The translations under genes were made by a program, and so were the position numbers. A DNA stretch of 64,000 nucleotides from Fictibacillus terranigra (GTDB lineage Bacteria; Bacillota; Bacilli; Bacillales; Fictibacillaceae). The notes under the pieces were generated by a model, which ran no database searches, had not been told where the DNA came from, and saw nothing but the letters and a program-made list of their open reading frames with translations. The stretch is taken from contig NZ_JAUHLN010000006.1 of NCBI RefSeq assembly GCF_030412265.1, positions 1 to 64,000 on the forward strand, given 5' to 3'. Below, one piece after another: positions 1 to 64,000 of the stretch (the first letter of the stretch is position 1; every line of letters begins with the position of its first letter).

Positions 1-510
1 TCACTTGTTAATTATTGTATCGATAGTAAAGATAATATCTAATTATCTTTACTCACAAAAATTCTGTTGGTTTTTGTTAGTTTTCTACCCTCTCTACATT
101 TGCAACTAAATGGGCAATTGTCCGATGACCACCTGGTAAATGCAACACAGAGCTCCTCTCCGACACATTTTTTTTATTTAACGAGATGCAACAATCGCAC
201 CCGATTGCTGAGTAACAGTAAGACCTAATCGTTCCACCAGTTCGGATAAATACTCCACCATTCTTCTGCTTCTCCTAAAGAATACAAGATTCTTTGAGCT
301 CGAGATGTCTGTTCAGCTTTTACTTAATAATCCGAAGCAAAATCATTCAAATGAGATGGTTCTTTTCATACAAGTATTTATTAATACTATTTAAGAAAAT
401 GACATGACTCGCTAGATTAATTGTTATATAGCATTTCTCTTAATTTACTAGTTATTTCTTCTAAAGCTTGTTTTGCTCCGTCTGTCGTTCCTATCATATT
501 TTTCATAACA
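1..510. other. AT-rich intergenic region, no intact gene
   Basis: No convincing gene is visible. On the minus strand between about 195 and 325 there is a short open stretch rich in Glu, Trp and Leu that stops after some 30 codons and could be the remains of a gene, but I cannot assign it. A copy of a short dispersed motif lies at 200-214. Confidence 0.5.
200..214 (-). repeat. CCCGATTGYTGARTA dispersed motif, copy 1
   Basis: The sequence CCCGATTGCTGAGTA also occurs with one or two changes at 4708-4722 and 6536-6550. All three copies lie in gene-poor sequence, and copy 2 sits beside a hairpin. It looks like a short Bacillaceae intergenic repeat of unknown role. Confidence 0.5.
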
Positions 511-549
511 AAAAAGTAACTATCCTCGTTTAAGGGGAAGTTACTTTTT
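511..549 (-). terminator. intrinsic terminator of the phosphodiester glycosidase gene
   Basis: The arms AAAAAGTAACT and AGTTACTTTTT form an 11-bp stem around a loop of about 17 nt just after the stop codon of the minus-strand gene that ends at 557. Confidence 0.75.
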
Positions 550-556
550 TTGACAA

Positions 557-3500
557 CTATTGAATGGATATTATTTTTTCAGCTGTCGTGCCGTTTGATT
601 CTACCTTTAGGAGAATCTCTCCTTGCTGAAGGCCAGTCAGTTCTAGTGTGGCGGTGTCAAAGACAGCAATGTATTGGTTGGATTCTTTTGCCTTATCTAG
701 AGCTTCACCAGTTCCCATAAAGAGATTGTTACTTCCACTCCAGTTGACGCTTGCTGGATATCGCAATGGGAAGTTAACGTTTCCTGCCTGATGTCCGGTC
801 GCGTCCACTTTTACTGTCTCACCTGCCGAAACCGTTTCTGGTGCATCCATCGTTACATCTTCAAGAAGCGGATTGACCTCTGCCCGTACCCATTCTGTAT
901 CACGAACCGGACTCTGTTCACTCGATCTTTCTGGTCCGTTCGCATTTGATGGAACTGGCGTTGGATCAACTCCAAACATGGTCCACTCATGGAAACCCCC
1001 AGCATTAGGAGGTCCATACGGAGCTTTTCCTGTCGGACCGACAACCATATAAGGTACGCCGTCTACTCGTTCAACATTTACCGTATGGGCGTGCCCGGAA
1101 ACATGAAGAACGCCTTTTCCTTTGGATTCTTCTCTAAATTCGGTTAACCACTTCTCTAACAATTCAGCTTCTTTCCGGTCAGTCAGCTGGCTGTTTTGTG
1201 TGGAAAGCGGATCTCTTGTTGGATGGTGCTCCAACACAACGAGATTCTTGATTGCCGGATCGCTCGCTGCTTTTTCCAGCATGTTTTTAAATTCAACCAA
1301 CTGGCTGAAATCCGAAGTGCGTAAACTGCCGGTTGATGAATCCATAAGAGCAAACTGTGTGCCCTTGTGTGTAAAGAAGTAGTTATTTTCTTTAAACTCG
1401 TCCAGGAAGTTGTTCAGATTCCCGGTACCCATGATTTCGTGATTACCCGGGATATAATAGACCGGAATTTTATCTCCTACTTCTTCTTCCAGAATCTGCT
1501 CGGCCAGTGCAAAGTCTTCTTTATAAGCGGTATCAACGAAATCCCCGCCGATGATTAAGAAGTCAGGGTTGGCCTTCACGATCTGTCTCAAGCTTTCTCG
1601 GGCAAGGCGTACTTGCTGACTGTTCAGGGAGCCTGCTATGAATTGACTATCCGCCATTACGGCGAACTTCCAGCGGTCTCCCCCAATTTCTGCATTTTGC
1701 AGGACGATCGGGTCTGGCTTTTCCTGTACGACTGGAACTTCAACAGTCGGGCTTACTTTTACAGTTAAATCATCGTACACAAGCTCATCCGTATATTGTT
1801 TCGACTTGTCTGTTTCAATAGCTCCAATTGTTCTTAGTTCTAGCGGATATTTCACACCTGAAGGGACAGGAATCTCAATTTTCTTCCACCCTGTCCAAGT
1901 GACATATGGTCCATAAAGATAATGATTGCTTCCATCAGACCCTTTTGTTGTAAAAGACATCCATTCCCCTTTTCCGTTCCCTTTCACCCAAATACCGATC
2001 GATTGCGGCTCACCCGGCAGGAAGAGTGGGTTAACAGGATGAACGTTTGCTGTGCGTGTTCCCGTTGATTTTGAAAAGTCGAAGTTTACTTTAATCCCGT
2101 TGCCGTTCATCCCCTCTGTAGATTCGATCGACCCTGAACCACGTGCAGTAGAAAATCGCCATTCGGGCAGCGTTTCCATCTCTGAAACATTTTCTGTCTT
2201 CAACCCAACGGTTACAGGAAGAAAAGCTTTTTGGCCCTGTACTGTAGCTGTCACTAAGACAGAGCCTTCACTGACCTTTGGAATGACTGAAAAGGATCCG
2301 TCCGTGTTCTTTTTTATATCGATAATTGATTGGTCATATTCTAAGTTGACATCTTGAGGCTCAATCGGTGCAGAATAGCCGTTTCTGTCATATCCCTTCA
2401 TATAAAATTGTCCTGTTGCTCCATCCGCAAGACCGAGTCTAGGAAGATTTGCTTCAATTCGCTCTAAATCGTCCAAAACCGTAACCGGATTAGTTCCCTT
2501 TTTATCTTGATTTTGGGCTTCTACATTCGCTTTGCCTGATTTTGCGGCATGGAACACCCCTTCATCATCAAGTTTCCCAACGTCTGCCGGAAGGGCTTGC
2601 CAGCTTACTTGCCCAGTCTGTACAGGATCATAAACATTGTCAAAACCTCTTGCAGAAAACTTTCTTGTAAGCCCTGGGAAGACCCGGTCCGAATTTTCAA
2701 TCTCCGACTCAGTGGATACATTCATTCCAAAAAGTTCGCCCGTTCCTTTTTCAGTAAATAAACCAATTCCGTTCGGTACAGCTCGTTCGAAGCCATCAGA
2801 CGGACTATTTACAGTGTCAACTTGGTCCTCACCAGGAGTGCGCGCAACCATGGTTGTCGAACCGCCGCCATCCAGATTAAGTGCCTGATGAGCTCCGAAC
2901 TCTTTCATCAGCTCTCCTAGTTCATAGAGAGTCAACCCTCGGCTGCCTGTTTGCCTACCATCGACTGTCACTAGGTACATCTGTTTCCCGTCAGCCGAAT
3001 ATCCGACTGCCGTTCGTGGAGCAACTACAGAATTATCCACATCTTGCACTTCGCCATCTTTTACAAGCACAGGATTACCTCCAATGGCGAATTTGAATGG
3101 GTTGCCGTTAGAAACTTTTGGCGCATATTGTATTGAAATTTCTTGTCCTACGCTAAGTTGCTGCAAGATAGTAGCTCCCGTTTCACGTCCGATTAGTACA
3201 AACGTGTCTTCAGAAATATCTTCATTTGAGATGCCAGGACGGCTTTCTACTACTTTACCATTTTGAATTCTTACTTCATGTACGGATTTACTGCTTCCAG
3301 CAACTCCGCTTCTAGAAGCTGTTCCCCAAAAGTTAGAATACAAGCCTATTCCATTTGCGGGTATGCCGTACTGATTAAAGGAAGTAAGCTTATAGGAATT
3401 TTCATTAAAAGTCATAGTACCTTCTAAAAGGATATCTGCAATCTGTCCGATTCCGTCAGTATCTACCCCGGCAGATTTATCTCTTCCAGTAGCTGCTCCT

Positions 3501-3970
3501 TTTAAGAGATTTCCATCTTGAATCTCTGCGCCAACCGGTGCTTTCGTTCCATTGATGTCAAAAAAGTCGCCGTTCACACCAGCGATTGCGCCTTCCCGAT
3601 TGGCTGTTTCTGATAACGGTTCAGCCTTGGAAACCACGCCTGGATGAAGAATATCAGAATAAACGGAGCCATTAGCCAAATCAACTTTCATCATTTCACC
3701 GTTTAGCCACCCGCGGGCATCAAACCGTTCAAAGGTGGTTAATTTAGCCCCTTCCCCAATCGTTTCCGTATGATTATTGGTAACAAGCGTTATCCCTTTT
3801 TCACCTTCAATGACCGTATGCGGTTCATCATGTTTGGAAGATTGAGCTGGACGCTCATCAAGAATGCGGACCTGATCATTTGGTGCTGGCTCAGCCAAAA
3901 CCGGCTGCATCATGCCAGCTGTCAAAGAGACCGAGAGAGAGCCGATGAGTAAAAACCGTAATTTAATCAA
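557..3970 (-). CDS. secreted phosphodiester glycosidase / calcineurin-like metallophosphoesterase fusion
   Basis: The 1137-residue product starts with a signal peptide (about residues 1-26, cleaved after VLA). Residues about 50-410 match the phosphodiester glycosidase (NAGPA, DUF2233) family, with NGDFFDINGT near 134 and NLDGGGSTT near 365. A middle stretch of beta-rich Ig/CBM-like modules follows. Residues about 770-1010 form a metallophosphoesterase domain with the metal-binding motifs MADSQ, GGDFVD, GNHE and GHAH. The tail is another beta domain. The start is TTG, chosen because AGGAGG lies 8 nt upstream. It probably acts outside the cell on phosphodiester-linked glycans such as teichoic acid or exopolysaccharide, but the substrate is inference. 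It stands alone with its own terminator. Confidence 0.88.
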   Translation of the reverse strand: MIKLRFLLIGSLSVSLTAGMMQPVLAEPAPNDQVRILDERPAQSSKHDEPHTVIEGEKGITLVTNNHTETIGEGAKLTTFERFDARGWLNGEMMKVDLANGSVYSDILHPGVVSKAEPLSETANREGAIAGVNGDFFDINGTKAPVGAEIQDGNLLKGAATGRDKSAGVDTDGIGQIADILLEGTMTFNENSYKLTSFNQYGIPANGIGLYSNFWGTASRSGVAGSSKSVHEVRIQNGKVVESRPGISNEDISEDTFVLIGRETGATILQQLSVGQEISIQYAPKVSNGNPFKFAIGGNPVLVKDGEVQDVDNSVVAPRTAVGYSADGKQMYLVTVDGRQTGSRGLTLYELGELMKEFGAHQALNLDGGGSTTMVARTPGEDQVDTVNSPSDGFERAVPNGIGLFTEKGTGELFGMNVSTESEIENSDRVFPGLTRKFSARGFDNVYDPVQTGQVSWQALPADVGKLDDEGVFHAAKSGKANVEAQNQDKKGTNPVTVLDDLERIEANLPRLGLADGATGQFYMKGYDRNGYSAPIEPQDVNLEYDQSIIDIKKNTDGSFSVIPKVSEGSVLVTATVQGQKAFLPVTVGLKTENVSEMETLPEWRFSTARGSGSIESTEGMNGNGIKVNFDFSKSTGTRTANVHPVNPLFLPGEPQSIGIWVKGNGKGEWMSFTTKGSDGSNHYLYGPYVTWTGWKKIEIPVPSGVKYPLELRTIGAIETDKSKQYTDELVYDDLTVKVSPTVEVPVVQEKPDPIVLQNAEIGGDRWKFAVMADSQFIAGSLNSQQVRLARESLRQIVKANPDFLIIGGDFVDTAYKEDFALAEQILEEEVGDKIPVYYIPGNHEIMGTGNLNNFLDEFKENNYFFTHKGTQFALMDSSTGSLRTSDFSQLVEFKNMLEKAASDPAIKNLVVLEHHPTRDPLSTQNSQLTDRKEAELLEKWLTEFREESKGKGVLHVSGHAHTVNVERVDGVPYMVVGPTGKAPYGPPNAGGFHEWTMFGVDPTPVPSNANGPERSSEQSPVRDTEWVRAEVNPLLEDVTMDAPETVSAGETVKVDATGHQAGNVNFPLRYPASVNWSGSNNLFMGTGEALDKAKESNQYIAVFDTATLELTGLQQGEILLKVESNGTTAEKIISIQ

Positions 3971-4230
3971 ATTTTTCTCCTCCTAGAAAAATAGATTTAT
4001 AATACTATTAAAACAGATATCTAATAATTTCTAATGAGGCTTTTGTAAAGTTTGGAATACATAGAAAAAATAGGTATTACTTCCTCACTTGTGTATTTTT
4101 CTGGAAGTATATACCCATCGGATCCCCTCAAACACGAATCATTACTAACTCATTTGTCTGGTTTTTCAATTAAACGGTATACTTTCTCTATAATTCTGAC
4201 CACTTCCACTTTAAATCTATATTAACAATG
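3971..4230. other. intergenic region upstream of the glycosidase gene
   Basis: This AT-rich stretch should hold the promoter of the minus-strand glycosidase gene. A TATTAT-like -10 is possible near 3998, but I could not place a convincing -35 box or an operator. Confidence 0.4.
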
Positions 4231-4232
4231 AA

Positions 4233-4270
4233 AAAAGAGCATTTCTCCTGTTTAAAGAAATGCTCTTTTT
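4233..4270 (-). terminator. hairpin terminator after the DUF4304/DinB relic
   Basis: AAAGAGCATTTCT and AGAAATGCTCTTT form a long stem flanked by A- and T-runs. It lies 3 prime of the broken gene on the minus strand and shows that the relic once had its own terminator. Confidence 0.7.
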
Positions 4271-4294
4271 AATCGGGATACCGATACTCAAATG

Positions 4295-4598
4295 TCACTT
4301 AAGTTGCAAAACCATAAGCACCTGCTTCATTGCTTCAACATGTCCTAAATGTACGGACTCATGCAATACGGAGAAAGCCGCAGCATCTGAAGCAGTAGTA
4401 AATCCATGTACGGGTTTTTCTAAAGATCGATCTAACACATCTACTTCATCGGTATTAATTTCATTGAATACGAAAGTATGATCAGTATCTTTAATTTCTA
4501 TAATAGTGATGGAATGTTCCTTTAAATCCTCGTTCCTTTAAAGACGGAATAACTATTTGTTTTAAGGATTTTATCATTAGATCTCGTTCAGCAGACAA
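4295..4598 (-). pseudogene. chimeric relic: DUF4304 N-terminus joined to a DinB-like C-terminus
   Basis: On the minus strand a TTG start at 4598, preceded by GAGGAG, opens a 35-residue frame (MSAERDLMIKSLKQIVIPSL and onward) that resembles the start of DUF4304 proteins and stops at 4491. From about 4519 down to 4295 a different frame encodes 74 residues ending in HESVHLGHVEAMKQVLMVL, which resembles the C-terminus of DinB/DUF664-type proteins. An 11-bp direct repeat, GTTCCTTTAAA, sits at the join (4516-4526 and 4532-4542). The reading is two gene ends joined by a deletion, followed by decay. Family names come from memory of the motifs. Confidence 0.6.
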
Positions 4599-4846
4599 AA
4601 ATAACTCCTCCAACTTTAAAATATCACAGTTTAAAAATAGACAATTTAATCCTATCTCCTGTCCATATTTTCAAAAAAAGAGCACTTTTCCTTCTTAAAG
4701 AAAAGCACCCGATTGTTGAATATAGAGTTACCATATTAATTTTTTCATTTATACTGTTAAATTCAAAATCTTTAATCTAGGATAACTTTAGGTAACAAAA
4801 GATCACCCTCACACTATTCAATGTTTTATATTTTCAATAAATTTTG
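4599..4846. other. intergenic region with a hairpin and a dispersed motif
   Basis: An A-rich hairpin lies around 4673-4706 directly beside the CCCGATTGTTGAATA motif. It may terminate transcription, but the stem is imperfect. No gene is seen; the minus-strand gene that ends at 4847 lies at the right edge. Confidence 0.4.
4708..4722 (+). repeat. CCCGATTGYTGARTA dispersed motif, copy 2
   Basis: CCCGATTGTTGAATA is preceded by a hairpin-forming stretch, AGAGCACTTTTC with AAAGAAAAGCAC. It shares the core with copies at 200 and 6536. Confidence 0.55.
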
Positions 4847-5833
4847 TTAAATGAACCATTTTTTTCTTGGTACTGGGTAATATTCGCCGGCGACAAGCTC
4901 TGGAGGTACTGCTTCTTCAATTCGTAAAAGATCGTTTGAACTTAAGTTCATGTCAACTGCACCTAGTGAATCCTGTAGTTGTGATTGCTTTCTTGCCCCA
5001 ACCAATGGGATAACATCTTCACCCCGAGATAGAACCCATGCGATAGCAAGCTGCGCAACGGTTACTTGCTTTTCTTCAGCAATTTCACGCAATGCTTCTA
5101 CAAGGGCTAAATTCTTTTCAATATTTTCGTTGGCAAACCGAGGACCATTTCTGCGTTTATCATCTAAATCTAACATCCGGTCTTTTGACCATGTACCGCT
5201 CAACAAACCTCTTGAGAGAACACCATAAGCCGAAAGAGAAATACCTAATTCCCTTAGTGTCGGCAAAATATTTGATTCAACACTCCGATTAAATAGTGAG
5301 TATTCCATTTGTAGCCAACTAATTGGATGTACAGCGTGTGCGCGGCGAATTGTTTCCACTCCTACTTCTGAAAGACCAATGCAACGCACATATCCCTCCT
5401 TTACCATATCTGCAATTGCACCAACCGTTTCTTCAATGGGAACGCTAGGATCCACGCGTGCAGGCTGATAAAGGTCGATATAATCCACACCCAGGCGCTG
5501 AAGTGTATAGGCCAGTGAGTTCTTGATGGCCTGAGGACGGTTATCCATTCCGATCCACCCGTCGCCTGGAGATCTTAGTACGCCTGTTTTAACAGCAATA
5601 AATGCACTATCACGCTTCGTTCCTTGTAGAGCTTCATTTAAGAGAAGTTCATTATGGCCTACTCCATAAAAATCCCCTGTATCAAAGAGTGTAATACCTT
5701 CCTCAAGTGCCTTGTGGATTGTTGCAATACTTTCGTTTCGATCAGTTTTACCATATAACCATGACATCCCCATACAACCGAGACCAATCTCAGAAACCAA
5801 AGGACCTTTTTTACCAAGTGCTCGTTTTTTCAT
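4847..5833 (-). CDS. aldo/keto reductase (AKR13-like)
   Basis: This 328-residue protein is a complete NADPH-dependent aldo/keto reductase, a TIM-barrel oxidoreductase. The N-terminal [12 protein letters not shown], the catalytic-site pair FDTGDFYG (Asp and Tyr) and AVKTG (Lys), and [15 protein letters not shown] are typical of the AKR13/YakC-like branch; the usual His of the tetrad is replaced by Gln in DLYQPA, as in that branch. The C-terminal cofactor region [15 protein letters not shown] is intact. The ATG is preceded by AGGGGG. It lies 13 bp downstream of the cysteine-cluster gene, so the two may be cotranscribed. Its substrate is not known. Confidence 0.9.
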
Positions 5834-5846
5834 TGATATATTCCCC

Positions 5847-6197
5847 CTATCTAAAGTCTTTCCAGGTAAAATCCAACGTTAAAATTCCTACATGCTTTCC
5901 TTTATCAAATTTATTTATGCTTTTTGTTGCTAACTCTGGTTTTCGAAAACAAACCAATTCTTTGTAAAATCCAAACTTACGGCAAATTTCTGGTCTTACA
6001 GAGTGTATGCCACATCTATCTTTATCTAAATCATAAAAAATACATGTTCCATAATATCTGATTTGATTCTCTAAATCTAAACGAACTTTACCAGGCATGG
6101 ATTTTATTTTCTTTTTTATAATCTTAACTTCGCTTACACTGACAGGAACAGGACCGCAACATAACCCTTTACAACCTTGACATGGCAATGTCTCCAT
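5847..6197 (-). CDS. YkgJ-family cysteine cluster protein
   Basis: The 116-residue product has CQGCKGLCC at residues 6-14, then [22 protein letters not shown] and ELVCF, the cysteine spacing of the YkgJ (UPF0153) putative metal-chelating family. It is cytosolic with no signal peptide. It probably binds zinc or an iron-sulfur cluster, but its role is unknown even in the family. It precedes the aldo/keto reductase gene on the same strand by 13 bp. Confidence 0.8.
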
Positions 6198-6261
6198 ATG
6201 TACACTCCGTTCTGAATATTTTTTATCATTTCTATTAGATTAGTAGTGTAAGTACCATATG

Positions 6262-6287
6262 AAAAAGCCTCGCAAAAATGCGAGGCT
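6262..6287 (-). other. hairpin upstream of the cysteine-cluster gene
   Basis: AGCCTCGC and GCGAGGCT form an 8-bp stem with a T-run on the minus-strand side, so it reads as a terminator for minus-strand transcription arriving from higher coordinates. It lies about 65 bp upstream of the start at 6197 and may insulate that promoter or mark the end of a lost gene. Confidence 0.55.
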
Positions 6288-6289
6288 CA

Positions 6290-7160
6290 AAAAATCTATT
6301 ATCAAAGACGAAATAAAACTTGTTTTCATATGGAATCTTAGACCTAAGGCAAGAAGGTAAGAGCTATTCTTTAAATTTATTATAACATAAAATCAGCATA
6401 TTCTAAATAATTAGTTTTTGGATGTAAGGAAAAACCTGTCTAATTAGCAATTTTCTTCTTCATATCAAAGCTTAAAGCATTCTAAAATAAATAAAATTTC
6501 TTCTTCTTGGCTACTCTTTTTATTCCACAATCTGGCCCGATTGTTGAGTAAAAAGGAAAGATCGCTCTTGATCTAACCTGCCCTTTAGCTCAATAAGAAA
6601 AGCTACCGAATTGGTAGCTAGATTTTGTCCAATCCTGTTATAGAACCCATTCCCTCGAAATATTATCCTCATCAATTCAATACCAAAGATGTAAAGTAAA
6701 GACGAAGAAAACAATCGATCTTAGTTGCGTAAATTTATTCATTCACCTTCTATCAGCTCTTATACGGGCCATCCGGTTTCATTGCTCATCTATCATCCTG
6801 TCAATAAGTCTCGATCACAATCAAGTTCATTATACCAGATGACACTTCGAGGAATTTCCCAATTGCTAAATGTTAGTCAATTGATACATTTAGAAAAAAC
6901 TCATCCAAGATTATTAATTTGTGAGGTAATGACAAATTACTCCCTTAAAAGGATTTGAAAAGGGTTTTTTATGAATATGATGGACGATCTCAATTACAAA
7001 GCAACGATGTTCCTTTTCCCATAATCCGACTCCTTTCTCATGCTATTTCGCTCCTTACGTATTGGATAAGTACATATTACTACCGCGTCTGAGTAAATAA
7101 TTGTATAATCCCGTCGCTTTTGAGCTTGCCTAATAGCATTTCACAATATCAAGAGCGCTC
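6290..7160. other. 870-bp gene-poor region
   Basis: I see no intact gene. There is a dispersed motif at 6536-6550 and a short hairpin at 6601-6619 (AGCTACC and GGTAGCT). A weak 77-codon plus-strand frame at 6725-6958 lacks a ribosome binding site and has no family I recognise; its second half could be the end of a decayed gene. Confidence 0.45.
6536..6550 (+). repeat. CCCGATTGYTGARTA dispersed motif, copy 3
   Basis: CCCGATTGTTGAGTA is followed by AAAAAGGAAAGATCGCTCTT. It is nearly identical to the copies at 200 and 4708. Confidence 0.55.
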
Positions 7161-7445
7161 CTAACCCTGCAGAGAAAAACGCAGCTGCAAATAGATTCTC
7201 AATCCATTAATGGTCAGAAATTTAAATTCATAGCCATGATGGATCGCCTCTTTTACATCCTCTTCATGGTCTTCGGTATACGAAAATATGTAATCCCAGT
7301 CCAGGTCTTCTCCAGCCGGCTGTAAAGCTTCCCTATCTTTTTCTTTCAGTGCCCGAAACAGTGGTTCATTATCTATGCCAGCTGCCTTTGTATGTTCTAT
7401 TCTTAAACCAGCTGGCATTGGCAGCTGTGATGATGTTTTTTTCAT
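7161..7445 (-). CDS. small protein coupled to the RsbR-like gene
   Basis: The 94-residue product has no motif I recognise. It is acidic in the middle (EDLDWDYIFSYTEDHEED) and ends in a hydrophobic beta-like segment (LTINGLRIYLQLRF). Its ATG overlaps the stop of the RsbR-like gene by 4 bp, so the two are almost certainly translationally coupled and may act together in stress sensing. It has neither a signal peptide nor a membrane segment. Confidence 0.65.
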   Translation of the reverse strand: MKKTSSQLPMPAGLRIEHTKAAGIDNEPLFRALKEKDREALQPAGEDLDWDYIFSYTEDHEEDVKEAIHHGYEFKFLTINGLRIYLQLRFSLQG

Positions 7446-8395
7446 ATTGATTCCATCGCATTCGTTGTAAAATATTCAGTCAATGTTTGCTGAAGTGTCC
7501 CTTTTGTTGCCGCATACTCATCGAATGAAACATCCAAATGAATCATTTTTCTGACGAGCTCCGCACGCAGACCGGTAATGACCGCCTCACATCCCATCAG
7601 TGAAATGCCGCTCAGTACTCTTTGAAAATGGTGGATCACATCAATATCCATATCTGTAATGCCTGATAGATCCATAATTAACGTTCGGATTTTCAAACTT
7701 GAAATATCCATTAATACCTTTTCCTCAATGGTATGTATACGGTATATATCAATCACACCAATTAAAGGAAGAACCGCTATATAAGGACTGATAGGGATAA
7801 TAGGAACCGATAGATGTTCAACCATTTTACGCTGAGCGTTAAGCAATTCATCCTTATAATTCGAATAACTTATGAAGAAGCTATTAAGAAATTTATCGAT
7901 GCCGTCATTGATCCGCTTCTCCATCTCAAAAACCTTCAGTCTATAGTCTGAAATATTGAGTCCATGGGTGTTCTGTTGATCATATTGAAACAGATAGTAC
8001 CACAGCGCCCTTCTAATCGCATGTACCCACTCCAGCTTAAGAGTAAGGGTTAAAGCATGCTCTGCCCAGGCCACGCCTTCCTGCTTGGCAAAGGAAATGA
8101 GTTCGTTCTCTTTCCCTTCCACCACATACGTTACCATTTTCTCAGCGTTTTTCAAAAGATCAATATTCCCTGATTGTAGAATATCATTTATTTTATTTGC
8201 TACTTCTTTAGCCTCGGATAACAGCTTATTCTGAAATTCCTCTCTGTGGTGGACGATAAACTCCGTAACCTCTTTATGCTGATGTCTTTCCATCAGTATT
8301 TTCCTCCTTCCTTTGTTCAAATGTTCTCTTTCTTTATTCTTATATTGCAAAAGTAATTCCTTTATTTTTTGGCCATCTTCATAAAACTGGTCCAA
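7442..8395 (-). CDS. RsbR-like stressosome protein with STAS domain
   Basis: This 317-residue protein has a helical N-terminal region (about 1-190, non-haem-globin-like position) and a C-terminal STAS domain (about 200-310: PYIAVLPLIGVIDIYRIHTIEEKV, LIMDLSGI, AVITGLRAEL). RsbR proteins build the stressosome that controls SigB. In the motif equivalent to VVDT of B. subtilis RsbRA the first phosphorylatable Thr appears to be Ile (MDIDV), while the second (ITGLRAEL) keeps Thr. The alignment is by eye. The product is longer than usual RsbR paralogues because of an extra charged N-terminus. It is followed by a coupled small gene. Confidence 0.82.
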   Translation of the reverse strand: MDQFYEDGQKIKELLLQYKNKEREHLNKGRRKILMERHQHKEVTEFIVHHREEFQNKLLSEAKEVANKINDILQSGNIDLLKNAEKMVTYVVEGKENELISFAKQEGVAWAEHALTLTLKLEWVHAIRRALWYYLFQYDQQNTHGLNISDYRLKVFEMEKRINDGIDKFLNSFFISYSNYKDELLNAQRKMVEHLSVPIIPISPYIAVLPLIGVIDIYRIHTIEEKVLMDISSLKIRTLIMDLSGITDMDIDVIHHFQRVLSGISLMGCEAVITGLRAELVRKMIHLDVSFDEYAATKGTLQQTLTEYFTTNAMESI

Positions 8396-8410
8396 TCGGT
8401 CGAAACAAAT

Positions 8411-8457
8411 AAAAAGCTGGGCCGCCTTGTCGTTTGCCTGTGCGGTAACCCAGCTCT
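8411..8457 (-). terminator. terminator of the dpp/amidohydrolase operon
   Basis: On the minus strand AGCTGGGTTACCGC pairs with the GGCGGCCCAGCT arm and is followed by a T-rich tail. It lies directly after the M20 amidohydrolase stop and closes the long operon that starts at 19146. Confidence 0.8.
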
Positions 8458-8472
8458 TGACTCCCCCTCTAT

Positions 8473-9672
8473 TTACACAGCTGCCTCTGCATTCTTTGAT
8501 GCTTCCTTTAAATAAGTGATAGCTGCTGCTCCCAATGTATTGGCCGCCACAAGCATGGCTCTTTCATCAATGTTAAATTTCGGATGATGATGTGGATACG
8601 TTTCACTCCAGTTTTCATCCTGTGCTCCTGTATAAAAGAACGTACCTTTCACATGCTCCAAATAATAGGCGAAATCCTCTCCGCCCATCTGCGGCTCACC
8701 TTCCACCACTTTCACAACCCCTGGAACATCCTGAGCGACTCGGGCTACAAACTCCGTCTCTTCTTTATGATTCACCACAGCAGGATATCCTCGTTTATAT
8801 GAAAAGCTATAGCCCGCATCAGCAGACAGGCACGTCCCTTTCACCACTCGTTCAATCTCACGCTCCATCAACGCTCTGACGTCTTCTTTAAACGTACGAA
8901 CGGTACCAGTAATCTTGGCTGTATCGGCAATAACGTTAAATGCGTTCACCGCTTCAAAAGCACCGACAGACAGGACAGCTGCATCCAGCGGATTGACCCG
9001 CCGGCTGACCAGCTGCTGCAGATTCATCACAAGCTGCGAACCGATCACTACTGCATCCTTTGTAAGGTGAGGCTGTGCCCCGTGACCGCCTTTTCCTTGA
9101 ATGACAATATCAAACTTGTCAGCTGCTGCCATAAATGGCCCGGTTCGGTGTTCGATGCAGCCAAAAGGTGTAACCGCCCAAAGATGGGTGCCAAAAATAA
9201 CGTCAACTCCATCCAGACAGCCATCCTCAATCATGGAAATCGCCCCACCAGGAGCAAGTTCTTCCGCATGCTGATGGATAAAAACGATCGTTCCTTCCAG
9301 CTCGTCCTTCAGGCGGTTCAGCACTTTAGCCAGGACAAGCAATGTGGCGGTATGACCATCATGTCCGCAGGCATGCATGACACCATCGACTTTTGATCTG
9401 TATTCCACGTCATTTTCTTCCTGAATGGGCAGGGCATCGAAATCCGCACGAAGCGCTACCGTTTTTCCCGGCTTGCCGCCGCGAAGCACAGCAACGACTC
9501 CTCTGCCCCCGACATTTCTGCGTACATCATGCCCCAATTCTTCATGATAGGCTGCGATATATTTAGGCGTTTCCACCTCTTCAAACGAAAGCTCAGGATT
9601 TTCATGCAGATGTCTGCGGATCTTCACCATTTCAGGATACAATTCTTTTAATCGGTCATATAATTTTTCCAC
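8473..9672 (-). CDS. M20 family amidohydrolase (N-acyl amino acid / hippurate type)
   Basis: The 399-residue product is a complete zinc-dependent M20D peptidase/amidohydrolase. HACGHDGHTA (metal-binding), HQHAEELAPGGA (catalytic Glu) and GGEDFAYYLE are present. Such enzymes remove acyl groups from amino acids or split small peptides in the cytosol. The start is GTG and overlaps the end of pcp by 25 bp, so it is part of the same operon. Its position as the last gene of a dipeptide operon suggests that it finishes the breakdown of imported, blocked peptides; the exact substrate is not visible. Confidence 0.88.
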   Translation of the reverse strand: MEKLYDRLKELYPEMVKIRRHLHENPELSFEEVETPKYIAAYHEELGHDVRRNVGGRGVVAVLRGGKPGKTVALRADFDALPIQEENDVEYRSKVDGVMHACGHDGHTATLLVLAKVLNRLKDELEGTIVFIHQHAEELAPGGAISMIEDGCLDGVDVIFGTHLWAVTPFGCIEHRTGPFMAAADKFDIVIQGKGGHGAQPHLTKDAVVIGSQLVMNLQQLVSRRVNPLDAAVLSVGAFEAVNAFNVIADTAKITGTVRTFKEDVRALMEREIERVVKGTCLSADAGYSFSYKRGYPAVVNHKEETEFVARVAQDVPGVVKVVEGEPQMGGEDFAYYLEHVKGTFFYTGAQDENWSETYPHHHPKFNIDERAMLVAANTLGAAAITYLKEASKNAEAAV

Positions 9673-10298
9673 TTCTGCTCATCTCCAGTTAATGTTTTAT
9701 CCAGTGAATCAATTACAATTTCAATAGCGTACAACAATGTTTCCTTTGGCCATCCCGAAATGGACCGGTCATTTACAGCCAGTTCATAGGACGGCGGAAC
9801 ATGAATGAAGCCGGCAGGTATTTCATGTTTTGATTTTTCCAAGTGATGCAGCATACTGTACATAACATGATTGCAAAGGTAGGCACCTGCAGTATTCGAT
9901 AACTCTGCCGGAATTCCTCTTTTATTCAGAATATTCACAAATTTTCTGACGGGAAGGGTCGAAAAAAAGGCGGCCGGTCCTCCATCAATAATTGGCTTGT
10001 CAGCCCTCTCTTCTCCACTATTATCGCTTGGTCCATCATTCACATTGATGGCAACTCGCTCAGGAGTCAGCCGGTTGCGCCCGGCCGCCAGGCCAAGCAT
10101 GATGACCGCATCGGGACGCAGTTCTTCGTAATAAGTAATCAGCTCATGAGCAGAGCTCCCGTATTCGACAGGCAGAACCTTCCCTCTTACCTGGTAGCTC
10201 CCCACCACATTGCCGTTCAATTGATGGGCAATATACTCGGTCGGATTAAAAGGATGGTTCAGGAAAGGTTCAAAACCTGTCAGAAGCAGTGTTTTCAA
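9648..10298 (-). CDS. pcp: pyroglutamyl-peptidase I (pyrrolidone-carboxylate peptidase)
   Basis: The C15 cysteine peptidase removes N-terminal pyroglutamate from peptides in the cytosol. The family signatures are LLTGFEPF at the N-terminus, GLAAGRNRLTPERVAINVND, the catalytic-Cys motif GAYLCNHVMY and the catalytic-His motif GFIHVPP. I choose a TTG start at 10298 (216 residues, beginning MKTLLLTGFEPF) because AAAGGAGG lies 8 nt upstream and family members begin here; an in-frame ATG at 10340 would add 14 unlikely residues. The gene overlaps the 3 prime end of the S9 peptidase gene and the 5 prime end of the M20 gene. Confidence 0.92.
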   Translation of the reverse strand: MKTLLLTGFEPFLNHPFNPTEYIAHQLNGNVVGSYQVRGKVLPVEYGSSAHELITYYEELRPDAVIMLGLAAGRNRLTPERVAINVNDGPSDNSGEERADKPIIDGGPAAFFSTLPVRKFVNILNKRGIPAELSNTAGAYLCNHVMYSMLHHLEKSKHEIPAGFIHVPPSYELAVNDRSISGWPKETLLYAIEIVIDSLDKTLTGDEQKWKNYMTD

Positions 10299-12276
10299 GC
10301 GTTGGACCTCCTTTGGACGCAACGTTCTCCAGCTGCTCATCGAACCAGTTCACAATATATTGAAGCCTAGCTACCCTCAACCCAGGGTCGCCATTCCGTG
10401 ACAGGTTATGATCAGCCTTCGGAAAACGGACAAATTTTACCGTTTTGTCCTGCTGTTTTAAAGCGATGAACAGCTGTTCTGCCTGTTCGACCGGGCAGCG
10501 GTAATCCTCTTCTCCGTGCAGGATGAGGAGAGGTGCTTCCATCCTGCTGCTAAGCCGCAATGGAGAATGATGCCATACCTTTTCAGGATCTTCGAAAAGA
10601 TGGTTTCCGATCTCCCATTTTGTAAAATAAAATCCGATATCGCTCACACCGTAGAAACTCAGCCAATTGGAAATGGAGCGCTGAGTGACAGCCGCTTTGA
10701 ATCTTGAAGTATGTCCGATGATCCAATTTGTCATAAAGCCGCCATAGCTTCCACCAGTAACGACAAGCTGTTCCGGATCGATGAAATCATAGTGTTCTAA
10801 AGCATGATTCAAAGCCGACATCAGATCTCGATAATCCCCGCCGCCGTAATCTCCCATGCAGGCTTTTACAAACTCCTGGCCATAACCGAAGCTCCCGCGC
10901 GGATTGCTGTACAAGATGATATAACCTGATGCCGCCAGAAGCTGCAGCTCATGGAAGAACGTATTGCCGTACATCGCATGCGGGCCGCCATGAATTTCAA
11001 GGACGAGCGGATATTTTTTACCTTCATCAAGCCTCGGAGGCTTCATCAGCCAGCTCTGGACAGAGCGGCCTTCATCATTTGTAAATCTGAATTCTTCAGG
11101 ATGGGAAAGTGCGATCTCAGACAGCACCGCTTTATTTACATCCGTAAGCCGCACCTCCTCAGCCAAATTGGAAAGCGACGCATAAAACAAATCACCCGGA
11201 ATGACCGGTGAACTTGCCGCAAAGACCGCGAAGTCATTCTCTGCATCAACCGTATAGCCATACAAATGACAATCTCTCTTCGTAACCTGAGCGACTTTTC
11301 CTTCAAGTGCGGCATAGTGCAGCGAAGAACACCCGTTTAAAGAGGCGATGAAATAGAGCCCGCTACCATTCTTGGACCATGCGGGCTTAGGTGCTGGATG
11401 TCCGTAGTGCATATCGCCTATGAGAGCATCACCGGCATGTTCATCAAAATTCCTGGTCAGACATAGCGTTTCTCCGCTATCCAGTTTTACGGCATACAAA
11501 TTACCGAGAGTTGCGCTGCCATACTCAAAAGTTTGGCCGCAATAGGCTAGGTATTCGCCATCTGCAGACCATACGGGATTGGTAAATGCTCCAGTTCCAT
11601 TGCTGACCGTTTTTTCTTCGCCTCCCAGCTGGCGGATCACCAGATCAGACGCATAGGAAACCGTATCATCGGCTGGCCGGCTCCTACAATAAGCAATCCT
11701 GTCGCCATTCGGTGACCATGCTGCATCGAAATGGTCGAAGGGCCCTGATGTCAGCTGCTTTTGAGTTCCCGTCTCCGAATGGATAAGAAAAAGTTGTGAA
11801 TATTCGCCTTTCAGCAGTCCTCTTCCATCTGCTTTGTATTGCAGCTCAGTCACTTCTAACGGCTGCAGCCTGTCACTTTCATCACTCTCTTTCTTTACTG
11901 TGATGGCCGCAAGCAATGACTTGCCGTCTGGGGACCAAACCGGGTTTGATGCTCCGCCATCACTTGATGTCAGCTGTTTGGCTTCCCCGCCTTCAGCAGA
12001 GATGATCCATATCTGTTTTTTGCCGGTGCGATCGGAGACAAAGGCAATCCGCTTGCCATCTGGTGACCACCTTGGATTAGAATCAATGTGGCTTCCGGTT
12101 GTCCATTGTACAGAAGCCCCTGAACTTAACGAGCAAATATAAAGATGAGATTCATAGTTTTTTTCTTTGTTGATCCTTTTTACAGTATAGACTACTCTCC
12201 CTCCGTCAGGAGAAACTTGAGGATCGCTTACAAATTTCAGCCGATATAAATCTTCTGCACGAATTCCACGTTTCAT
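10270..12276 (-). CDS. S9 family peptidase (YuxL-like acylaminoacyl/dipeptidyl peptidase)
   Basis: The 668-residue product has an N-terminal beta-propeller of PD40/WD40-like repeats (several copies of WSPDGKRIAF-type motifs in residues 1-370). An alpha/beta hydrolase domain follows. The catalytic Ser is in GGSYGG (Ser510), the Asp in HGEEDYRCP and the His in KADHNLSRNG. It is a cytosolic serine exopeptidase or oligopeptidase acting on short peptides, of the prolyl-oligopeptidase family. It lies in the dpp operon between a DUF3899 gene and pcp, which suggests that it degrades peptides brought in by the transporter. Confidence 0.9.
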   Translation of the reverse strand: MKRGIRAEDLYRLKFVSDPQVSPDGGRVVYTVKRINKEKNYESHLYICSLSSGASVQWTTGSHIDSNPRWSPDGKRIAFVSDRTGKKQIWIISAEGGEAKQLTSSDGGASNPVWSPDGKSLLAAITVKKESDESDRLQPLEVTELQYKADGRGLLKGEYSQLFLIHSETGTQKQLTSGPFDHFDAAWSPNGDRIAYCRSRPADDTVSYASDLVIRQLGGEEKTVSNGTGAFTNPVWSADGEYLAYCGQTFEYGSATLGNLYAVKLDSGETLCLTRNFDEHAGDALIGDMHYGHPAPKPAWSKNGSGLYFIASLNGCSSLHYAALEGKVAQVTKRDCHLYGYTVDAENDFAVFAASSPVIPGDLFYASLSNLAEEVRLTDVNKAVLSEIALSHPEEFRFTNDEGRSVQSWLMKPPRLDEGKKYPLVLEIHGGPHAMYGNTFFHELQLLAASGYIILYSNPRGSFGYGQEFVKACMGDYGGGDYRDLMSALNHALEHYDFIDPEQLVVTGGSYGGFMTNWIIGHTSRFKAAVTQRSISNWLSFYGVSDIGFYFTKWEIGNHLFEDPEKVWHHSPLRLSSRMEAPLLILHGEEDYRCPVEQAEQLFIALKQQDKTVKFVRFPKADHNLSRNGDPGLRVARLQYIVNWFDEQLENVASKGGPTLENTASDRF

Positions 12277-12301
12277 ATGGTTCCTTCTTTCTATTAAAAT
12301 G

Positions 12302-12658
12302 CTAATAAGCTAAGAAAAACAGCAGAACAGAGCAAGCGCTCAATCCCGTGCCCACACCTAAAAAAATAACCATCAGATAGGAAATGTTTCTCTTTTGCAA
12401 GGAAGCGGCTATTTCTTTTTCCGCCAAAGATACGGCACGATGCCTGCGAAAAGCAGCAGGATTTATTGCCTTTAATGTTTTTCTGAGCGGCTCTAAAAAG
12501 CCTGTACCCTGTATGACGGCACCAGCGCCTGCCATTAGAAACAGCAGCCCAAGCAAAAATGATTGATTGATAGCTTCTACACCCGTTATATCAAAAAGCA
12601 GCATGTATACCTTCCAGCCTCCTGCAGTCAAAAGCGCTGCTGCAATAAACCTCATCAT
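12302..12658 (-). CDS. small membrane protein, DUF3899-like
   Basis: The 118-residue product has three hydrophobic segments (about residues 3-20, 34-53 and 94-118) and a positively charged central loop (NPAAFRRHRAVSLAEKEIAASLQKR). This matches the size and layout of DUF3899 membrane proteins; the match is from memory and moderate. GGAGG precedes the ATG at 12658. It lies between the binding protein and the S9 peptidase in the dpp operon and might modulate the transporter, but that is only an inference from context. Confidence 0.6.
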   Translation of the reverse strand: MMRFIAAALLTAGGWKVYMLLFDITGVEAINQSFLLGLLFLMAGAGAVIQGTGFLEPLRKTLKAINPAAFRRHRAVSLAEKEIAASLQKRNISYLMVIFLGVGTGLSACSVLLFFLAY

Positions 12659-12683
12659 TGTCACCTCCGTCGAAGCAAAAGAG

Positions 12684-12717
12684 GAGGAGCCTGCCGCTAC
12701 AGCAGACGATCCTCCAT
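12684..12717 (-). terminator. hairpin after the peptide-binding protein gene
   Basis: On the minus strand GGAGGATCG pairs imperfectly with GGCTCCTCC and is followed by TCTTTTG. It is too weak for a full terminator; partial attenuation would set higher transcription of the upstream transporter genes than of the peptidases. Confidence 0.4.
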
Positions 12718-12721
12718 TTGG

Positions 12722-14344
12722 TTATTCAGAAACTTTTTCAGCCCAGCGGACATACGGATAACGGTTAACTGGATAGACGATTCCTTTGAACTTCTTGGAG
12801 GTCAGATAGTTGTTGGAGTAATAGTAGACGGGCAGAAAAGGAAGATCTTTCATCAATACATCTTCTGCCTGGTGAAGCAGCTCCATTCGTTTGCCTTCAT
12901 TCTGTTCTTTTTTAGATTGGGCGAGCAGCTGATCATATTTTGGATTGACCCAGTTTGTTCTGTTGTTTGGGCTGTCCCCCAAGTAGTAGTCAAGGATTGG
13001 TGTCGGATCTACGTAGATGCCGATCCATCCCATACGCGCCATCTGGAAGTTCTTTTGTTTAGTCGTGTCCAAGTATGTTTTCCATTCCTGGTTCGTTAAT
13101 TTCACATCGACGCCTAAGTTCTTTTTCAGCATTTCCTGAACCGCTTCGGCGGTCTTTTTATGGCTTTCAAGAGTATTATACGTCAGTTCCGTTTCCGGGA
13201 ACTTGCTCCATCCTTCTTCCTTCATCGCTTCTTTAATCAGCTGTTTGGCTTTTTTTACATCCTCTGTAAAATATTTTTCATGTTCTTTTCTAAAGTCTTT
13301 GCCGTTCACTTCCGCTCCATAAGGTACGAAGCCCATTGCAGGTTTTTCACCTGCTTGTGTAATTTTATCCGTAATCATCTTACGGTCGATCGCCAGGTTA
13401 AAGGCTTCTCGGACTTTTTGGTTATTAAACGGTTCTTTTCCGATATTGAACATATACATGTACGTTCCGAAGTATGGGGTGACTTTATATTCCTTGTTGT
13501 CTTTTTCCTGAGCAATGACATCTGATGGAAGGGTTTGGATCAGATCAAGTTCACCTGATTTGTACATTTGATAATAGGTGGTGGCATCGTTCACCATCTT
13601 CCACGTCACCTTCTCCATTTTCACATCGTCTTTTCCATAGTAATTTTTGTTCTTCTCAATGGCGACGGAACGGTTATGCTTCCATTCTGTTAACTTGTAG
13701 GGCCCGTTGCTGACATAATCTTTTGCTTCTCCTGCCCAGTTCTTATTACCTTCCGCAGCCTCTTTTTTGACAGGGTAGTAGACCCAGAAGGAGAGAAGCT
13801 TTTCGATGAAGCTGGTTGGGGCCGCGAGCTCAACCTGAAGGGTTTTGTCGTCAAGAGCCTTTACGCCCACATCTGCGGCTGAACCTTTCCCTTTGTTGTA
13901 CGCCTCTGCACCTTTTATGTAATACATATAAAAAGCAAAAGAGCTTCCTGTTTTCGGATCGAGCACATGCTTCCACGCATATTCAAAATCACCTGCAGTT
14001 ACAGGATCTCCATCAGACCATTCTGCATCGTCGCGGAGTTTAAACGTATAGACCTTCTTATCGGCCGATACTTTTACGTCTTTCGCCAGGCCTTTGACTG
14101 AATCCCCGCTCTTGTTTTTCATGTACAGCCCTTCGTATAAGTGATCGAGAATCCAGCCTGACGTCGTATCTGTTGCAAGTGCAGGATCAAGAGAAGGCGG
14201 CTCACTCAGCGCGTTTAACGTGATTTCCTGCTTCACTCCTTCAGTAGATGAGGTTTTGCTTCCACCAGAGCATGCAGAAAGCACGGACAAAATAAGGATG
14301 AAAACCAATAGACCTGCAAACCGTTTATTCCATGTTATCGACAT
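12722..14344 (-). CDS. dppE: peptide ABC transporter substrate-binding lipoprotein (OppA/DppE type)
   Basis: The 540-residue product has a lipoprotein signal with lipobox LSAC (Cys25) and the SBP-family-5 fold, with EPPSLDPALATDTTSGWILDHLYEGL and the DDAEWSDGDPVTAGDFEYAWKH region. It captures di- or oligopeptides outside the membrane and delivers them to the dpp permeases. The motif YVSNGPYKLTEWKHN is typical of OppA/DppE. It is the last transporter gene of the operon, after two ATPases, an order different from dppABCDE of B. subtilis only by the extra ATPase. Confidence 0.92.
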   Translation of the reverse strand: MSITWNKRFAGLLVFILILSVLSACSGGSKTSSTEGVKQEITLNALSEPPSLDPALATDTTSGWILDHLYEGLYMKNKSGDSVKGLAKDVKVSADKKVYTFKLRDDAEWSDGDPVTAGDFEYAWKHVLDPKTGSSFAFYMYYIKGAEAYNKGKGSAADVGVKALDDKTLQVELAAPTSFIEKLLSFWVYYPVKKEAAEGNKNWAGEAKDYVSNGPYKLTEWKHNRSVAIEKNKNYYGKDDVKMEKVTWKMVNDATTYYQMYKSGELDLIQTLPSDVIAQEKDNKEYKVTPYFGTYMYMFNIGKEPFNNQKVREAFNLAIDRKMITDKITQAGEKPAMGFVPYGAEVNGKDFRKEHEKYFTEDVKKAKQLIKEAMKEEGWSKFPETELTYNTLESHKKTAEAVQEMLKKNLGVDVKLTNQEWKTYLDTTKQKNFQMARMGWIGIYVDPTPILDYYLGDSPNNRTNWVNPKYDQLLAQSKKEQNEGKRMELLHQAEDVLMKDLPFLPVYYYSNNYLTSKKFKGIVYPVNRYPYVRWAEKVSE

Positions 14345-14363
14345 AATCCTATACCCCCGTTTT

Positions 14364-15314
14364 TTAATATAAGTGACAAGCTGCCCAATGCTGTGGCCTT
14401 ACTTCCTTCCATTCCGGCACCGCACTTGCGCATACATCCATAGCATGCGGGCAGCGTGTCCTGAAGCGGCAGCCGGATGGCGGAGAGATCGGGCTTGGCG
14501 GATCGCCCTTTAAAATGATCCTTTCCCTTTTCGATCCTTTTGACGTTGAAGGAACAGGGATCGCCGAGAGAAGCGCCTGAGTGTAAGGATGCAGCGGTTC
14601 ACTGAACAGATCACCGCTGTCCGCCAGTTCCATAAAGCCGCCCAGGTACATCACACCGATCCTGTCGCTAATATGCTTCACCATGCCAAGGTCATGGGCA
14701 ATGAAAAGAAAGGTAAGCCCCAAATCACGCTGCAGGTCTTCCATTAGGTTAACGACCTGCGCCTGAATGGATACATCAAGAGCGGAGATGGGTTCATCCG
14801 CTACAATAAATTTTGGTTCTACCGCTAACGCACGGGCGATGCCAATTCTTTGTCGCTGCCCACCGCTGAATTCATGCGGATAACGTTTTGCATGTTCGGC
14901 ATGGAGCCCTACCCTTTCAAGCAGAGTGCAGATGCGATCCATCCGTTCTTTTCCGGACGCAAGCCTGTGGGCATCAATGCCTTCACCGATAATGTCGCCC
15001 ACTTTCATTCTTGGATTGAGGGAAGCATGAGGATCCTGAAAGATCATTTGGACAATGCGGTTGTAGTTCTTTCTTTCCTTTTTGTTTAGATTCCTGACGT
15101 CTTTTCCTTCAAAAAGCAGTTTTCCGCCTGTTGGTTCATTAAGTCCGACAATTGTTCTTCCAAGCGTTGATTTCCCGCTTCCGCTCTCTCCGACAAGACC
15201 CAATGTTTCTCCTTTTTTCACAGAAAAGGTAACTTCATCGACCGCTTTTAACGCCTGCTTACCGACTTTAAAATATTTCTTCAGGTTTTCCACTTCCAGC
15301 ATGGCTTCTGTCAT
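14364..15314 (-). CDS. dppF: peptide ABC transporter ATP-binding protein (OppF/DppF type)
   Basis: The product is a nucleotide-binding subunit with Walker A GESGSGKST, signature LSGGQ-like FSGGQRQRIGIARAL, Walker B FIVADEPIS and the C-terminal oligopeptide-transporter zinc/iron-like motif CRFRTRCPHAMDVC. I choose ATG 15314 (316 residues) because GGGAGGG is 7 nt upstream and this start overlaps the stop of dppD as ATGA. An in-frame ATG 66 bp upstream lies inside dppD and is less likely. It works as a heterodimer with DppD. Confidence 0.92.
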   Translation of the reverse strand: MTEAMLEVENLKKYFKVGKQALKAVDEVTFSVKKGETLGLVGESGSGKSTLGRTIVGLNEPTGGKLLFEGKDVRNLNKKERKNYNRIVQMIFQDPHASLNPRMKVGDIIGEGIDAHRLASGKERMDRICTLLERVGLHAEHAKRYPHEFSGGQRQRIGIARALAVEPKFIVADEPISALDVSIQAQVVNLMEDLQRDLGLTFLFIAHDLGMVKHISDRIGVMYLGGFMELADSGDLFSEPLHPYTQALLSAIPVPSTSKGSKRERIILKGDPPSPISPPSGCRFRTRCPHAMDVCASAVPEWKEVRPQHWAACHLY

Positions 15315-16330
15315 GTGCCGTCCCTCCCTGCTGCCGCAAATTCGGCCACTTTTGGCGCCCTCGGATCGTTCAGCCAGCATCTGGAGTGATGTCCGTTCTC
15401 CGTTTCAAATGATTCCGGCATTTCCTGTACACATATCTCCATCGCGTAATTGCATCTGGCCGCGAACGGGCATCCGGCTGGCGGAGCATAAAGGTCCGGC
15501 GGCGTGCCTTCGATGGGAATCAGCCGTTCCTTTTCGGCGGTTTCATAGTTTGGCAGAGAGTTCAGCAGACCTAGAGTATAAGGATGTTTAGGATGTTCTA
15601 AAATATCTTCGGCTGTCCCGCTCTCTACGACAATCCCTGCATACATGACGATTACCTTTTGAGCCATCTCTGCCACAACGCCAAGATCATGGGTAATGAG
15701 CATGATAGAGGTGCCTAGCTTCTGCTGAAGATCTTTCATTAAATCCAGAATTTGAGCCTGAATGGTTACATCAAGAGCCGTTGTGGGTTCATCGGCAATG
15801 AGCAATTTGGGATCACACGCCAGTGCGACGGCGATCAGAACGCGCTGCCTCATGCCTCCGCTTAGCTCATGGGGATACTGATCATATCGGGCCTCCGGAT
15901 TCGGGATTCCAACCATTTTTAAAAGTTCAAGAGCCCTGCCTTTCGCTTTTCTTTTGTCCAGCCCTTTATGCTTAATGATTCCTTCCGCAATTTGATGTCC
16001 AATCTTCATGGTAGGATTGAGGGATGTCATCGGATCCTGAAACACCATGCTGATTTGTGAGCCCTTCAGCCGCTTCATCTTATTGGCTGAAAGCTTTAAG
16101 AGATCATTTCCTTCAAAAACTATGGAGCCTTCCTTAATGCTGCATCCCCTTTTGGGAAGGAGCTTCATGATTGCCTGTGCAGTAACGGATTTTCCGCATC
16201 CGCTCTCTCCGACGACGGCCAAAACTTCGCCGTGCTCAATATGAAAGCTTACGCCCCTGACTGCCTGTACTTCGCCTCCATGCGAGCGGAACGAAACCTT
16301 TAACTTCTCGACTTCCAATAAATTCCCCAT
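15311..16330 (-). CDS. dppD: peptide ABC transporter ATP-binding protein (OppD/DppD type)
   Basis: The product (339 residues from ATG 16330, preceded by AGGAGGG) has Walker A GESGCGKSV, signature LSGGMRQRVLIAVAL, Walker B LLIADEPTT and the C-terminal cysteine motif CPFAARCNYAMEIC, all typical of DppD/OppD. Its 3 prime end overlaps dppF by 4 bp. It powers import through the DppB-DppC channel. Confidence 0.93.
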   Translation of the reverse strand: MGNLLEVEKLKVSFRSHGGEVQAVRGVSFHIEHGEVLAVVGESGCGKSVTAQAIMKLLPKRGCSIKEGSIVFEGNDLLKLSANKMKRLKGSQISMVFQDPMTSLNPTMKIGHQIAEGIIKHKGLDKRKAKGRALELLKMVGIPNPEARYDQYPHELSGGMRQRVLIAVALACDPKLLIADEPTTALDVTIQAQILDLMKDLQQKLGTSIMLITHDLGVVAEMAQKVIVMYAGIVVESGTAEDILEHPKHPYTLGLLNSLPNYETAEKERLIPIEGTPPDLYAPPAGCPFAARCNYAMEICVQEMPESFETENGHHSRCWLNDPRAPKVAEFAAAGRDGT

Positions 16331-16340
16331 CGTCTCCCTC

Positions 16341-17288
16341 CTAATCTTTCGTATGGTGCGGATCAAGCGCATCCTGCAGCCCATCACCAAACACGTTAAA
16401 CGCAAACATGGTCAATGAAATGAGGAACCCTGGAAAAAACAGCCTCCACCATTGTCCGCTCAAAATGACACCGAGCGCATCGTTAGCCATCGTTCCCCAG
16501 CTCGCGATCGGTGCCTGGACACCAAGTCCGATGAAGCTCAGAAAAGCTTCGGCAAAAATGGCCTGCGGAATCGTGAACGTAAGGTTGACAATGATGATGC
16601 CGAGCATATTTGGGAACAGATGGTTAAAAATGATGGTACTGTGAGACGTTCCGAGCTTTTGTGCTGCGGATACAAACTCCTGTTGTTTAATCTGAAGGAT
16701 TTGGCCCCTTACCACTCTTGCCATTGACACCCAGCCTGTTATGGAAAGAGCAATGATGATCGTCCATAAACCAGGCTTCATAACGACGAGAAGCAAAATA
16801 ACGACAAGCAGGTAAGGGATGCTGTATAGAATTTCAACGAGCCTCATCAACAGGCTGTCCACACGGTCTCCGATTCTGCCCCGGCCAGCCATGTATCCCG
16901 ATATTCCTCCGACAAGAAGCCCGATGACGAGGTCAATGAGAGCGGCAGCAACACCAATGGTGAGCGAAATCCTGGCTCCATACCATGTTCTGGCCCACAT
17001 GTCCCGTCCAAGATCATCGGTTCCGAACCAATGCTTTGCACCGGGAGGAAGGTTACCGTCAGCAAGGCTCTGATCCGAATAGCTGTAAGGAACCATCTTT
17101 GGTCCGAAAAGAGCAAAAATAAGGATGAACAATAAGATTATGGCGCCGGTCAAAGCCAGCTTGTTCTTTACTACCCTTCTGATGCTCTCTTTTGCCTGGC
17201 TGACACTCGGACGTTTTATATCATCATTTCGCATCCGGTCTTTCTGAAGCGGCCGGAAGAGTGTGTCTTGAGATGCTTTTTCCAGCAT
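16341..17288 (-). CDS. dppC: peptide ABC transporter permease (DppC/OppC type)
   Basis: This 315-residue permease has an N-terminal hydrophilic stretch, then six hydrophobic segments and the cytoplasmic EAA-type loop QEFVSAAQKLGTSHSTIIFNHLFPN. GTDDLGRDMWARTWYGARISL is the family hallmark of the periplasmic-facing loop. GGGGGGA precedes the ATG, and the gene starts 1 bp after dppB ends. It is the partner of DppB in the membrane. Confidence 0.93.
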   Translation of the reverse strand: MLEKASQDTLFRPLQKDRMRNDDIKRPSVSQAKESIRRVVKNKLALTGAIILLFILIFALFGPKMVPYSYSDQSLADGNLPPGAKHWFGTDDLGRDMWARTWYGARISLTIGVAAALIDLVIGLLVGGISGYMAGRGRIGDRVDSLLMRLVEILYSIPYLLVVILLLVVMKPGLWTIIIALSITGWVSMARVVRGQILQIKQQEFVSAAQKLGTSHSTIIFNHLFPNMLGIIIVNLTFTIPQAIFAEAFLSFIGLGVQAPIASWGTMANDALGVILSGQWWRLFFPGFLISLTMFAFNVFGDGLQDALDPHHTKD

Positions 17289-17289
17289 G

Positions 17290-18216
17290 TCAGTCCCCCC
17301 TGCTCGTTAGTTTGATTCGCGGATCAATGAGCCTGTACGACAGATCGATCAAAAAAAGTGTCACGATCAATACAACACTGAAAAATATCGTCGTCCCCAG
17401 AATAACCGGATAATCACGGTTAAAAATGCTGTCCACAAAATATTTGCCGAGGCCTGGTATGGCAAATATTTTTTCGATGACAAATGTTCCGGTGAGAAGA
17501 TGTGCGACGAGCGGTCCCATAAAGGAGATGACCGGTATCACCGCGTTACGGATCCCATGCTTTACAATAATGCCTGCAGTACCCAATCCTTTGGCATCGG
17601 CTGTTTTCATGTAGTTCTGCTTCAAAACTTCAAGCATGCTGGAACGTGTAAACCTGGCGATGATTGCCAGGGGCCCGGCTGCAAGCGCCACAGATGGCAG
17701 GATGGTATGCTGCCACGTCCCCCATGAAGCAACCGGCAGCATTCCCCACTTTACCGCGAAAAATTTGATTAAAAGCGGCGCCAATATAAAGCTTGGAATG
17801 GAGATTCCGAGAATGGCTACGGCCATGGCACCGTAATCTATGGTACGGTTATGAAAAAGCGAGGCAATAATTCCAAGCGCCATTCCAAAGACAATCGCTA
17901 TGACCAGCGCCTGAAATCCCAGCAATGCCGAAGCCGGCAGACCTTCGGCAATCAGCGTATTCACATCTCTTGTCTCCGATTCGATCGACGGTCCAAGATC
18001 AAAGGATGCAAGATTCTTCAAATACAGTACATATTGAACCGGCAGCGGCTGATCGAGGTTAAATTTTGCACGCATGTTATTCAGCACTTCTTCTGGAAGA
18101 ACATCTGAGTCAGAGGCAAATGGGTCCCCAGGAATTGCGTGCATGACCACAAACGTCAGCGTTGTTATCACCCAGATGGTCAGCAGCATCGTTAACAGTC
18201 GTTTTACAATGTACAT
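17290..18216 (-). CDS. dppB: peptide ABC transporter permease (DppB/OppB type)
   Basis: The 308-residue permease starts YIVKRLLTMLLTIWVITTLTF and has the FNLDQPLPVQYVLYLKN segment and the EAA loop QNYMKTADAKGLGTAGIIVKHGIRNAVIP, typical of DppB/OppB. ATG 18216 follows GGAGGG by 6 nt; an in-frame TTG just upstream is less likely. It is the second gene of the dpp operon, 80 bp downstream of dppA. Confidence 0.93.
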   Translation of the reverse strand: MYIVKRLLTMLLTIWVITTLTFVVMHAIPGDPFASDSDVLPEEVLNNMRAKFNLDQPLPVQYVLYLKNLASFDLGPSIESETRDVNTLIAEGLPASALLGFQALVIAIVFGMALGIIASLFHNRTIDYGAMAVAILGISIPSFILAPLLIKFFAVKWGMLPVASWGTWQHTILPSVALAAGPLAIIARFTRSSMLEVLKQNYMKTADAKGLGTAGIIVKHGIRNAVIPVISFMGPLVAHLLTGTFVIEKIFAIPGLGKYFVDSIFNRDYPVILGTTIFFSVVLIVTLFLIDLSYRLIDPRIKLTSRGD

Positions 18217-18297
18217 CAACTTCCCTCCTTCTTTTTAAGAAAGCGCAAGTGCCCACAACGAGCGCTAAGAGCAGGTCATCCCTATGATGCCGGCCGG

Positions 18298-19146
18298 CTA
18301 CGCGTTGGCATGGCCAAGCACACCGTTGGTTGCGGCCATACCGATAATAACGGCTCCCCACATATGTTTATAGGCGGTTATGTAATCCTCGCATGTGAAC
18401 CGGATTCGTTTTGGCCCGATCAGTTCAACTGTCGGTATGGTGGTCGTCATTAACGCCTGATTCGTACCTTTGAACTCAATCTCGAAAGTGATCGGCCCCT
18501 CGACCACATATGGAGCAATCTCCTTAGCTCTCTGTACTCCCCGCATGGATTTCTCGCGAATGATCTGGCGTGCCTTCACAGGGTGGATGAGCTCTGCTGC
18601 AAAACGGTCAACTGCGTATTTAACAACGGCTCCTTCGATATCCGGCAAAGTTTCCATGACTTCCTCCACATAAGCGTCATCTCCTGTAGCAAGAATGGCG
18701 GGAACACCAAAGTACCCAGCCGCTCCGGCATTCATTTCTGTCTCACCCACGACCTTGCCGTTGATCTTCATCTCTGCCACTGCGACACCCGCAAGTGTAT
18801 GGCTGATCACGGCTCGTTCTGATCCCGCTTCACGTCCGTGATGCCCGACAAACATAATACCGTCGAAGCTTTCATCCAGTCCGGTCAGCTGGCAGAGCAC
18901 CCTGTTGTTGCCGGAGACAAGACGGGCCCGTTCATCGAGTTCCTCGACGAGCAGATTGGACATGTTGCCATGGCCATCCGCTACCGTAACTTCTGTTGCA
19001 CCGCCTTCAAATGCTCCTGCAATCGCGGCGTTCACATCGTCTGTCATCAATCTTCTGAACCGCTGATATTCGTCATTTTTCTTAAGCTGCATGTTAGTAG
19101 CAACACCAGAGATTCCTTCCATGTCTGCCGAAATAAAAATTTTCAT
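18298..19146 (-). CDS. dppA: D-aminopeptidase DppA (M55)
   Basis: The 282-residue product matches the zinc-dependent D-aminopeptidase family M55: ISADMEGISGV at the N-terminus, VADGHGNMSNL, FVGHHGREAG and AGAAGYFGVPAILATGDD. It releases D-amino acids from D-Ala-containing peptides, probably cell wall fragments taken up by the same operon. It is the first gene of the operon and has a CodY-like box about 50 bp upstream. GGGGGAG precedes the ATG. Confidence 0.95.
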   Translation of the reverse strand: MKIFISADMEGISGVATNMQLKKNDEYQRFRRLMTDDVNAAIAGAFEGGATEVTVADGHGNMSNLLVEELDERARLVSGNNRVLCQLTGLDESFDGIMFVGHHGREAGSERAVISHTLAGVAVAEMKINGKVVGETEMNAGAAGYFGVPAILATGDDAYVEEVMETLPDIEGAVVKYAVDRFAAELIHPVKARQIIREKSMRGVQRAKEIAPYVVEGPITFEIEFKGTNQALMTTTIPTVELIGPKRIRFTCEDYITAYKHMWGAVIIGMAATNGVLGHANA

Positions 19147-19195
19147 TGTTCTCCCCCTTTTGATGAATAAACCTTTCCTTAGTAAAAGGAAACAG

Positions 19196-19210
19196 AATTT
19201 TCTGAACGAT
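19196..19210. promoter_or_regulatory. CodY-like box upstream of dppA
   Basis: AATTTTCTGAACGAT matches the CodY consensus AATTTTCWGAAAATT at 12 of 15 positions and lies about 50 bp upstream of the dppA start. In B. subtilis the dpp operon is a classical CodY target, so the position fits. Confidence 0.6.
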
Positions 19211-19238
19211 CAAGCGATATAAAAAAGACCCGCGGGCC

Positions 19239-19688
19239 TTAAATATATTCAAAGGAATTTTTATAGACATCCATTTGGAGAATGACATTGGTCTTATTGA
19301 TGCCTTCAATTTGATGAATGCTTTTGACAATTTCGGTGATTTCCTCATAGTGGCGGACATTGGCCTGTACGAGAAGCTGATATTCTCCAGAAGTAAGGGT
19401 GATGAAACGGATTCCTGCAATATCCTGCAGTGTTCTAATCGTATCCTCCATCCTCGGAGGCACGACACTGATCTGGATAATAGAACCGACCTTGACTCCA
19501 AGAGAAATAGGATTAACGACACCCACGACTTCCAGAATGTTAGATTCCACCAAATTGTTATAGCGAGAACGTACTGTTTTTTCTGTTACATTCAAACGCT
19601 GGGCAATTTCAGTAAAGGACATCCTGCCATCCTTGGAAAGGAGCTTAATAATTCCTTTGTCCAGCTGGTCTATGATTTCTAAAGACAC
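19239..19688 (-). CDS. Lrp/AsnC family transcriptional regulator
   Basis: The 149-residue product has an N-terminal winged helix-turn-helix (about 5-55: LDKGIIKLLSKDGRMSFTEIAQRL and TEKTVRSRYNNL) and a C-terminal RAM effector domain (about 65-145). Lrp-type proteins respond to amino acids and usually bind arrays of sites as octamers. The gene lies between dppA and a divergent amidohydrolase gene, so it probably regulates one or both. Direct repeats and a perfect palindrome lie just upstream. Confidence 0.9.
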   Translation of the reverse strand: MSLEIIDQLDKGIIKLLSKDGRMSFTEIAQRLNVTEKTVRSRYNNLVESNILEVVGVVNPISLGVKVGSIIQISVVPPRMEDTIRTLQDIAGIRFITLTSGEYQLLVQANVRHYEEITEIVKSIHQIEGINKTNVILQMDVYKNSFEYI

Positions 19689-19730
19689 AATACTTCCACC
19701 TTTCAGTACAATAAAATAAAAAAACTACTA

Positions 19731-19760
19731 AATTAGTACTATTAATAGTTAATTAGTACC
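19731..19760. promoter_or_regulatory. probable Lrp operator: AATTAGTAC direct repeats around a palindrome
   Basis: AATTAGTAC occurs at 19731-19739 and again at 19751-19759, exactly 20 bp apart (about two helical turns). Between them and overlapping is a perfect 12-bp palindrome ACTATTAATAGT (19738-19749). It lies in the divergent promoter region, upstream of the Lrp gene. Operator function is inference. Confidence 0.5.
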
Positions 19761-19790
19761 TGATTACAATATCATAATTAAATAAAAGTA

Positions 19791-19834
19791 TTGGATTTAG
19801 TAATTTTAAAATAGTATAATTTTTTCAGAATATT
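19791..19834 (+). promoter_or_regulatory. SigA-type promoter and CodY-like box for the amidohydrolase
   Basis: TTGGAT (19791-19796) and TATAAT (19815-19820) are 18 bp apart. A CodY-like sequence TTTTTTCAGAATATT (19820-19834, 12 of 15 matches) covers the predicted transcription start, the position of a repressor site. Confidence 0.5.
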
Positions 19835-19878
19835 TATTCAAGTGTTTTTTCAAAAAAATTGAAAAAGAGGGTGGAAAT

Positions 19879-21027
19879 ATGCTCCTTATTAAAAACGGAA
19901 CGCTGGTGGCTGGAACCGGAAGCATTAAGAAAGGCGATCTATTGATCGATGATGGGAAAATTATTAAGATCGGGGAAGGCATTAAACCGGATGTGCGGAC
20001 AAAAATCCTAGATGCGGAAGGAAAGTTTGTGACTCCAGGGCTGATCGATGTACATACCCACCTCGGGATCCATGAAGAAGGAATCGGGCCGGCAGGGCAC
20101 GACTACAATGAAACGAGCAATCCGGTAACTCCTTATGTTAGAGCCATAGACGGCATCAACCCTGATGAAAAAGGTTTTGAAGATGCCCGAAAAGCCGGTG
20201 TGACGACTGTTCAGGTAATGCCTGGCAGCGCCAATGTAATCGGCGGAGAGATGGCTGTAATAAAAACAGCCGGAACGGTCATCGATCAAATGGTCATACG
20301 AAGTCCATCAGGCATGAAAGCGGCCTTTGGAGAGAACCCGAAGCGTTTTTATGGAAATAAAGGCAAGTCACCTGTCACCCGTATGGGAATTGCCGCTTTA
20401 TTTCGAAAAGAGATGAAACGAGCCCAGGACTATTTGCGAAAGATGGAAAATGGAGAAGTACCGGATGCGGACCTTGGAGCAGAGCAGCTCATCAACGTGC
20501 TAAAAGGGGGCATTCCTGTTCGTGCCCACGCGCATCGTGCCGATGATATTGCTACAATCCTACGGCTTGCCAAGGAATTTAAAATCGATGTGACGATTGA
20601 GCATTGCACGGAGGGGCATAAAATCGCCTCTTATATTGCAGACCACAATGTGCGTGTTTCCGTCGGGCCTACATTATCAACACGGAGCAAGATTGAGCTT
20701 GCTGATAAAGGCTGGCACACGCTGAGTGCTTTGGATCAGTCCGGTGTTCCTGTATCCATTACTACCGATCATCCAGTTGTGGGAATCGACAGCCTTATTT
20801 TAAGTGCCATTTCGGCTGTCAAACATGGGTTAAGCGAGCCATCTGCATGGAAAGCCATAACGATCAATGCCGCCAAACATCTTGGCGTCGATGATCGGGT
20901 CGGTTCACTTGAAACCGGAAAAGATGCAGATGTTGTCATCTGGAGCGGAGATCCCTTTGATGCGCGCAGCACAGTGGAAAAGACGCTGATTAACGGAGAG
21001 ATTGTGTACGGCTCAAAAATACAGTAA
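19879..21027 (+). CDS. amidohydrolase (imidazolonepropionase/dihydroorotase-like superfamily)
   Basis: This 382-residue metal-dependent hydrolase has the HxH motif DVHTH (His59, His61), a further RAHAHRAD His pair, IEHCTEGHK and the Asp-containing TTDHPVVG of the amidohydrolase superfamily, and the C-terminal SLETGKDADVVIWSGDPFD of the beta-sandwich. AGAGGG precedes the ATG. It is cytosolic. It is divergent to the Lrp gene and probably belongs to the same peptide or amino-acid degradation network; the substrate cannot be told from the sequence. Confidence 0.88.
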   Translation: MLLIKNGTLVAGTGSIKKGDLLIDDGKIIKIGEGIKPDVRTKILDAEGKFVTPGLIDVHTHLGIHEEGIGPAGHDYNETSNPVTPYVRAIDGINPDEKGFEDARKAGVTTVQVMPGSANVIGGEMAVIKTAGTVIDQMVIRSPSGMKAAFGENPKRFYGNKGKSPVTRMGIAALFRKEMKRAQDYLRKMENGEVPDADLGAEQLINVLKGGIPVRAHAHRADDIATILRLAKEFKIDVTIEHCTEGHKIASYIADHNVRVSVGPTLSTRSKIELADKGWHTLSALDQSGVPVSITTDHPVVGIDSLILSAISAVKHGLSEPSAWKAITINAAKHLGVDDRVGSLETGKDADVVIWSGDPFDARSTVEKTLINGEIVYGSKIQ

Positions 21028-21040
21028 TCCCTTACAAAAA

Positions 21041-21067
21041 AAAGACAGCTGTCGATCAGCTGTCTTT
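21041..21067. terminator. bidirectional terminator between the amidohydrolase and msrA
   Basis: AAAGACAGCT and AGCTGTCTTT are a perfect 10-bp stem flanked by A-run and T-rich sequence. Its right arm overlaps the last codons and stop of msrA. Confidence 0.8.
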
Positions 21068-21598
21068 CCTCCAATTCTCTTCAATAAAGGCATCTCTTCC
21101 GGAATCAATACGTTCCTGCTTATACTCCTCAGGGTTCTTCTTGTAGAAATCCTGATGATAATCTTCGGCTGCGTAGAATTCTGAAGCCGGCAGGATCTCT
21201 GTGACAATTGGCTTGTTGAAACGGCCGCTGCTGGCTACTTCTTTTTTTGAACGCTCGGCCAGTTCCCGCTGTTTCTCATCGTGAAAGAAAATTGCGGTTT
21301 TGTATTGGCTCCCTCTGTCAAAAAATTGGCCGCCTTCATCTGTCGGATCAATTTGAGGCCAATATAGATCCAGTAATTTTTGATAAGGAAAAAGAACCGG
21401 ATCAAAAGTGATCTCTACCGCCTCGTAATGGCCGGTCGTCCCTTTTTTTACTTCTTCATAGGACGGTTTTTCCACAAGGCCGCCCGTATACCCTGAAATG
21501 ATGCCATGAATGCCTGGCAGTTCATCGAACGGCTTGACCATGCACCAGAAACAGCCTCCGGCAAACGTTGCTTTTTCAAGGTGTTTATCTTCTTTCAT
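21056..21598 (-). CDS. msrA: peptide methionine sulfoxide reductase MsrA
   Basis: The 180-residue enzyme has the active-site motif GGCFWC (catalytic Cys16), GYTGG, YEAVEITFDP and YWPQIDPTDEGGQFFDRGSQY. It repairs S-methionine sulfoxide in proteins and free methionine in the cytosol. It ends in a tail without msrB; I saw no msrB partner nearby. It is monocistronic, with a shared terminator on the 3 prime side. Confidence 0.95.
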   Translation of the reverse strand: MKEDKHLEKATFAGGCFWCMVKPFDELPGIHGIISGYTGGLVEKPSYEEVKKGTTGHYEAVEITFDPVLFPYQKLLDLYWPQIDPTDEGGQFFDRGSQYKTAIFFHDEKQRELAERSKKEVASSGRFNKPIVTEILPASEFYAAEDYHQDFYKKNPEEYKQERIDSGRDAFIEENWRKDS

Positions 21599-21663
21599 GT
21601 TGACTCCCCCTTAATTCCTGTTCAGTCTTTTCATCATATATGGTTAAAGGGAGAAAATCCATT

Positions 21664-21694
21664 AAAAAGGCCGGTTCTACCACAGAACCAGCCT
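21664..21694 (-). terminator. terminator of the small membrane protein gene
   Basis: On the minus strand GGCTGGTTCT and AGAACCGGCC pair around GTGGT and are followed by TTTTT. Confidence 0.8.
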
Positions 21695-21706
21695 CATCTT
21701 TTTTAA

Positions 21707-21865
21707 TTAATCATCGAGATAATCTTTATGGTTTTTATTCCTTTTTTTGCGTCTGGCCGAACGAACAACTAAAATGACAATGATGATAATTAGTAAGATA
21801 CTAACGTTTAAGAATCCTCCAAAGAATAGTAGTATGTCTTTTAACCAATCTGTTATTGATTCCAT
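21707..21865 (-). CDS. 52-residue single-span membrane protein
   Basis: The start ATG at 21865 has GAGGTG 8 nt upstream. The product begins MESITDWLKDILLFFGG, has one long membrane segment (about residues 20-34, NVSILLIIIIVILVV) and a basic tail (RSARRKKRNKN) ending in KDYLDD, so the N-terminus should face out. It has its own terminator directly downstream, which supports that it is expressed. I recognise no family. Confidence 0.65.
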   Translation of the reverse strand: MESITDWLKDILLFFGGFLNVSILLIIIIVILVVRSARRKKRNKNHKDYLDD

Positions 21866-21970
21866 GCTGTCATTCACCTCTTATTTCTACATTACCCAGT
21901 TAACGCTTAACTTAATCTTTAACTTTGATGCCAAGTAGACTCTTGCAGCATCAGATACTCAGAACAAAAG

Positions 21971-22002
21971 AAAACACCCAGCATAACTATTGCTGGGTGT
22001 TT
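21971..22002 (-). terminator. terminator of the aldo/keto reductase gene
   Basis: AAACACCCAGCA and TGCTGGGTGTTT form a 12-bp perfect stem just after the stop of the minus-strand gene. Confidence 0.85.
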
Positions 22003-22007
22003 CGCAT

Positions 22008-22838
22008 TCAATCATAAAAATAATGTCCGGAATCAGGTCCGATCCTTCGGTTTTCATTCAAAAAGTGGATGTTGACCATATCTTCAATCGGCAGTTCAAA
22101 ATCAAAAATATCAATATTTTCCCGGATACGATGAGGTGTCGCTGATTTTGGAATGACGGGAATTCCGTTCTGAAGCGCCCACCTCAAAACGACCTGAGCC
22201 GGCGTTTTTTCGTGTTTTTCTGCAATCTGTACAATGAGGCTCTCAGAAAGAATTTCTCCTTGCATTAACGGGCTCCATGCTTGCACTTGTATGTTATTCT
22301 GATGGCAGAAATGCATGAGCGGTTTCTGGTTCATCCGCGGATGATACTCCACCTGATTAACAAATGGCTTGATCTCGCAATGTCTGATCAGCTCCTGCAG
22401 ATCACGAACACCAAAATTGCAAACGCCGATTGCCCGTACATCACCGCGGTTATATAAAATTTCCAGCGCTCTCCATGTTTCTTGAATCCTTCCTCTACTC
22501 GGCCAATGAATCATATATAGATCAATATAGTCCACACCTAGTTTTCGTCTGCTCTCATCAAAGGCTGCCAGTGTATGGCTGTATCCATGGGATGTATTCC
22601 ATAGTTTAGTTGTGATAAACAGGCGGTCTCTCGCGATTATACTTTTTTGTAAAGCGCTTCCAATTTCTGCTTCATTTTGATAAATGGCTGCTGTATCAAT
22701 GCTTCTGTACCCGGCGTCAAGAGCGGTATGTATGGCTCGTTCGACCGCTTGCCGGCGCTGAAGCCTGCAGGTGCCGAGCCCGACCCATGGCATGGTCACG
22801 CCGTTTCCCAGCACCGTTCCTTCATCCAAATGAATCAT
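22008..22838 (-). CDS. aldo/keto reductase (AKR5, YtbE/YvgN-like)
   Basis: The 276-residue product (ATG 22838, GGGGGA upstream) is a complete AKR5-type reductase. The tetrad is visible in RSIDTAAIYQNE (Asp, Tyr), TTKLWN (Lys) and DLYMIHWP (His). IPKSATPHRIRENIDIFDFEL binds NADPH. Such enzymes reduce methylglyoxal and other small aldehydes. It is closely similar in layout to the gene at 43302-44126 and is probably its paralogue. The upstream ATG at 22859 would add seven residues with no ribosome binding site. Confidence 0.92.
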   Translation of the reverse strand: MIHLDEGTVLGNGVTMPWVGLGTCRLQRRQAVERAIHTALDAGYRSIDTAAIYQNEAEIGSALQKSIIARDRLFITTKLWNTSHGYSHTLAAFDESRRKLGVDYIDLYMIHWPSRGRIQETWRALEILYNRGDVRAIGVCNFGVRDLQELIRHCEIKPFVNQVEYHPRMNQKPLMHFCHQNNIQVQAWSPLMQGEILSESLIVQIAEKHEKTPAQVVLRWALQNGIPVIPKSATPHRIRENIDIFDFELPIEDMVNIHFLNENRRIGPDSGHYFYD

Positions 22839-22965
22839 TATTTTTCCCCCGTTTTTCATACTTTCTATACTTTATGCAGACAAACTGATTTTCATCTTAA
22901 AAAGCAGAAAAAACGTAAAATATAACGGCCGGCATCCGATATTAAATACAAGTAACATCAATCTA

Positions 22966-22994
22966 AAAAAGGGACTCCATGGGTCCCTTTTTTA
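22966..22994 (-). terminator. terminator after the decayed chemoreceptor
   Basis: AAAAAAGGGACYC-type arms (GGGACTCCATGGGTCCC) with flanking A- and T-runs form a hairpin after the MCP relic and mark its original 3 prime end. Confidence 0.75.
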
Positions 22995-23002
22995 ATGGTT
23001 GT

Positions 23003-23836
23003 TTAGATTTTAAACTTCGAGATCATCTCTTGAAGCTCTTCCGCCATAAAAGACAGCGACTGTGCGGAAGCTGTGATCTCTTCCATGGAGGCAAGCTGTT
23101 CTTCAGTGGAAGCTGCGATGCTTTGTGCGCTCTCGGACGACTCTTTTGCGTTTGAGGCCATCTCACCGGCTGATAGAGCTATGGCATTAGATCCATTCGC
23201 CAGCAGCTTGGTAGCTCCTGAAATCCCCATAATTTTTTCATTTACATCAATCACGGACTCCTGGATGAGATGAAATTGCTTGTCCGCTTCCTGAACAACC
23301 GTAAGTCCCACTATCACATTTTCTTTTACTTTCGATTGACTGGCTTGACGCTCCGGTCTCTTGCTGAAATTGTTCAATCAAGCTTCTGATCTCCTGGGCG
23401 GAATGACCGGATTGCTCGGCAAGCTTTCTTACTTCCTCCGCAACAACAGCAAAGCCCCTCTTGCTTAACGGATACGATGTCCCCAATGGATTATGACCGC
23501 ACTCTGCTTGGCCGGAAGCTGTGCCTGTCTGTTCGCCGGCAGTGAGAAGCATTGCAGATATGACATCCAGCTGCTGAGCGGTTTCTTCGATCATTTCAGC
23601 ACTGCTTGCTGATTTCTCCATCTGGATGTCTGCGCCTGAGGCATTGTCACCGGTCAGAATATACGCTCTTTCATCATTAGAGTAGCCGTCCAGAAAAACT
23701 GCAGATCCTGTTTGTCCCCCAGCTCCCCGCTCAGCTTGTTCTGTTTATAGCTGCTGTAGTATGAAAAACCGTCTGCTACGATGAGAGCAAAAATGGTTGT
23801 TCCGATCAGAATCACTAACTTATTTCGTATTTTCAC
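23003..23836 (-). pseudogene. decayed methyl-accepting chemotaxis protein
   Basis: Three fragments in different frames are all recognisable as parts of one chemoreceptor. 23654-23836 encodes an N-terminal membrane segment (MKIRNKLVILIGTTIFALIV) but ends early. 23247-23621 holds the signalling-tip sequence RGFAVVAEEVRKLAEQSGHSAQEI. 23003-23377 encodes the C-terminal coiled coil ending STEEQLASMEEITASAQSL. The ligand-binding and HAMP regions are missing and the conserved AAIEAARAGE block is scrambled, so there are at least two frameshifts and a large deletion. The product cannot be functional. A terminator at 22966 remains. Confidence 0.85.
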
Positions 23837-23996
23837 AGGTAGGTTGAACCTCTTAATTTGTGCTACTCTCTATATCGGAAAATAAAGTATTCTTTACCAG
23901 GCTTCAAAACATTTTCGCAGAAACCTGCTTTCGGCTATACTGGTAAAGGACGCAGCTTGAACAAACTGCCTGAACGAGAAAGGAGATTTTCATCCC

Positions 23997-26093
23997 ATGA
24001 AATCCATTGTTCTTGCCGAAAAGCCAAGTGTAGCCAGAGACCTGGCCCGCGTACTTGGCTGCAACCAGCAAACAAAACAATCTATCGAAGGACCAAAGTA
24101 CATTGTTACCTGGGCGCTTGGCCACCTGGTGGAGCTGAAGATGCCTGAGGATTATAACAAAGAATATAAAACGTGGCGGATGGAAGATCTGCCTATCATT
24201 CCTAAAGAAATGGGCCTAAAACTTATTCGCCAGGTGAGCCATCAGTTTAAAGGGATCGAACACCTGGCCAGACGCAAAGATGTTTCAGAATTTATTATTG
24301 CAACGGATGCGGGGCGTGAAGGTGAGCTTGTCGCCCGCTGGATCCTGGAAAAACTCCGCTGGAAGAAACCAGTCAAACGCCTTTGGATCTCGTCCCAGAC
24401 AGACCGGGCCATCAAGGATGGATTTCGCCATTTAAAACCAGCCAAAGAGTATGACTTTTTGTATCAGTCTGCCGTATGCCGTTCTGAAGCTGACTGGCTG
24501 ATCGGATTGAACGTAACACGAGCCCTGACGACAAAATATAACGAACAGCTGTCTGCCGGCCGCGTACAGACTCCGGCCCTTTCCATGATTCTAGAACGAG
24601 AAGCTGAGATCAAAGCGTTTGTCCCTAAGGAGTATTTTACGATCGATGCCAAGATCGGACCGCTTGATGCAGCTTGGGAAAATAACGGAGAACGAAGAAT
24701 ATTCGACCGGAATAAGGCTGAGAGAATCATTGAGTTGATTAAAAATGAAAAAGGGTCTGTTTCTTCTGTCCAAACGAAGGCAAAATCGGAACAGCAGCCA
24801 ATGCCATACGACCTGACCGAACTGCAGCGTGACGCGAATCGCCGCTTCGGTTTCTCGGCGAAAAAAACATCGAGCGTGCTTCAGAACCTGTATGAGCGCT
24901 ACAAGCTTGTCACCTATCCGCGGACCGATTCCAAATATTTGACCGCCGATATGGAGCAGACGATGACCGACCGTCTTCAGGCCCTTTCCTCTGCCTATCG
25001 CGATGAGGTGCAGCCCGCGTTAAGAAATAAAGGAAAAGTAGCTGCAAGAAAAGTGTTTAATAACAGCAAGGTCTCGGATCACCATGCGATCATCCCGACA
25101 GATGAAACACCTCACCTTGGCGACCTTTCTCCCGATGAACGAAAGCTTTACGATATCATCGTCCGCCGCTTTCTTGCTTTATTCTACGGACCGTACCAAA
25201 CGGAGACGATTCACGCAGTCATCGATGTTAAAGGCGAAACATTCTCAGCAAGGGAAACGAAAATTGTGGATGCTGGATTTAAAAAAGTGACCGGAAAAGA
25301 TGAAGACCGTTCGGATTCAAAGCCGCTCGGTGCGGTCAGAACAGGACAGGAATTCAGTGTAAAGGACTCCCGTCTTCAGAAGAAGCTGACCGAGCCGCCG
25401 GCACGTTTCAATGAAGCAGATCTGCTGGCCCGCATGGAGAAATTCGGCCTTGGAACACCGGCTACACGCGCCGATATTATTGAACGCCTGCTGAGCACTG
25501 AAGCCATCGACCGGCAGAACAACCGCCTTCATCCGACTCCTAAGGGAAAACAGTTGATCGAATTAGTGAACAGTGAATTGAAATCTCCTGAACTGACAGC
25601 AAAATGGGAGAAAGAACTGGAAGACATCGCACGAGGAAAGGGCAATCCGAAAGCATTCCTTGATAATATCCGCATGCAGACGAAACAGCTGGTACAAGAG
25701 ATTAAGGGAAGTGAACAAACGTATAAAGCACATAACCTTACCGGCTCCAAGTGTCCGGAATGCGGAGAACTGATGAAAGAAGTGAAAGGGCGCGACGGCA
25801 AGATGCTCGTCTGCTCAGGCAGAGAGTGCGGATTCCGAAAACGGAAGGATCCTAAGCTGTCCAACCGTCGCTGTCCGCAGTGCCATAAAAAGATGGAGAT
25901 CCATAACGGAAAGGCTGGAACCTACTTTCAGTGCCGCCCATGCAACGTTGTCGAAAAAGCGGAGGACCGCAAGAAGACCGTCTCCAAACGCGAAGAACGC
26001 CAGTTGATGAAGAAGTATACAAAGAAAGACGAAGCCCCATTGGGGAACAGCCTGGCCGACGCATTGAAGGCTGCATTGGAGAAAAAAGATTAA
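23997..26093 (+). CDS. topB: DNA topoisomerase III (type IA)
   Basis: The 698-residue type IA topoisomerase has an N-terminal TOPRIM domain (VLAEKPSVARDLARVLG, ATDAGREGELVARWI), the active-site Tyr307 in LVTYPRTDSKYL and two C-terminal zinc-ribbon-like modules (CPECGELMKEVKG...CSGRECGF and CPQCHKKMEIHNG...CRPC). It cuts single strands to relax and decatenate DNA. Its start ATG follows AAAGGAG at a rather long spacing of 11 nt. It stands alone and is followed by a 50-bp repeat element that also acts as terminator. Confidence 0.94.
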   Translation: MKSIVLAEKPSVARDLARVLGCNQQTKQSIEGPKYIVTWALGHLVELKMPEDYNKEYKTWRMEDLPIIPKEMGLKLIRQVSHQFKGIEHLARRKDVSEFIIATDAGREGELVARWILEKLRWKKPVKRLWISSQTDRAIKDGFRHLKPAKEYDFLYQSAVCRSEADWLIGLNVTRALTTKYNEQLSAGRVQTPALSMILEREAEIKAFVPKEYFTIDAKIGPLDAAWENNGERRIFDRNKAERIIELIKNEKGSVSSVQTKAKSEQQPMPYDLTELQRDANRRFGFSAKKTSSVLQNLYERYKLVTYPRTDSKYLTADMEQTMTDRLQALSSAYRDEVQPALRNKGKVAARKVFNNSKVSDHHAIIPTDETPHLGDLSPDERKLYDIIVRRFLALFYGPYQTETIHAVIDVKGETFSARETKIVDAGFKKVTGKDEDRSDSKPLGAVRTGQEFSVKDSRLQKKLTEPPARFNEADLLARMEKFGLGTPATRADIIERLLSTEAIDRQNNRLHPTPKGKQLIELVNSELKSPELTAKWEKELEDIARGKGNPKAFLDNIRMQTKQLVQEIKGSEQTYKAHNLTGSKCPECGELMKEVKGRDGKMLVCSGRECGFRKRKDPKLSNRRCPQCHKKMEIHNGKAGTYFQCRPCNVVEKAEDRKKTVSKREERQLMKKYTKKDEAPLGNSLADALKAALEKKD

Positions 26094-26107
26094 AATTTTG
26101 GTGGCTT

Positions 26108-26157
26108 GGTGCCAGGCACCTGCTTTTGACATTTGTCAAAAAGCGGTGCCTGGCACC
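26108..26157. repeat. 50-bp nested palindromic repeat, copy 1
   Basis: GGTGCCAGGCACC at the left end and GGTGCCTGGCACC at the right end enclose TTTTGACA and TGTCAAAA, so the whole 50 bp is one nested inverted repeat. It lies between the convergent topB and LuxR-type genes, followed by TTTTTT, and can serve as a bidirectional terminator. A 43-of-50 identical copy lies at 30840-30889 and a half copy at 51910-51922. Confidence 0.85.
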
Positions 26158-26168
26158 ATTTTTTTAGC

Positions 26169-27602
26169 CTAATCGATCAGATTGAGCCTGATGGCTTTCA
26201 CTACAGCTTCGGTCCGGTTTTTCACTTTCAGCTTTTTAATGATGGCAGCTACATAATCTCGAACCGTGTATGGGCTTAGATGGAGATGCTCCGCAGCACA
26301 TTGAATCGTTTCACCCTGTGCCATAAGCTTTAGCACCTCTTTTTCTCTCGCAGTAAGCAAGGGGGAACCAAAATCCAGCTGCTGTATGATGTTCCCCCAT
26401 TGTTTATAAAGTGCCTCTCCTGCATATTGGCCAAACTTCATGAGCAATGCCTGCTGATTCGGTTTCGGCTCCTCAAACCATTCACCGCCCTGATCCAATA
26501 GAATCAGACCGAGCAGCCTTCCTTTTCTTGGTGTAAAAATCGGAACGGCCACAAGAGAGGCTACCTGATATTGTTCGACCAGCCGCCTTGGGATATGCTC
26601 TGCTGCATTTTCAAGATAAACAGGCTTGGACTGAAGGATTTTCTGAAGGTACTTTTCCAAAAATGATACCTCTGAGAATGCCACCTTTATATTCTGGACA
26701 TCCTTGCCCAAGTTCTTATGTGCAGCAAAAATACCTCTCTCTACCTTTGGGGAATAGAGAAACAAAGCGCTCCGTTTATAGGAAAGATAGTCAACAAACC
26801 CATGTGCCACCGTTTTTAACGTATCCGAACAGGTTTGTGCCATGAGAAGCCGCAGGGTAAATAATAGAGCTGCGTCTTTCCATTCATTTTCACTTTCAAG
26901 CGTGTTCATCTTAATCTGCCTTTTATACATGTTTGAAATGAGCTCAATCCGCTGATAAGAGATGCTTGAAGCGTCAGATGACTTTAAGCAAAGCAGGAGG
27001 GTTTCCTTTGCAAAAGAGATGGGAATGATTCTCGGCTGCTTAGCCCCAGGATTCAGGAGCCGGCATAAAGCAAGAGAGAGCTGTTCTACTGTATTGGCGG
27101 ACATCGTCATGCAGATATCGATGATCGATTTCGTCTCTTTTGTGGAATCGAGACTTCTCAGTTCGACCAGCCTGTACTCAAAATCTTCTATTCGTAAAAG
27201 TGCCGCCCAATGGAGCGGAATAATGTTGGAAGTGATCATTGTATCGAGCCATTTGTTTCCGTTCGTTTCTGTTGTTAAAGGGATGAGAACCTGGTCGAGG
27301 ATCTTATTGAAAATATACTGAATCGACTGATGATCAATTATTCTCGGATTCTCCTTCTCCTCCAAAATATGATGAATCATATTTTCAATCGCGGACAGCA
27401 AAAAGATCACCTGGCTGTAATCAATATCCATGGAATACTGATCTCTCCATTGGGTCAGCATGGCAAGAATCAGCTGATTGATATGATCATAGTCATTTTT
27501 CTCTAGAAGTTCTTTAAATGAATAAGTCATCATACCGTCAAATTCAGAGATGAGGTCTTCTTGCTGAGAGGAAAGTTCATTTTTCACACGTTTCCAGTTC
27601 AT
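26169..27602 (-). CDS. GAF domain / LuxR-type transcriptional regulator
   Basis: The product (477 residues from ATG 27602, which follows GGGGGAG) has an N-terminal region of unknown fold (about 1-260), a GAF-like sensor domain (about 270-400: SALFLYSPKVERGIFAAHKN, VASLVAVPIFTPRKGRLLGLILLD) and a C-terminal LuxR helix-turn-helix (about 415-477: LTAREKEVLKLMAQGETIQCAAEHLHLSPYTVRDYVAAI). It probably binds DNA as a dimer in response to a small ligand. It is divergent from the DUF6230 cassette, with about 250 bp between them, and is the obvious candidate regulator of it. Confidence 0.85.
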   Translation of the reverse strand: MNWKRVKNELSSQQEDLISEFDGMMTYSFKELLEKNDYDHINQLILAMLTQWRDQYSMDIDYSQVIFLLSAIENMIHHILEEKENPRIIDHQSIQYIFNKILDQVLIPLTTETNGNKWLDTMITSNIIPLHWAALLRIEDFEYRLVELRSLDSTKETKSIIDICMTMSANTVEQLSLALCRLLNPGAKQPRIIPISFAKETLLLCLKSSDASSISYQRIELISNMYKRQIKMNTLESENEWKDAALLFTLRLLMAQTCSDTLKTVAHGFVDYLSYKRSALFLYSPKVERGIFAAHKNLGKDVQNIKVAFSEVSFLEKYLQKILQSKPVYLENAAEHIPRRLVEQYQVASLVAVPIFTPRKGRLLGLILLDQGGEWFEEPKPNQQALLMKFGQYAGEALYKQWGNIIQQLDFGSPLLTAREKEVLKLMAQGETIQCAAEHLHLSPYTVRDYVAAIIKKLKVKNRTEAVVKAIRLNLID

Positions 27603-27789
27603 TAAGATGTCTCCCCCGTATTTTGTCAGGAGAGCAATGCCGTTTAAAAAAAGCGCTTCCACCTCAATTCCTCCCTCTATTTTCGATACTTTCTATCACT
27701 TTATATTTTTCGAAATATTTTTACAATATATGCCCTTTTTTACCCTACATTTGTCGGGGTTAAAAAGTGGATTACGATATTTAACGGAA

Positions 27790-27818
27790 TTGTCAGTTTA
27801 CTTTCCCGAAAGTAAAGT
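27790..27818 (+). promoter_or_regulatory. promoter with inverted-repeat operator for the DUF6230 cassette
   Basis: The inverted repeat TTTACTTTCCCGAAAGTAAA (27797-27816, arms of 9 bp) lies between a possible -35 TTGTCA (27790-27795) and a possible -10 TAAAGT (27813-27818). An operator for the divergent LuxR-type regulator is the simple reading. Confidence 0.45.
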
Positions 27819-27827
27819 AAATGTATA

Positions 27828-27841
27828 TTAAAGCGTTTTCA
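27828..27841. promoter_or_regulatory. CcpA cre-like site
   Basis: Read on the minus strand, TGAAAACGCTTTAA agrees with the cre consensus TGWAANCGNTNWCA at 13 of 14 positions. It is 24 bp upstream of the DUF6230 gene start, between promoter and gene, where CcpA would block transcription. Confidence 0.4.
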
Positions 27842-27864
27842 TAAAATTGAAAGAGGTGGCGTTG

Positions 27865-28464
27865 ATGAGTGAGAAAACCGTCCAATTAAAGCCTGTGGCC
27901 AATAAAGGAGGAACGAACAAGAAGGTCTTCTGGAAAGCTTTTGGCTCCGGAATGATCGTACTGACTGCCCTTCTTAGTTTTATGGGGATTTCAGGTACCG
28001 CTTACGCTATACCAATGGCAGGTGTTGGTGATTTTTACGTTGTTTTTGATCACCTTGAAGGCAAAGGATATACCTTTTATCCAAAAATGGGTGAATCAAG
28101 CAAAGAAAAATCCACACCTCAAGGCACCAACCTGATTAAAGATCTAACCATCAATAACCTTCAGCTCTACAAAGATTTCAACATCAGCGGTGATAAATGG
28201 ATCCGTGTGAAAATTACGGCTAAAAAGCCAGTGCATATCTCTGGATTGCAGCATGATGCTTCCGTCATTGAGGCCGATGCAAAATTCAGCAACCTGGCGC
28301 TGAAAGAAAAACAGAGCAACGACTGGCAGAAGCAATTTCAACAAACCTCATCCACCATCCAGCTCGATCATGCAAAATTGAAAACTCATTATCTCTTTCA
28401 AGAAAAGATCGTCATGAACGGTATGAAAGTAACCGTTGAACGCATCAACAAACCGGGCAACTAA
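27865..28464 (+). CDS. DUF6230 family secreted/membrane-anchored protein
   Basis: The product (199 residues from ATG 27865; AGAGGTGG precedes it) has a basic N-terminus and one hydrophobic segment (about 29-52, ending GTAYAIPMAG), then an extracellular domain. It resembles DUF6230 proteins of Streptomyces and Bacillus. The motifs PVHISGLQHDAS and NLALKEK recur in the third gene of the cassette (PVHLTDLTVDAS, ELGLKK), so the two proteins probably share a domain. No enzymatic motif is visible. It is the first gene of a tightly linked triplet. Confidence 0.75.
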   Translation: MSEKTVQLKPVANKGGTNKKVFWKAFGSGMIVLTALLSFMGISGTAYAIPMAGVGDFYVVFDHLEGKGYTFYPKMGESSKEKSTPQGTNLIKDLTINNLQLYKDFNISGDKWIRVKITAKKPVHISGLQHDASVIEADAKFSNLALKEKQSNDWQKQFQQTSSTIQLDHAKLKTHYLFQEKIVMNGMKVTVERINKPGN

Positions 28465-28481
28465 CATGGGAGGTGAAGAGC

Positions 28482-28895
28482 ATGAGCGCAAGACAATGGA
28501 AACAGGGACGACCCTTTCTTGGTTCGATTCTGACGCTTCTGAGCGGGGCACTTATTTTATGGGTTCCCTTAAATTTAATCGTCAAAGCCTTCCTGCCAGG
28601 CACAGTATCCGTTATTGGAATCCTGTTCGGGGGCTTGGTGCTGTTAATCGGCATCATGGCACTTTTCTTTCCTCAGTTTTCTAAAGTGTTTGGTATTGTG
28701 GCCATCTTTTTATCCATCCTCTCGATTGTTGGTGCCCTTGGCGGTTTTCTCGTCGGAACACTCCTTGGTATTACCGGGGGTTCCTTAATGGTCGCCTGGA
28801 GCCCTCCTGCCGCTGATCGCGGAACGGATAAACAGCCCGGCGAGGCCACAGACGATGATCTTTACATTCCTCATAAGATGGTACAAGCAAAATGA
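28482..28895 (+). CDS. DUF6114 family membrane protein
   Basis: The 137-residue product (ATG 28482, GGGAGGTG upstream; an in-frame GTG nine bases earlier is weaker) has four hydrophobic segments between residues about 12 and 110 and a hydrophilic C-terminal tail. DUF6114 genes are usually next to DUF6230 genes, as here. It overlaps the next gene by 4 bp (ATGA), so translation is coupled. It may anchor or export the two neighbouring surface proteins, but this is only inference. Confidence 0.75.
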   Translation: MSARQWKQGRPFLGSILTLLSGALILWVPLNLIVKAFLPGTVSVIGILFGGLVLLIGIMALFFPQFSKVFGIVAIFLSILSIVGALGGFLVGTLLGITGGSLMVAWSPPAADRGTDKQPGEATDDDLYIPHKMVQAK

Positions 28896-30160
28896 TGGTT
28901 CGAACACTGATGGCCATCACTTGTCTTTTAGGGCTGACAGGACTTTTTAGCCCGTCTCAGGCAAAAGCAGAGACAGCTGGCCAAAAGTTAGAAGGATTTG
29001 TCATCAGTGCCGACCGGGTGGATGGCGGCACCATGCTTCCCCAAGTGGTTATGGGAGAAACATCAGCCAATAAGCAAAAACCGATGATTCGCTTTCAATA
29101 CCGGAATGCCACACTTTATGGCATGAAGCTGACAAAAGTTCTGGCAACCGATCAAGGTCCGATCACCATCATCATGAATGCAAACGGTCCGGTTCATCTG
29201 ACAGACTTGACCGTGGATGCTTCCGCATTTTCTTTAAAGGGAGCCTGTTTGAAGGCGGGTGAATCTGTCCCTGAGCTTGGCCTTAAAAAGGTGACGATGC
29301 TCGTCCATCAGATGAACGCCGCTCAAGGCGAACTTTCCCGGCTTCAGCTTTCAACCGTCAAAGGCAATCATGAACTTCAACGGCCTGATGTACCAAAAGT
29401 TCTGCGGGATTTGTCCTCTCTTCCTTTTTTAGAAGCGAAAGATGCGATCGAGTCATTAATGAAAGGCCATCTTCCGCTTACGTGCGAGGATGAATCGAAG
29501 GAAGATCAGCCTGATGAAAAAAAAGATGACTCGCTTCTTCCCGGTGTTAAACCCGATCAGAAAAAAGAGGACTCGCTTCTTCCCGGTGGTCAAAAGCCGG
29601 TGGATGATGCCGTTAAACCTGTTGAAGATAACATTGGAGGCGTAACAAAACCAGTGAAGGATACGATTGACCATACGACAGAACCGTTAAAAAAAATTAA
29701 GAAACCAGTAGATGATACAGTGGATAACGTTAAAAAACCGGTCAAAAAAGTGACAGAAACCGTTCCTAAAGTAGTGGATGATACGGATAAAACGGTCAAA
29801 CGAGTCATTGATCCGGTAAAGAAACAATTAAAACGGACGAAACAGCAGCTTTGCAAAGACGCTGCTAAAATGGAGGGGAAAGTTCCTAAACAGCTGGGAC
29901 TGGATTTAATCCACGCAGCCCAAAAGGAAAACGTTCCGCTGACTGATCTTTGTTCAAATAACAACGATGCGGAAAAACAATTAAAGCTGCTTCAGAATCA
30001 GCTGTTGAATAATCTGGATCTGCTTTCTCTGCTTAAAGGTGACGAGGATGAACTCGCCTCCCCTGAGCTTTTTGAGAAAATGGAAAAAGAGATGAAGAAA
30101 CATTCAACATTAAAATTGCTGCCTCATCTGTTAAGCCCGTTGAATGGTCTCTTTGGTTAG
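28892..30160 (+). CDS. secreted protein with DUF6230-like domain and Pro-Val-Asp/Lys repeats
   Basis: The 422-residue product has a signal peptide (about 1-27). Residues about 30-165 resemble the DUF6230 neighbour. Then come an acidic-lysine linker with the repeated DSLLPG motif and a low-complexity region (about 232-312) with repeated units such as KPVDDTVDNVKKPVKK, VTETVPKVVDDTDKTVKR. The C-terminal part is helical (KQLGLDLIHAAQKENVPLTDLC, LLNNLDLLSLLKG). It may be a surface protein with a rod-like stalk. It overlaps the DUF6114 gene by 4 bp and ends in a strong terminator. I know no characterised relative. Confidence 0.7.
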   Translation: MMVRTLMAITCLLGLTGLFSPSQAKAETAGQKLEGFVISADRVDGGTMLPQVVMGETSANKQKPMIRFQYRNATLYGMKLTKVLATDQGPITIIMNANGPVHLTDLTVDASAFSLKGACLKAGESVPELGLKKVTMLVHQMNAAQGELSRLQLSTVKGNHELQRPDVPKVLRDLSSLPFLEAKDAIESLMKGHLPLTCEDESKEDQPDEKKDDSLLPGVKPDQKKEDSLLPGGQKPVDDAVKPVEDNIGGVTKPVKDTIDHTTEPLKKIKKPVDDTVDNVKKPVKKVTETVPKVVDDTDKTVKRVIDPVKKQLKRTKQQLCKDAAKMEGKVPKQLGLDLIHAAQKENVPLTDLCSNNNDAEKQLKLLQNQLLNNLDLLSLLKGDEDELASPELFEKMEKEMKKHSTLKLLPHLLSPLNGLFG

Positions 30161-30173
30161 GGCCATCTCCTCC

Positions 30174-30209
30174 AGGCAGTCTGGCCATTTATGTCCAGAC
30201 TGCTTTTTT
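30174..30209 (+). terminator. terminator of the DUF6230/DUF6114 cassette
   Basis: GCAGTCTGG (30176-30184) and CCAGACTGC (30195-30203) pair perfectly and are followed by TTTTTT. Confidence 0.9.
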
Positions 30210-30264
30210 ATTTCATTTCCATCCCCTTAAGCTTAAAATGGAAAATAAAAAAAATCGGGGGTCG

Positions 30265-30425
30265 ATGATGGTACACATCGAGAGAGACCGATCCAACGTG
30301 AACCGGGATGAGGTTGTGAATCTCTACCATGCGGTTGGATGGACCAAACATAACCGGTCAAACATCAGCAATATAATGCCAGCAGCCATACGGTATTTGC
30401 CTACATAGACGGGAAACTGGCATGA
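30265..30425 (+). pseudogene. truncated GNAT acetyltransferase remnant
   Basis: An ATG at 30265 behind GGGGG opens DEVVNLYHAVGWTKHN-like sequence, typical of the start of a GNAT acetyltransferase, ending in a stop at 30406-30408. The next conserved block, SHTVFAYIDGKLA, follows in a different frame and stops at 30425. A frameshift and loss of the acetyl-CoA-binding half make it a relic. Confidence 0.65.
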
Positions 30426-30544
30426 CTTGGAAACACGTTACAAAATAGACAAAAAGGGTTCACATAACGTACATGAAACATCCTCAACGCCTCCTCCCGA
30501 TATGGTAAATTAAAAGGGAAATGAGATACAGGAGGTTACCAGGC

Positions 30545-30832
30545 ATGAATCCATCCATTAAACGATTTATACTCATTGGTATACTTGAAGGAATATCTTT
30601 TTTAGTTTTGCTTGGCATCGCCATGCCATTAAAGTATTTTGCAGACTATCCGCTAGCGGTAACGATTGCGGGATCACTGCATGGGCTTTTCTTTGTTCTG
30701 TACCTGATCGCCCTTGCGAATGTGACCTTTAAAAACCGCTGGCCGTTTACTCTGGTCATGGGAGCACTCGTTGCCTCCGTCCTTCCATTCGGCCCCTTTG
30801 TGTTTGACTCCTACCTGAAAAGAAAAGCGTAA
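30545..30832 (+). CDS. DUF3817 family membrane protein
   Basis: The 95-residue product (ATG 30545; AGGAGG 9 nt upstream) has three hydrophobic segments and the conserved LIGILEGISFLVLLGIAMPLK and GSLHGLFFVLYL of DUF3817 (YdzA-like). The usual histidine in GSLHG is kept. Function in the family is unknown. It stands alone and is closed by a 50-bp repeat element. Confidence 0.85.
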   Translation: MNPSIKRFILIGILEGISFLVLLGIAMPLKYFADYPLAVTIAGSLHGLFFVLYLIALANVTFKNRWPFTLVMGALVASVLPFGPFVFDSYLKRKA

Positions 30833-30839
30833 CAAATTG

Positions 30840-30889
30840 GGTGCCAGGCGCCGCTTTTTGACAGTTGTCAAAAGACGGTGCCTGGCACC
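30840..30889. repeat. 50-bp nested palindromic repeat, copy 2
   Basis: GGTGCCAGGCGCC and GGTGCCTGGCACC enclose TTTTTGACA and TGTCAAAA. It is 43 of 50 identical to the element at 26108 and again sits between two convergent genes. Confidence 0.85.
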
Positions 30890-30894
30890 CTTTC

Positions 30895-31635
30895 CTATAG
30901 GATTGTACCGAGGAAGTCTTTTGTGCGCTGGTTCTGCGGCTGAGAAAAGATCTGGCTCGGGTTTCCTTTCTCCACAATTTTTCCATCGTGCATATACACC
31001 ACCGTATCAGCGGCTTCTCTCGCAAATCCCATCTCATGGGTCACAACAAGCATGGTCATGCCTTCTCTCGCAAGATCCTTCATCGTGGCAAGCACCTCAC
31101 CTACAAGTTCCGGATCCAGGGCAGATGTAGGCTCGTCAAAAAGCATGATCTTCGGCTTCATAGCGAGTGACCTAGCAATAGCCACCCTCTGCTTTTGTCC
31201 CCCTGATAGTTTCGAAGGATACACATCTTCTTTATCAGCCAGTCCGACCTTTTTCAAAAGCGCTCTGCCTTCTTGAACAGCCTGGTCACTAGGCACTTTT
31301 TTAACCATAAGCGGAGCTTCTATGACATTCTCGAGTACGGTTTTATGAGGAAATAGGTTAAAGTGCTGAAAGACCATTCCCACTTCCTGCCTGACCTTGT
31401 TTAAGTCCGTATTCTCGGGTTCTACTACTTTTCCATCGATCGTGATCGTACCGCTTTGTTTGTATTCTAAGAAGTTTAAACAGCGGAGCAGCGTACTTTT
31501 CCCTGAACCGCTGGCGCCAATCAATACAACAACATCCCGTTCATGCACTTCAAGGTTTACATCCTTCAGCACATGAAGATCTCCAAACGATTTATTCAAA
31601 TCTCGGACGTTGATCATGACTTTTCTCTGTTCCAC
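30895..31635 (-). CDS. polar amino acid ABC transporter ATP-binding protein
   Basis: The product is a GlnQ-type ATPase (246 residues from GTG 31635, which has AGGAGG 9 nt upstream; ATG 31617 is the alternative). Walker [10 protein letters not shown], signature [15 protein letters not shown] and Walker [20 protein letters not shown] are intact, and [13 protein letters not shown] is typical of the polar amino acid group. Its start overlaps the permease gene. It powers uptake of an amino acid such as Gln, Arg or cystine; the exact one cannot be read from the sequence. Confidence 0.93.
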
Positions 31636-31648
31636 CCTACTCCACCTC

Positions 31649-32311
31649 CTATTCATCTCCACCGGCAAATCTGCCTTCCAGCTTGTTAACCAAAAGGGTA
31701 AAAAGAAGAACCAGCACTAAATAGTAGATTGCTACAATCAAAAGATAGGTCATTTCTTCAAAGGTCCGTGATCCTTGTGTGGTTGCCACATTGAACAATT
31801 CCGAGGAAGAAATAAATGCAGCAAGCGAGGAATCTTTTAGACCGATAATAAATTGGTTCCCAAGGGGTGGAAGAGCACGCCGGAATGCCTGCGGCAAAAC
31901 GATGCGCCTCATGGCAAGAGAAGTGCTCATCCCTAGCGAACGCCCCGCTTCGAGCTGCCCTTTGTTAATGGATTGTATCGATCCTCTGAAAATCTCGGCA
32001 ATATACGCACTGTTATGCAAGGCGAGTCCAAGCGTGGCACACCAGTATGGAGAAATACCGAGCTCAGCCAATCCAAAATAAAAGAAGAAAATCTGTACGA
32101 TCAGTGGGGTTCCCCTGATAACCGCAATGTAAACGTTCGCGATGGCGTTTAATACTTTGCTGTTTGATAGCTTAAAGAAAGCAAACAGCAATCCTGCTAC
32201 CGTTCCTATTAATACAGAAACTACTGTAATCTGCAGGGTAAGCAGCAATCCTTTCATAAAGAGCGGATAGCTGTCGATGAACACATGAATGAAATGTCCG
32301 ATATCAGGCAA
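31649..32311 (-). CDS. polar amino acid ABC transporter permease
   Basis: The 220-residue permease has five hydrophobic segments and the loop [40 protein letters not shown], a hallmark of the HisMQ/GlnP family. Its start is TTG with AAAGGAG about 10 nt upstream. It lies between the binding-protein and ATPase genes and forms the channel, probably as a homodimer. Confidence 0.93.
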
Positions 32312-32373
32312 ACAGGTTCAGCTCCTTTTGCAAGAAAAGAATGTGCCGCATGCTCACACATTCTTCCAGAGAA

Positions 32374-33159
32374 TTATGGTTTTTTCGTAATATCGATCTC
32401 TATATACTTTTTGCTCAATTTCTCCAGTGTTCCGTCTTTTCTTAGTTCCTCAAGCGCTTTATTGACCGCCTTCAATAGTTTCTTGTCCTTTTTGGAAACA
32501 GCGATCGCCTGTTCACTCGTTCCAAGCGTTTCTGCTTCTGAAACCTTGAAGCCTTTTTTAATCGCCTGCTTGCCCGTAATGGTATCTGTAATGACACCTT
32601 CGTGCTTCCCTTCACTCAGGGCACGCAACGCTGTGACATCGCTGTCATAAACCGATATGTCTTTGGAATATTTTTGCGCTTCACTTTCATATGTAGATCC
32701 TTTGGCAACGGCAATATTTTTGCCTTTTATGTCTTTGAGCCCTTTTATGGAGCTGTCTTTCTTAACAAATAAAACCGGCCCTGAATAATAATATGGAGTA
32801 CTGAAATTTACGGCCTTCTTCCTCTCAGGAGTAATCGTATGGCTAGCAACTGCTGCATCAAAACGATTGGTCTTTACCGCTGTAACAATTCCGTGGAATT
32901 TTTGTTTATCCACTTTTGCTTTTAAACCCATTTTCTTTGCAAGCGCCTTTCCTACCGCTACATCAAACCCATCAAGCTTGCCGTTTTTATCCGAGTAGCT
33001 GAACGGGTAAAACTCGCCAGATACGACAAATGAGAATACGCCGTCTTCTTTCAGCTCCACCTCATCACCGCTCGCGGTCTTGGATGTTGAGGACCCGCAG
33101 CCGGAAACCGACAAAACCATTGCAATAATCAGCAGTATAGGAACATAGAACTTTTTCAC
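32374..33159 (-). CDS. polar amino acid ABC transporter substrate-binding lipoprotein
   Basis: The 261-residue product has a lipoprotein signal with Cys21 (LSVSGC) and the SBP-family-3 fold: SYSDKNGKLDGFDVAVGKALAKKMG, FDAAVASHTITPERKK, STPYYYSGP, VAKGSTYE. Family 3 members bind amino acids. AGGAGGAAATGCA precedes the ATG. It is the first gene of a three-gene import operon. Confidence 0.93.
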   Translation of the reverse strand: MKKFYVPILLIIAMVLSVSGCGSSTSKTASGDEVELKEDGVFSFVVSGEFYPFSYSDKNGKLDGFDVAVGKALAKKMGLKAKVDKQKFHGIVTAVKTNRFDAAVASHTITPERKKAVNFSTPYYYSGPVLFVKKDSSIKGLKDIKGKNIAVAKGSTYESEAQKYSKDISVYDSDVTALRALSEGKHEGVITDTITGKQAIKKGFKVSEAETLGTSEQAIAVSKKDKKLLKAVNKALEELRKDGTLEKLSKKYIEIDITKKP

Positions 33160-33500
33160 TGCATTTCCTCCTTTTTATTGTTTGATAGTTCTGAATAATT
33201 CAATGGTAACGTGTCCAAACACTGATTACTAGCTACAAGAGTACTAGAGAGATTGTACTATCCTGGGTAAAATTTCATGCTATTTTTTACCACAAGCACC
33301 GGCCTATTAAATTATTCATGGTTATCAACCTACTATCCTATGAAGTATTTACCCCAATAAACTACAATATAATCGTAGGAATATTCTAAATCTTGCAGAA
33401 TAATTAAATTAACTCTTCATGTGAAACAAACAGGCAGCGTCATTTATAGGTCTATTGTCGCTGATCTGATACACCATAATAAAAGGAGGGACAATAAGCC
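33160..33500. other. divergent promoter region without a recognised switch
   Basis: It must hold the promoters of the amino acid transporter (minus) and the hypothetical gene at 33501 (plus). I looked for a T-box, L-box or SAM element and saw none. Confidence 0.5.
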
Positions 33501-34085
33501 ATGCCTGATGAGGATCAAAAAGTCATTGTGCTTTCGGATTATGTAAAAAAGAAGAAACAAAAAGAAAGGGAAATGGCTGGTCCTGCACGGCTGCTGCTTC
33601 GTCTTACTGTGCTGTTTATAACAGCCAGCGTACTCATTTTTGGAATTTTCATGTGGCAGGATTATAAACGTACGACACTGTTTTCACACAATCCGAATGA
33701 GATATTTGAACTGTTGGACAGTCAGGATGCCAAGTCTCTTACCCCTGCTGTAAAAGAAAAAATCTCCTCGATGGCTGATGAAATTAAAGGTTTGGAATAC
33801 TTGGCCGTCTTTTCAGATCAACAAGGAGCAGGAAAGCCAAATAAACAAGCTCCCGATTATGTCTTCTCCACGGATGGCAAAAATGTAAAAGACACACTCG
33901 GAATGGGGAATGGCAAATGGCATATCGAATATAAATTTAAAGAAGAAAAAAGTAAACTCGTCTGGAACAGCTTCTTGGTTGTATTTATCTTTCTGTCCTT
34001 TGCTCTATTCATTTCCTGGATAGTGATCGGCTTTAAATATCCTGCAGGAATGACGATGACCAGCCGTATGATGTATATCAAATAA
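33501..34085 (+). CDS. two-span membrane protein of unknown function
   Basis: The 194-residue product begins with a charged cytoplasmic stretch (VLSDYVKKKKQKERE), has membrane segments at about 29-50 and 157-177, and an extracellular loop of about 105 residues between them. This looks like a sensor or anchored loop domain, but I know no family. AAAGGAGGG precedes the ATG by 10 nt. Confidence 0.7.
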   Translation: MPDEDQKVIVLSDYVKKKKQKEREMAGPARLLLRLTVLFITASVLIFGIFMWQDYKRTTLFSHNPNEIFELLDSQDAKSLTPAVKEKISSMADEIKGLEYLAVFSDQQGAGKPNKQAPDYVFSTDGKNVKDTLGMGNGKWHIEYKFKEEKSKLVWNSFLVVFIFLSFALFISWIVIGFKYPAGMTMTSRMMYIK

Positions 34086-34114
34086 CAAACAACTAAAAAT
34101 CAGAAGTACGAGTT

Positions 34115-34163
34115 AAACTGCACTCCGATTGCTAGACTAAGGGATTGAGGTGCAGTTTTTTAT
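34115..34163 (+). terminator. terminator of the membrane protein gene
   Basis: AACTGCACTCC and a GGTGCAGTT-type arm (34149-34157) pair across about 24 nt and are followed by TTTTTTATT. Confidence 0.7.
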
Positions 34164-34317
34164 TAATTTGACGGATGCAGTAATGCCCGCTCTTTTCCGG
34201 CTCCTTTGATAGAAAATGACATAAAAAATGAATTATTTCCCGGAAAATGTTTGGAGCTGTCGAATGGCAGCTGAATCATTTTTGTTTTATTTATCGTATA
34301 ATAGAGGAAAGGAGTGA

Positions 34318-34527
34318 TTGACAATCAGTAAGAGCAAGGCACGAAAACAAAGAGAACGACTCATTAGAGAAGGCAGAAGAAACCCTCTGGACGACCGGGG
34401 CAGCTATACGCTTATTGATTTAAGAACAAGGAAAACAAAAACAAAAACAGAAAAACTGAATCAGCAAAAGCACAAAGGCCGATTATCAGATTTACAACAT
34501 CCTGATAAACGGCCTTTATGCGTTTAA
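34318..34527 (+). CDS. small basic protein with an uncertain start
   Basis: The product, about 67-69 residues, is very basic: SKSKARKQRERLIREGRRNPLDD then RTRKTKTKTEKLNQQKHKGR. I recall similar short Bacillus proteins but no function. AAAGGAG (34308-34314) is only 3 nt from the TTG at 34318 but 9 nt from an in-frame ATC at 34324, so either the TTG works at an unusual distance or ATC is the start. The last codons form an inverted repeat (AAAGGCCG and CGGCCTTT) that may terminate transcription. Confidence 0.6.
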   Translation: MTISKSKARKQRERLIREGRRNPLDDRGSYTLIDLRTRKTKTKTEKLNQQKHKGRLSDLQHPDKRPLCV

Positions 34528-34536
34528 TCCTGTATT

Positions 34537-34818
34537 CTACCTTATTAGATATAGAACGGCCGCTGCAGCGCTGGGCAGTCCGAATAACAAAATATGAAAG
34601 GAATAATCACTTTTGCATTCCATCCGTCTTTTCTTTTTTGTGAGATTCCTTACGATCTGACCATCTAAAAAGAGGCAAAGCAAAATGCCTGATAACATAA
34701 ATGCTCCAAAGCCTAATGGACCAGCGACTTCTAATATGAACACCCAACGATCAGTCATCCAGGCGATGAAAACAATTATAACAGCAACTGCAACACCAGC
34801 GAACAGCCAATTCCTCAT
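34537..34818 (-). CDS. DUF5316-like membrane protein
   Basis: The 93-residue product has three hydrophobic segments (about 4-20, 26-50 and 73-92) and a basic loop (RNLTKKKRRMECK). GFGAFMLSGILLCLFLDG resembles DUF5316 proteins. The family call is moderate. No partner is visible. Confidence 0.6.
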   Translation of the reverse strand: MRNWLFAGVAVAVIIVFIAWMTDRWVFILEVAGPLGFGAFMLSGILLCLFLDGQIVRNLTKKKRRMECKSDYSFHILLFGLPSAAAAVLYLIR

Positions 34819-34855
34819 TGCTTAACCTCCATTTAAGTAAAAAACAGATGAAATT

Positions 34856-35188
34856 TTACCAAAAAGGCCTGAAACGCCGAATGCCATCGAACGGAAAGCC
34901 ATAGAGTCCGTAACCAGGAGATACTCCTCCTGCTAGGTTTGGAAACAAGCGGCTGTCTTCTGAATCATCTCTCCTCATCGGCATGACCATATACATATTT
35001 TCTTTATCATACGTATGGAGCCTGCCGTGATATATATTAACATCGATCATCTCAAGCTCAATATGTTGTCCAACAAACTGCTGGCATAATAGATAATAAT
35101 GATGATGGTGATGAGAACCTATTTTCTCAGGTGTTGGAGCAGATGGCCTCGAATACGTTGTTGCTTTTAAATCTTTGTCTATGTTCAA
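34856..35188 (-). CDS. hypothetical protein with His-rich run and Sm-like strand pattern
   Basis: The start is TTG at 35188 (110 residues), chosen because AAGGAGGAG lies just upstream; an ATG at 35209 lies upstream of that site. The N-terminal third holds SHHHHHYYLLCQQFVG, then EMIDVNIYHGRLHTYDKENMYMVMP, which has the strand pattern of small Sm-like barrels, and a Gly/Pro/Phe-rich tail (GLYGFPFDGIRRFRPFW). It resembles spore coat-type small proteins of Bacillus, but I cannot name it. Confidence 0.55.
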   Translation of the reverse strand: MNIDKDLKATTYSRPSAPTPEKIGSHHHHHYYLLCQQFVGQHIELEMIDVNIYHGRLHTYDKENMYMVMPMRRDDSEDSRLFPNLAGGVSPGYGLYGFPFDGIRRFRPFW

Positions 35189-35323
35189 AATTACTCCTCC
35201 TTTGTACATACCATCTTATTCCTTCCCTGCCAAAGTGCATCAATGTTCACCTACCTTCCCATTAAAATAGGTGCCGAGCTTTTTTACAAAGTCAAAAGAG
35301 CAGAGCACTTTTTTCAAAAAAAA

Positions 35324-35363
35324 AAGTGCTGAGGAGATTTTCTTACACTCACCCTCAGCACCC
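35324..35363 (-). terminator. terminator of the DJ-1 family gene
   Basis: GTGCTGAGG (35326-35334) and CCTCAGCAC (35353-35361) pair; on the minus strand a long T-run follows. Confidence 0.85.
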
Positions 35364-35373
35364 TTATTTTCAA

Positions 35374-36042
35374 TCAGCTTTCCAGCACTTCAATGACTTT
35401 ACGAGCGACACTATGGCTGGATTGCGGATTCTGTCCAGTCACAAGCTTACCATCCACGACCGCAAAATCTGCCCAGTTATCCCCATTTACAAATTCTGCA
35501 CCAAGTTCACGCAGCCTTGTTTCCAAAAGAAACGGCACTTCTTCCGTAAGTTTCATTTCCCTTTCTTCAGAATCGGTAAATGCGGATACTTTCTTCCCTT
35601 TCACAATAGGTGTTCCGTCCTCATAGGCGGCTGTAACGAGTCCTGTTGGACCGTGGCAAACAGTGCCAATGACTTTGTCCCCTTGTGCAAACTGGGAAAC
35701 TACCACCTGAAGATTTCTGCTGTTGGGAAAATCAAAAACGGCGCCATGCCCGCCTGGAAGAAAAATCGCATCATAGCCGTGCGCGTCCTCCCTCGTTAGC
35801 GCTGGCGTATCCTTCAGCTGTGTTTTGGCTTCTTCAAATTCATCAATATTTCCTTGGAGGCTGCTGGGATCAAGCGGCACTTCTCCGCCTTCAATGCTGG
35901 CTATCTTAATATCGTATCCTTGTTTTTTGAATTCATTGTATGGAACGGCCAACTCTTCCAGCCAAAGTCCCGTTTTTTGATCACCGATTTTATCATGGCT
36001 CGTTGCGACCATTAATACTTTTTTAGCAGACAATTGATTCAC
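35374..36042 (-). CDS. DJ-1/PfpI family protein (class I glutamine amidotransferase-like, Hsp31 type)
   Basis: The 222-residue product has the nucleophile elbow GTVCHGPTGL and the AIFLPGGHGAV motif of the DJ-1/PfpI superfamily, with TGLWLEEL near the N-terminus, as in Hsp31-like glyoxalase III/chaperone proteins. It probably detoxifies methylglyoxal in the cytosol or protects proteins; the exact activity is inference. Monocistronic. Confidence 0.88.
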   Translation of the reverse strand: MNQLSAKKVLMVATSHDKIGDQKTGLWLEELAVPYNEFKKQGYDIKIASIEGGEVPLDPSSLQGNIDEFEEAKTQLKDTPALTREDAHGYDAIFLPGGHGAVFDFPNSRNLQVVVSQFAQGDKVIGTVCHGPTGLVTAAYEDGTPIVKGKKVSAFTDSEEREMKLTEEVPFLLETRLRELGAEFVNGDNWADFAVVDGKLVTGQNPQSSHSVARKVIEVLES

Positions 36043-36533
36043 TCCTTTTGGACGTCTGTTTTAAAGCACTCCTGCACCCGTATCTATTCCTTTTATTTCA
36101 AAAAAATAAACGTCAGCTGGTCCAAATCACTTTCTATATATGAAATAACGGAAGAATGCGAAACAAAACCCTGAATTCAGCCAAATCGTGCTGTGTTCAG
36201 GGGTGTTTTTCATTCTTGATGCTTTGTTTCCTTTAACATAACTCTCGATCTTCACCATTTCATTATCGTTAAGTTTAATATTCTTCACTTCAATGCTTTT
36301 CCACATTGAAGAAGAAGAAACGAACGTATACTTTTTCGCCGTTATTTTCCACAAACAATTCCGCCTGTTTATGTTATCCAAGGACTACAACGGGGGTTCC
36401 CCAACCACTCCACCCCCAATAAATCGGGGTTTTTCTTTGCTTGATGTACTGCACTCAGCCACGCTCTCCGTCCAAGCCTCTGTCCCATATACCGCATATC
36501 ATAATTCATACCATTTAAAAATGAGGGAAACCG
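36043..36533. other. gene-poor region with a hairpin and a possible relic
   Basis: On the minus strand between about 36290 and 36375 a short stretch reads HKQAELFVENNGEKVYVRFF in one frame and a longer 84-codon frame runs to 36127, so this may be a frameshifted small gene. A hairpin CCCTGAA...TTCAGGG lies at 36169-36203. I cannot assign a family. Confidence 0.35.
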
Positions 36534-36989
36534 ATGAAATTTAATTTTGGCGACCGAACAACGGATGCTAAAAAATACAGTACGTTCCAAAAAAAACTTT
36601 CGATCAACAAGGAAGCTGACCTGAACTGCCCGAGCGATTTTCTCCCAGACAATGAAGAGGTTCCACTTCTTTACGTCCAATTTATCCAGCTCTCTAAAGG
36701 GGATAGGGTAGAAATCAATGCATCAGCAGGGTGGACGGCGGGTCTCCCGTGTGAATCAGCTACCATCACACTCACCGTCAGACGCAATCAAGAAGCTGTT
36801 ATAGCCCAAAGCTCTCAGACAACTCAAGACCTTCAGCAGCAAAGTACAGCGACCGTCACTGGCTCGGAGGAACTGACTGAAAACGTGGGGGTTGCCCGGT
36901 ATACGTTGTATGCATCAACAGAGCAAGCCGGCAGAATACGGATGAGCGGTTCCTTCAGCCTTCTCGCTGTCGTAAGGCTTGCTAAATAA
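36534..36989 (+). CDS. hypothetical beta-rich protein
   Basis: The 151-residue product has no signal peptide and no membrane segment. The pattern of alternating hydrophobic residues (SATITLTVRRNQEAVIAQSS, RIRMSGSFSLLAVVRLA) predicts a beta-sandwich. Several Gln/Thr-rich stretches recall spore or exosporium surface proteins, but there is no clear family. GAGGG precedes the ATG. It ends in a bidirectional terminator. Confidence 0.6.
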   Translation: MKFNFGDRTTDAKKYSTFQKKLSINKEADLNCPSDFLPDNEEVPLLYVQFIQLSKGDRVEINASAGWTAGLPCESATITLTVRRNQEAVIAQSSQTTQDLQQQSTATVTGSEELTENVGVARYTLYASTEQAGRIRMSGSFSLLAVVRLAK

Positions 36990-37018
36990 AAAAAGCCGGA
37001 TTTCAAGATCCGGCTTCT
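36989..37018. terminator. bidirectional terminator between the hypothetical gene and the ABC exporter
   Basis: AAGCCGGAT and ATCCGGCTT pair around TTCAAG, flanked by an A-run. Confidence 0.85.
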
Positions 37019-37020
37019 CT

Positions 37021-38241
37021 CTATCTATTTTTAGCGACTTGAATCATATCTTTCAACTTCACTTTTCCGCCATAATGCATCACACCGTGCACATAAATTC
37101 GTCCCGCAATCCGGTTGATGATCCACAATGAAACAAGCAGAATGGCAATCGTAATACTGATTTCCATCGCTCCCGCTTCTCCCGCTACGATTCGTGAAAA
37201 TGTAACGATCGGTGAGAAGAATGGAATATAAGAGCTGACGACAACAAGTGTGGTGGAAGGATCAAACAGTGAACGCATACCGATAAAGAATGCTCCCATG
37301 ATCAGGATAATGATCGGAAACTGGGATGAGCCCAAGTCTTCTGTCCTGCTTACCATTGACCCGACAGCTGCATACAGCATAGCATATAATAAATAGCCCA
37401 AAACAAAATAAGCAATGAAAGCTGCGATGACACCAGGTGATAGATTTGAAAGATCGATGGCCGCACCGAAGATGGACAATTGATTGGCATCAAACCAGCC
37501 TGCCAAGTACGCGATACCGCCCGCTAGCACGATGAAGGCGATCTGTACGATGGCGCCTGTCAGGATCGCAGCAATCTTGGCATACATCATCATGATCGGC
37601 TTTACTTTAGGAATCATGATTTCCATAACGCGGGAAGATTTTTCCGCAGCCACCGCCGTTGCAATCATTTGGCCGAATGCAATAATAAATATATACATAA
37701 AGAATACAAACACATACACGATGCCAAATGTATTGCTGGTATCCTTTAACACTTCATCCTTCACTTGAACGGTTGCCAGCAAGGACGCGGCGATTTCCGC
37801 ACCGATTTTATTTTTTGCGATCGTATTAGAGATATAAGCTTGCTGCAAAGCCTGAGAGACGACTGGTACCGCTTCATTATTTGGGAAGTTTTTATAAATA
37901 TAAGTCAGAGCCGGAACACCTTTTTGCTCTTTAACAAGTAAAACTCCGTCCAGATCTCCTTGCTCTACCTTCTTTCTTAAATTTTTTTCCTCGCTTTCGC
38001 CGGCTTCATTCAGCTTTGTTTCCTCAAGCGTTTTATTTATTGCTTTAACATCGATCCCTGTGCCTGTTTGATTGATCAGCGAGATCTTATCCTTATTCCC
38101 GATGTCAGAGCTGTTTGCCCAGTTCGAATACCCTAGAAAAGCCAGAATAGCCACAAAGATGATGGCTGTTGATATTTTAAAAGCTTTGGAAGTCAAATTT
38201 TCTTTCAAGTGAAATTTAAAAACGGTCGAGAACTTTTTCAT
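37021..38241 (-). CDS. ABC-2 type exporter permease (NatB/YhaP-like)
   Basis: The 406-residue permease has one N-terminal membrane segment (about 22-41), an extracellular loop (about 45-170) and five or six C-terminal segments. AEKSSRVMEIMIPKVKP and SSYIPFFSPIVTFSRI are typical of NatB/YhaP proteins. It is directly downstream of its ATPase (1 bp gap). Such systems export Na+ or unknown substrates. Confidence 0.88.
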   Translation of the reverse strand: MKKFSTVFKFHLKENLTSKAFKISTAIIFVAILAFLGYSNWANSSDIGNKDKISLINQTGTGIDVKAINKTLEETKLNEAGESEEKNLRKKVEQGDLDGVLLVKEQKGVPALTYIYKNFPNNEAVPVVSQALQQAYISNTIAKNKIGAEIAASLLATVQVKDEVLKDTSNTFGIVYVFVFFMYIFIIAFGQMIATAVAAEKSSRVMEIMIPKVKPIMMMYAKIAAILTGAIVQIAFIVLAGGIAYLAGWFDANQLSIFGAAIDLSNLSPGVIAAFIAYFVLGYLLYAMLYAAVGSMVSRTEDLGSSQFPIIILIMGAFFIGMRSLFDPSTTLVVVSSYIPFFSPIVTFSRIVAGEAGAMEISITIAILLVSLWIINRIAGRIYVHGVMHYGGKVKLKDMIQVAKNR

Positions 38242-39126
38242 CTATCTCACCTTTTCCAGGAAGATTTCATTCAGCGTAGGTTCGAGCATCTTAAAATATC
38301 TTAGTGGAAGGTTCGCCTGATGAAGCCGGTTAAACAGTTGAAAGGCTTCAGAGTCATCCTTTACTTTTACGAGCAAATCATTCATTTTCTTCTCGTAGGA
38401 CACCTTCCATTCCTTCAGCTTCTCTTCCATACCTTTGTGGTTGAAGAGCGTTAGATTGCGGTATCCGTAGTTCTGTTTAATTTCACTGAGCCTGCCCTGT
38501 ATAACGGCTTGCCCATCCTTCATCAGACAGACATTCTCGCAAAATGTCTCAATCTGTTCCATCCGATGTGAGGAAAGGATGACCGTTTTTTTCTTTTTGA
38601 CCTGTTCTTCAATAATCGCAGAGAGCATGTTCGCATTCACGGGGTCAAGTCCGCTGAACGGCTCATCCAATATCAAAAGCTCGGGATCATGTATCAATGT
38701 GGCGATCAGCTGTATTTTTTGCTGGTTCCCTTTGGAGAGGTCAGAAGCCTTCTTATCCTTATGCTCCGGAATTTGCAGCTTCTCAAGCCAATGATCAATC
38801 GCTTTATTGGCGCTTTGTCTGTCCATGCCCTCAAGCTCTGCAAAATACCGAAGCTGATCAGATACTTTGCTTTTTTGGTAAAGTCCTCTTTCTTCAGGCA
38901 AATAACCGATTGAAACCCGGTTTCGATCAAGCTTGTTTCCCTGCCACCTGATCTCCCCTTGGTCGGGTACGAGCAGACCCAGAATCATTTTTATGGTCGT
39001 CGTCTTACCTGCACCGTTCCGTCCTAATAATCCGAGAACCTCCCCTGTCGGCAAGGTGAGTGTAAGATTGGACACGGCTTTTATATGACCAAAAGATTTA
39101 TGTAGATATTGCAACTCCAATGCCAA
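38242..39126 (-). CDS. ABC exporter ATP-binding protein (NatA/YhaQ-like)
   Basis: The product (294 residues from TTG 39126; GGAGGG is 7 nt upstream) has Walker A GRNGAGKTT, signature LSKGNQQKIQLIATL, Walker B LLILDEPFSGLDPVN and a C-terminal extension of about 70 residues typical of YhaQ. It pairs with the permease gene that follows. An ATG at 39153 would add nine residues with no ribosome binding site. Confidence 0.9.
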   Translation of the reverse strand: MALELQYLHKSFGHIKAVSNLTLTLPTGEVLGLLGRNGAGKTTTIKMILGLLVPDQGEIRWQGNKLDRNRVSIGYLPEERGLYQKSKVSDQLRYFAELEGMDRQSANKAIDHWLEKLQIPEHKDKKASDLSKGNQQKIQLIATLIHDPELLILDEPFSGLDPVNANMLSAIIEEQVKKKKTVILSSHRMEQIETFCENVCLMKDGQAVIQGRLSEIKQNYGYRNLTLFNHKGMEEKLKEWKVSYEKKMNDLLVKVKDDSEAFQLFNRLHQANLPLRYFKMLEPTLNEIFLEKVR

Positions 39127-39238
39127 GCTAAAACCCTCCTTATGTAAGAACAAAAAGTTACTATTCTAGCATATTCATAAAATACCTTTTACATTCTCTC
39201 ACAGAAAAATGGAAATATCAAACAGATAAAAAGATCAA

Positions 39239-39271
39239 TAAAAAAGCCGATTCTATAGAACCGGCTTCTCA
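39239..39271 (-). terminator. terminator of the GNAT gene
   Basis: AAGCCGATTCTA and TAGAACCGGCTT pair with one bulge; a T-run follows on the minus strand. Confidence 0.75.
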
Positions 39272-39302
39272 CACATGATAAAAACTATACTTTTCGGTGG
39301 AA

Positions 39303-39791
39303 TTATGGACTTGCTAATGGCAGCTGCAGGATATACTGAATACCTATAGTGCCGGCTCTTCTTTGTCCCTTATCTTGAAAGCCGGCCTTAAAATAAAGCT
39401 GCTGTGCAGCAAAGTTCTTTTCGTTTACAGCGAGCACGAGCTCATTGCAGAATGGAAAGTGGACAGATGCAAAGCCTGGGAGTGCCAGCATGGCACGTTT
39501 GGCCACACGTTTCCCTTGATAAGCAGGATGAACAGAAAGTGCCCGGATAAAAAGGGCGTTCGGATTTTCAGTAAAAGGAGAAATGCAGGGTCCATGGTGG
39601 AGCACAAAAAAACCGGCGGGTTTCCCCTGATACATAATGACCACTGGATGCCGGCTCTCGTCTTCTTCGCAAGCTTGCAACGCTGTCAGCGGAAGGGCAG
39701 TAAATTGCAGCTGCTTTTTAGGAAGTTCAAATGTACTGAGCGCTGTTGAATGTTCTGGCAAATAGAAGGACAGGCTGACTTCTGCGAACAT
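39303..39791 (-). CDS. GNAT family N-acetyltransferase
   Basis: The 162-residue product has the GNAT core: ALFIRALSVHPAYQGKRVAKRAMLALP (motif A with QGKRVA for acetyl-CoA) and NELVLAVNEKNFAAQQLYFKAGF (motif B). It transfers an acetyl group to an amine; the acceptor is unknown. AAGGTGGG precedes the ATG. It is monocistronic. Confidence 0.9.
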   Translation of the reverse strand: MFAEVSLSFYLPEHSTALSTFELPKKQLQFTALPLTALQACEEDESRHPVVIMYQGKPAGFFVLHHGPCISPFTENPNALFIRALSVHPAYQGKRVAKRAMLALPGFASVHFPFCNELVLAVNEKNFAAQQLYFKAGFQDKGQRRAGTIGIQYILQLPLASP

Positions 39792-39889
39792 TGCTATCCC
39801 ACCTTTTTTCCTTCATTATTGTCTAAATCCAATGGTCTGTCTATATACAATTGGAAATAACTAGTCCCCTTTGATGCTGATCAAAAATA

Positions 39890-39922
39890 AAAAAGGAAGC
39901 AGCCTCATTCAAGGCTGCTTCA
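39890..39922 (-). terminator. terminator of the aceB-aceA operon
   Basis: GAAGCAGCCT and AGGCTGCTTC pair around CATTCA just after the aceA stop. Confidence 0.9.
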
Positions 39923-39924
39923 CT

Positions 39925-41211
39925 TTATTTATTGGCGATTGTAAACTGTTCTTCCTCTGTAGATCCTTTTAGTGCTGTTGTTGAGGCCAATCCTCCAGAA
40001 ACGGCCTGAGCCACTTCATCAAAGTAGCCGGTACCCACTTCACGCTGATGGCGAGTTGCCGTGTAGCCATGTTTCTCATTTGCAAACTCTCTCTGCTGAA
40101 GCTCTGAATAGGCGGCCATCCCTCGCGTTTTATATTCTTTTGCGAGTTCGAACATGCTGTGGTTAAGAGTATGGAAGCCTGCAAGCGTAACAAACTGGAA
40201 CTTATAACCCATCGATGCAATCTGCTGTTGGAAGGTTGCAATCGTCTGGTCATCCAGCTTCCTTTTCCAGTTAAAGGATGGCGAGCAGTTATAGGCCAGC
40301 ATTTTACCAGGAAAACGCTCGTGGATGGCAGCGGCGAACTTCTGAGCTTCTTCCAGGTTCGGTTCTGATGTCTCGCACCAGATGAGGTCGGCATAAGGCG
40401 CATAAGCGAGCCCTCTGGCAATGGCCTGATCGATTCCTGCATTCGTTCTGTAAAACCCTTCTGCCGTTCTGTCGCCAGTTAAAAATGGATGATCATAGGA
40501 ATCAACATCACTCGTGATCAGATTAGCGGCATTGGCATCCGTTCTGGCGATTAACACCGTGTCCACGCCCATTACATCTGCGGCAAGCCTTGCAGAGATC
40601 AGATGGCGAACCGCCTGCTGCGTGGGCAAGAGCACTTTGCCCCCAAGATGCCCGCATTTCTTTTCGGAAGAAAGCTGGTCTTCAAAATGCACGCCTGCCG
40701 CTCCTGCTTCAATCATCGCTTTCATCATCTCAAAAACGTTAAGCGCTCCGCCAAATCCTGCCTCAGCGTCGGCAACAATCGGAACAAACCAATCGATGTC
40801 CGTTTTTCCTTCGGAGAACTCGATTTGATCGGCCCGCTGCAGCGCCTGGTTAATCTTTTTCACCACATTAGGTACACTGTTTGCCGGATATAGGCTTTGG
40901 TCAGGATACATGTGACCGGAAAGGTTGGCATCCGCCGCAACCTGCCAACCGCTTAAGTAGATGGCCTTCAGCCCTGCCTTCACTTGCTGAACCGCCTGAT
41001 TTCCTGTCAATGCTCCAAGCGCATGCACGTAATCTTCTTCATGGAGAGATTTCCATAGCCGGGCGGCTCCTCTTTTAGCAAGGGTATGTTCGATTTGAAT
41101 GGATCCTCTAAGTTTAGCAACCTCTTCTGCCGTATAGGTCCTCTCGATTCCTTCCCAACGTTTTTCTTTCCAATTCTCTTGAATTTGTACTGCTGCCTCT
41201 TTTTGATTCAT
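39925..41211 (-). CDS. aceA: isocitrate lyase
   Basis: The 428-residue product is a complete isocitrate lyase with the active-site motif [14 protein letters not shown] and [31 protein letters not shown] and YNCSPSFNW. It cleaves isocitrate to glyoxylate and succinate in the glyoxylate shunt. It lies 13 bp after aceB. B. subtilis lacks this pathway, but many other Bacillaceae have it. Confidence 0.97.
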
Positions 41212-41224
41212 CTCATTCCACTCC

Positions 41225-42826
41225 TTATTTAATATAGGTATAGCCTGGCAATGTTAAAAATTCAATGAACTCATCTTGCTTTACTAGCTGCTCAAAGAGA
41301 GTGATTGCTTCTTTGAACCGGCCAGATTCCCATTGCTTCTCATCCAATGCTGATTTGATTTTCTGGGTTTCTTCTTCAGTCACTTGCGCCACAAGCTCCA
41401 AAGTAATCTGCCGTCCATCTTCCAGAACACCCTGTGTATGACGGATCCATTGCCAAACCTGAGCTCTCGAGATTTCAGCTGTGGCAGCATCCTCCATCAA
41501 ATGGTTCAGAGGCACTGCTCCTCGCCCAGTCAGCCAGGCTGCGATGTATTGAATTCCTACCGATATGTTGGTCCTTAAACCATCTTCAGTAATCGGTCCG
41601 ATCGTCGGCTGCAGAAGATCCTCCGCCATTACATTGACGTCATCCCTCTGTTTGTCTAACTGGTTCGGCGCTGGCATAATGCGGTCAAAGACTTCGAGAA
41701 CGACCGGCACCAAACCTGGATGAGCTACCCAGCTGCCGTCATGTCCGTCTTCTGCTTCTCTTTCTTTGTCTGTTTTTACTTTTTGCAATGCCTCTTCGTT
41801 GGCCTCGGGATTATTCTTGATCGGAATCTGAGCCGCCATTCCCCCGATCGCATGAGCGCCTCTCTTATGGCAGATCTTAATGACATGCTGTGTATACGCT
41901 CTCATGAACGGCACCGTCATCGTAACCTGTGCACGGTCGGGCAGCAGATAGGATGAGTGGTTTTTCAATTTTTTGATGTAGCTGAAAATATAATCCCAGC
42001 GCCCGCAATTTAATCCGGAACTGTGTTCTCTCAGTTCATAAAGGATTTCTTCCGCTTCAAAGGTCGCCAGGATAGTCTCAATCAATACGGTTGCTTTGAT
42101 CGTTCCTTGAGGAATTCCGAGCTCTTCCTGTGCATACACAAACACTTCGTTCCAAAGCCTGGCTTCCAAATGGCCTTCAAGTTTCGGAAGATAAAAATAA
42201 GGGCCTGAACCTTTTTCGATCAATGTTTTAGCGTTATGAAAAAAATAAAGTCCAAAATCTACTAAACTGCCAGACATGGGTTCACCCTTATACAACAAGT
42301 GCTTCTCTTCCAGGTGCCAACCCCTCGGCCGTACAACAAGTGTCGCTGTTTTATCATTTAAGCGATATTCTTTTCCTTGCGGTGAGGTATATTCAAGTTG
42401 TCCCCGAATCGCATCCCGCAAATAAACCTGCCCAAGAAGGCTGTTCTCCCACGTGGGAGAGTTCGCATCCTCGAAATCTGCCATAAATACTTTGGCTCCT
42501 GAGTTTAAAGCATTGATGACCATTTTTGCATCCCCTGCAGGTCCTGTTATCTCCACTCTTCTGTCCTGAAGATCGGCCGGGACTTGTGCGACAGACCAGC
42601 TGCCCTCCCGAATTTTTTTCGTCTCAGACAAAAAGCCGGGAAGCTCCCCTTGATCTATTTTTTTCTGTCTGTTTACTCTGTTTTGCAAGAGTTGCAATCT
42701 TGCATTATGAAATCGTTCATGCAGCTTCTCGAGAAAAACGATGGCATCTGACGTCAGTATCTCATGATCCACATCCCCCTGTACTGTAACAGATTGTTCT
42801 TTAGATATAGCTACTGAATTATCCAC
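41225..42826 (-). CDS. aceB: malate synthase A
   Basis: The 533-residue enzyme condenses glyoxylate with acetyl-CoA to malate. [51 protein letters not shown] and [13 protein letters not shown] are conserved malate synthase blocks. The start is GTG with CAGGAGG 7 nt upstream. It is the second gene of the operon: a small CxxCxGxG gene ends 15 bp before it. Confidence 0.97.
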
Positions 42827-42841
42827 GTGTTAACCTCCTGC

Positions 42842-42994
42842 TCAGTCAATGATTCCGTTTCCATTACAGCGCCTGCAGCATACACACCCCTCACCCATGC
42901 AATCCGGGCAGTTACCGTTTTGATGCTTTCCAGACCCGTTGCATTCCAAGCAGATTTCCTCGCCATTCCCTTGGCAGCTCGCACAGTTCATCAT
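42842..42994 (-). CDS. 50-residue CxxCxGxG zinc-finger protein
   Basis: The product begins MMNCASCQGNGEEICLECNG and has four CxxCxGxG-type pairs in total (CASCQGNG, CLECNGSG, CPDCMGEG, CRRCNGNG), which is the zinc-binding repeat of DnaJ, without any J domain. AGGAGG lies 5-8 nt before a double ATG. It ends 15 bp before the aceB start on the same strand and probably opens the aceBA operon. A DnaJ-like zinc-ribbon miniprotein could help folding or bind metal; that is inference. Confidence 0.7.
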   Translation of the reverse strand: MMNCASCQGNGEEICLECNGSGKHQNGNCPDCMGEGCVCCRRCNGNGIID

Positions 42995-43111
42995 GATTTC
43001 CTCCTTTTCATGTATTTCTTTCCTGTTATAAAACAGATATTTATCTTGTAAAATAATATATAACAGTATGGATAAAATGTGCAACACTTTTTTTATATAA
43101 AATCAAAAATA

Positions 43112-43138
43112 GGCCCTCTGTTCTATAACAGAGGGCCT
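43112..43138 (-). terminator. hairpin upstream of the CxxCxGxG gene
   Basis: AGGCCCTCTGTT and AACAGAGGGCCT are a perfect 12-bp stem. It lies about 120 bp upstream of the CxxCxGxG start and may close transcripts from the aldo/keto reductase gene. Confidence 0.7.
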
Positions 43139-43204
43139 TCCTAAGGACTATCCTACCGAAAAACTTCAAGTATTTAGTTATTACACTCTTAAGCCAGGAT
43201 TGAG

Positions 43205-43228
43205 AATGGTTGCTCGAAAGAAGCCCTC
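43205..43228 (-). repeat. post-terminator repeat, copy 1
   Basis: The 24-bp stretch is 22 of 24 identical to 44177-44200 (core GAGGGCTT and AGCAACCATT on the minus strand). A related shorter copy is at 44221-44243. Confidence 0.6.
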
Positions 43229-43301
43229 AGGTCTATCGCTTTGCTTACATCGAGGGGAATAGCGGCTCTTTTTTGAGCCAGCTGAATTGTACAAGCTTTT
43301 C

Positions 43302-44126
43302 TTAAAATTCGTCCGGATCTGGACCGTTTCGAAGATCTTTATTCAATGAATCGATCTGCTGCATATCTTCGATGCTCAATTCAAAATCAAAGATATCAGC
43401 GTTTTCCTTAATACGGTTTTCATTCACTGATTTAGGAATTGTAATTACTCCATTCTGAAGATCCCAGCGAAGAATCACCTGTGCCACTGTTTTATTATGC
43501 TTATCTGCCAGTGCTGTCAGGATCGGCTCATCAAAGATCTCACCCTTTAACAAGGGTCTCCAGGCTTCAACTTGAATGCCCTGGTCCTTGCAGAAAGCCA
43601 ACAGATCTTTTTGTGTAAGGCGGGGATGGAACTCCACCTGATTGACCATCGGTTTAATCTCACAATCCTTCATGAGGTCCTCCAGATGGTGAATTTTAAA
43701 ATTACAAACACCAATCGCTTTTGCCTTAGCCTCTTTGTAAAGAGTTTCTAGTGCTTTCCACGTCTCTTTATACTTGCCGGACACCGGCCAATGAACCAGG
43801 AACAGGTCTACGTAATCCAAATCAAGCTTTTTCAGGCTTTCTTCAAACGAGCGGAGTGTCTGCTCATAGCCCTGTTCCGTGTTCCAGACCTTGGTTGCAA
43901 TAAACAGGTCTTCACGCGGAACATCCACCTGTTTGACAGCCTGTCCTACGCCCTCTTCATTTTTATAAAACGATGCTGTATCAATGCTTCTGTAGCCGGC
44001 AGCGACCGCATGTTTTATGGCGTCGATCACCTCTTGGCCTTCTTCTGCTTTATATACACCCAGACCCAGCCACGGCATCCTTACGCCGTTATGCAATACA
44101 GCCGTATCAGAAATGCTTTTTATCAT
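43302..44126 (-). CDS. aldo/keto reductase (AKR5, YtbE/YvgN-like)
   Basis: The 274-residue product has an intact AKR5 tetrad: RSIDTASFYKNE, ATKVWN, DLFLVHWP and IPKSVNENRIKENADIFDFEL for NADPH. It is a paralogue of the gene at 22008-22838. AAGGAGG precedes the ATG. It may reduce methylglyoxal or other aldehydes. Near-identical 24-bp repeats flank it on both sides. Confidence 0.92.
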   Translation of the reverse strand: MIKSISDTAVLHNGVRMPWLGLGVYKAEEGQEVIDAIKHAVAAGYRSIDTASFYKNEEGVGQAVKQVDVPREDLFIATKVWNTEQGYEQTLRSFEESLKKLDLDYVDLFLVHWPVSGKYKETWKALETLYKEAKAKAIGVCNFKIHHLEDLMKDCEIKPMVNQVEFHPRLTQKDLLAFCKDQGIQVEAWRPLLKGEIFDEPILTALADKHNKTVAQVILRWDLQNGVITIPKSVNENRIKENADIFDFELSIEDMQQIDSLNKDLRNGPDPDEF

Positions 44127-44176
44127 ATGTACCGCCTCCTTGTTTGTATGGTACCATTCGGCAGCCTGAAAAGAAA

Positions 44177-44200
44177 AATGGTTGCTAGAAAAAAGCCCTC
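44177..44200 (-). repeat. post-terminator repeat, copy 2
   Basis: 22 of 24 bases match the copy at 43205. It overlaps the hairpin AGCTCTCCA and TGGAGGGCT (44193-44214), a terminator for transcripts on the minus strand. Confidence 0.6.
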
Positions 44201-44220
44201 CAGCAGATGGAGAGCTCGGT

Positions 44221-44243
44221 GAAAACTGTTGCGAAGAAGCCTC
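44221..44243 (-). repeat. post-terminator repeat, copy 3 (diverged)
   Basis: On the minus strand it reads GAGGCTTCTTCGCAACAG and onward, which keeps the GAGGCTTCTT and GCAAC parts of copies 1 and 2. Confidence 0.45.
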
Positions 44244-44252
44244 AATAGTGAG

Positions 44253-44306
44253 TTTGGTTCAATTATTTTCTTTTTGGTTCAATTATTCATTGTTCGGTCA
44301 ATTATC
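44253..44306. repeat. three direct repeats of TTTGGTTCAATTATT
   Basis: Copies at 44253-44267 and 44273-44287 are identical and 20 bp apart; a third, GTTCGGTCAATTATC, starts 19 bp later at 44292. They lie after the M20 gene and upstream of the aldo/keto reductase. The helical spacing suggests a protein-binding array, but a passive repeat is possible. Confidence 0.55.
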
Positions 44307-44333
44307 CTCAATTACGCAAAACAACAACGTCAG

Positions 44334-45554
44334 CTAGATCGACGCTAGCTCCTTCGCTTTATTTTCCGCGAATTCCTTCTTGATGCCGGCGAGCACTTCA
44401 CCATTTGAGAGAAGCTGAAAACCGGTTAAGGCAAGGGCTTTTGCACCGAGGATAAGCGCCTGATCTCCTTGTTCTGACCTTGCGGCCTCCCTGAACTCTT
44501 CAGTATGCCCGACTATATGATCTGGGCCGATTTGAAGGTAAGGATGGATGGTCGGTACCACCTGGCTGATGTTTCCTGCATCAGTCGATCCTAAACCGCT
44601 GCGGTGCGAAGTGTCGACTTGTGCACCAAGACTCTCCAGCTGTTCTTGAAACACTTTATCGAACGATCGGTTCAATAAAAGGTTATCCACCTGGTTTTGA
44701 AACGCAATAACATTAAGCTTTGCTCCTGTTGCAAGGGCAGTACCTTCCGCTATGGCTTTTACTTTTTTCGTTACTTCATCAAGCCTCGCCCTCGTAGCAG
44801 CGCGAATGTAAAAACGGGCTTTTGCATATTCAGGAACGATATTAGGAGCGTCTCCCCCGTGTGTTATGATTCCATGAATTTTGACATCATCCGGTACATG
44901 TTGGCGGAGTGCGTTAATTCCTACAAATAATTGAATGACTGCGTCAAGGGCATTGATTCCTTTTTCCGGTGCTGCAGCCGCATGAGCGGGCTTTCCGATG
45001 TATTCAAAATCCAGCGGATCAACCGCAAGTGAAGTTCCAGTGATGCGGTTAGCGTTGCCCGGGTGAAACATCAATGCCGCATCAACGCCTTCCAGATAAC
45101 CGTGTTTAACAAAGCTTCCCTTCGCACTTCCGTTCTCTCCGCCTTCTTCAGCAGGCGTTCCAAACACGGCAACTTCCCCTCCGATCTCATCGATAACGGA
45201 TCCAAGAGCGATGGCCGCTGCTACACTGGATGTCCCGATAATATTGTGGCCGCATGCATGACCAATTCCGGGAAGAGCATCATATTCTGCTAAAAATGCA
45301 ACGGATGGCCCATCAAGAACGGAACGCTTGCGTGCTACAAACGCCGTTTCATGGCCTGCCACTCCCCGTTCTACCTGAAACCCCTCTTTTTGCAGCAGCG
45401 AAGCCAGCAGGCTTGATGCAAATACTTCTTCATTACCGATTTCAGGATGGTCATGGATCTCGTGAGACGTTTGAATATAAGCCGCTCGGTTGACATCAAT
45501 GTTCGTACGGATTTGTTCTTTAATTTCTCCAGCAGTTCTGCTGATTACCGTCAT
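44334..45554 (-). CDS. M20 family amidohydrolase (AbgB-like)
   Basis: This 406-residue zinc-dependent M20D hydrolase has LPGIGHACGHNIIGTSSVAAA, VFGTPAEEGGENGSAKG (catalytic Glu) and GSTDAGNISQVVPTIHPY. AbgB-like members split p-aminobenzoyl-glutamate or other N-acyl amino acids. It lies 20 bp after metQ and is probably the last gene of the SAM-controlled metNIQ operon, so it may release methionine from an imported N-acyl or dipeptide form. That role is an inference. Confidence 0.88.
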   Translation of the reverse strand: MTVISRTAGEIKEQIRTNIDVNRAAYIQTSHEIHDHPEIGNEEVFASSLLASLLQKEGFQVERGVAGHETAFVARKRSVLDGPSVAFLAEYDALPGIGHACGHNIIGTSSVAAAIALGSVIDEIGGEVAVFGTPAEEGGENGSAKGSFVKHGYLEGVDAALMFHPGNANRITGTSLAVDPLDFEYIGKPAHAAAAPEKGINALDAVIQLFVGINALRQHVPDDVKIHGIITHGGDAPNIVPEYAKARFYIRAATRARLDEVTKKVKAIAEGTALATGAKLNVIAFQNQVDNLLLNRSFDKVFQEQLESLGAQVDTSHRSGLGSTDAGNISQVVPTIHPYLQIGPDHIVGHTEEFREAARSEQGDQALILGAKALALTGFQLLSNGEVLAGIKKEFAENKAKELASI

Positions 45555-45574
45555 GTTCTCAGATCCTTTCTCTA

Positions 45575-46405
45575 TTACTCTCCGATTTCACTTAGCGGCA
45601 CAAACGTTGGAATGGTTGCACCTTTATAAATTTCATTTATCTTTTTGGCTGTTTCTTTTGATTGGTAGATTTTCGCTATCTTCTTCAGTGACTTTTTATT
45701 TTTATCTTCTGTTCTGGTTGCAATGATATTGATATACGGCTTTGCAGTCTTGCTTTCAAGGAAAATGGAGTCTTTCTTCGGATTCATTCCGGCATCAACA
45801 GCCACGCCATTGTTTATGATTGAAGCAGCCACATCAGGAAGCACACGCGGTGTCTGGCCGGCAACTACCGGTTTAAGCTTCAATTGTTTTTTGTTCTCCA
45901 CCACTTTTTTCAGATCACCATTTCCATCAAAATTCTTTTCCAGTTTGATGAGTCCTGCACTCTGCAGCAGAAGCAGGGCACGCCCCATGTTCGTCGCTTC
46001 ATTAGGTAGTGCGATCGTTGATCCAGCCGGGATATCCTTAACATCTTTGTATTTTTGGGAATAAACGCCCATCGGTGCAATGACCGTAGTTGCTATCGGT
46101 GCTAAATCCAGTTTATGTTCTTTTTTAAATGCGTTAAAATAAGAGATCGTCTGAAACGCATTGGCGTCAATATCTCCATCAGCCAATGCTTGATTCGGTC
46201 GGACATAATCGGAAAACTCTACGATTTCCAAATCGATGCCTTCTTTTTCAGCTTTTTGAGCAATATACTTCCACACGTCGCTGTCAGAGCCGCTGATGCC
46301 TATCTTTACTTTTTCAAGCCCTTTTTCATCTCCGCCGCTGCACCCGCTCAAGAATGCCGACATTAAAACCCCGATGACTAAAATGATCAGTGAATATTTT
46401 TTCAT
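45575..46405 (-). CDS. metQ: methionine ABC transporter substrate-binding lipoprotein
   Basis: The 276-residue product has a lipobox LSGC (Cys22) and NlpA/MetQ motifs: SGSDSDVWKYIAQKAEKEGI, DANAFQTISYFNAFKKEH, GSTIALPNEATNMGRALLLLQSAGLI. It binds D- or L-methionine outside the membrane. It is the third gene of the metNIQ operon. Confidence 0.95.
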   Translation of the reverse strand: MKKYSLIILVIGVLMSAFLSGCSGGDEKGLEKVKIGISGSDSDVWKYIAQKAEKEGIDLEIVEFSDYVRPNQALADGDIDANAFQTISYFNAFKKEHKLDLAPIATTVIAPMGVYSQKYKDVKDIPAGSTIALPNEATNMGRALLLLQSAGLIKLEKNFDGNGDLKKVVENKKQLKLKPVVAGQTPRVLPDVAASIINNGVAVDAGMNPKKDSIFLESKTAKPYINIIATRTEDKNKKSLKKIAKIYQSKETAKKINEIYKGATIPTFVPLSEIGE

Positions 46406-46433
46406 AAGATTTCCCTACTCCCTTTTTCTCTTT

Positions 46434-47096
46434 TTATCTTCTTCTAATTTTTCTGGACAATATGTTTCCTGCGCTCTGCAGCCCTTGCACAAGGATGACG
46501 AGCAGAACGACAGTGACGATCATGACATCTGTATCAAATCGCTGATAGCCATAGGCAATGGCCAGATCACCAAGGCCTCCGCCCCCGACAGCCCCTGCCA
46601 TCGCTGAAGCACCCACCAAACCAATCGTAGCAATCGTAAACGACAGGATTAGTGAGCTGAATGCTTCCGGCAGTAGGATGCGGAAAATGGTCTGCCAAGG
46701 TGTAGCCCCCATCGCTTCTGCGGCTTCGACAATACCCGGATCGATCTCAAGCAGGCTGTTTTCCACGAGTCTTGCGATATAGGGGCCGGCATATACAATC
46801 AATGGTACAATCGCGGCGGATGTCCCGATGGAAGTACCGACGATAAATCTTGTAAACGGGATAATCGCGACCATTAAGATGATGAACGGTATCGAACGCA
46901 ATACGTTTACAATCGCATTTAAAATATTAAAGACAGCCAGGTTCTCAAGAATGTGACCTTTCCTCGTAACTACGAGCACAACGCCAAGCGGAATCCCGAT
47001 GACAGCCGAGAACAAAAGGGAAAAACCGACCATTGTTAATGTGTCACCGGCTGCATTTAAAATGTCGACCCAAAATGTACTCCAATCAACTTGCAT
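46434..47096 (-). CDS. metI: methionine ABC transporter permease
   Basis: The product (220 residues from ATG 47096; GGAGG 9 nt upstream, inside metN) has five hydrophobic segments and the MetI-specific SIPFIILMVAIIPFTRFIVGTSIG and EAAEAMGATPWQTIFRILLPEAFSSL loop. It overlaps metN by 11 bp. Confidence 0.95.
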   Translation of the reverse strand: MQVDWSTFWVDILNAAGDTLTMVGFSLLFSAVIGIPLGVVLVVTRKGHILENLAVFNILNAIVNVLRSIPFIILMVAIIPFTRFIVGTSIGTSAAIVPLIVYAGPYIARLVENSLLEIDPGIVEAAEAMGATPWQTIFRILLPEAFSSLILSFTIATIGLVGASAMAGAVGGGGLGDLAIAYGYQRFDTDVMIVTVVLLVILVQGLQSAGNILSRKIRRR

Positions 47097-48117
47097 GAGA
47101 TGCAACCTCCCTAACTTCTACTTCACTTTGGTTCACGAAAAAGATCGCTCTTCTGATTTCCTGTTCGTCACCAATCAATTGGACAACAAGATTTCCGAAA
47201 GGCACGTCTTGAAGTTCTGTGACATGGCCGTACAGTACACTGACATCCACGTTGAATTTTTTAGCGATCTGCGAGAGCAGCGGCTGGCCGGTGGAAGCTC
47301 CCGTAAAGACGATCCTGAAAATTTTATGATTGCGGTCCTGCTTCTTAAGCAGGACTTTCAGGGATTCAGGAAGTTCATCCTGAAGAACCGAACTGACGAA
47401 GCGCGTTGCCGTCTCCGTTTGAGGTTTCGCAAACACATCAAAAACGCTCCCCTTCTCGACCACCTCTCCCCCTTCCATCACAGCGACGGAATCGCAAATT
47501 TCGCGAATGACATTCATCTCATGCGTAATGATGAGAATGGTAATGTTATATTCTTTATTGATTTTTTTTAAGAGCTTTAAAATACTGGACGTCGTCTGCG
47601 GATCCAAGGCCGAAGTGGCCTCGTCACACAATAACAAATCCGGATCCGTGGATAGCGCCCGGGCGATACCTACCCGCTGTTTTTGTCCGCCGGAGAGCTG
47701 GTCGGGATATTTATGACCGTGCTCTGTCAAACCTACAAATTCCAGCAGATCATTCACCTTCTCCTTAATGGCGGATTTCTTCACCCCGAGCAGGTAAAGC
47801 GGTGTCGCAATATTATCAAATACCGTCTTTGCATTGAGCAGATTAAAATGCTGAAAGATCATGCCGATATTTTTCCGTTTTCTTCTCAAGTCTTTTGGAG
47901 ACAATCCAGCCATGTCGTCTTCCCCGACAAAAACGTGTCCTGATGTCGGCTTCTCCAGAAGATTTACACAGCGGAGCAAAGAGCTCTTTCCTGCTCCGCT
48001 ATAACCTACAACTCCGTAGATTTCTCCTTTTTTCACCTCAAAGCTCACATTGTTCAGCGCTCTGACCTCATTTTTGCCACTCTCATAAATTTTGGTTACC
48101 TCTTCAAATCGAATCAA
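47086..48117 (-). CDS. metN: methionine ABC transporter ATP-binding protein
   Basis: The 343-residue ATPase has Walker A GYSGAGKSS, signature [15 protein letters not shown], Walker B LLLCDEATSALDPQTT and the C-terminal NIL ligand-binding domain (about 265-340), which senses methionine (trans-inhibition). It is the first gene of the operon and lies directly behind the riboswitches. The ORF starts at ATG 48117. Confidence 0.95.
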   Translation of the reverse strand: MIRFEEVTKIYESGKNEVRALNNVSFEVKKGEIYGVVGYSGAGKSSLLRCVNLLEKPTSGHVFVGEDDMAGLSPKDLRRKRKNIGMIFQHFNLLNAKTVFDNIATPLYLLGVKKSAIKEKVNDLLEFVGLTEHGHKYPDQLSGGQKQRVGIARALSTDPDLLLCDEATSALDPQTTSSILKLLKKINKEYNITILIITHEMNVIREICDSVAVMEGGEVVEKGSVFDVFAKPQTETATRFVSSVLQDELPESLKVLLKKQDRNHKIFRIVFTGASTGQPLLSQIAKKFNVDVSVLYGHVTELQDVPFGNLVVQLIGDEQEIRRAIFFVNQSEVEVREVASHAS

Positions 48118-48160
48118 TGGCTCCGTTCTCCTTCCTTCACTATCGCTTCCCTAAACAGCA

Positions 48161-48328
48161 AAAAGGCCTCTTCTTGAAAACAAGAAGAGGCCTAAGCATC
48201 AAAGAATGGCTGATCTCTTCTTATCTTCCAAGCGTCATCGCTTGCCGGACTTGGCACAGTATTCCGAGTAAAACAGGAACCCGCTGCCGAGGCTTCAAAG
48301 GGCCAATCCCTCCACCTCTCTGGATAAG
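48161..48328 (-). ncRNA. SAM-I (S-box) riboswitch, metN-proximal copy
   Basis: On the minus strand from 48328 the conserved core AGAGAGGTGGAGGGAT, GGCAGCGGG, and the closing CTTGGAAGATAAG are present; P1 pairs CTTATC with GATAAG near 48220. The expression platform is a strong terminator, AGGCCTCTTCTTG and CAAGAAGAGGCCT (48161-48195), followed by TTTTT. It turns metNIQ off when SAM is high. Confidence 0.92.
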
Positions 48329-48352
48329 AAAAATATATATTTAATTACAACT

Positions 48353-48526
48353 AAAAAATCTCTTCCTAAAGTAAGAAGAGATGAAGTATCCATAAGGAAA
48401 CGAGCTGCTCTTCTTATCTTCCAAGCCCATAAGGAACTTGCTGGAATTGGCACAGTCTTTTTCTAAATGAAAAACCCGCTGCCGAGGTATCACAGGGCCA
48501 TATCCCTCCACCTCTCTGGATAAGAA
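48353..48526 (-). ncRNA. SAM-I (S-box) riboswitch, distal copy
   Basis: A second full S-box: AGAGAGGTGGAGGGAT, CCTCGGCAGCGGG, TGCCAATTCC and the closing GGAAGATAAG (aptamer about 48412-48526). Its own terminator is CTCTTC...GAAGAG with TTTTTT at 48353-48381. Its 3 prime end lies about 25 bp upstream of the second aptamer, so two independent switches act in series. Confidence 0.92.
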
Positions 48527-48569
48527 ACACGTTCATATTTTGTTGATGTTACTTATCTTAAACCAAACT

Positions 48570-49199
48570 TTACTCGCATGTCAAATCTTTTTTCAGGGTT
48601 CTCTGATCAGAATAAAACACGGCTTTCATCAGAGCTAGCCAGACAGCTCCCCAAGCCACTCCCGCAAGGACATCCGTAAAATAGTGGATGCCTAAATAAA
48701 CTCTGCTGAGCGAGACAAATCCGATATGAAGTGATAATAACATCATCTTTGTTTTTCTTGACAGCCTTTTCGTTAACATGACCAATACACCATACATTGC
48801 CGTAGCATTCATCGCATGTGCACTTGGAAATCCATATCTAATAAAAAACGGCTTTGTCGAGGGAGCGCGATAGTCCCATTTCTTTCTTAAAATCGAATTA
48901 ACCCAGCGGCAGCCTGCCAAGTTAACAACCAAAAATAATGCTTTCCTTCGCTGTCCCTTCCGGCTGTATCGGCACGCTGACAGGAGTGTCGCTGGAATCA
49001 GCAAAAATCCCGAACCAATAAAGGAGTACAGCCTCAGAAAAATATCGATAACCTGTATGCCCCGCAACGAAAAAAAAGCGGAGCTGGTTTTTCGGTCCAT
49101 TTTCATCCAATAAGCATTTTTACGAAGTTTAACCATTACATTCAACAGCAAGATCCCGAAAAATATAATGCTGAATACAGCTCTCTCATCGTTTTTCAT
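48570..49199 (-). CDS. PAP2 superfamily phosphatase
   Basis: The product (209 residues from ATG 49199; GTGAGGG upstream) has membrane segments and the PAP2 motifs RKKWDYRAPS (the usual RP is RA), YGFPSAHAMNA and SRVYLGIHYFTDVLAG. It is a membrane lipid phosphatase, likely acting on undecaprenyl or phosphatidylglycerol phosphates. The ATG at 49223 would add eight residues. Confidence 0.85.
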   Translation of the reverse strand: MKNDERAVFSIIFFGILLLNVMVKLRKNAYWMKMDRKTSSAFFSLRGIQVIDIFLRLYSFIGSGFLLIPATLLSACRYSRKGQRRKALFLVVNLAGCRWVNSILRKKWDYRAPSTKPFFIRYGFPSAHAMNATAMYGVLVMLTKRLSRKTKMMLLSLHIGFVSLSRVYLGIHYFTDVLAGVAWGAVWLALMKAVFYSDQRTLKKDLTCE

Positions 49200-49289
49200 T
49201 TCTGCCCTCACTTCTAAATACATCTATGTACCTATCGTTTCATGAGGCACACTAATTTATTCACGGTCTTTCTGTTACTGGAACCCTCG

Positions 49290-49733
49290 CTATAGTTTTA
49301 CCGCTTCTTTTTCTAAAAACACCATGATACTTCCATGCTCGACTTTTTGCACATAGCGTTCAGCGGTTCGTTCAGAGAGGTCCAATGACATCAAAAGTTC
49401 TTTAAGGTCGTCCTCCGAGTCTTCACCGAACATGGACGCAAATGGACCGGCAGCAAGCAGCGGGCCTATACCTGGAACACCAAGGCCCGGTACCGCGATG
49501 GCACCGCCAATACCGCTCAGAAAACCTGCAATTGTACCGTAAGCAGCTTCATTTACATCTTCATCCAAATGTTCTTCTGTAACATTCGTTTTATCGGAAA
49601 CCCGATCCATCTTTCCGTCATCTTTAGCAAGGATGGAAATATCCTTTGCGCTGTATCCTTGTTCCACAAGGGATTGTATACTGTTAATGGCTTCTCGTTC
49701 TGTTTCATAAACTCCAATCACCATTTTGCTCAT
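49290..49733 (-). CDS. general stress protein, YflT (17M) type
   Basis: The 147-residue product has an N-terminal YflT domain (VIGVYETEREAINSIQSLVEQGYSAKDISILAKD) and a Gly-rich central hydrophobic stretch (IAGFLSGIGGAIAVPGLGVPGIGPLLAAG). It is a Bacillus general stress protein of unknown mechanism. A SigB promoter fits precisely upstream. TAGGAGG precedes the ATG. Confidence 0.88.
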   Translation of the reverse strand: MSKMVIGVYETEREAINSIQSLVEQGYSAKDISILAKDDGKMDRVSDKTNVTEEHLDEDVNEAAYGTIAGFLSGIGGAIAVPGLGVPGIGPLLAAGPFASMFGEDSEDDLKELLMSLDLSERTAERYVQKVEHGSIMVFLEKEAVKL

Positions 49734-49775
49734 ATGTATTTGCCTCCTAATAAATGACTCATTTATAATTAGTAT

Positions 49776-49800
49776 TTACCCCGACCCTGTGTCTGTAAAC
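49776..49800 (-). promoter_or_regulatory. SigB promoter of the YflT-type gene
   Basis: On the minus strand GTTTAC (49800-49795) and GGGTAA (49781-49776) are separated by exactly 13 bp, in agreement with the B. subtilis SigB consensus GTTTAA-N12-15-GGGWAW. It lies about 45 bp upstream of the start. Confidence 0.85.
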
Positions 49801-49816
49801 AGGCAGGATAGTTATG

Positions 49817-49852
49817 AAAAAACTCCCCTCAAAAAACGGAGGGGGAGCTGTA
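49817..49852 (-). terminator. terminator of the ATP-grasp gene
   Basis: On the minus strand GAGCTCCCCCTCC pairs with GGAGGGGAG-like sequence near 49825 and is followed by TTTTTT. Confidence 0.7.
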
Positions 49853-49866
49853 AATGGATTTTACCG

Positions 49867-51066
49867 TTAGGAAAGGCCTGCCCGCTGAAAAATCGATTCC
49901 TTTTGCTCGGCTTCTTCGCGAGAGTCTCCAAGAACAAGCCCTTGTATAAGGGTATCGGCATCTTCATATGGGCTTTCATTTCCATCATAGATGGACAGCG
50001 GAATGAAGTAGCCATCTTCTATTCCTCGTTTCACACAATCGTAGAGAGGCTCTATGCCACCGATGGATTTCCAGGATACGTATTTAATGACCTTTTGCCC
50101 CAGATGCTCTTCTATGCTGTCTCTAAGAAGCAGGGCCGAAGTGGAACCGTTCACTCTGAAATTCAGATCAAAAGCAATCTTTCTTCCATCAGGCGTAACG
50201 GCAATATCAAACCCAGCAATTCCTTTATAACCCCGTTTACAGCCTTCTTCCATAATTCTTCTGCCGATCTTAACTACCTCATCACCGGGCTCTGACTCTT
50301 TATCGACCCAGTTTCCTTCATATTTTCCGTCATTCGTTATATTTTGTACCGCACTGCCAAGATAAAGAAGACGTTCATCCGCCGTACATGCGAATTGAAC
50401 GCAATAATTTTGTTCAATTTCCAAGTATTCTTCAATGACAATCCCTTCACAGGAAGCAAAGAAATCAGCTGCCTTCTTTATGTCCTCCTTGTTTCTGCAA
50501 ATGAATACATCGAACCCTGCAGCATTTGCCTCATTGGTTGCGGCTTTCACAACACAAGGAAAAGGAAAGTCTGCTAATTGATCATCCAGCTCCGCAGACG
50601 TTGTTGATTTTCTTTTCGGAGCGTGCCCGGGAGGAACCAGCTCTTCTAAATTCGCTTTGTTGTTTAAGTACTGAACGAGCCCCGGATCAATCCAATAATT
50701 CTCTGATGACATTTCTTCCTCTGGGTGAATATGCTGAACTACCATCTTCTTCCGCTCGTTTTCTAAACGGCCGAAAATCCTGCGGTAATCCTCTTTCGTC
50801 GAATATTCATGAACCGGAAAACGCAGCTGGAGGCCTGCTCGTTCATAAAGCTCTGTCGCCTTTTGCGTGGTTACTGCCCTGCTGCAGATCACGGGCATGC
50901 TTCCCAATACTGCAAACTGGCTTCCCGTCAGAAGATCAAGCTTTACTGGACAATCAGGGATCCACTTATTGTGTGCGAACGATGGCCTTGGATTAAAAAT
51001 GAGACCAGGACCGTAAATTTCAGAAAATGTAAAACGCGGAACAATTGCTGGTTTGCTTATCTGCAT
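49867..51066 (-). CDS. ATP-grasp domain protein
   Basis: The 399-residue product has an N-terminal pre-ATP-grasp domain and an ATP-grasp fold (about 150-330) with FPCVVKAATNEANAAG (the Lys-containing ATP clamp), GIVIEEYLEIEQNYCVQFAC and KIAFDLNFRVNGSTSALLL (metal ligands). Such enzymes ligate a carboxylate to an amine or thiol, for instance in peptide or small-molecule synthesis. The substrate is not evident. GGAGG precedes the ATG. It is divergent from a PAP2-type gene. Confidence 0.8.
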   Translation of the reverse strand: MQISKPAIVPRFTFSEIYGPGLIFNPRPSFAHNKWIPDCPVKLDLLTGSQFAVLGSMPVICSRAVTTQKATELYERAGLQLRFPVHEYSTKEDYRRIFGRLENERKKMVVQHIHPEEEMSSENYWIDPGLVQYLNNKANLEELVPPGHAPKRKSTTSAELDDQLADFPFPCVVKAATNEANAAGFDVFICRNKEDIKKAADFFASCEGIVIEEYLEIEQNYCVQFACTADERLLYLGSAVQNITNDGKYEGNWVDKESEPGDEVVKIGRRIMEEGCKRGYKGIAGFDIAVTPDGRKIAFDLNFRVNGSTSALLLRDSIEEHLGQKVIKYVSWKSIGGIEPLYDCVKRGIEDGYFIPLSIYDGNESPYEDADTLIQGLVLGDSREEAEQKESIFQRAGLS

Positions 51067-51237
51067 GGATTGTACCTCCTGAACATGCCTGGATTACAGG
51101 ATAAATACCTTTTTTAGCTTTCCCTTAAACCAGCAGCCTTATCATTTAGCCAACGAATTTCGCCATTTACACTTTTCTGTTTCATCTGATGTATACTAGG
51201 GAAATGGCAAAAGAAGTTAGCTGCCATGGAGGAAATT

Positions 51238-51891
51238 ATGAAAAAAACGCTGCAAAATCTTTACCCGCTGCTTTCTTTAGGATTATTGCCGATCTGCTCC
51301 TTGATGTATGATTGGGTCAACCACCCGGGAAGCGAAGTGCATATCCTATCAACAGCTGTTGACAGGCATGTACCATTCTCAGCTGTTTTTATTATCCCTT
51401 ACCTATTGTGGACTTTATATATTTACGGAACCTTGATTTATTTTTATTTCAAAGATAAGAAAACGTACTTCAAGACACTCTTTGTATACATTGCAGGCCT
51501 GCTGATCTGCTATACCGTTTACAACGTATTTCAGACTACCGTTCCTCGCCCTTTCGTTTCTGGTTCTTCATTTTTGGGATCTCTTGTAAACTGGGTCTAC
51601 GCGATGGATGCCCCTTATAATTGTTTTCCAAGCATCCACTGCTTTTCCAGCTACCTGCTGATTCGTTTGATTCGAAGGGCGCCGTTCTCGACAATCTGGA
51701 ACAGGAGCGTGATTACTTGCTTATCCGTGATCATTATCGTTTCCACTCTTATGGTTAAACAGCATGTTGTCCTCGACGTGCTGGCTGCCATCCTATTGGC
51801 AGAAATACTGTGTTTTGTCGCCGAGAGAAATTGGTCACCTTTCATAAAATCAAAGCCAATTCCCTCAACAACGAAAGAAATCAGCCATTAA
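51238..51891 (+). CDS. PAP2-type membrane phosphatase / inositol phosphorylceramide synthase-like
   Basis: The product (217 residues from ATG 51238 behind GGAGG) has about six hydrophobic segments. PYNCFPSIHCFSSYLLIRL (PSxH motif) and MVKQHVVLDVLAAIL (KQHxxxD motif) are typical of the inositolphosphotransferase Aur1/Ipt1-like PAP2 branch. It may transfer or remove lipid phosphate head groups. Confidence 0.82.
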   Translation: MKKTLQNLYPLLSLGLLPICSLMYDWVNHPGSEVHILSTAVDRHVPFSAVFIIPYLLWTLYIYGTLIYFYFKDKKTYFKTLFVYIAGLLICYTVYNVFQTTVPRPFVSGSSFLGSLVNWVYAMDAPYNCFPSIHCFSSYLLIRLIRRAPFSTIWNRSVITCLSVIIIVSTLMVKQHVVLDVLAAILLAEILCFVAERNWSPFIKSKPIPSTTKEISH

Positions 51892-51893
51892 AA

Positions 51894-51937
51894 AAACCCC
51901 AGCTGAGATGGTGCCTGGCACCTTTTCAATGGGGTTT
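51894..51937. terminator. terminator with GGTGCCTGGCACC in its loop
   Basis: AAACCCC and GGGGTTT form the outer stem, and the palindrome GGTGCCTGGCACC (51910-51922), the same unit as in the 50-bp repeats, forms an inner stem. It serves two convergent genes, PAP2-type and ctaB. Confidence 0.7.
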
Positions 51938-51954
51938 AATTTATACTTTAGCAA

Positions 51955-52854
51955 TCAGCTGAAAATTGGAGCAAACATCATGGTTACAAACATGAGCGTT
52001 AGATACATAATGGAGAATTTAAACATTCGGGCAGACCACGCAATTTCCGTTTCTTTTTCTTTGTATTTAAAGGACTGCATCGCACGGTAAAGGAAAACCG
52101 CTCCTAAAATACCCGCTACGATTAAATACCAGACTCCCAGTACATTAAAGAAGTACAAGAGAAGGGAAGCTGCTACCGCGAATACAGTATAGATTAAAAT
52201 ATGAACCTTCGTTTGCTTAAAGCCCACTTTGTTCGGCAGCATCGGAACATTTACGCTCTGGTACTCTTCCGCCCGTTTCATTGCAAGAGCGAAGAAGTGC
52301 GGCGGCTGCCATGCGAACATGAACACAAATAAAAGCAGCGCAATCAGATCAAAGTTACCAGTTACGGCTGTATAACCGATAATCGGCGGTGTAGCACCTG
52401 AAATACATCCGATTTCTGTATTAACCACTGTTACCCTTTTGGACATCGTATAAACAAAACCATAGAAAATGAAGCCGATGAACCCAATAAGTGCAGCAAG
52501 GGGGTTCACCATGAAACCTAAAATAGCCTCACCGATTACGATAAGAATAATCGACATTAAGATCGCGTTCCGTTTTGGTATTCTTCCATTGGTAATCGGC
52601 CGGTTCTTTGTCCGTTCCATGTATTTATCGATATCCGCATCGTAAACATTATTCACGATGGCCGACGAACCGATGACAAAAACCGTTCCGAAAACGGTCC
52701 AGAAGAAAAGCTCCCATAAGCTGAGGCTTGAAGAGAGGTTCCTCGCACCGATGCAAAAGCCAGCAATTGTACCTAGGAGGTTAGAAAAGATAATACCCGG
52801 CTTTGTTATTTGTATATAGTCTTTTAAAATGCTTGGAGCAGCATTTTCACCCAT
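51955..52854 (-). CDS. ctaB: protohaem IX farnesyltransferase
   Basis: The 299-residue UbiA-family prenyltransferase has nine hydrophobic segments and NNVYDADIDKYMERTKNRPI (the DxxDxxxD active-site motif) and GFVYTMSKRVTVVNTEIGC. It makes haem O from haem B for cytochrome aa3/caa3 oxidases. I see no ctaA or cta oxidase genes next to it, so it is separated from its usual neighbours. Confidence 0.95.
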   Translation of the reverse strand: MGENAAPSILKDYIQITKPGIIFSNLLGTIAGFCIGARNLSSSLSLWELFFWTVFGTVFVIGSSAIVNNVYDADIDKYMERTKNRPITNGRIPKRNAILMSIILIVIGEAILGFMVNPLAALIGFIGFIFYGFVYTMSKRVTVVNTEIGCISGATPPIIGYTAVTGNFDLIALLLFVFMFAWQPPHFFALAMKRAEEYQSVNVPMLPNKVGFKQTKVHILIYTVFAVAASLLLYFFNVLGVWYLIVAGILGAVFLYRAMQSFKYKEKETEIAWSARMFKFSIMYLTLMFVTMMFAPIFS

Positions 52855-53223
52855 AAAATCACCATCTTTTCATATCTATCATATATTATGTCTCTATTTT
52901 AACAGACCTAACACTAGTTTGTGATAAATGTCACATTATGTTCTTATACTGTTCAATAATCGTTCAAATCTCGTCAGACATAAAAAAAGACAGCTGCGTG
53001 CAGCCATCCCTTGGGACATCAAATTGCAATTGTCCCCGACTCGTCCCCACTTTGTCCCCGATTGATTTTTAACTTTTTTCCTTATTCAAGATGGAGTATC
53101 TCTTAACTCACACATTATATTAAATTACCATGTGGAGGTAAGTCCTGTAAATATTTTTGCATCAAGTAATAAAAATATTTTTGTTTAACATTCGCTTTGA
53201 TCGAGCCTTCTATGCTCCCTTGT
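52855..53223. other. intergenic region with TTGTCCCC repeats
   Basis: It holds the ctaB promoter and, at 53030-53061, three tandem units of a TTGTCCCCGAC type, each 11 bp. A GC-rich hairpin (GCTGC and GCAGC at 52993-53004) followed on the minus strand by TTTTTTT may terminate marC. No gene is seen. Confidence 0.5.
53030..53061. repeat. three tandem 11-bp TTGTCCCCGAC units
   Basis: TTGTCCCCGAC, TCGTCCCCACT and TTGTCCCCGAT follow without gaps. A GGGACA just upstream (53013-53018) can pair with TGTCCC to give a hairpin. It recalls dispersed GGGACA-type repeats of Bacillus genomes. Confidence 0.5.
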
Positions 53224-53850
53224 TTATTTCAAGTGCAGAAATAATCCATAGGCGCCTTCTGCGATCATTTGGATCGCCATGACTGCAAGTATAAGCCCCA
53301 TTAGGCGGGAAATGACATTCAAACCATTCTCTCCAAGCTTTGCAATAATAGAGGCAGAGTAATAAAAGAAGATAAAGGTGGCTGCCAGTACAAGGGTATA
53401 GCTTATAAAGACACTCCCTAGATTTTTAAGAGAATGGGAAGAAGTATGCGCCATCACACTTGCTATGGTGCCAGGGCCTGCAATGATCGGCAGCGCAAGA
53501 GGTGTTATGGATATATCGTCCTTTAATTCAGCCTCCTTTTGTTCCTGGTGATGAAGGCTTTGCGCTTTTGATGTTTTTGCATGGAGCAGGTTATAAGCGA
53601 TTCCAAAGATTAATATCCCTCCCGCCACTCGAAAGGCATGGATCGTGATCCCGAAGAACGAAAAAATCAGATTCCCTAAAAGAAGAAAGACCGTAAGAAT
53701 GATAAATGAAATAATAGCTGCTTTTCTTGCGGTGCGGTGTTTTTCTTTACGAGAATATCCGCTGGTAAGAGATATGAATATTGGAATATTACCGATGGGA
53801 TTCATGACGGCAAAAAATGAAACCGTAAGCTTGAGGATTAAAGTCAGCAA
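53224..53850 (-). CDS. MarC family (UPF0056) membrane protein
   Basis: The 208-residue product has six hydrophobic segments and the MarC hallmarks FFAVMNPIGNIPIFISLT and ITPLALPIIAGPGTIASVM. The start is TTG with AAAGGAG 8 nt upstream. Its transported substrate is not known. Confidence 0.92.
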   Translation of the reverse strand: MLTLILKLTVSFFAVMNPIGNIPIFISLTSGYSRKEKHRTARKAAIISFIILTVFLLLGNLIFSFFGITIHAFRVAGGILIFGIAYNLLHAKTSKAQSLHHQEQKEAELKDDISITPLALPIIAGPGTIASVMAHTSSHSLKNLGSVFISYTLVLAATFIFFYYSASIIAKLGENGLNVISRLMGLILAVMAIQMIAEGAYGLFLHLK

Positions 53851-54104
53851 ATCATGTACTCCTTTCTTTATCAGTCTGTCTATTTATTTCCCAATAAGCA
53901 GTAGTTCATAAGCGGAAAAATGACTGAAATCAGGGGTAAGGTCTAACCTTTCACACTTCATTAGTACCACAAAGTAAATCTCCATTAAGATAAAAGTCGT
54001 ATTAAGACGTATAGTGTCAAATCGTCCTTTTGGTTCATAGGCACGGCCACTCTTGTCCTTTATACTTTTATTTGAATAGTCAGAAAATTCGAAGGGGGAT
54101 TAAA

Positions 54105-55439
54105 ATGAAGCGGATTTTGTCCATTTTTGCGGTGTTGATGTTGATCAGTACAATAACAGCGAACTTTAAAACTCCAGAGAAAGCCAGCGCCTCCACTTTA
54201 GACGTGGATCCAGCATTAAAACAGGTGCTAAATAAGGTTTCAGACTCAGCTCAAGTAGAAGGTGTGATCACTTACAGTGAAATGCCTGAAATGTCTCAAT
54301 TGACCCAATTGAAGGATTTAGGGTTGCAGACGAAAACGTTCAATAAGCTTCCTATGGTAGCAGTGAAAGGAACGAAAGCTGTCATAAACTCGTTATTGAA
54401 TGCAAACCTGGGGGCAGAATCCATTTACTATAACAAAAAATTGGAATACAAATTAAAAGACAGCCGAGGTTTAATCGGAGCTGAAAAGGTGTGGAATGAA
54501 CTAGGATTTACGGGCAAAGATACAACCGTTGCCGTTATTGATTCAGGAATTGATGCAACTCATAAGGATCTCCCGATGGGCGATAAAGTAGTGCAAAATG
54601 TGAAGTTTTTAACGGGGAGCAGCCTGTTTGAACCTTTAAAAACGCTATATGCAGAAAATATACCAAATACCGATACAACCTCCGGACACGGTACTCATGT
54701 AGCTGGCACAATTGCCGGCAGCGGTACTCAAAGCGATGGTTTGTATAGAGGAATTGCTCCGGATGCCAAGCTTGTAGGTTTAGGTACTGGAGAAGCCATT
54801 TCCGTCCTCTGGGCGCTAGAAGCTTTTGATTATGCCCTCCAAAACCAGCAAAAATATGGAATTGATGTAATCAGCAACAGCTGGGGAACCACTGGAACCT
54901 ATTCTGCAAAAGACCCGATCAACGTTGCTAGCAAAAGAGCACACGATGCTGGAATGGTCATATCTTTTGCTGCAGGAAACGAAGGTCCGGGTGAAAATAC
55001 TATCAATCCTTATTCTGTTGCCCCTTGGGTTATTTCAGTAGCAGCTGGAACTAAGGACAAACAACTAGCTGACTTTTCCTCAAGAGGCGTCAAAGGAGAT
55101 TCCTTATTGCATCCTGACATCACTGCTCCCGGTGTAGACATTGTCTCTACAAAATCAAGCACAGGCGCAGTTATGAATTTGCTCGGCATCCAAAAAGACG
55201 CAGCCTACATCGCACCTGAACATATACCGTTTTACACAACGGCAAGCGGAACGAGCATGGCAGCACCTCACATTTCAGGAGTAGCCGCACTCATGCTCGA
55301 AGCCAATCCCTCACTTCAACCAGACCGTGTTCTGCAGCTGTTGCAGTCTACAGCAGATCCGATGCCAGGGTATGAAGAACATGAGGCAGGTGCGGGGTAC
55401 GTTAACGCTTATGAAGCAGTGAAGGCAGCCAAACAATAG
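54105..55439 (+). CDS. secreted subtilisin-like serine protease (S8)
   Basis: The product (444 residues from ATG 54105; AGGGGGA precedes it) has a signal peptide (about 1-30), an inhibitor-like propeptide (about 31-120) and a peptidase domain with VAVIDSGIDATHKD (catalytic Asp), GHGTHVAGTIAG (His) and SGTSMAAPHISGVAAL (Ser). It is an extracellular protease that would supply peptides to the importers in this window. It ends in a strong terminator and has no visible partner. Confidence 0.94.
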   Translation: MKRILSIFAVLMLISTITANFKTPEKASASTLDVDPALKQVLNKVSDSAQVEGVITYSEMPEMSQLTQLKDLGLQTKTFNKLPMVAVKGTKAVINSLLNANLGAESIYYNKKLEYKLKDSRGLIGAEKVWNELGFTGKDTTVAVIDSGIDATHKDLPMGDKVVQNVKFLTGSSLFEPLKTLYAENIPNTDTTSGHGTHVAGTIAGSGTQSDGLYRGIAPDAKLVGLGTGEAISVLWALEAFDYALQNQQKYGIDVISNSWGTTGTYSAKDPINVASKRAHDAGMVISFAAGNEGPGENTINPYSVAPWVISVAAGTKDKQLADFSSRGVKGDSLLHPDITAPGVDIVSTKSSTGAVMNLLGIQKDAAYIAPEHIPFYTTASGTSMAAPHISGVAALMLEANPSLQPDRVLQLLQSTADPMPGYEEHEAGAGYVNAYEAVKAAKQ

Positions 55440-55489
55440 GTTGGACGTATAGGGACATCGTGAAAATATTATTATTATTGTTTTGAGGT

Positions 55490-55517
55490 AAACAGCCCTT
55501 TTAGGGCTGTTTTTTCA
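55490..55517 (+). terminator. terminator of the subtilisin gene
   Basis: AACAGCCC and GGGCTGTT pair around TTTTA and are followed by TTTT. Confidence 0.9.
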
Positions 55518-55594
55518 TAACACGATTGAATCAGATTGGTCCAGCATTTATATAAATCATTGATTTCGCTTAACGGCTGTCACTGACAAAATAA

Positions 55595-55646
55595 AACGCC
55601 TCCTTTCATATGCTTGCCGATAGACAAGAAAACGGAAGGAGACGTG
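55595..55646 (-). terminator. possible terminator of the tRNA-Arg transcript
   Basis: On the minus strand ACGTCTCCTT and AAGGAGGCGT pair (with one G-U) across a loop of about 30 nt and are followed by TTTATTTTG. Confidence 0.6.
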
Positions 55647-55696
55647 TTCTTAGGTTAATGTAATTAATCGGGATGAGCCCAAGTCATTTTAGTAAG

Positions 55697-55772
55697 TGGC
55701 GGCCCCGGCAGGAATCGAACCTGCGACGCACGGTTTAGGAAACCGACGCTCTATCCACTGAGCTACGGAGCC
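55697..55772 (-). tRNA. tRNA-Arg (anticodon CCT)
   Basis: The minus strand gives GGCTCCG...CGGGGCC acceptor arms, the D-arm AGCTCAGTGGATAGAGC, the anticodon arm TCGGT-TTCCTAA-ACCG with anticodon CCT, and the T-arm GCAGGTTCGATTCCTGC, followed by an encoded CCA. The tRNA is 76 nt with CCA. Confidence 0.96.
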
Positions 55773-55925
55773 AGTATTTATCGTGCAACAAATTGTATTA
55801 TACAAAATTCCCCGCCTTTTGAAAAGCCTTTTGTTTACGGCAGGTTGATAATTTCATCCTCTTTCTCTACTCTTGAATTATACTTACGTTCATGTACAAA
55901 ATTTCATGAAAAGGATGAAAAGAGT

Positions 55926-57395
55926 ATGCCTACTACACTCGAAGATGTAAAAAAGCACCCGGTGTTCCATTATTTTGCCGAAATTTCCGCCATTCCCCGC
56001 GGATCTGGCAACGAAAGAGAAATCAGTGATTACCTCCTGCGTTTTGCACAAGAAAAAGGACTTGAAGGGGTTCAGGATGATGCCCTTAACATTTTTATTA
56101 AAAAACCTGCCTCAAAAGGCTATGAGCATGTCCCTGCCGTCATTCTGCAAGGGCATATGGATATGGTATGTGAAAAGAACAAAGGAACGGCCCATGATTT
56201 TGAACACGATCCCATCTCCTTGCAGTTAAAGGAAGACATGCTCTATGCGTGCAATACGACACTCGGAGCAGATAACGGGATTGCTGTTGCTTATGCCCTT
56301 GCCATTCTTGATTCAAACGATGTTCCTCATCCTGCACTTGAAATCATTATCACTACGGAAGAGGAAACCACTATGAAAGGGGCGCTGGAGGCCAATCCTG
56401 AACTTTTTTCCGGTGAGGTCTTTATCAATCTTGATTCTGAGGAAGAAGGTAAATTATTGGTCAGCAGTGCAGGCGGCATCACTGCCACTCAAGCACTTCC
56501 CATTCAGTGGGAAACGGCTCAAAAAGACCTTAAAGGCTACAGCATCCAGTTGAACGGGCTTTTCGGGGGGCATTCTGGAATGTCCATTCAAAAAGGAAGA
56601 GGCAACGCGATTAAGCTGCTAGGCAGAATTCTTCATGATCTATCTGTGCAGTACCCTCTCCACCTATACGCCATTAATGGAGGGTTGAAATCCAATGCAA
56701 TTCCACGGGAAGCTGAGGCTGTAATCTATGTCCATGAAAAATCATCAATGGATCTGCCAAAACTGGTGTCCGACTGGGCACAAATCCTTAAAAGCGAACT
56801 TCGCACCGCTGATCCTGGGATATCAGTTACTGTAGAAGAAACCGATCATGTTCCGGATAAGGTTTATTCTGCCAGAACCACTCAAAACGTAATCACATCT
56901 CTTTTGCTGATTCCAAATGGTGTTCAGTCCATGAGCCAGGAGATTCAAGGTCTGACGGAGAGTTCTACTAATCTTGGTGTTGTCACAAGTGACAGCAAAG
57001 AAATACGTTTTGTCAGCGAAATTAGAAGCTCGGTGAAAAGCCTGAAGCAGCACACGGTCAGACAGGTCGAACTGATTGCGCAGCTTACGGAGTCCCGCTT
57101 CTCTACGGAGGCTGATTATCCGGAATGGCCGTATCTGCCAGATTCCAAAGTCCGCCGGCTGTTTGAAAAAGTATACCAAAAACTTTACGGGACTTCTCCT
57201 GAGATCGCAGCCATTCATGCAGGTCTGGAATGTGGGATTTTCATTGAAAAACTTCCGCACATTGATGCTATTTCTCTCGGACCTGACATGTTTGATGTGC
57301 ATACGCCTGAAGAGCATGTCAGTGTTTCTTCCACCATTCGGACGTGGGATTACCTGGTTGCTGCATTAAAAGAAATGAATGATTTCTACAGATAG
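55926..57395 (+). CDS. pepD: aminoacyl-histidine dipeptidase (M20C, PepD)
   Basis: The product (489 residues from ATG 55926; a weak GGATG/AAAAGAG site precedes it) is a beta-Ala-His-type dipeptidase. Motifs are PRGSGNE, LQGHMDMVCEKN (metal-binding), TTLGADNGIAVAYALAIL, ITTEEETTMKGA (catalytic Glu) and AIHAGLECGIF. The 28 residues before it at 55845 are not family-like. It is another cytosolic peptidase of the peptide-scavenging set. Confidence 0.93.
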   Translation: MPTTLEDVKKHPVFHYFAEISAIPRGSGNEREISDYLLRFAQEKGLEGVQDDALNIFIKKPASKGYEHVPAVILQGHMDMVCEKNKGTAHDFEHDPISLQLKEDMLYACNTTLGADNGIAVAYALAILDSNDVPHPALEIIITTEEETTMKGALEANPELFSGEVFINLDSEEEGKLLVSSAGGITATQALPIQWETAQKDLKGYSIQLNGLFGGHSGMSIQKGRGNAIKLLGRILHDLSVQYPLHLYAINGGLKSNAIPREAEAVIYVHEKSSMDLPKLVSDWAQILKSELRTADPGISVTVEETDHVPDKVYSARTTQNVITSLLLIPNGVQSMSQEIQGLTESSTNLGVVTSDSKEIRFVSEIRSSVKSLKQHTVRQVELIAQLTESRFSTEADYPEWPYLPDSKVRRLFEKVYQKLYGTSPEIAAIHAGLECGIFIEKLPHIDAISLGPDMFDVHTPEEHVSVSSTIRTWDYLVAALKEMNDFYR

Positions 57396-57427
57396 TCTGC
57401 ACCTTTAACTACCGCACTGTTCCAAGC

Positions 57428-57678
57428 TCATACCAACACGTCCGGTCGCTTGGAATAATGGAGAGTTGGCGCTGTGTCAGGCAAGATAATTCCATTAGAA
57501 CGGGCAGAATTCTCTTCAAAGAATTCCGCCTCTGCTTTTTGCAGAAGCCATTTTAAATGATGGTTGTTGTCCCTAAACCATCTGCAAACAGCAGGTTTTT
57601 CCGCGTCTGAGACATGATCCATGGTCTTTTCGGCAATGCCCAAGGGCGATGGCTTGCATGATGGAGTAAGTCCATCAT
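57428..57678 (-). pseudogene. DUF2071 (YqjF-like) gene remnant
   Basis: A double ATG at 57678 behind GGGAAGGGG opens MMDLLHHASHRPWALPKRPW, then TRKNLLFADGLG, typical of the DUF2071 N-terminus, but it stops after about 40 codons. Between 57643 and 57428 another frame ends in NGIILPDTAPTLHYSKRPDVLV, typical of the DUF2071 C-terminus, and then stops. The middle of the gene is missing. The family name is from memory of its motifs. Confidence 0.65.
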
Positions 57679-57847
57679 TCCCCTTCCCTTTTGGTATTCA
57701 TTTCCCATTTAACGCCATTATGTAACGTTGTTGTGTCTTGCAGATGTTCAGCCATCTTTAGTCCCTTCTTAGATTATGAACATACCGGTATTTTCCCATA
57801 AATGATGAAAAACAAAAAAAGTTTTGCTTATCTAAATCACAGCGATC

Positions 57848-57892
57848 AAAAAGCCTCTCTGTCTTTATAAAAGAAGGATCTCCGGCTTTTTT
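57848..57892. terminator. weak hairpin terminator
   Basis: AAAAAGCC and GGCTTTTTT pair across about 30 nt. It lies before the small gene at 58003. Confidence 0.45.
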
Positions 57893-58002
57893 ATAAAGTA
57901 CGACCGGCTGTATTTCAAATCATTTACAATTTTGTGCAGGAGTGTTTCATTTTTTATGGAATATTACATTCATGAAGAAGTAAGTTACGCGGAGGTGTTA
58001 TG

Positions 58003-58194
58003 ATGATAAAAAATAATGTCATTGACTTCCCTGAGCAAGTGAGCAAAGATGTCATTCGTGAAAACGAACTGGACTTGATCACCGAGATTCGCGGTCTTCT
58101 CAGTGAGTTTCAAAATGATTACCCTCTGTTGATCAAACGCGCCATTCTGACACGGGTCGATCTTCTGACAAAGCAGTTAGTTTCCTTGAACTAG
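58003..58194 (+). CDS. small hypothetical protein
   Basis: The product of 63 residues is acidic and helical (IRENELDLITEIRGLLSEFQND, LLIKRAILTRVDLLTKQLV). GGAGGTG precedes a double ATG (58000/58003) by about 5 nt. I know no family. Its stop codon overlaps the stop of the opposite Spo0E-like gene in the palindrome CTAG. Confidence 0.65.
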   Translation: MIKNNVIDFPEQVSKDVIRENELDLITEIRGLLSEFQNDYPLLIKRAILTRVDLLTKQLVSLN

Positions 58195-58358
58195 CAAGCA
58201 TTTCGTTGGTACTCATTCAGCAAGCCATCAAGCTCCTGGCTGCACTGCACTGTCTCATGACTTGTAAATCCTCTTAGAAATGCCAGTCTGATCAACTCTT
58301 CTTTTTTTGCTCCAATCGATTCTAATAACCACTTTTGGCGATACTCTACATTACTCAC
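58191..58358 (-). CDS. Spo0E-like aspartyl-phosphate phosphatase
   Basis: A GTG at 58358, with AAAGGAG 10 nt upstream, opens a 55-residue protein with VEYRQKWLLESIGAKKEELI, a hydrophobic LAFLRGF and CSQELDGLLNEYQ. The SQELD motif is the signature of Spo0E family phosphatases, which dephosphorylate Spo0A~P and delay sporulation, and the length (50-85 residues) and helix-turn-helix hairpin layout fit. It is convergent with the small gene at 58003 and shares CTAG with its stop. Confidence 0.85.
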   Translation of the reverse strand: MSNVEYRQKWLLESIGAKKEELIRLAFLRGFTSHETVQCSQELDGLLNEYQRNAC

Positions 58359-58554
58359 GCACAATGCTCTCCTTTTCTATCATTTCCAACATTATCAGAT
58401 ACACAAGTGATATTATCTATAAAAATTTGAAGTTTGAGAAGGGATTCAACAAAAGAAGTGATAATGTTACAAAACAATACAAACTTCCCCTTGAACAGCT
58501 GAGTGATCACTTGTCTTTTGGTCATACTATTGAAAAAAAGACAGGAGAATCCCT

Positions 58555-58644
58555 TTGAAATACATCAAAATTATCGTCTTGTCCCTCGGGTTTATTTTCC
58601 TTGCCGGCATGTGGTATTTCGAGATTATAAACTGGTTTAAATGA
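58555..58644 (+). CDS. 29-residue membrane miniprotein candidate
   Basis: A TTG at 58555, preceded by AGGAG at 7 nt, opens KYIKIIVLSLGFIFLAGMWY and FEIINWFK: one membrane segment. It is followed by a strong terminator (58688). It is a candidate only; it may be a real miniprotein or chance. Confidence 0.4.
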   Translation: MKYIKIIVLSLGFIFLAGMWYFEIINWFK

Positions 58645-58687
58645 AAAGCTGAAGCTAGACATCACTTCATGAGATTCAAGAAAAAAA

Positions 58688-58718
58688 ACATTCTGCCGTG
58701 GGCAGAATGTTTTCTTTT
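58688..58718. terminator. bidirectional terminator before the FMN reductase gene
   Basis: AAAACATTCTGCC and GGCAGAATGTTTT form a perfect 13-bp stem. Confidence 0.9.
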
Positions 58719-59276
58719 TTATTCTTCCGTTAAATTTTGTTTATTGGCGGCCACGGTCTTTGTTAATTCAATAAGCTGATCGGCCAGTGCAGATACTCGT
58801 AAAGCAGCAAGCTCTTCTGAAAGTTCGCGTTCTTCATTGAAATGAAGGGGATCAGCGACAAATTGGTCCGGCAGTACAAGGCTATACAAACCTCGCATTA
58901 CTGTTCGCAAGTTGTTCAATGCGTTGATTCCGCCTTTGCCTCCTCCGGCTGCGGCGGAGATGGCAACGGGCTTGTTCTTAAAATGGCTGCCGCTTAAAAA
59001 ATCGAGCGCATTTTTTAATGCTCCGCTCATTCCATTATGGTATTCCGGTGTACAAATAAAAAAACCTTCCGCTTCATCGGCTGCTTTACTCAAACTGCGA
59101 ACGGCTTCGTCTTCCCGCTCTGCCATATCTCCCGTAAATAATGGAAGACGGTCTTTACCGGCGTCGAAAAAGGAAACTTCTATGCCTTTTTCATTCAGGA
59201 CGTTTGCTGCATACTCGGCAATGCCTCTAGTTCTTGATTCAGCGGTAGGGCTGCCGTTCATCACAAGAATTTTCAT
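58719..59276 (-). CDS. NADPH-dependent FMN reductase
   Basis: The 185-residue flavodoxin-like protein has VMNGSPTAESRTRG (FMN phosphate-binding loop), FICTPEYHNGMSGALKNALDFLS and ISAAAGGGKGGINAL, all typical of the NADPH-dependent FMN reductase/azoreductase (YwqN, SsuE-like) family. It supplies reduced flavin or reduces quinones or azo compounds. Monocistronic. Confidence 0.9.
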   Translation of the reverse strand: MKILVMNGSPTAESRTRGIAEYAANVLNEKGIEVSFFDAGKDRLPLFTGDMAEREDEAVRSLSKAADEAEGFFICTPEYHNGMSGALKNALDFLSGSHFKNKPVAISAAAGGGKGGINALNNLRTVMRGLYSLVLPDQFVADPLHFNEERELSEELAALRVSALADQLIELTKTVAANKQNLTEE

Positions 59277-59454
59277 GTTTAATACCTTCCTTTATGTTTC
59301 CTTATAGTCTTTCCATTTTATATTATACTTAAATTTTACAATAGGTTAAATATTCTGTTCTTAAGGGGGAAACAAAGTTTCTTCTGCACAGGATATTAGG
59401 CGTCTGCATACACTAGATTGTCACAAGGCTACTTAAACGCGAGGTGAATCGAAC

Positions 59455-59826
59455 GTGCTACCTTATCCATATCCTCCTTATCCTTATCTGGGACCGGCAC
59501 CCTTTCCAGGACCTGCCGAGTTTCCTGGGCCTCAAGGATGGGACGGTCCAGGTCCTGGTTATCCAGGTGCAGCTCCAGGTACCAAAGATTACTATACCCC
59601 ATACAATAATCCCCTGAAATTATCGACTTTGACATCCGTCGAGTGGTTTGTCCAACGGGGATTGGCTGAGGCTCCGAAAACCTCCTATGAGCATGCTTTG
59701 CGGGAGGTGGCTGCCATGGCTTATCTTTATGGAAGTGGCTTCCCGCAGCAAGAGGCTTACCAAATGGTAGAATCATGGGAACTGGGTGAAAAGTTTTTCC
59801 CGGGCGAGAGAGATCAACAATATTGA
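59455..59826 (+). CDS. proline/glycine/tyrosine-rich small protein
   Basis: The product has 123 residues (GTG 59455; GAGGTG 8 nt upstream). Residues 2-40 are built of PYPYPPYPYLGP and PGPGYPGAAPG-like units, then a compact domain (about 50-115) with TSVEWFVQRGLAEAPKTSYE and EQAYQMVESWELG-like helices. It resembles coat-type proteins with a Pro/Tyr-rich head, but I cannot assign a family. It ends in a bidirectional terminator. Confidence 0.6.
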   Translation: MLPYPYPPYPYLGPAPFPGPAEFPGPQGWDGPGPGYPGAAPGTKDYYTPYNNPLKLSTLTSVEWFVQRGLAEAPKTSYEHALREVAAMAYLYGSGFPQQEAYQMVESWELGEKFFPGERDQQY

Positions 59827-59876
59827 AAAACTGGGGGATACAGTGATGTATTCTCTTTTTTGGAAAGAAAAAACGC

Positions 59877-59908
59877 AAAAAGGCAGGGAGGAGCTCCCTG
59901 CCTTTTTA
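59877..59908. terminator. bidirectional terminator
   Basis: AAAAAGGCAGGGAG and CTCCCTGCCTTTTT form a perfect 14-bp stem around GAG. Confidence 0.92.
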
Positions 59909-59912
59909 GCAA

Positions 59913-60293
59913 TTATTGCAGAAACGATGTCGCCTTATAGTTCACGCCGATTCCATTTCCTCCAGCATTGCCTGAGTCGACCACTTTAAGGTAATAGTCT
60001 CCTGATTCTGCGAGATTGATTACCTTTTGATAGCCTACACCCTTTTCTGTGATCCAAGGTGTCTGGCCGACTCTTTCATCCTTAAAAAATAAATGCTTTT
60101 GCCAAAGCTCCAGCTTCAGCTTCCCGCTTCCCGTGGTCTTCTTGATCGAAATGGTCGCGTAGGTGTCGTCAAACGACACAGAGGACGAGGACTTATCTCC
60201 ACCATTCGACCTGACCTGAAGCGAGCTGGCCGCATAAACAGTGCTGGTCACCATTAAAAGGAATACCGTTAAAAGGATAGTTTTTGCCTTCAT
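59913..60293 (-). CDS. small secreted protein of unknown function
   Basis: The product (126 residues from ATG 60293; AGGTG 8 nt upstream) has a signal peptide of about 22 residues (MKAKTILLTVFLLMVTSTVY, cleaved after AA) and a mature domain of about 100 residues that is mostly beta (SVSFDDTYATISIKK, GKLKLELWQKH, GDYYLKVVDSGNAG). No family is known to me. Its Shine-Dalgarno lies inside the right arm of a 19-bp perfect palindrome, which suggests tight regulation. Confidence 0.75.
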   Translation of the reverse strand: MKAKTILLTVFLLMVTSTVYAASSLQVRSNGGDKSSSSVSFDDTYATISIKKTTGSGKLKLELWQKHLFFKDERVGQTPWITEKGVGYQKVINLAESGDYYLKVVDSGNAGGNGIGVNYKATSFLQ

Positions 60294-60302
60294 AACGAAA
60301 TC

Positions 60303-60347
60303 ACCTCGCACGTATGTTATTTCAACATAATAACATACGTGCGAGGT
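60303..60347 (-). promoter_or_regulatory. 19-bp perfect inverted repeat over the Shine-Dalgarno of the secreted protein gene
   Basis: ACCTCGCACGTATGTTATT (60303-60321) and AATAACATACGTGCGAGGT (60329-60347) are exact complements around the loop TCAACAT. On the minus strand the last bases, GCGAGGT, contain the ribosome binding site of the gene at 60293. It can act as an RNA hairpin that hides the site or as a DNA operator. Confidence 0.85.
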
Positions 60348-60374
60348 AAACTTAATGGAATTACATAAAACAGT

Positions 60375-60392
60375 AGGTTTGTCCTACTTACT
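60375..60392 (-). terminator. terminator of the small membrane-anchored protein gene
   Basis: On the minus strand CAGTA-AGTAGG and CCTACTG pair with one bulge and are followed by TTTT. Confidence 0.65.
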
Positions 60393-60660
60393 GTTTTTTC
60401 TCATTGAAATAATGAACGCCATAAGCTGAACCTTCCGATACCATTTTTGAGTCTTCATAGTCACTCGGATCAGGATGGCCGCCTTTTTCGACAGGGAGCA
60501 CCTTCGTCCTTTCTGTATAGTCAGGTTTAATTTTTCTTTTGATATTTTTAAATGCTAGTTTGGTGCGTATTCTATTAGGTTTGGAAGATAACCATACAGC
60601 CGCCGCCGATGTGCCTAAACCCACTAATATCCAAGGTTTCATACTCATTGTTTGTCTCAT
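60388..60660 (-). CDS. 90-residue N-terminally membrane-anchored protein
   Basis: The product has one hydrophobic segment (about 8-24, PWILVGLGTSAAAVWL) and a basic then acidic tail (RTKLAFKNIKRKIKPDY, HPDPSDYEDSKMVSEGS). AGGAGGG precedes the ATG. I know no family. Confidence 0.6.
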   Translation of the reverse strand: MRQTMSMKPWILVGLGTSAAAVWLSSKPNRIRTKLAFKNIKRKIKPDYTERTKVLPVEKGGHPDPSDYEDSKMVSEGSAYGVHYFNEKKQ

Positions 60661-60821
60661 TTTCGAACCCTCCTTACGAATTTATACCCTGATTAATGAG
60701 AAGATAACCCATTAAATACATTTCATTTAATTTACAAAAAATTAATTCAAAAGTCAGGTGTATGAAGTGAAGGAAATTTCGGCATATTAACCATAATCAG
60801 GATATAAGGGAGGCAGAATTC

Positions 60822-61607
60822 GTGAAATCTATTTTTTTCAACATGCTTCTTTTCCTCATTTTACTCATTACCGCCGGTACGCCGACACTTGCCAACCCGC
60901 TCGATCAGGAAAATAATGAAAATAAAAGCGGCTCATCCATCTATGTGCTTTCTCAGCGAAAAATGGATGTAACAGGTGACAGGCGCCCTGATGTTGTAAC
61001 GTTAATGGGCCAAAAGGAAAAACAGGAGAATATATACTCTGAAAATCTGTTCATGATTCTTCAGGACTCAGCAACTCATCGGTTCACTACACTAAATTTA
61101 AATGATGGAGGCTATCATCCGCACATCCAATTCTTTGATTTTAACGGGGACCATATTCCAGAAACGTACATTTCAGCTGAGACAGGCGGTCGAGGCGGAA
61201 CCTCTGTCTTCCACCTGGTATCTGCCAAGAATAATCATGTGTTTGAAATTCCAGTTCCTTCTTCATTAGGGATCAGCGGAAGATTTACTGACGGCTACCA
61301 CGCGAAAATCTTAGTCAAGAATACAGGAAAAATTACTTCCATTAATTTAAAAGAACGCAAAGAAAAATATGATACCTCTGAGGTATATAAGAATGGTACC
61401 CTTGTTAAACCCATCAAGGTATCGGCTAATAAATTCAGTATGCTCACTCCCGTTGATATTAACGGGGATGGTGTTTTTGAACTGCGGGGGGTCCAAAGGA
61501 TATCTGGGATTGCCAATGCCGATTCAGTAGCTTTTGCCGATTCCATCTGGAAATTCCGCTATACACGCTGGGAGCTTGTTAGCAGCAGCGTTCATAAAGC
61601 CCAATGA
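60822..61607 (+). CDS. secreted protein with VCBS/FG-GAP-like DxNGD repeats
   Basis: The 261-residue product (GTG start, GGGAGG upstream) has a signal peptide (about 1-23, cleaved after LAN). Motifs DVTGDRRPDVVTLMG, DFNGDHIPETYI and DINGDGVFELRGVQ are DxNGD calcium loops of the VCBS/FG-GAP type, so a beta-propeller-like fold is likely. Function is unknown. It ends in a large bidirectional hairpin at about 61620-61664. Confidence 0.72.
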   Translation: MKSIFFNMLLFLILLITAGTPTLANPLDQENNENKSGSSIYVLSQRKMDVTGDRRPDVVTLMGQKEKQENIYSENLFMILQDSATHRFTTLNLNDGGYHPHIQFFDFNGDHIPETYISAETGGRGGTSVFHLVSAKNNHVFEIPVPSSLGISGRFTDGYHAKILVKNTGKITSINLKERKEKYDTSEVYKNGTLVKPIKVSANKFSMLTPVDINGDGVFELRGVQRISGIANADSVAFADSIWKFRYTRWELVSSSVHKAQ

Positions 61608-61619
61608 AGCCTTAAAAAG

Positions 61620-61664
61620 ACCAGCGAGAAAAGATATATTCAAATATCTTTCTCTTGCTGGTTC
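61620..61664. terminator. large bidirectional terminator
   Basis: ACCAGCGAGA...AGATAT pairs with ATATCTTTCTCTTGCTGGT; it lies between two convergent genes. Confidence 0.8.
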
Positions 61665-61674
61665 TTAGTTTTTT

Positions 61675-62409
61675 TCATTTTTTGTCAGCTGTCAAAACGA
61701 GTTGCATAAGCTGTTCTTTCACGTCACGGGTGGACAAACCATCATGGTAACATATGACTTTATGAATATCATAAGCGCTATATTTTGTTATTGACTGTTC
61801 AGCTTCCCTCAAATCCGGCGTCGTTTCTTCATGAGGTCCATGCAAGGTTCCATTGACGCTGAACATCGCGTCTCCAGCAACGAGTACTTTACTCTGCTGC
61901 AGATAGAGGCTGATATGTCCCGGTGTATGCCCCGGAGTAAAAATAACCTTCATGCCGCCTGCAAGCGGAATGGTCTGCCCATCTTTCAGAGTATGATGAA
62001 CCTTTGAAACCGGGGAGGGTATTTCATAGAATGCTTTAGCAAGGGGAGGAAGGGATTCCCACTCTTCATCTGTCAGTTGGCTGCGGTCCGTCTTAATCAG
62101 CGGAAGTCTACCTTCTATATATGGCTGATCGTTCTCATGAGCAAAGACTTCCAATGAATGGCCGGCAGCTTCCTGAAGTTCAGGAAGGCTTCCGATATGG
62201 TCAATATCCTGATGAGTCAAAATGACTGCTTTCAAATTGCTGAACGGAACACCCGCTTCAGTCATTTCAGATTGAAATGCTTCAAGCTGTCCAGGCACTC
62301 CGGCATCAATTAAAATAGCACTCTCATCATCCCATACGAGTGTGGGATGAAAAGCGATTTCATTGACCTTTAACTCCAGCATGGCTACCCCATTAGAGAC
62401 CTTTATCAT
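61675..62409 (-). CDS. MBL-fold metallo-hydrolase
   Basis: The 244-residue product has the HxHxDH motif as LTHQDIDHIGSL (THxDxDH) and FTPGHTPGHISLYL, the two hallmark zinc-binding parts of the metallo-beta-lactamase fold, and VICYHDGLS near the C-terminus. Its substrate is unknown; many homologues are glyoxalase II-like or lactonases. GGGAGG precedes the ATG. Confidence 0.88.
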   Translation of the reverse strand: MIKVSNGVAMLELKVNEIAFHPTLVWDDESAILIDAGVPGQLEAFQSEMTEAGVPFSNLKAVILTHQDIDHIGSLPELQEAAGHSLEVFAHENDQPYIEGRLPLIKTDRSQLTDEEWESLPPLAKAFYEIPSPVSKVHHTLKDGQTIPLAGGMKVIFTPGHTPGHISLYLQQSKVLVAGDAMFSVNGTLHGPHEETTPDLREAEQSITKYSAYDIHKVICYHDGLSTRDVKEQLMQLVLTADKK

Positions 62410-62488
62410 CGGTATGATCCTCCCTAAAAAATTTTTTGATTTGTATTATTTGCCATAAATATATCACAGTGTATCCAAATTACGACTA

Positions 62489-62514
62489 AAAAAGAGGCTG
62501 CCTTCAGCGCCTCT
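62489..62514 (-). terminator. terminator of the small charged protein gene
   Basis: On the minus strand GAAGAGGCGCTG and CAGCCTCTT pair imperfectly and are followed by TTTTTT. Confidence 0.7.
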
Positions 62515-62518
62515 TCCG

Positions 62519-62641
62519 TTAGTCCTTCTCTTCGTTTTGATGTTCATGTTTCAAACTTTTCATATATTGATCTTTCTTCTTCTGGGCTTGCTCCCGCCTG
62601 TTTTTCTCGAATTCGTTTATGGTATCCCGTTTCTTATCCAG
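62519..62641 (-). CDS. 40-residue charged protein, apparent CTG start
   Basis: The frame DKKRDTINEFEKNRREQAQK and onward to KHEHQNEEKD is open from 62641. There is no ATG, GTG or TTG near the ribosome binding site AAAGGAG; the codon 10 nt after it is CTG (62641). An ATG in the overlapping frame next to the site stops after five codons. A terminator follows directly. Either CTG starts translation or a single-base change destroyed ATG. Confidence 0.5.
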   Translation of the reverse strand: MDKKRDTINEFEKNRREQAQKKKDQYMKSLKHEHQNEEKD

Positions 62642-62809
62642 GGGTTTTCATCTCCTTTCGTTCATCCTTCCATCAGTTTTTCCATCTGCAAAGTATTTAT
62701 CCTTGCATAAAACGGCATTGTCTTTGGGAAAAACCGTAAGAAAATGGCTGATTTTTATAAAAAATCCTGTATACTTCATATAGGCATATTGAGAGCACAG
62801 GAGGCCTCT

Positions 62810-63712
62810 ATGGAAAAACTAAAATGCCCTGTTCCTGTTTTTATTCCTTTAATCGTTGGTGTTATCGCCGTTTCTTTTTCTTCTATTTTTGTTAAGCTGT
62901 CTGATGCTCCCGTTTCTGTTCAAGGGATGTACAGGCTGCTTTTTACTGTGCTTTTCATGCTTCCGTTTTCTGCAAAGCATGTGATGGAGGCAAAACGAAT
63001 AACCTCCAGGCAGTGCCTGCTCCTATTTTTGTCTGGACTGTTTCTCGCCCTTCATTTTTTATTGTGGATGGGATCACTGAAGCTGACCACAGTCGCGAGT
63101 TCAACGATCATACTCGCTCTGCAGCCTGTTTTTGTCCTGATCGGGGCTTTTTTCTTATTTAACGAAAAAACGTCACCATCCTTGCTAGCAGGGATGGGCG
63201 TTGCGATTTGCGGAGCAGTGTTCATCGGCTGGGGAGACATCGGCATCTCTCCCGAAAATTTGCTTGGAGATGTGCTTTCGCTTTTGGGCACACTTGCTGT
63301 TGCAGTACATATGCTGATCGGTCAGCATCTTTTACGCCGAATCCCTTCTTTTTTTTACAGTCTTTCCGTTTTTGTATCTGCGATCTCTGTTTTTGCCTGT
63401 TATAATCTTGCAGCCGGCATTCCGATGGTTGGCTATGCCAAACAGGACTGGACAATATTCTTTTTGCTGGCCATTATTCCGACCGTTTTCGGTCATGTCC
63501 TCTTTAACTGGCTGATGAAGTACGTGAGTGCAAAAACCATTTCTTTCAACATCCTTGGCGAACCTGTGGGTGCGAGCATTCTCGCTTATTTCATGCTGAA
63601 TGAACATATCACTATATTTCAGGCCGCTGGTGGCTTTCTTGTTTGTACAGGTCTGTACGTCTTTCTAAAAACAAACCATGTGAAAGATTCATCCCTTTCC
63701 CAAAGCGTCTAG
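62810..63712 (+). CDS. EamA/DMT family transporter
   Basis: The product (300 residues from ATG 62810 behind AGGAGG) has ten hydrophobic segments in two EamA halves (VQGMYRLLFTVLFMLPFSAK; SSTIILALQPVFVLIGAFFLF in the first half; NWLMKYVSAKTISFNILGEP in the second). Family members export amino acids or nucleotide-related metabolites. The substrate is not visible. Confidence 0.9.
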   Translation: MEKLKCPVPVFIPLIVGVIAVSFSSIFVKLSDAPVSVQGMYRLLFTVLFMLPFSAKHVMEAKRITSRQCLLLFLSGLFLALHFLLWMGSLKLTTVASSTIILALQPVFVLIGAFFLFNEKTSPSLLAGMGVAICGAVFIGWGDIGISPENLLGDVLSLLGTLAVAVHMLIGQHLLRRIPSFFYSLSVFVSAISVFACYNLAAGIPMVGYAKQDWTIFFLLAIIPTVFGHVLFNWLMKYVSAKTISFNILGEPVGASILAYFMLNEHITIFQAAGGFLVCTGLYVFLKTNHVKDSSLSQSV

Positions 63713-63821
63713 AGGCTGAAGTTGATAAAAATAGATAAAAGATGTACGGTAATATAGTTAATGCATTGTATGGATTTAAAAAAATACATAGATAGTGATC
63801 TGATCGGGAGGGGACTCAAGG

Positions 63822-64000
63822 TTGGAAAATAAAAAAGCACTGCCAATCTTATTCTTAGTCATGTTTTTAGTTATGGTTGGATTCGGAATCATTATTCCTG
63901 TCCTTCCTTTTTTTGCAGAAAAAGTAGGCGCCACTCCGGCACAGCTCGGTTTGCTTATGGCTGTTTATTCGTTAATGCAGCTCCTTTTCGCCCCCATCTG
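63822..64000 (+). CDS. MFS transporter, N-terminal part (cut by the window)
   Basis: A TTG at 63822 behind GGGAGGGG opens 59 residues, ENKKALPILFLVMFLVMVGF then IIIPVLPFFAEKVGATPAQLGLLMAVYSLMQLLFAPI. This is the first two membrane segments of a drug-efflux type MFS protein (TetA/Blt-like). The rest lies beyond the window. Confidence 0.85.
   Translation, partial: MENKKALPILFLVMFLVMVGFGIIIPVLPFFAEKVGATPAQLGLLMAVYSLMQLLFAPI

Follow-up and report, generated by a model that had tools for sequence, protein, structure and literature searches.

A Shine-Dalgarno-hiding hairpin with a putative nested promoter upstream of a secreted-protein gene of Fictibacillus terranigra

The window analysed here is a stretch of 64,000 nucleotides of the Fictibacillus terranigra genome. 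On its minus strand, the gene of a 126-aa secreted protein (59913..60293) is preceded by a long inverted repeat (60303-60347), one arm of which runs into the Shine-Dalgarno sequence of the gene. This hairpin is very probably a selected RNA element that hides the Shine-Dalgarno. The most likely reading, and one considered probable overall, is that it shields the gene against read-through transcription, the gene's own promoter being nested within the same inverted repeat. The sequence itself shows the hairpin, the conservation of its pairing as RNA of the gene strand, a promoter-like portion that hardly varies, and other genes laid out in the same way.

Hairpin geometry, stability and rarity

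The initial annotation described two exact 19-bp arms and a 7-nt loop upstream of the gene, and these were confirmed as a perfect inverted repeat at 60303-60321/60329-60347 (arms of 19 nt, 100% complementary, spacing of 7 nt). Read along the minus strand, the RNA hairpin opens with its 5' arm (ACCTCGCACGTATGTTATT, 60347-60329), followed by the loop (ATGTTGA, 60328-60322), the 3' arm (AATAACATACGTGCGAGGT, 60321-60303) and the start codon at 60293. The 3' arm terminates in GCGAGGT, as had been annotated, but the Shine-Dalgarno read from the sequence (GAGGTGAT, 60300..60307, minus strand) extends past the perfect arm: its first five nucleotides lie inside the arm, where they are complementary to the outer end of the 5' arm. 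RNA folding adds the pairs U60348-G60302 and U60349-A60301 on the gene strand, which lengthens the helix to 21 pairs and takes in two more Shine-Dalgarno nucleotides. The fold has a computed energy of -34.3 kcal/mol (z -6.7), a stability equalled by none of 200 dinucleotide shuffles, and the Shine-Dalgarno is paired within the helix of the long transcript according to computed folds and covariation.

When 464,000 bases of the organism's own genome, window included, were surveyed for perfect inverted repeats with arms of at least 12 nt and loops of 3-15, the hairpin ranked second in length among 56; the others with arms of at least 15 nt are mostly A/T-flanked terminators, judged by eye. The hairpin is also the strongest stem over any Shine-Dalgarno among 5,158 candidate starts (a Shine-Dalgarno followed by at least 80 open codons) in 2,057,022 bases. 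Stems over a Shine-Dalgarno scoring at least 11 numbered 12, against a mean of 0.2 over five shuffles of each; by eye, approximately four to six of these 12 belong to real gene starts, the remainder being terminators, opposite-strand readings or spurious frames. Because of its rank in both surveys, the hairpin was judged not to be a product of chance. Additional Shine-Dalgarno stems, of 11-12 pairs, were seen near position 16116 of L120 and near 5796 of L148, the latter preceding a ROK-family kinase gene (family match below cut-off).

Candidate copies elsewhere were sought and rejected. A DNA search of the organism's own genome for a repeat element matched the locus in both orientations and, apart from it, just a paralogue of the end of the upstream gene. 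A search of seven genomes with a model of the hairpin (R1) gave 20 matches at E 10, of which 12 were the six hairpin loci on both strands. The best of the other eight (E 8e-4) has a T run behind it and precedes a gene that is presumably guaA, while three matches at E 2-8 are a hairpin before recJ, discussed below.

That the hairpin ends transcription of the upstream gene as a terminator or attenuator, or that it protects the 5' end of the mRNA as a stabiliser, is improbable. A loose terminator scan does list the site as terminator-like, the hairpins of two genomes (G004 and G005) are followed by a T-rich tail, TTTCGTTTT, and a T run stands behind the recJ version in several genomes. The longest T run within 14 nt past the stem is nevertheless only 3 or 4 among the six genomes with the hairpin, as had been claimed in noting that a U-run is lacking, and an intrinsic terminator was rejected on that ground. 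A stabiliser is opposed by the position of the stem, which covers the Shine-Dalgarno and so would block translation.

Conservation and covariation

The hairpin is kept in six of the seven Fictibacillus genomes with the gene, F. macauensis being the one without it. Covariation of the arms among homologues, which the initial annotation had proposed as a check, was found. On the alignment of the six genomes, a 20-pair structure has 96.5% of its 114 cells paired, compared with 88.9% in shuffles, and 4/114 unpaired; the hairpins of G004 and G005 have two unpaired positions each. Both sides are altered in five of the 20 pairs; five others vary on a single side, becoming G-U, and include one that also has two unpaired cells; the remaining ten are constant. 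Among 500 shuffles, none reached the covariation score, none the percentage paired and three the count of double-sided pairs, although related sequences can beat shuffles even without structure, and six hairpin sequences from two clades only represent few independent events. A measure of further pair types did not beat the shuffles (reached by 374/500). Structures slid along the alignment gave zero double-sided changes.

The G-U cells number eight on the gene strand, against two if the other strand is read. This strand bias favours RNA of the gene strand as the form in which the pairing is conserved and argues against a purely symmetric DNA operator. The annotated interpretation was thereby upheld in its central part, that an RNA hairpin hides the ribosome binding site (on covariation and G-U changes), whereas the conditional opener or operator that it offered as explanations is less supported than a nested promoter.

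Variation is distributed unevenly along the hairpin. In the outer part, seven of ten columns of the 5' arm and five of ten of the 3' arm are variable; in the inner part, the counts are 0/7 for the 5' arm, 1/11 for the loop and 3/9 for the 3' arm. The stretch surrounding the loop, TATTATGTTGAAATAA, is invariant across the six genomes save for one column, and the drift in the inner 3' arm runs to G-U partners of the fixed 5' arm. Since the inner 5' arm and loop are near-invariant while the 3' side drifts, a second job at the level of sequence is suggested there.

In one alternative, a dimeric repressor binds the palindrome over the promoter and the RNA hairpin is incidental. Operators are usually laid out as a dyad across a -10 element, and the inner half-sites are the more conserved. 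The outer arms, however, vary with compensation, and the five one-sided G-U changes break the symmetry of the DNA while keeping the pairing of the RNA, with changes favouring the gene strand. Moreover, a full palindrome of 45 bp is unusual for an operator, and a fixed 5' inner half opposite a 3' half that drifts by G-U is not expected of equal half-sites. An operator thus appears rather unlikely, and in its simplest form, in which symmetric half-sites are conserved as DNA, it was rejected.

A conditional RNA switch, in which both arms are transcribed and the hairpin is opened by temperature, a helicase, a loop-binding protein or a small RNA, is given a somewhat better but still low likelihood. 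It would account for the conservation of the hairpin as RNA and for a nearly invariant loop, as expected of a binding site. The hairpin also resembles RNA thermometers and Shine-Dalgarno-masking riboswitches in that the Shine-Dalgarno is paired. It differs from them in that an Rfam search gave nothing at the gathering score (over the hairpin, only microRNA and small-RNA models at E 0.2 or worse), and a perfect helix of approximately -34 kcal/mol is far too stable to melt as a simple thermometer; an RNA thermometer was rejected on these two grounds. A second exact site for the loop sequence is absent from the genome, and a promoter explains the conservation of the loop with fewer parts.

Putative promoter within the hairpin

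The near-invariant part of the hairpin contains a proposed extended -10 element, TATG-T-TATTAT (60327..60337, minus strand), whose TRTG is formed by the inner half of the 5' arm. It is present at the same place in all six genomes, as TATG-T-TATTAT in the window and G004, TATG-T-TACTAT in G005 and TATG-T-TATATT in the other three. A candidate -35 element, TTAAGT (60350..60355, minus strand; CTAAGT in three of the six genomes), lies 17 nt from the -10 and renders the candidate promoter weak by consensus. Scored with approximate sigma-A weights, the site is the best promoter-like sequence of its stretch in the window, G004, G005 and G001, second in G006 and third in G002. A TRTGN with an equally good -10 occurs at a frequency of 4e-5 per position (199,540 positions). 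Sporulation sigma motifs were also sought in the window hairpin by eye, using consensus sequences, and none was convincing.

As the extended -10 lies in the inner 5' arm and loop, an RNA from this promoter would start after the 5' arm; the predicted start, 6-8 nt past the -10, is at the beginning of the 3' arm (60319..60321, minus strand). The initial annotation held that a start inside the palindrome would defeat the idea of a hidden ribosome binding site. This rule is not right, as such a start would explain why the sequence of the loop is conserved along with the pairing.

In the window, opening the Shine-Dalgarno is computed to cost 12.6 kcal/mol for a read-through RNA (modelled from 200 nt upstream) and 5.2 kcal/mol for the proposed own RNA (from 26 nt upstream). 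Across the six genomes these costs are 11.3-18.8 and 3.3-7.2 kcal/mol, respectively, so that the predicted own RNA still needs 3-7 kcal/mol to open its Shine-Dalgarno. The corresponding values for F. macauensis, without the hairpin, are 8.7 and 5.0 kcal/mol.

Read-through and the neighbouring genes

A co-directional gene of 90 aa, membrane-anchored by its look (60388..60660, minus strand), is the likely source of any read-through. It stops 40 nt before the hairpin in the window, and in each of the six hairpin genomes the end of this gene lies ahead of the hairpin, the whole gene being seen in F. solisalsi. A separate terminator of this gene had been annotated just beyond the hairpin; a 6-bp stem followed by GTTTTA does exist on the gene strand, yet it is at best a weak terminator and by eye is not conserved in three of the six genomes. 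In F. macauensis the co-directional gene is absent from this place, the upstream neighbour is divergent and the hairpin is missing, which is what a read-through shield predicts, albeit in one evolutionary contrast. A diverged paralogue of the upstream gene was noted on another contig (L002:1289-1562), with no such hairpin behind it by eye.

In the proposed mechanism, RNA entering from the upstream gene would carry both arms, fold into the 19-21 bp hairpin and hardly be translated. RNA from the nested extended -10 would start near 60319-60321, past the 5' arm, leaving the Shine-Dalgarno free or much freer. With the own RNA devoid of the 5' arm and the read-through RNA folded, the secreted protein would therefore be made only upon firing of its own promoter. 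From the features described we infer where the transcript starts, which sigma factor is used, that read-through takes place and that translation is blocked.

The protein itself appears restricted to Fictibacillus. It is encoded in 7/7 of the genomes of the genus that were compared and 0/27 other genomes of the family, an order-wide sample of 397 genomes gave three matches, all Fictibacillus, and the named records of homologues are likewise from this genus (five loci). The annotation of a secreted beta-protein without a known family stood up to the searches made: comparison with Pfam and NCBIfam gave no family at cut-off, and structure prediction gave, at low confidence (mean pLDDT 63.7), a beta sandwich composed of strands and one short helix in the signal peptide. 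This model had no match to the PDB at E ≤0.001 and contributes little.

Comparison with known systems

A mechanism of this kind is established for gene e of phage T4, whose early read-through RNA is silent and whose late RNA lacks the 5' strand of the hairpin, with a 100-fold reduction given for gene e; the same logic is described for soc, 49 and I-TevI, and the structure is predicted in related phages (PMC3014915). The arrangement in Fictibacillus resembles that of gene e in that the Shine-Dalgarno lies in a helix and the promoter (putative here) is placed such that the gene's own transcript lacks the 5' strand. The T4 cases concern phage lysis and homing genes with late promoters, whereas the genes found here belong to Bacillales chromosomes, their promoters, predicted from sequence, being sigma-A-like or apparently of the sporulation type. 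The setting would differ from T4 in the ordinary chromosomal genes, the several kinds of promoter and the conservation over a family.

The transposase genes of IS10 and IS200 are subject to fold-back inhibition by hairpins in read-through RNA. The likeness is that a gene would be guarded from transcription that comes in from elsewhere; there is, however, no transposon here, and the 5' arm in IS10 is the end of the element and not a promoter. A further source names antisense and Hfq controls, and its references include a title on the structure of IS200 mRNA (PMC8450116). Across the literature searched, which consisted mostly of papers available without subscription, no promoter nested in a Shine-Dalgarno hairpin of a Bacillus chromosome or of Bacillales was found to be reported.

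Similar layouts at recJ, ytaF and a YkuD-domain gene

The weak matches of the hairpin model mentioned above led to recJ (TIGR00644), the leader of which combines a Shine-Dalgarno-hiding hairpin with a predicted sigma-A promoter, close to consensus, inside it (L090-L119, e.g. L055:1501-1558). The recJ layout was matched in 34/34 genomes, and for both recJ and ytaF the loci considered here come from 30 of the 34 matched genomes. In all 30 recJ loci a TTGTCA (26) or TTGCCA (4) is separated by 17 nt (26) or 18 nt (4) from a TATAAT in the hairpin. In each of them the -10 keeps at least four of its six bases out of pairing, whereas every base of the Shine-Dalgarno hexamer pairs with sequence 5' of the -10. 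A pair count over 26 rows (11 distinct) showed 91.4% of cells paired and four pairs altered on both sides; it omits L116-L119, in which a change of register or a deletion shifts the arm, though these four do fold. Of 500 shuffles, the covariation score was reached by none, the both-sides count by 20 and the measure of further pair types by 177, and the structure slid by 3 still shows two double-sided pairs. The upstream neighbour was read in one locus, L055, and is secF (TIGR00966), which stops 10 nt short of the hairpin. The T run behind the recJ hairpin in several genomes suggests that it may have a double role as a terminator.

A comparable leader precedes ytaF (TIGR02840), which adjoins the preceding gene fpg (TIGR00577). 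Here CATATACT, or a variant differing by one base, forms the -10 in the 5' arm, and AAAGGAG or GAAGGAG in the 3' arm is paired 5' of it (26/30 loci; L230-L255, e.g. L178:12190-12236). The remaining loci, L256-L259, retain CATATACT without the Shine-Dalgarno hairpin as tested. A third hairpin, CACCTCCACTGACATAATGTAACAGTGGAGGTGG (L194:9373-9419), whose loop reads CATANNNTA, precedes the gene of a YkuD-domain L,D-transpeptidase (PF03734) and is itself preceded by a tag-like glycosylase gene (TIGR00624, below cut-off). It was identified in five of seven genomes, the gene itself having been read in one. By consensus, the -10 elements of ytaF and the YkuD-domain gene look like those of mother-cell sporulation promoters.

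Wider occurrence in Bacillales

A scan for CACCTC..TATAAT..GAGGTG gave 57 matches in 48 of 299 genomes, compared with nine for the reversed pattern and 16 (in 16 genomes) for one with a scrambled arm. Ten of the 57 have the sequence of the recJ hairpin. Thirty were taken further; in 16 of the 29 loci read, an open start follows the right arm, in some cases a short or TTG-started one. Outside the family, the same layout, with TATAAT in a CACCTC/GAGGTG hairpin at the start codon, was found at coiA (PF06054), sigI (TIGR02895) and a cytidine deaminase gene (NF005314), near position 1500 of L204, L205, L213, L214 and L215; families were scanned for L204, L213 and L215, and L205 and L214 were named by likeness.

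A separate pattern scan, in which palindromic sites count on both strands, gave 77 matches against 12 for the reversed and 29 for the scrambled-arm control, 15 of the latter being the transpeptidase palindrome itself. The hairpin of the window type fits this second pattern only in G006.

The chances are about even that nested promoter hairpins constitute a general device of Bacillales chromosomes, used with different sigma factors, by which translation would be confined to RNA begun at the nested promoter and operon read-through would be ignored. This general claim is weakened by the mixed make-up of the strong Shine-Dalgarno stems and of the pattern matches, by the shuffle controls at recJ and by the four ytaF loci without the hairpin. 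The same estimate covers the genes proposed to use it, which would be sensitive to timing: recJ, the sporulation gene ytaF and the L,D-transpeptidase gene with its spore-type promoter and, outside the family, coiA, sigI and the cytidine deaminase gene. Bacterial genes are closely packed and read-through is common, with insulation usually credited to terminators. With a promoter inside the hairpin, the choice of promoter would itself decide whether a message is translated. If widespread, such hairpins would mislead operon prediction and RNA-based estimates of expression, as RNA would be present and protein absent, and gene designers would gain a compact part for insulation. Through recJ and ytaF the design is open to testing in Bacillales laboratory strains.

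Among the 57 matches of the first scan, 15 begin CACCTCCTTTCA and form a recurring family of the CACCTCCTTTCACTTCTATAATCG type, for example at L201, L208 and L210; an open start stands behind the hairpin in 0/5 of the loci examined (L201, L208-L211).
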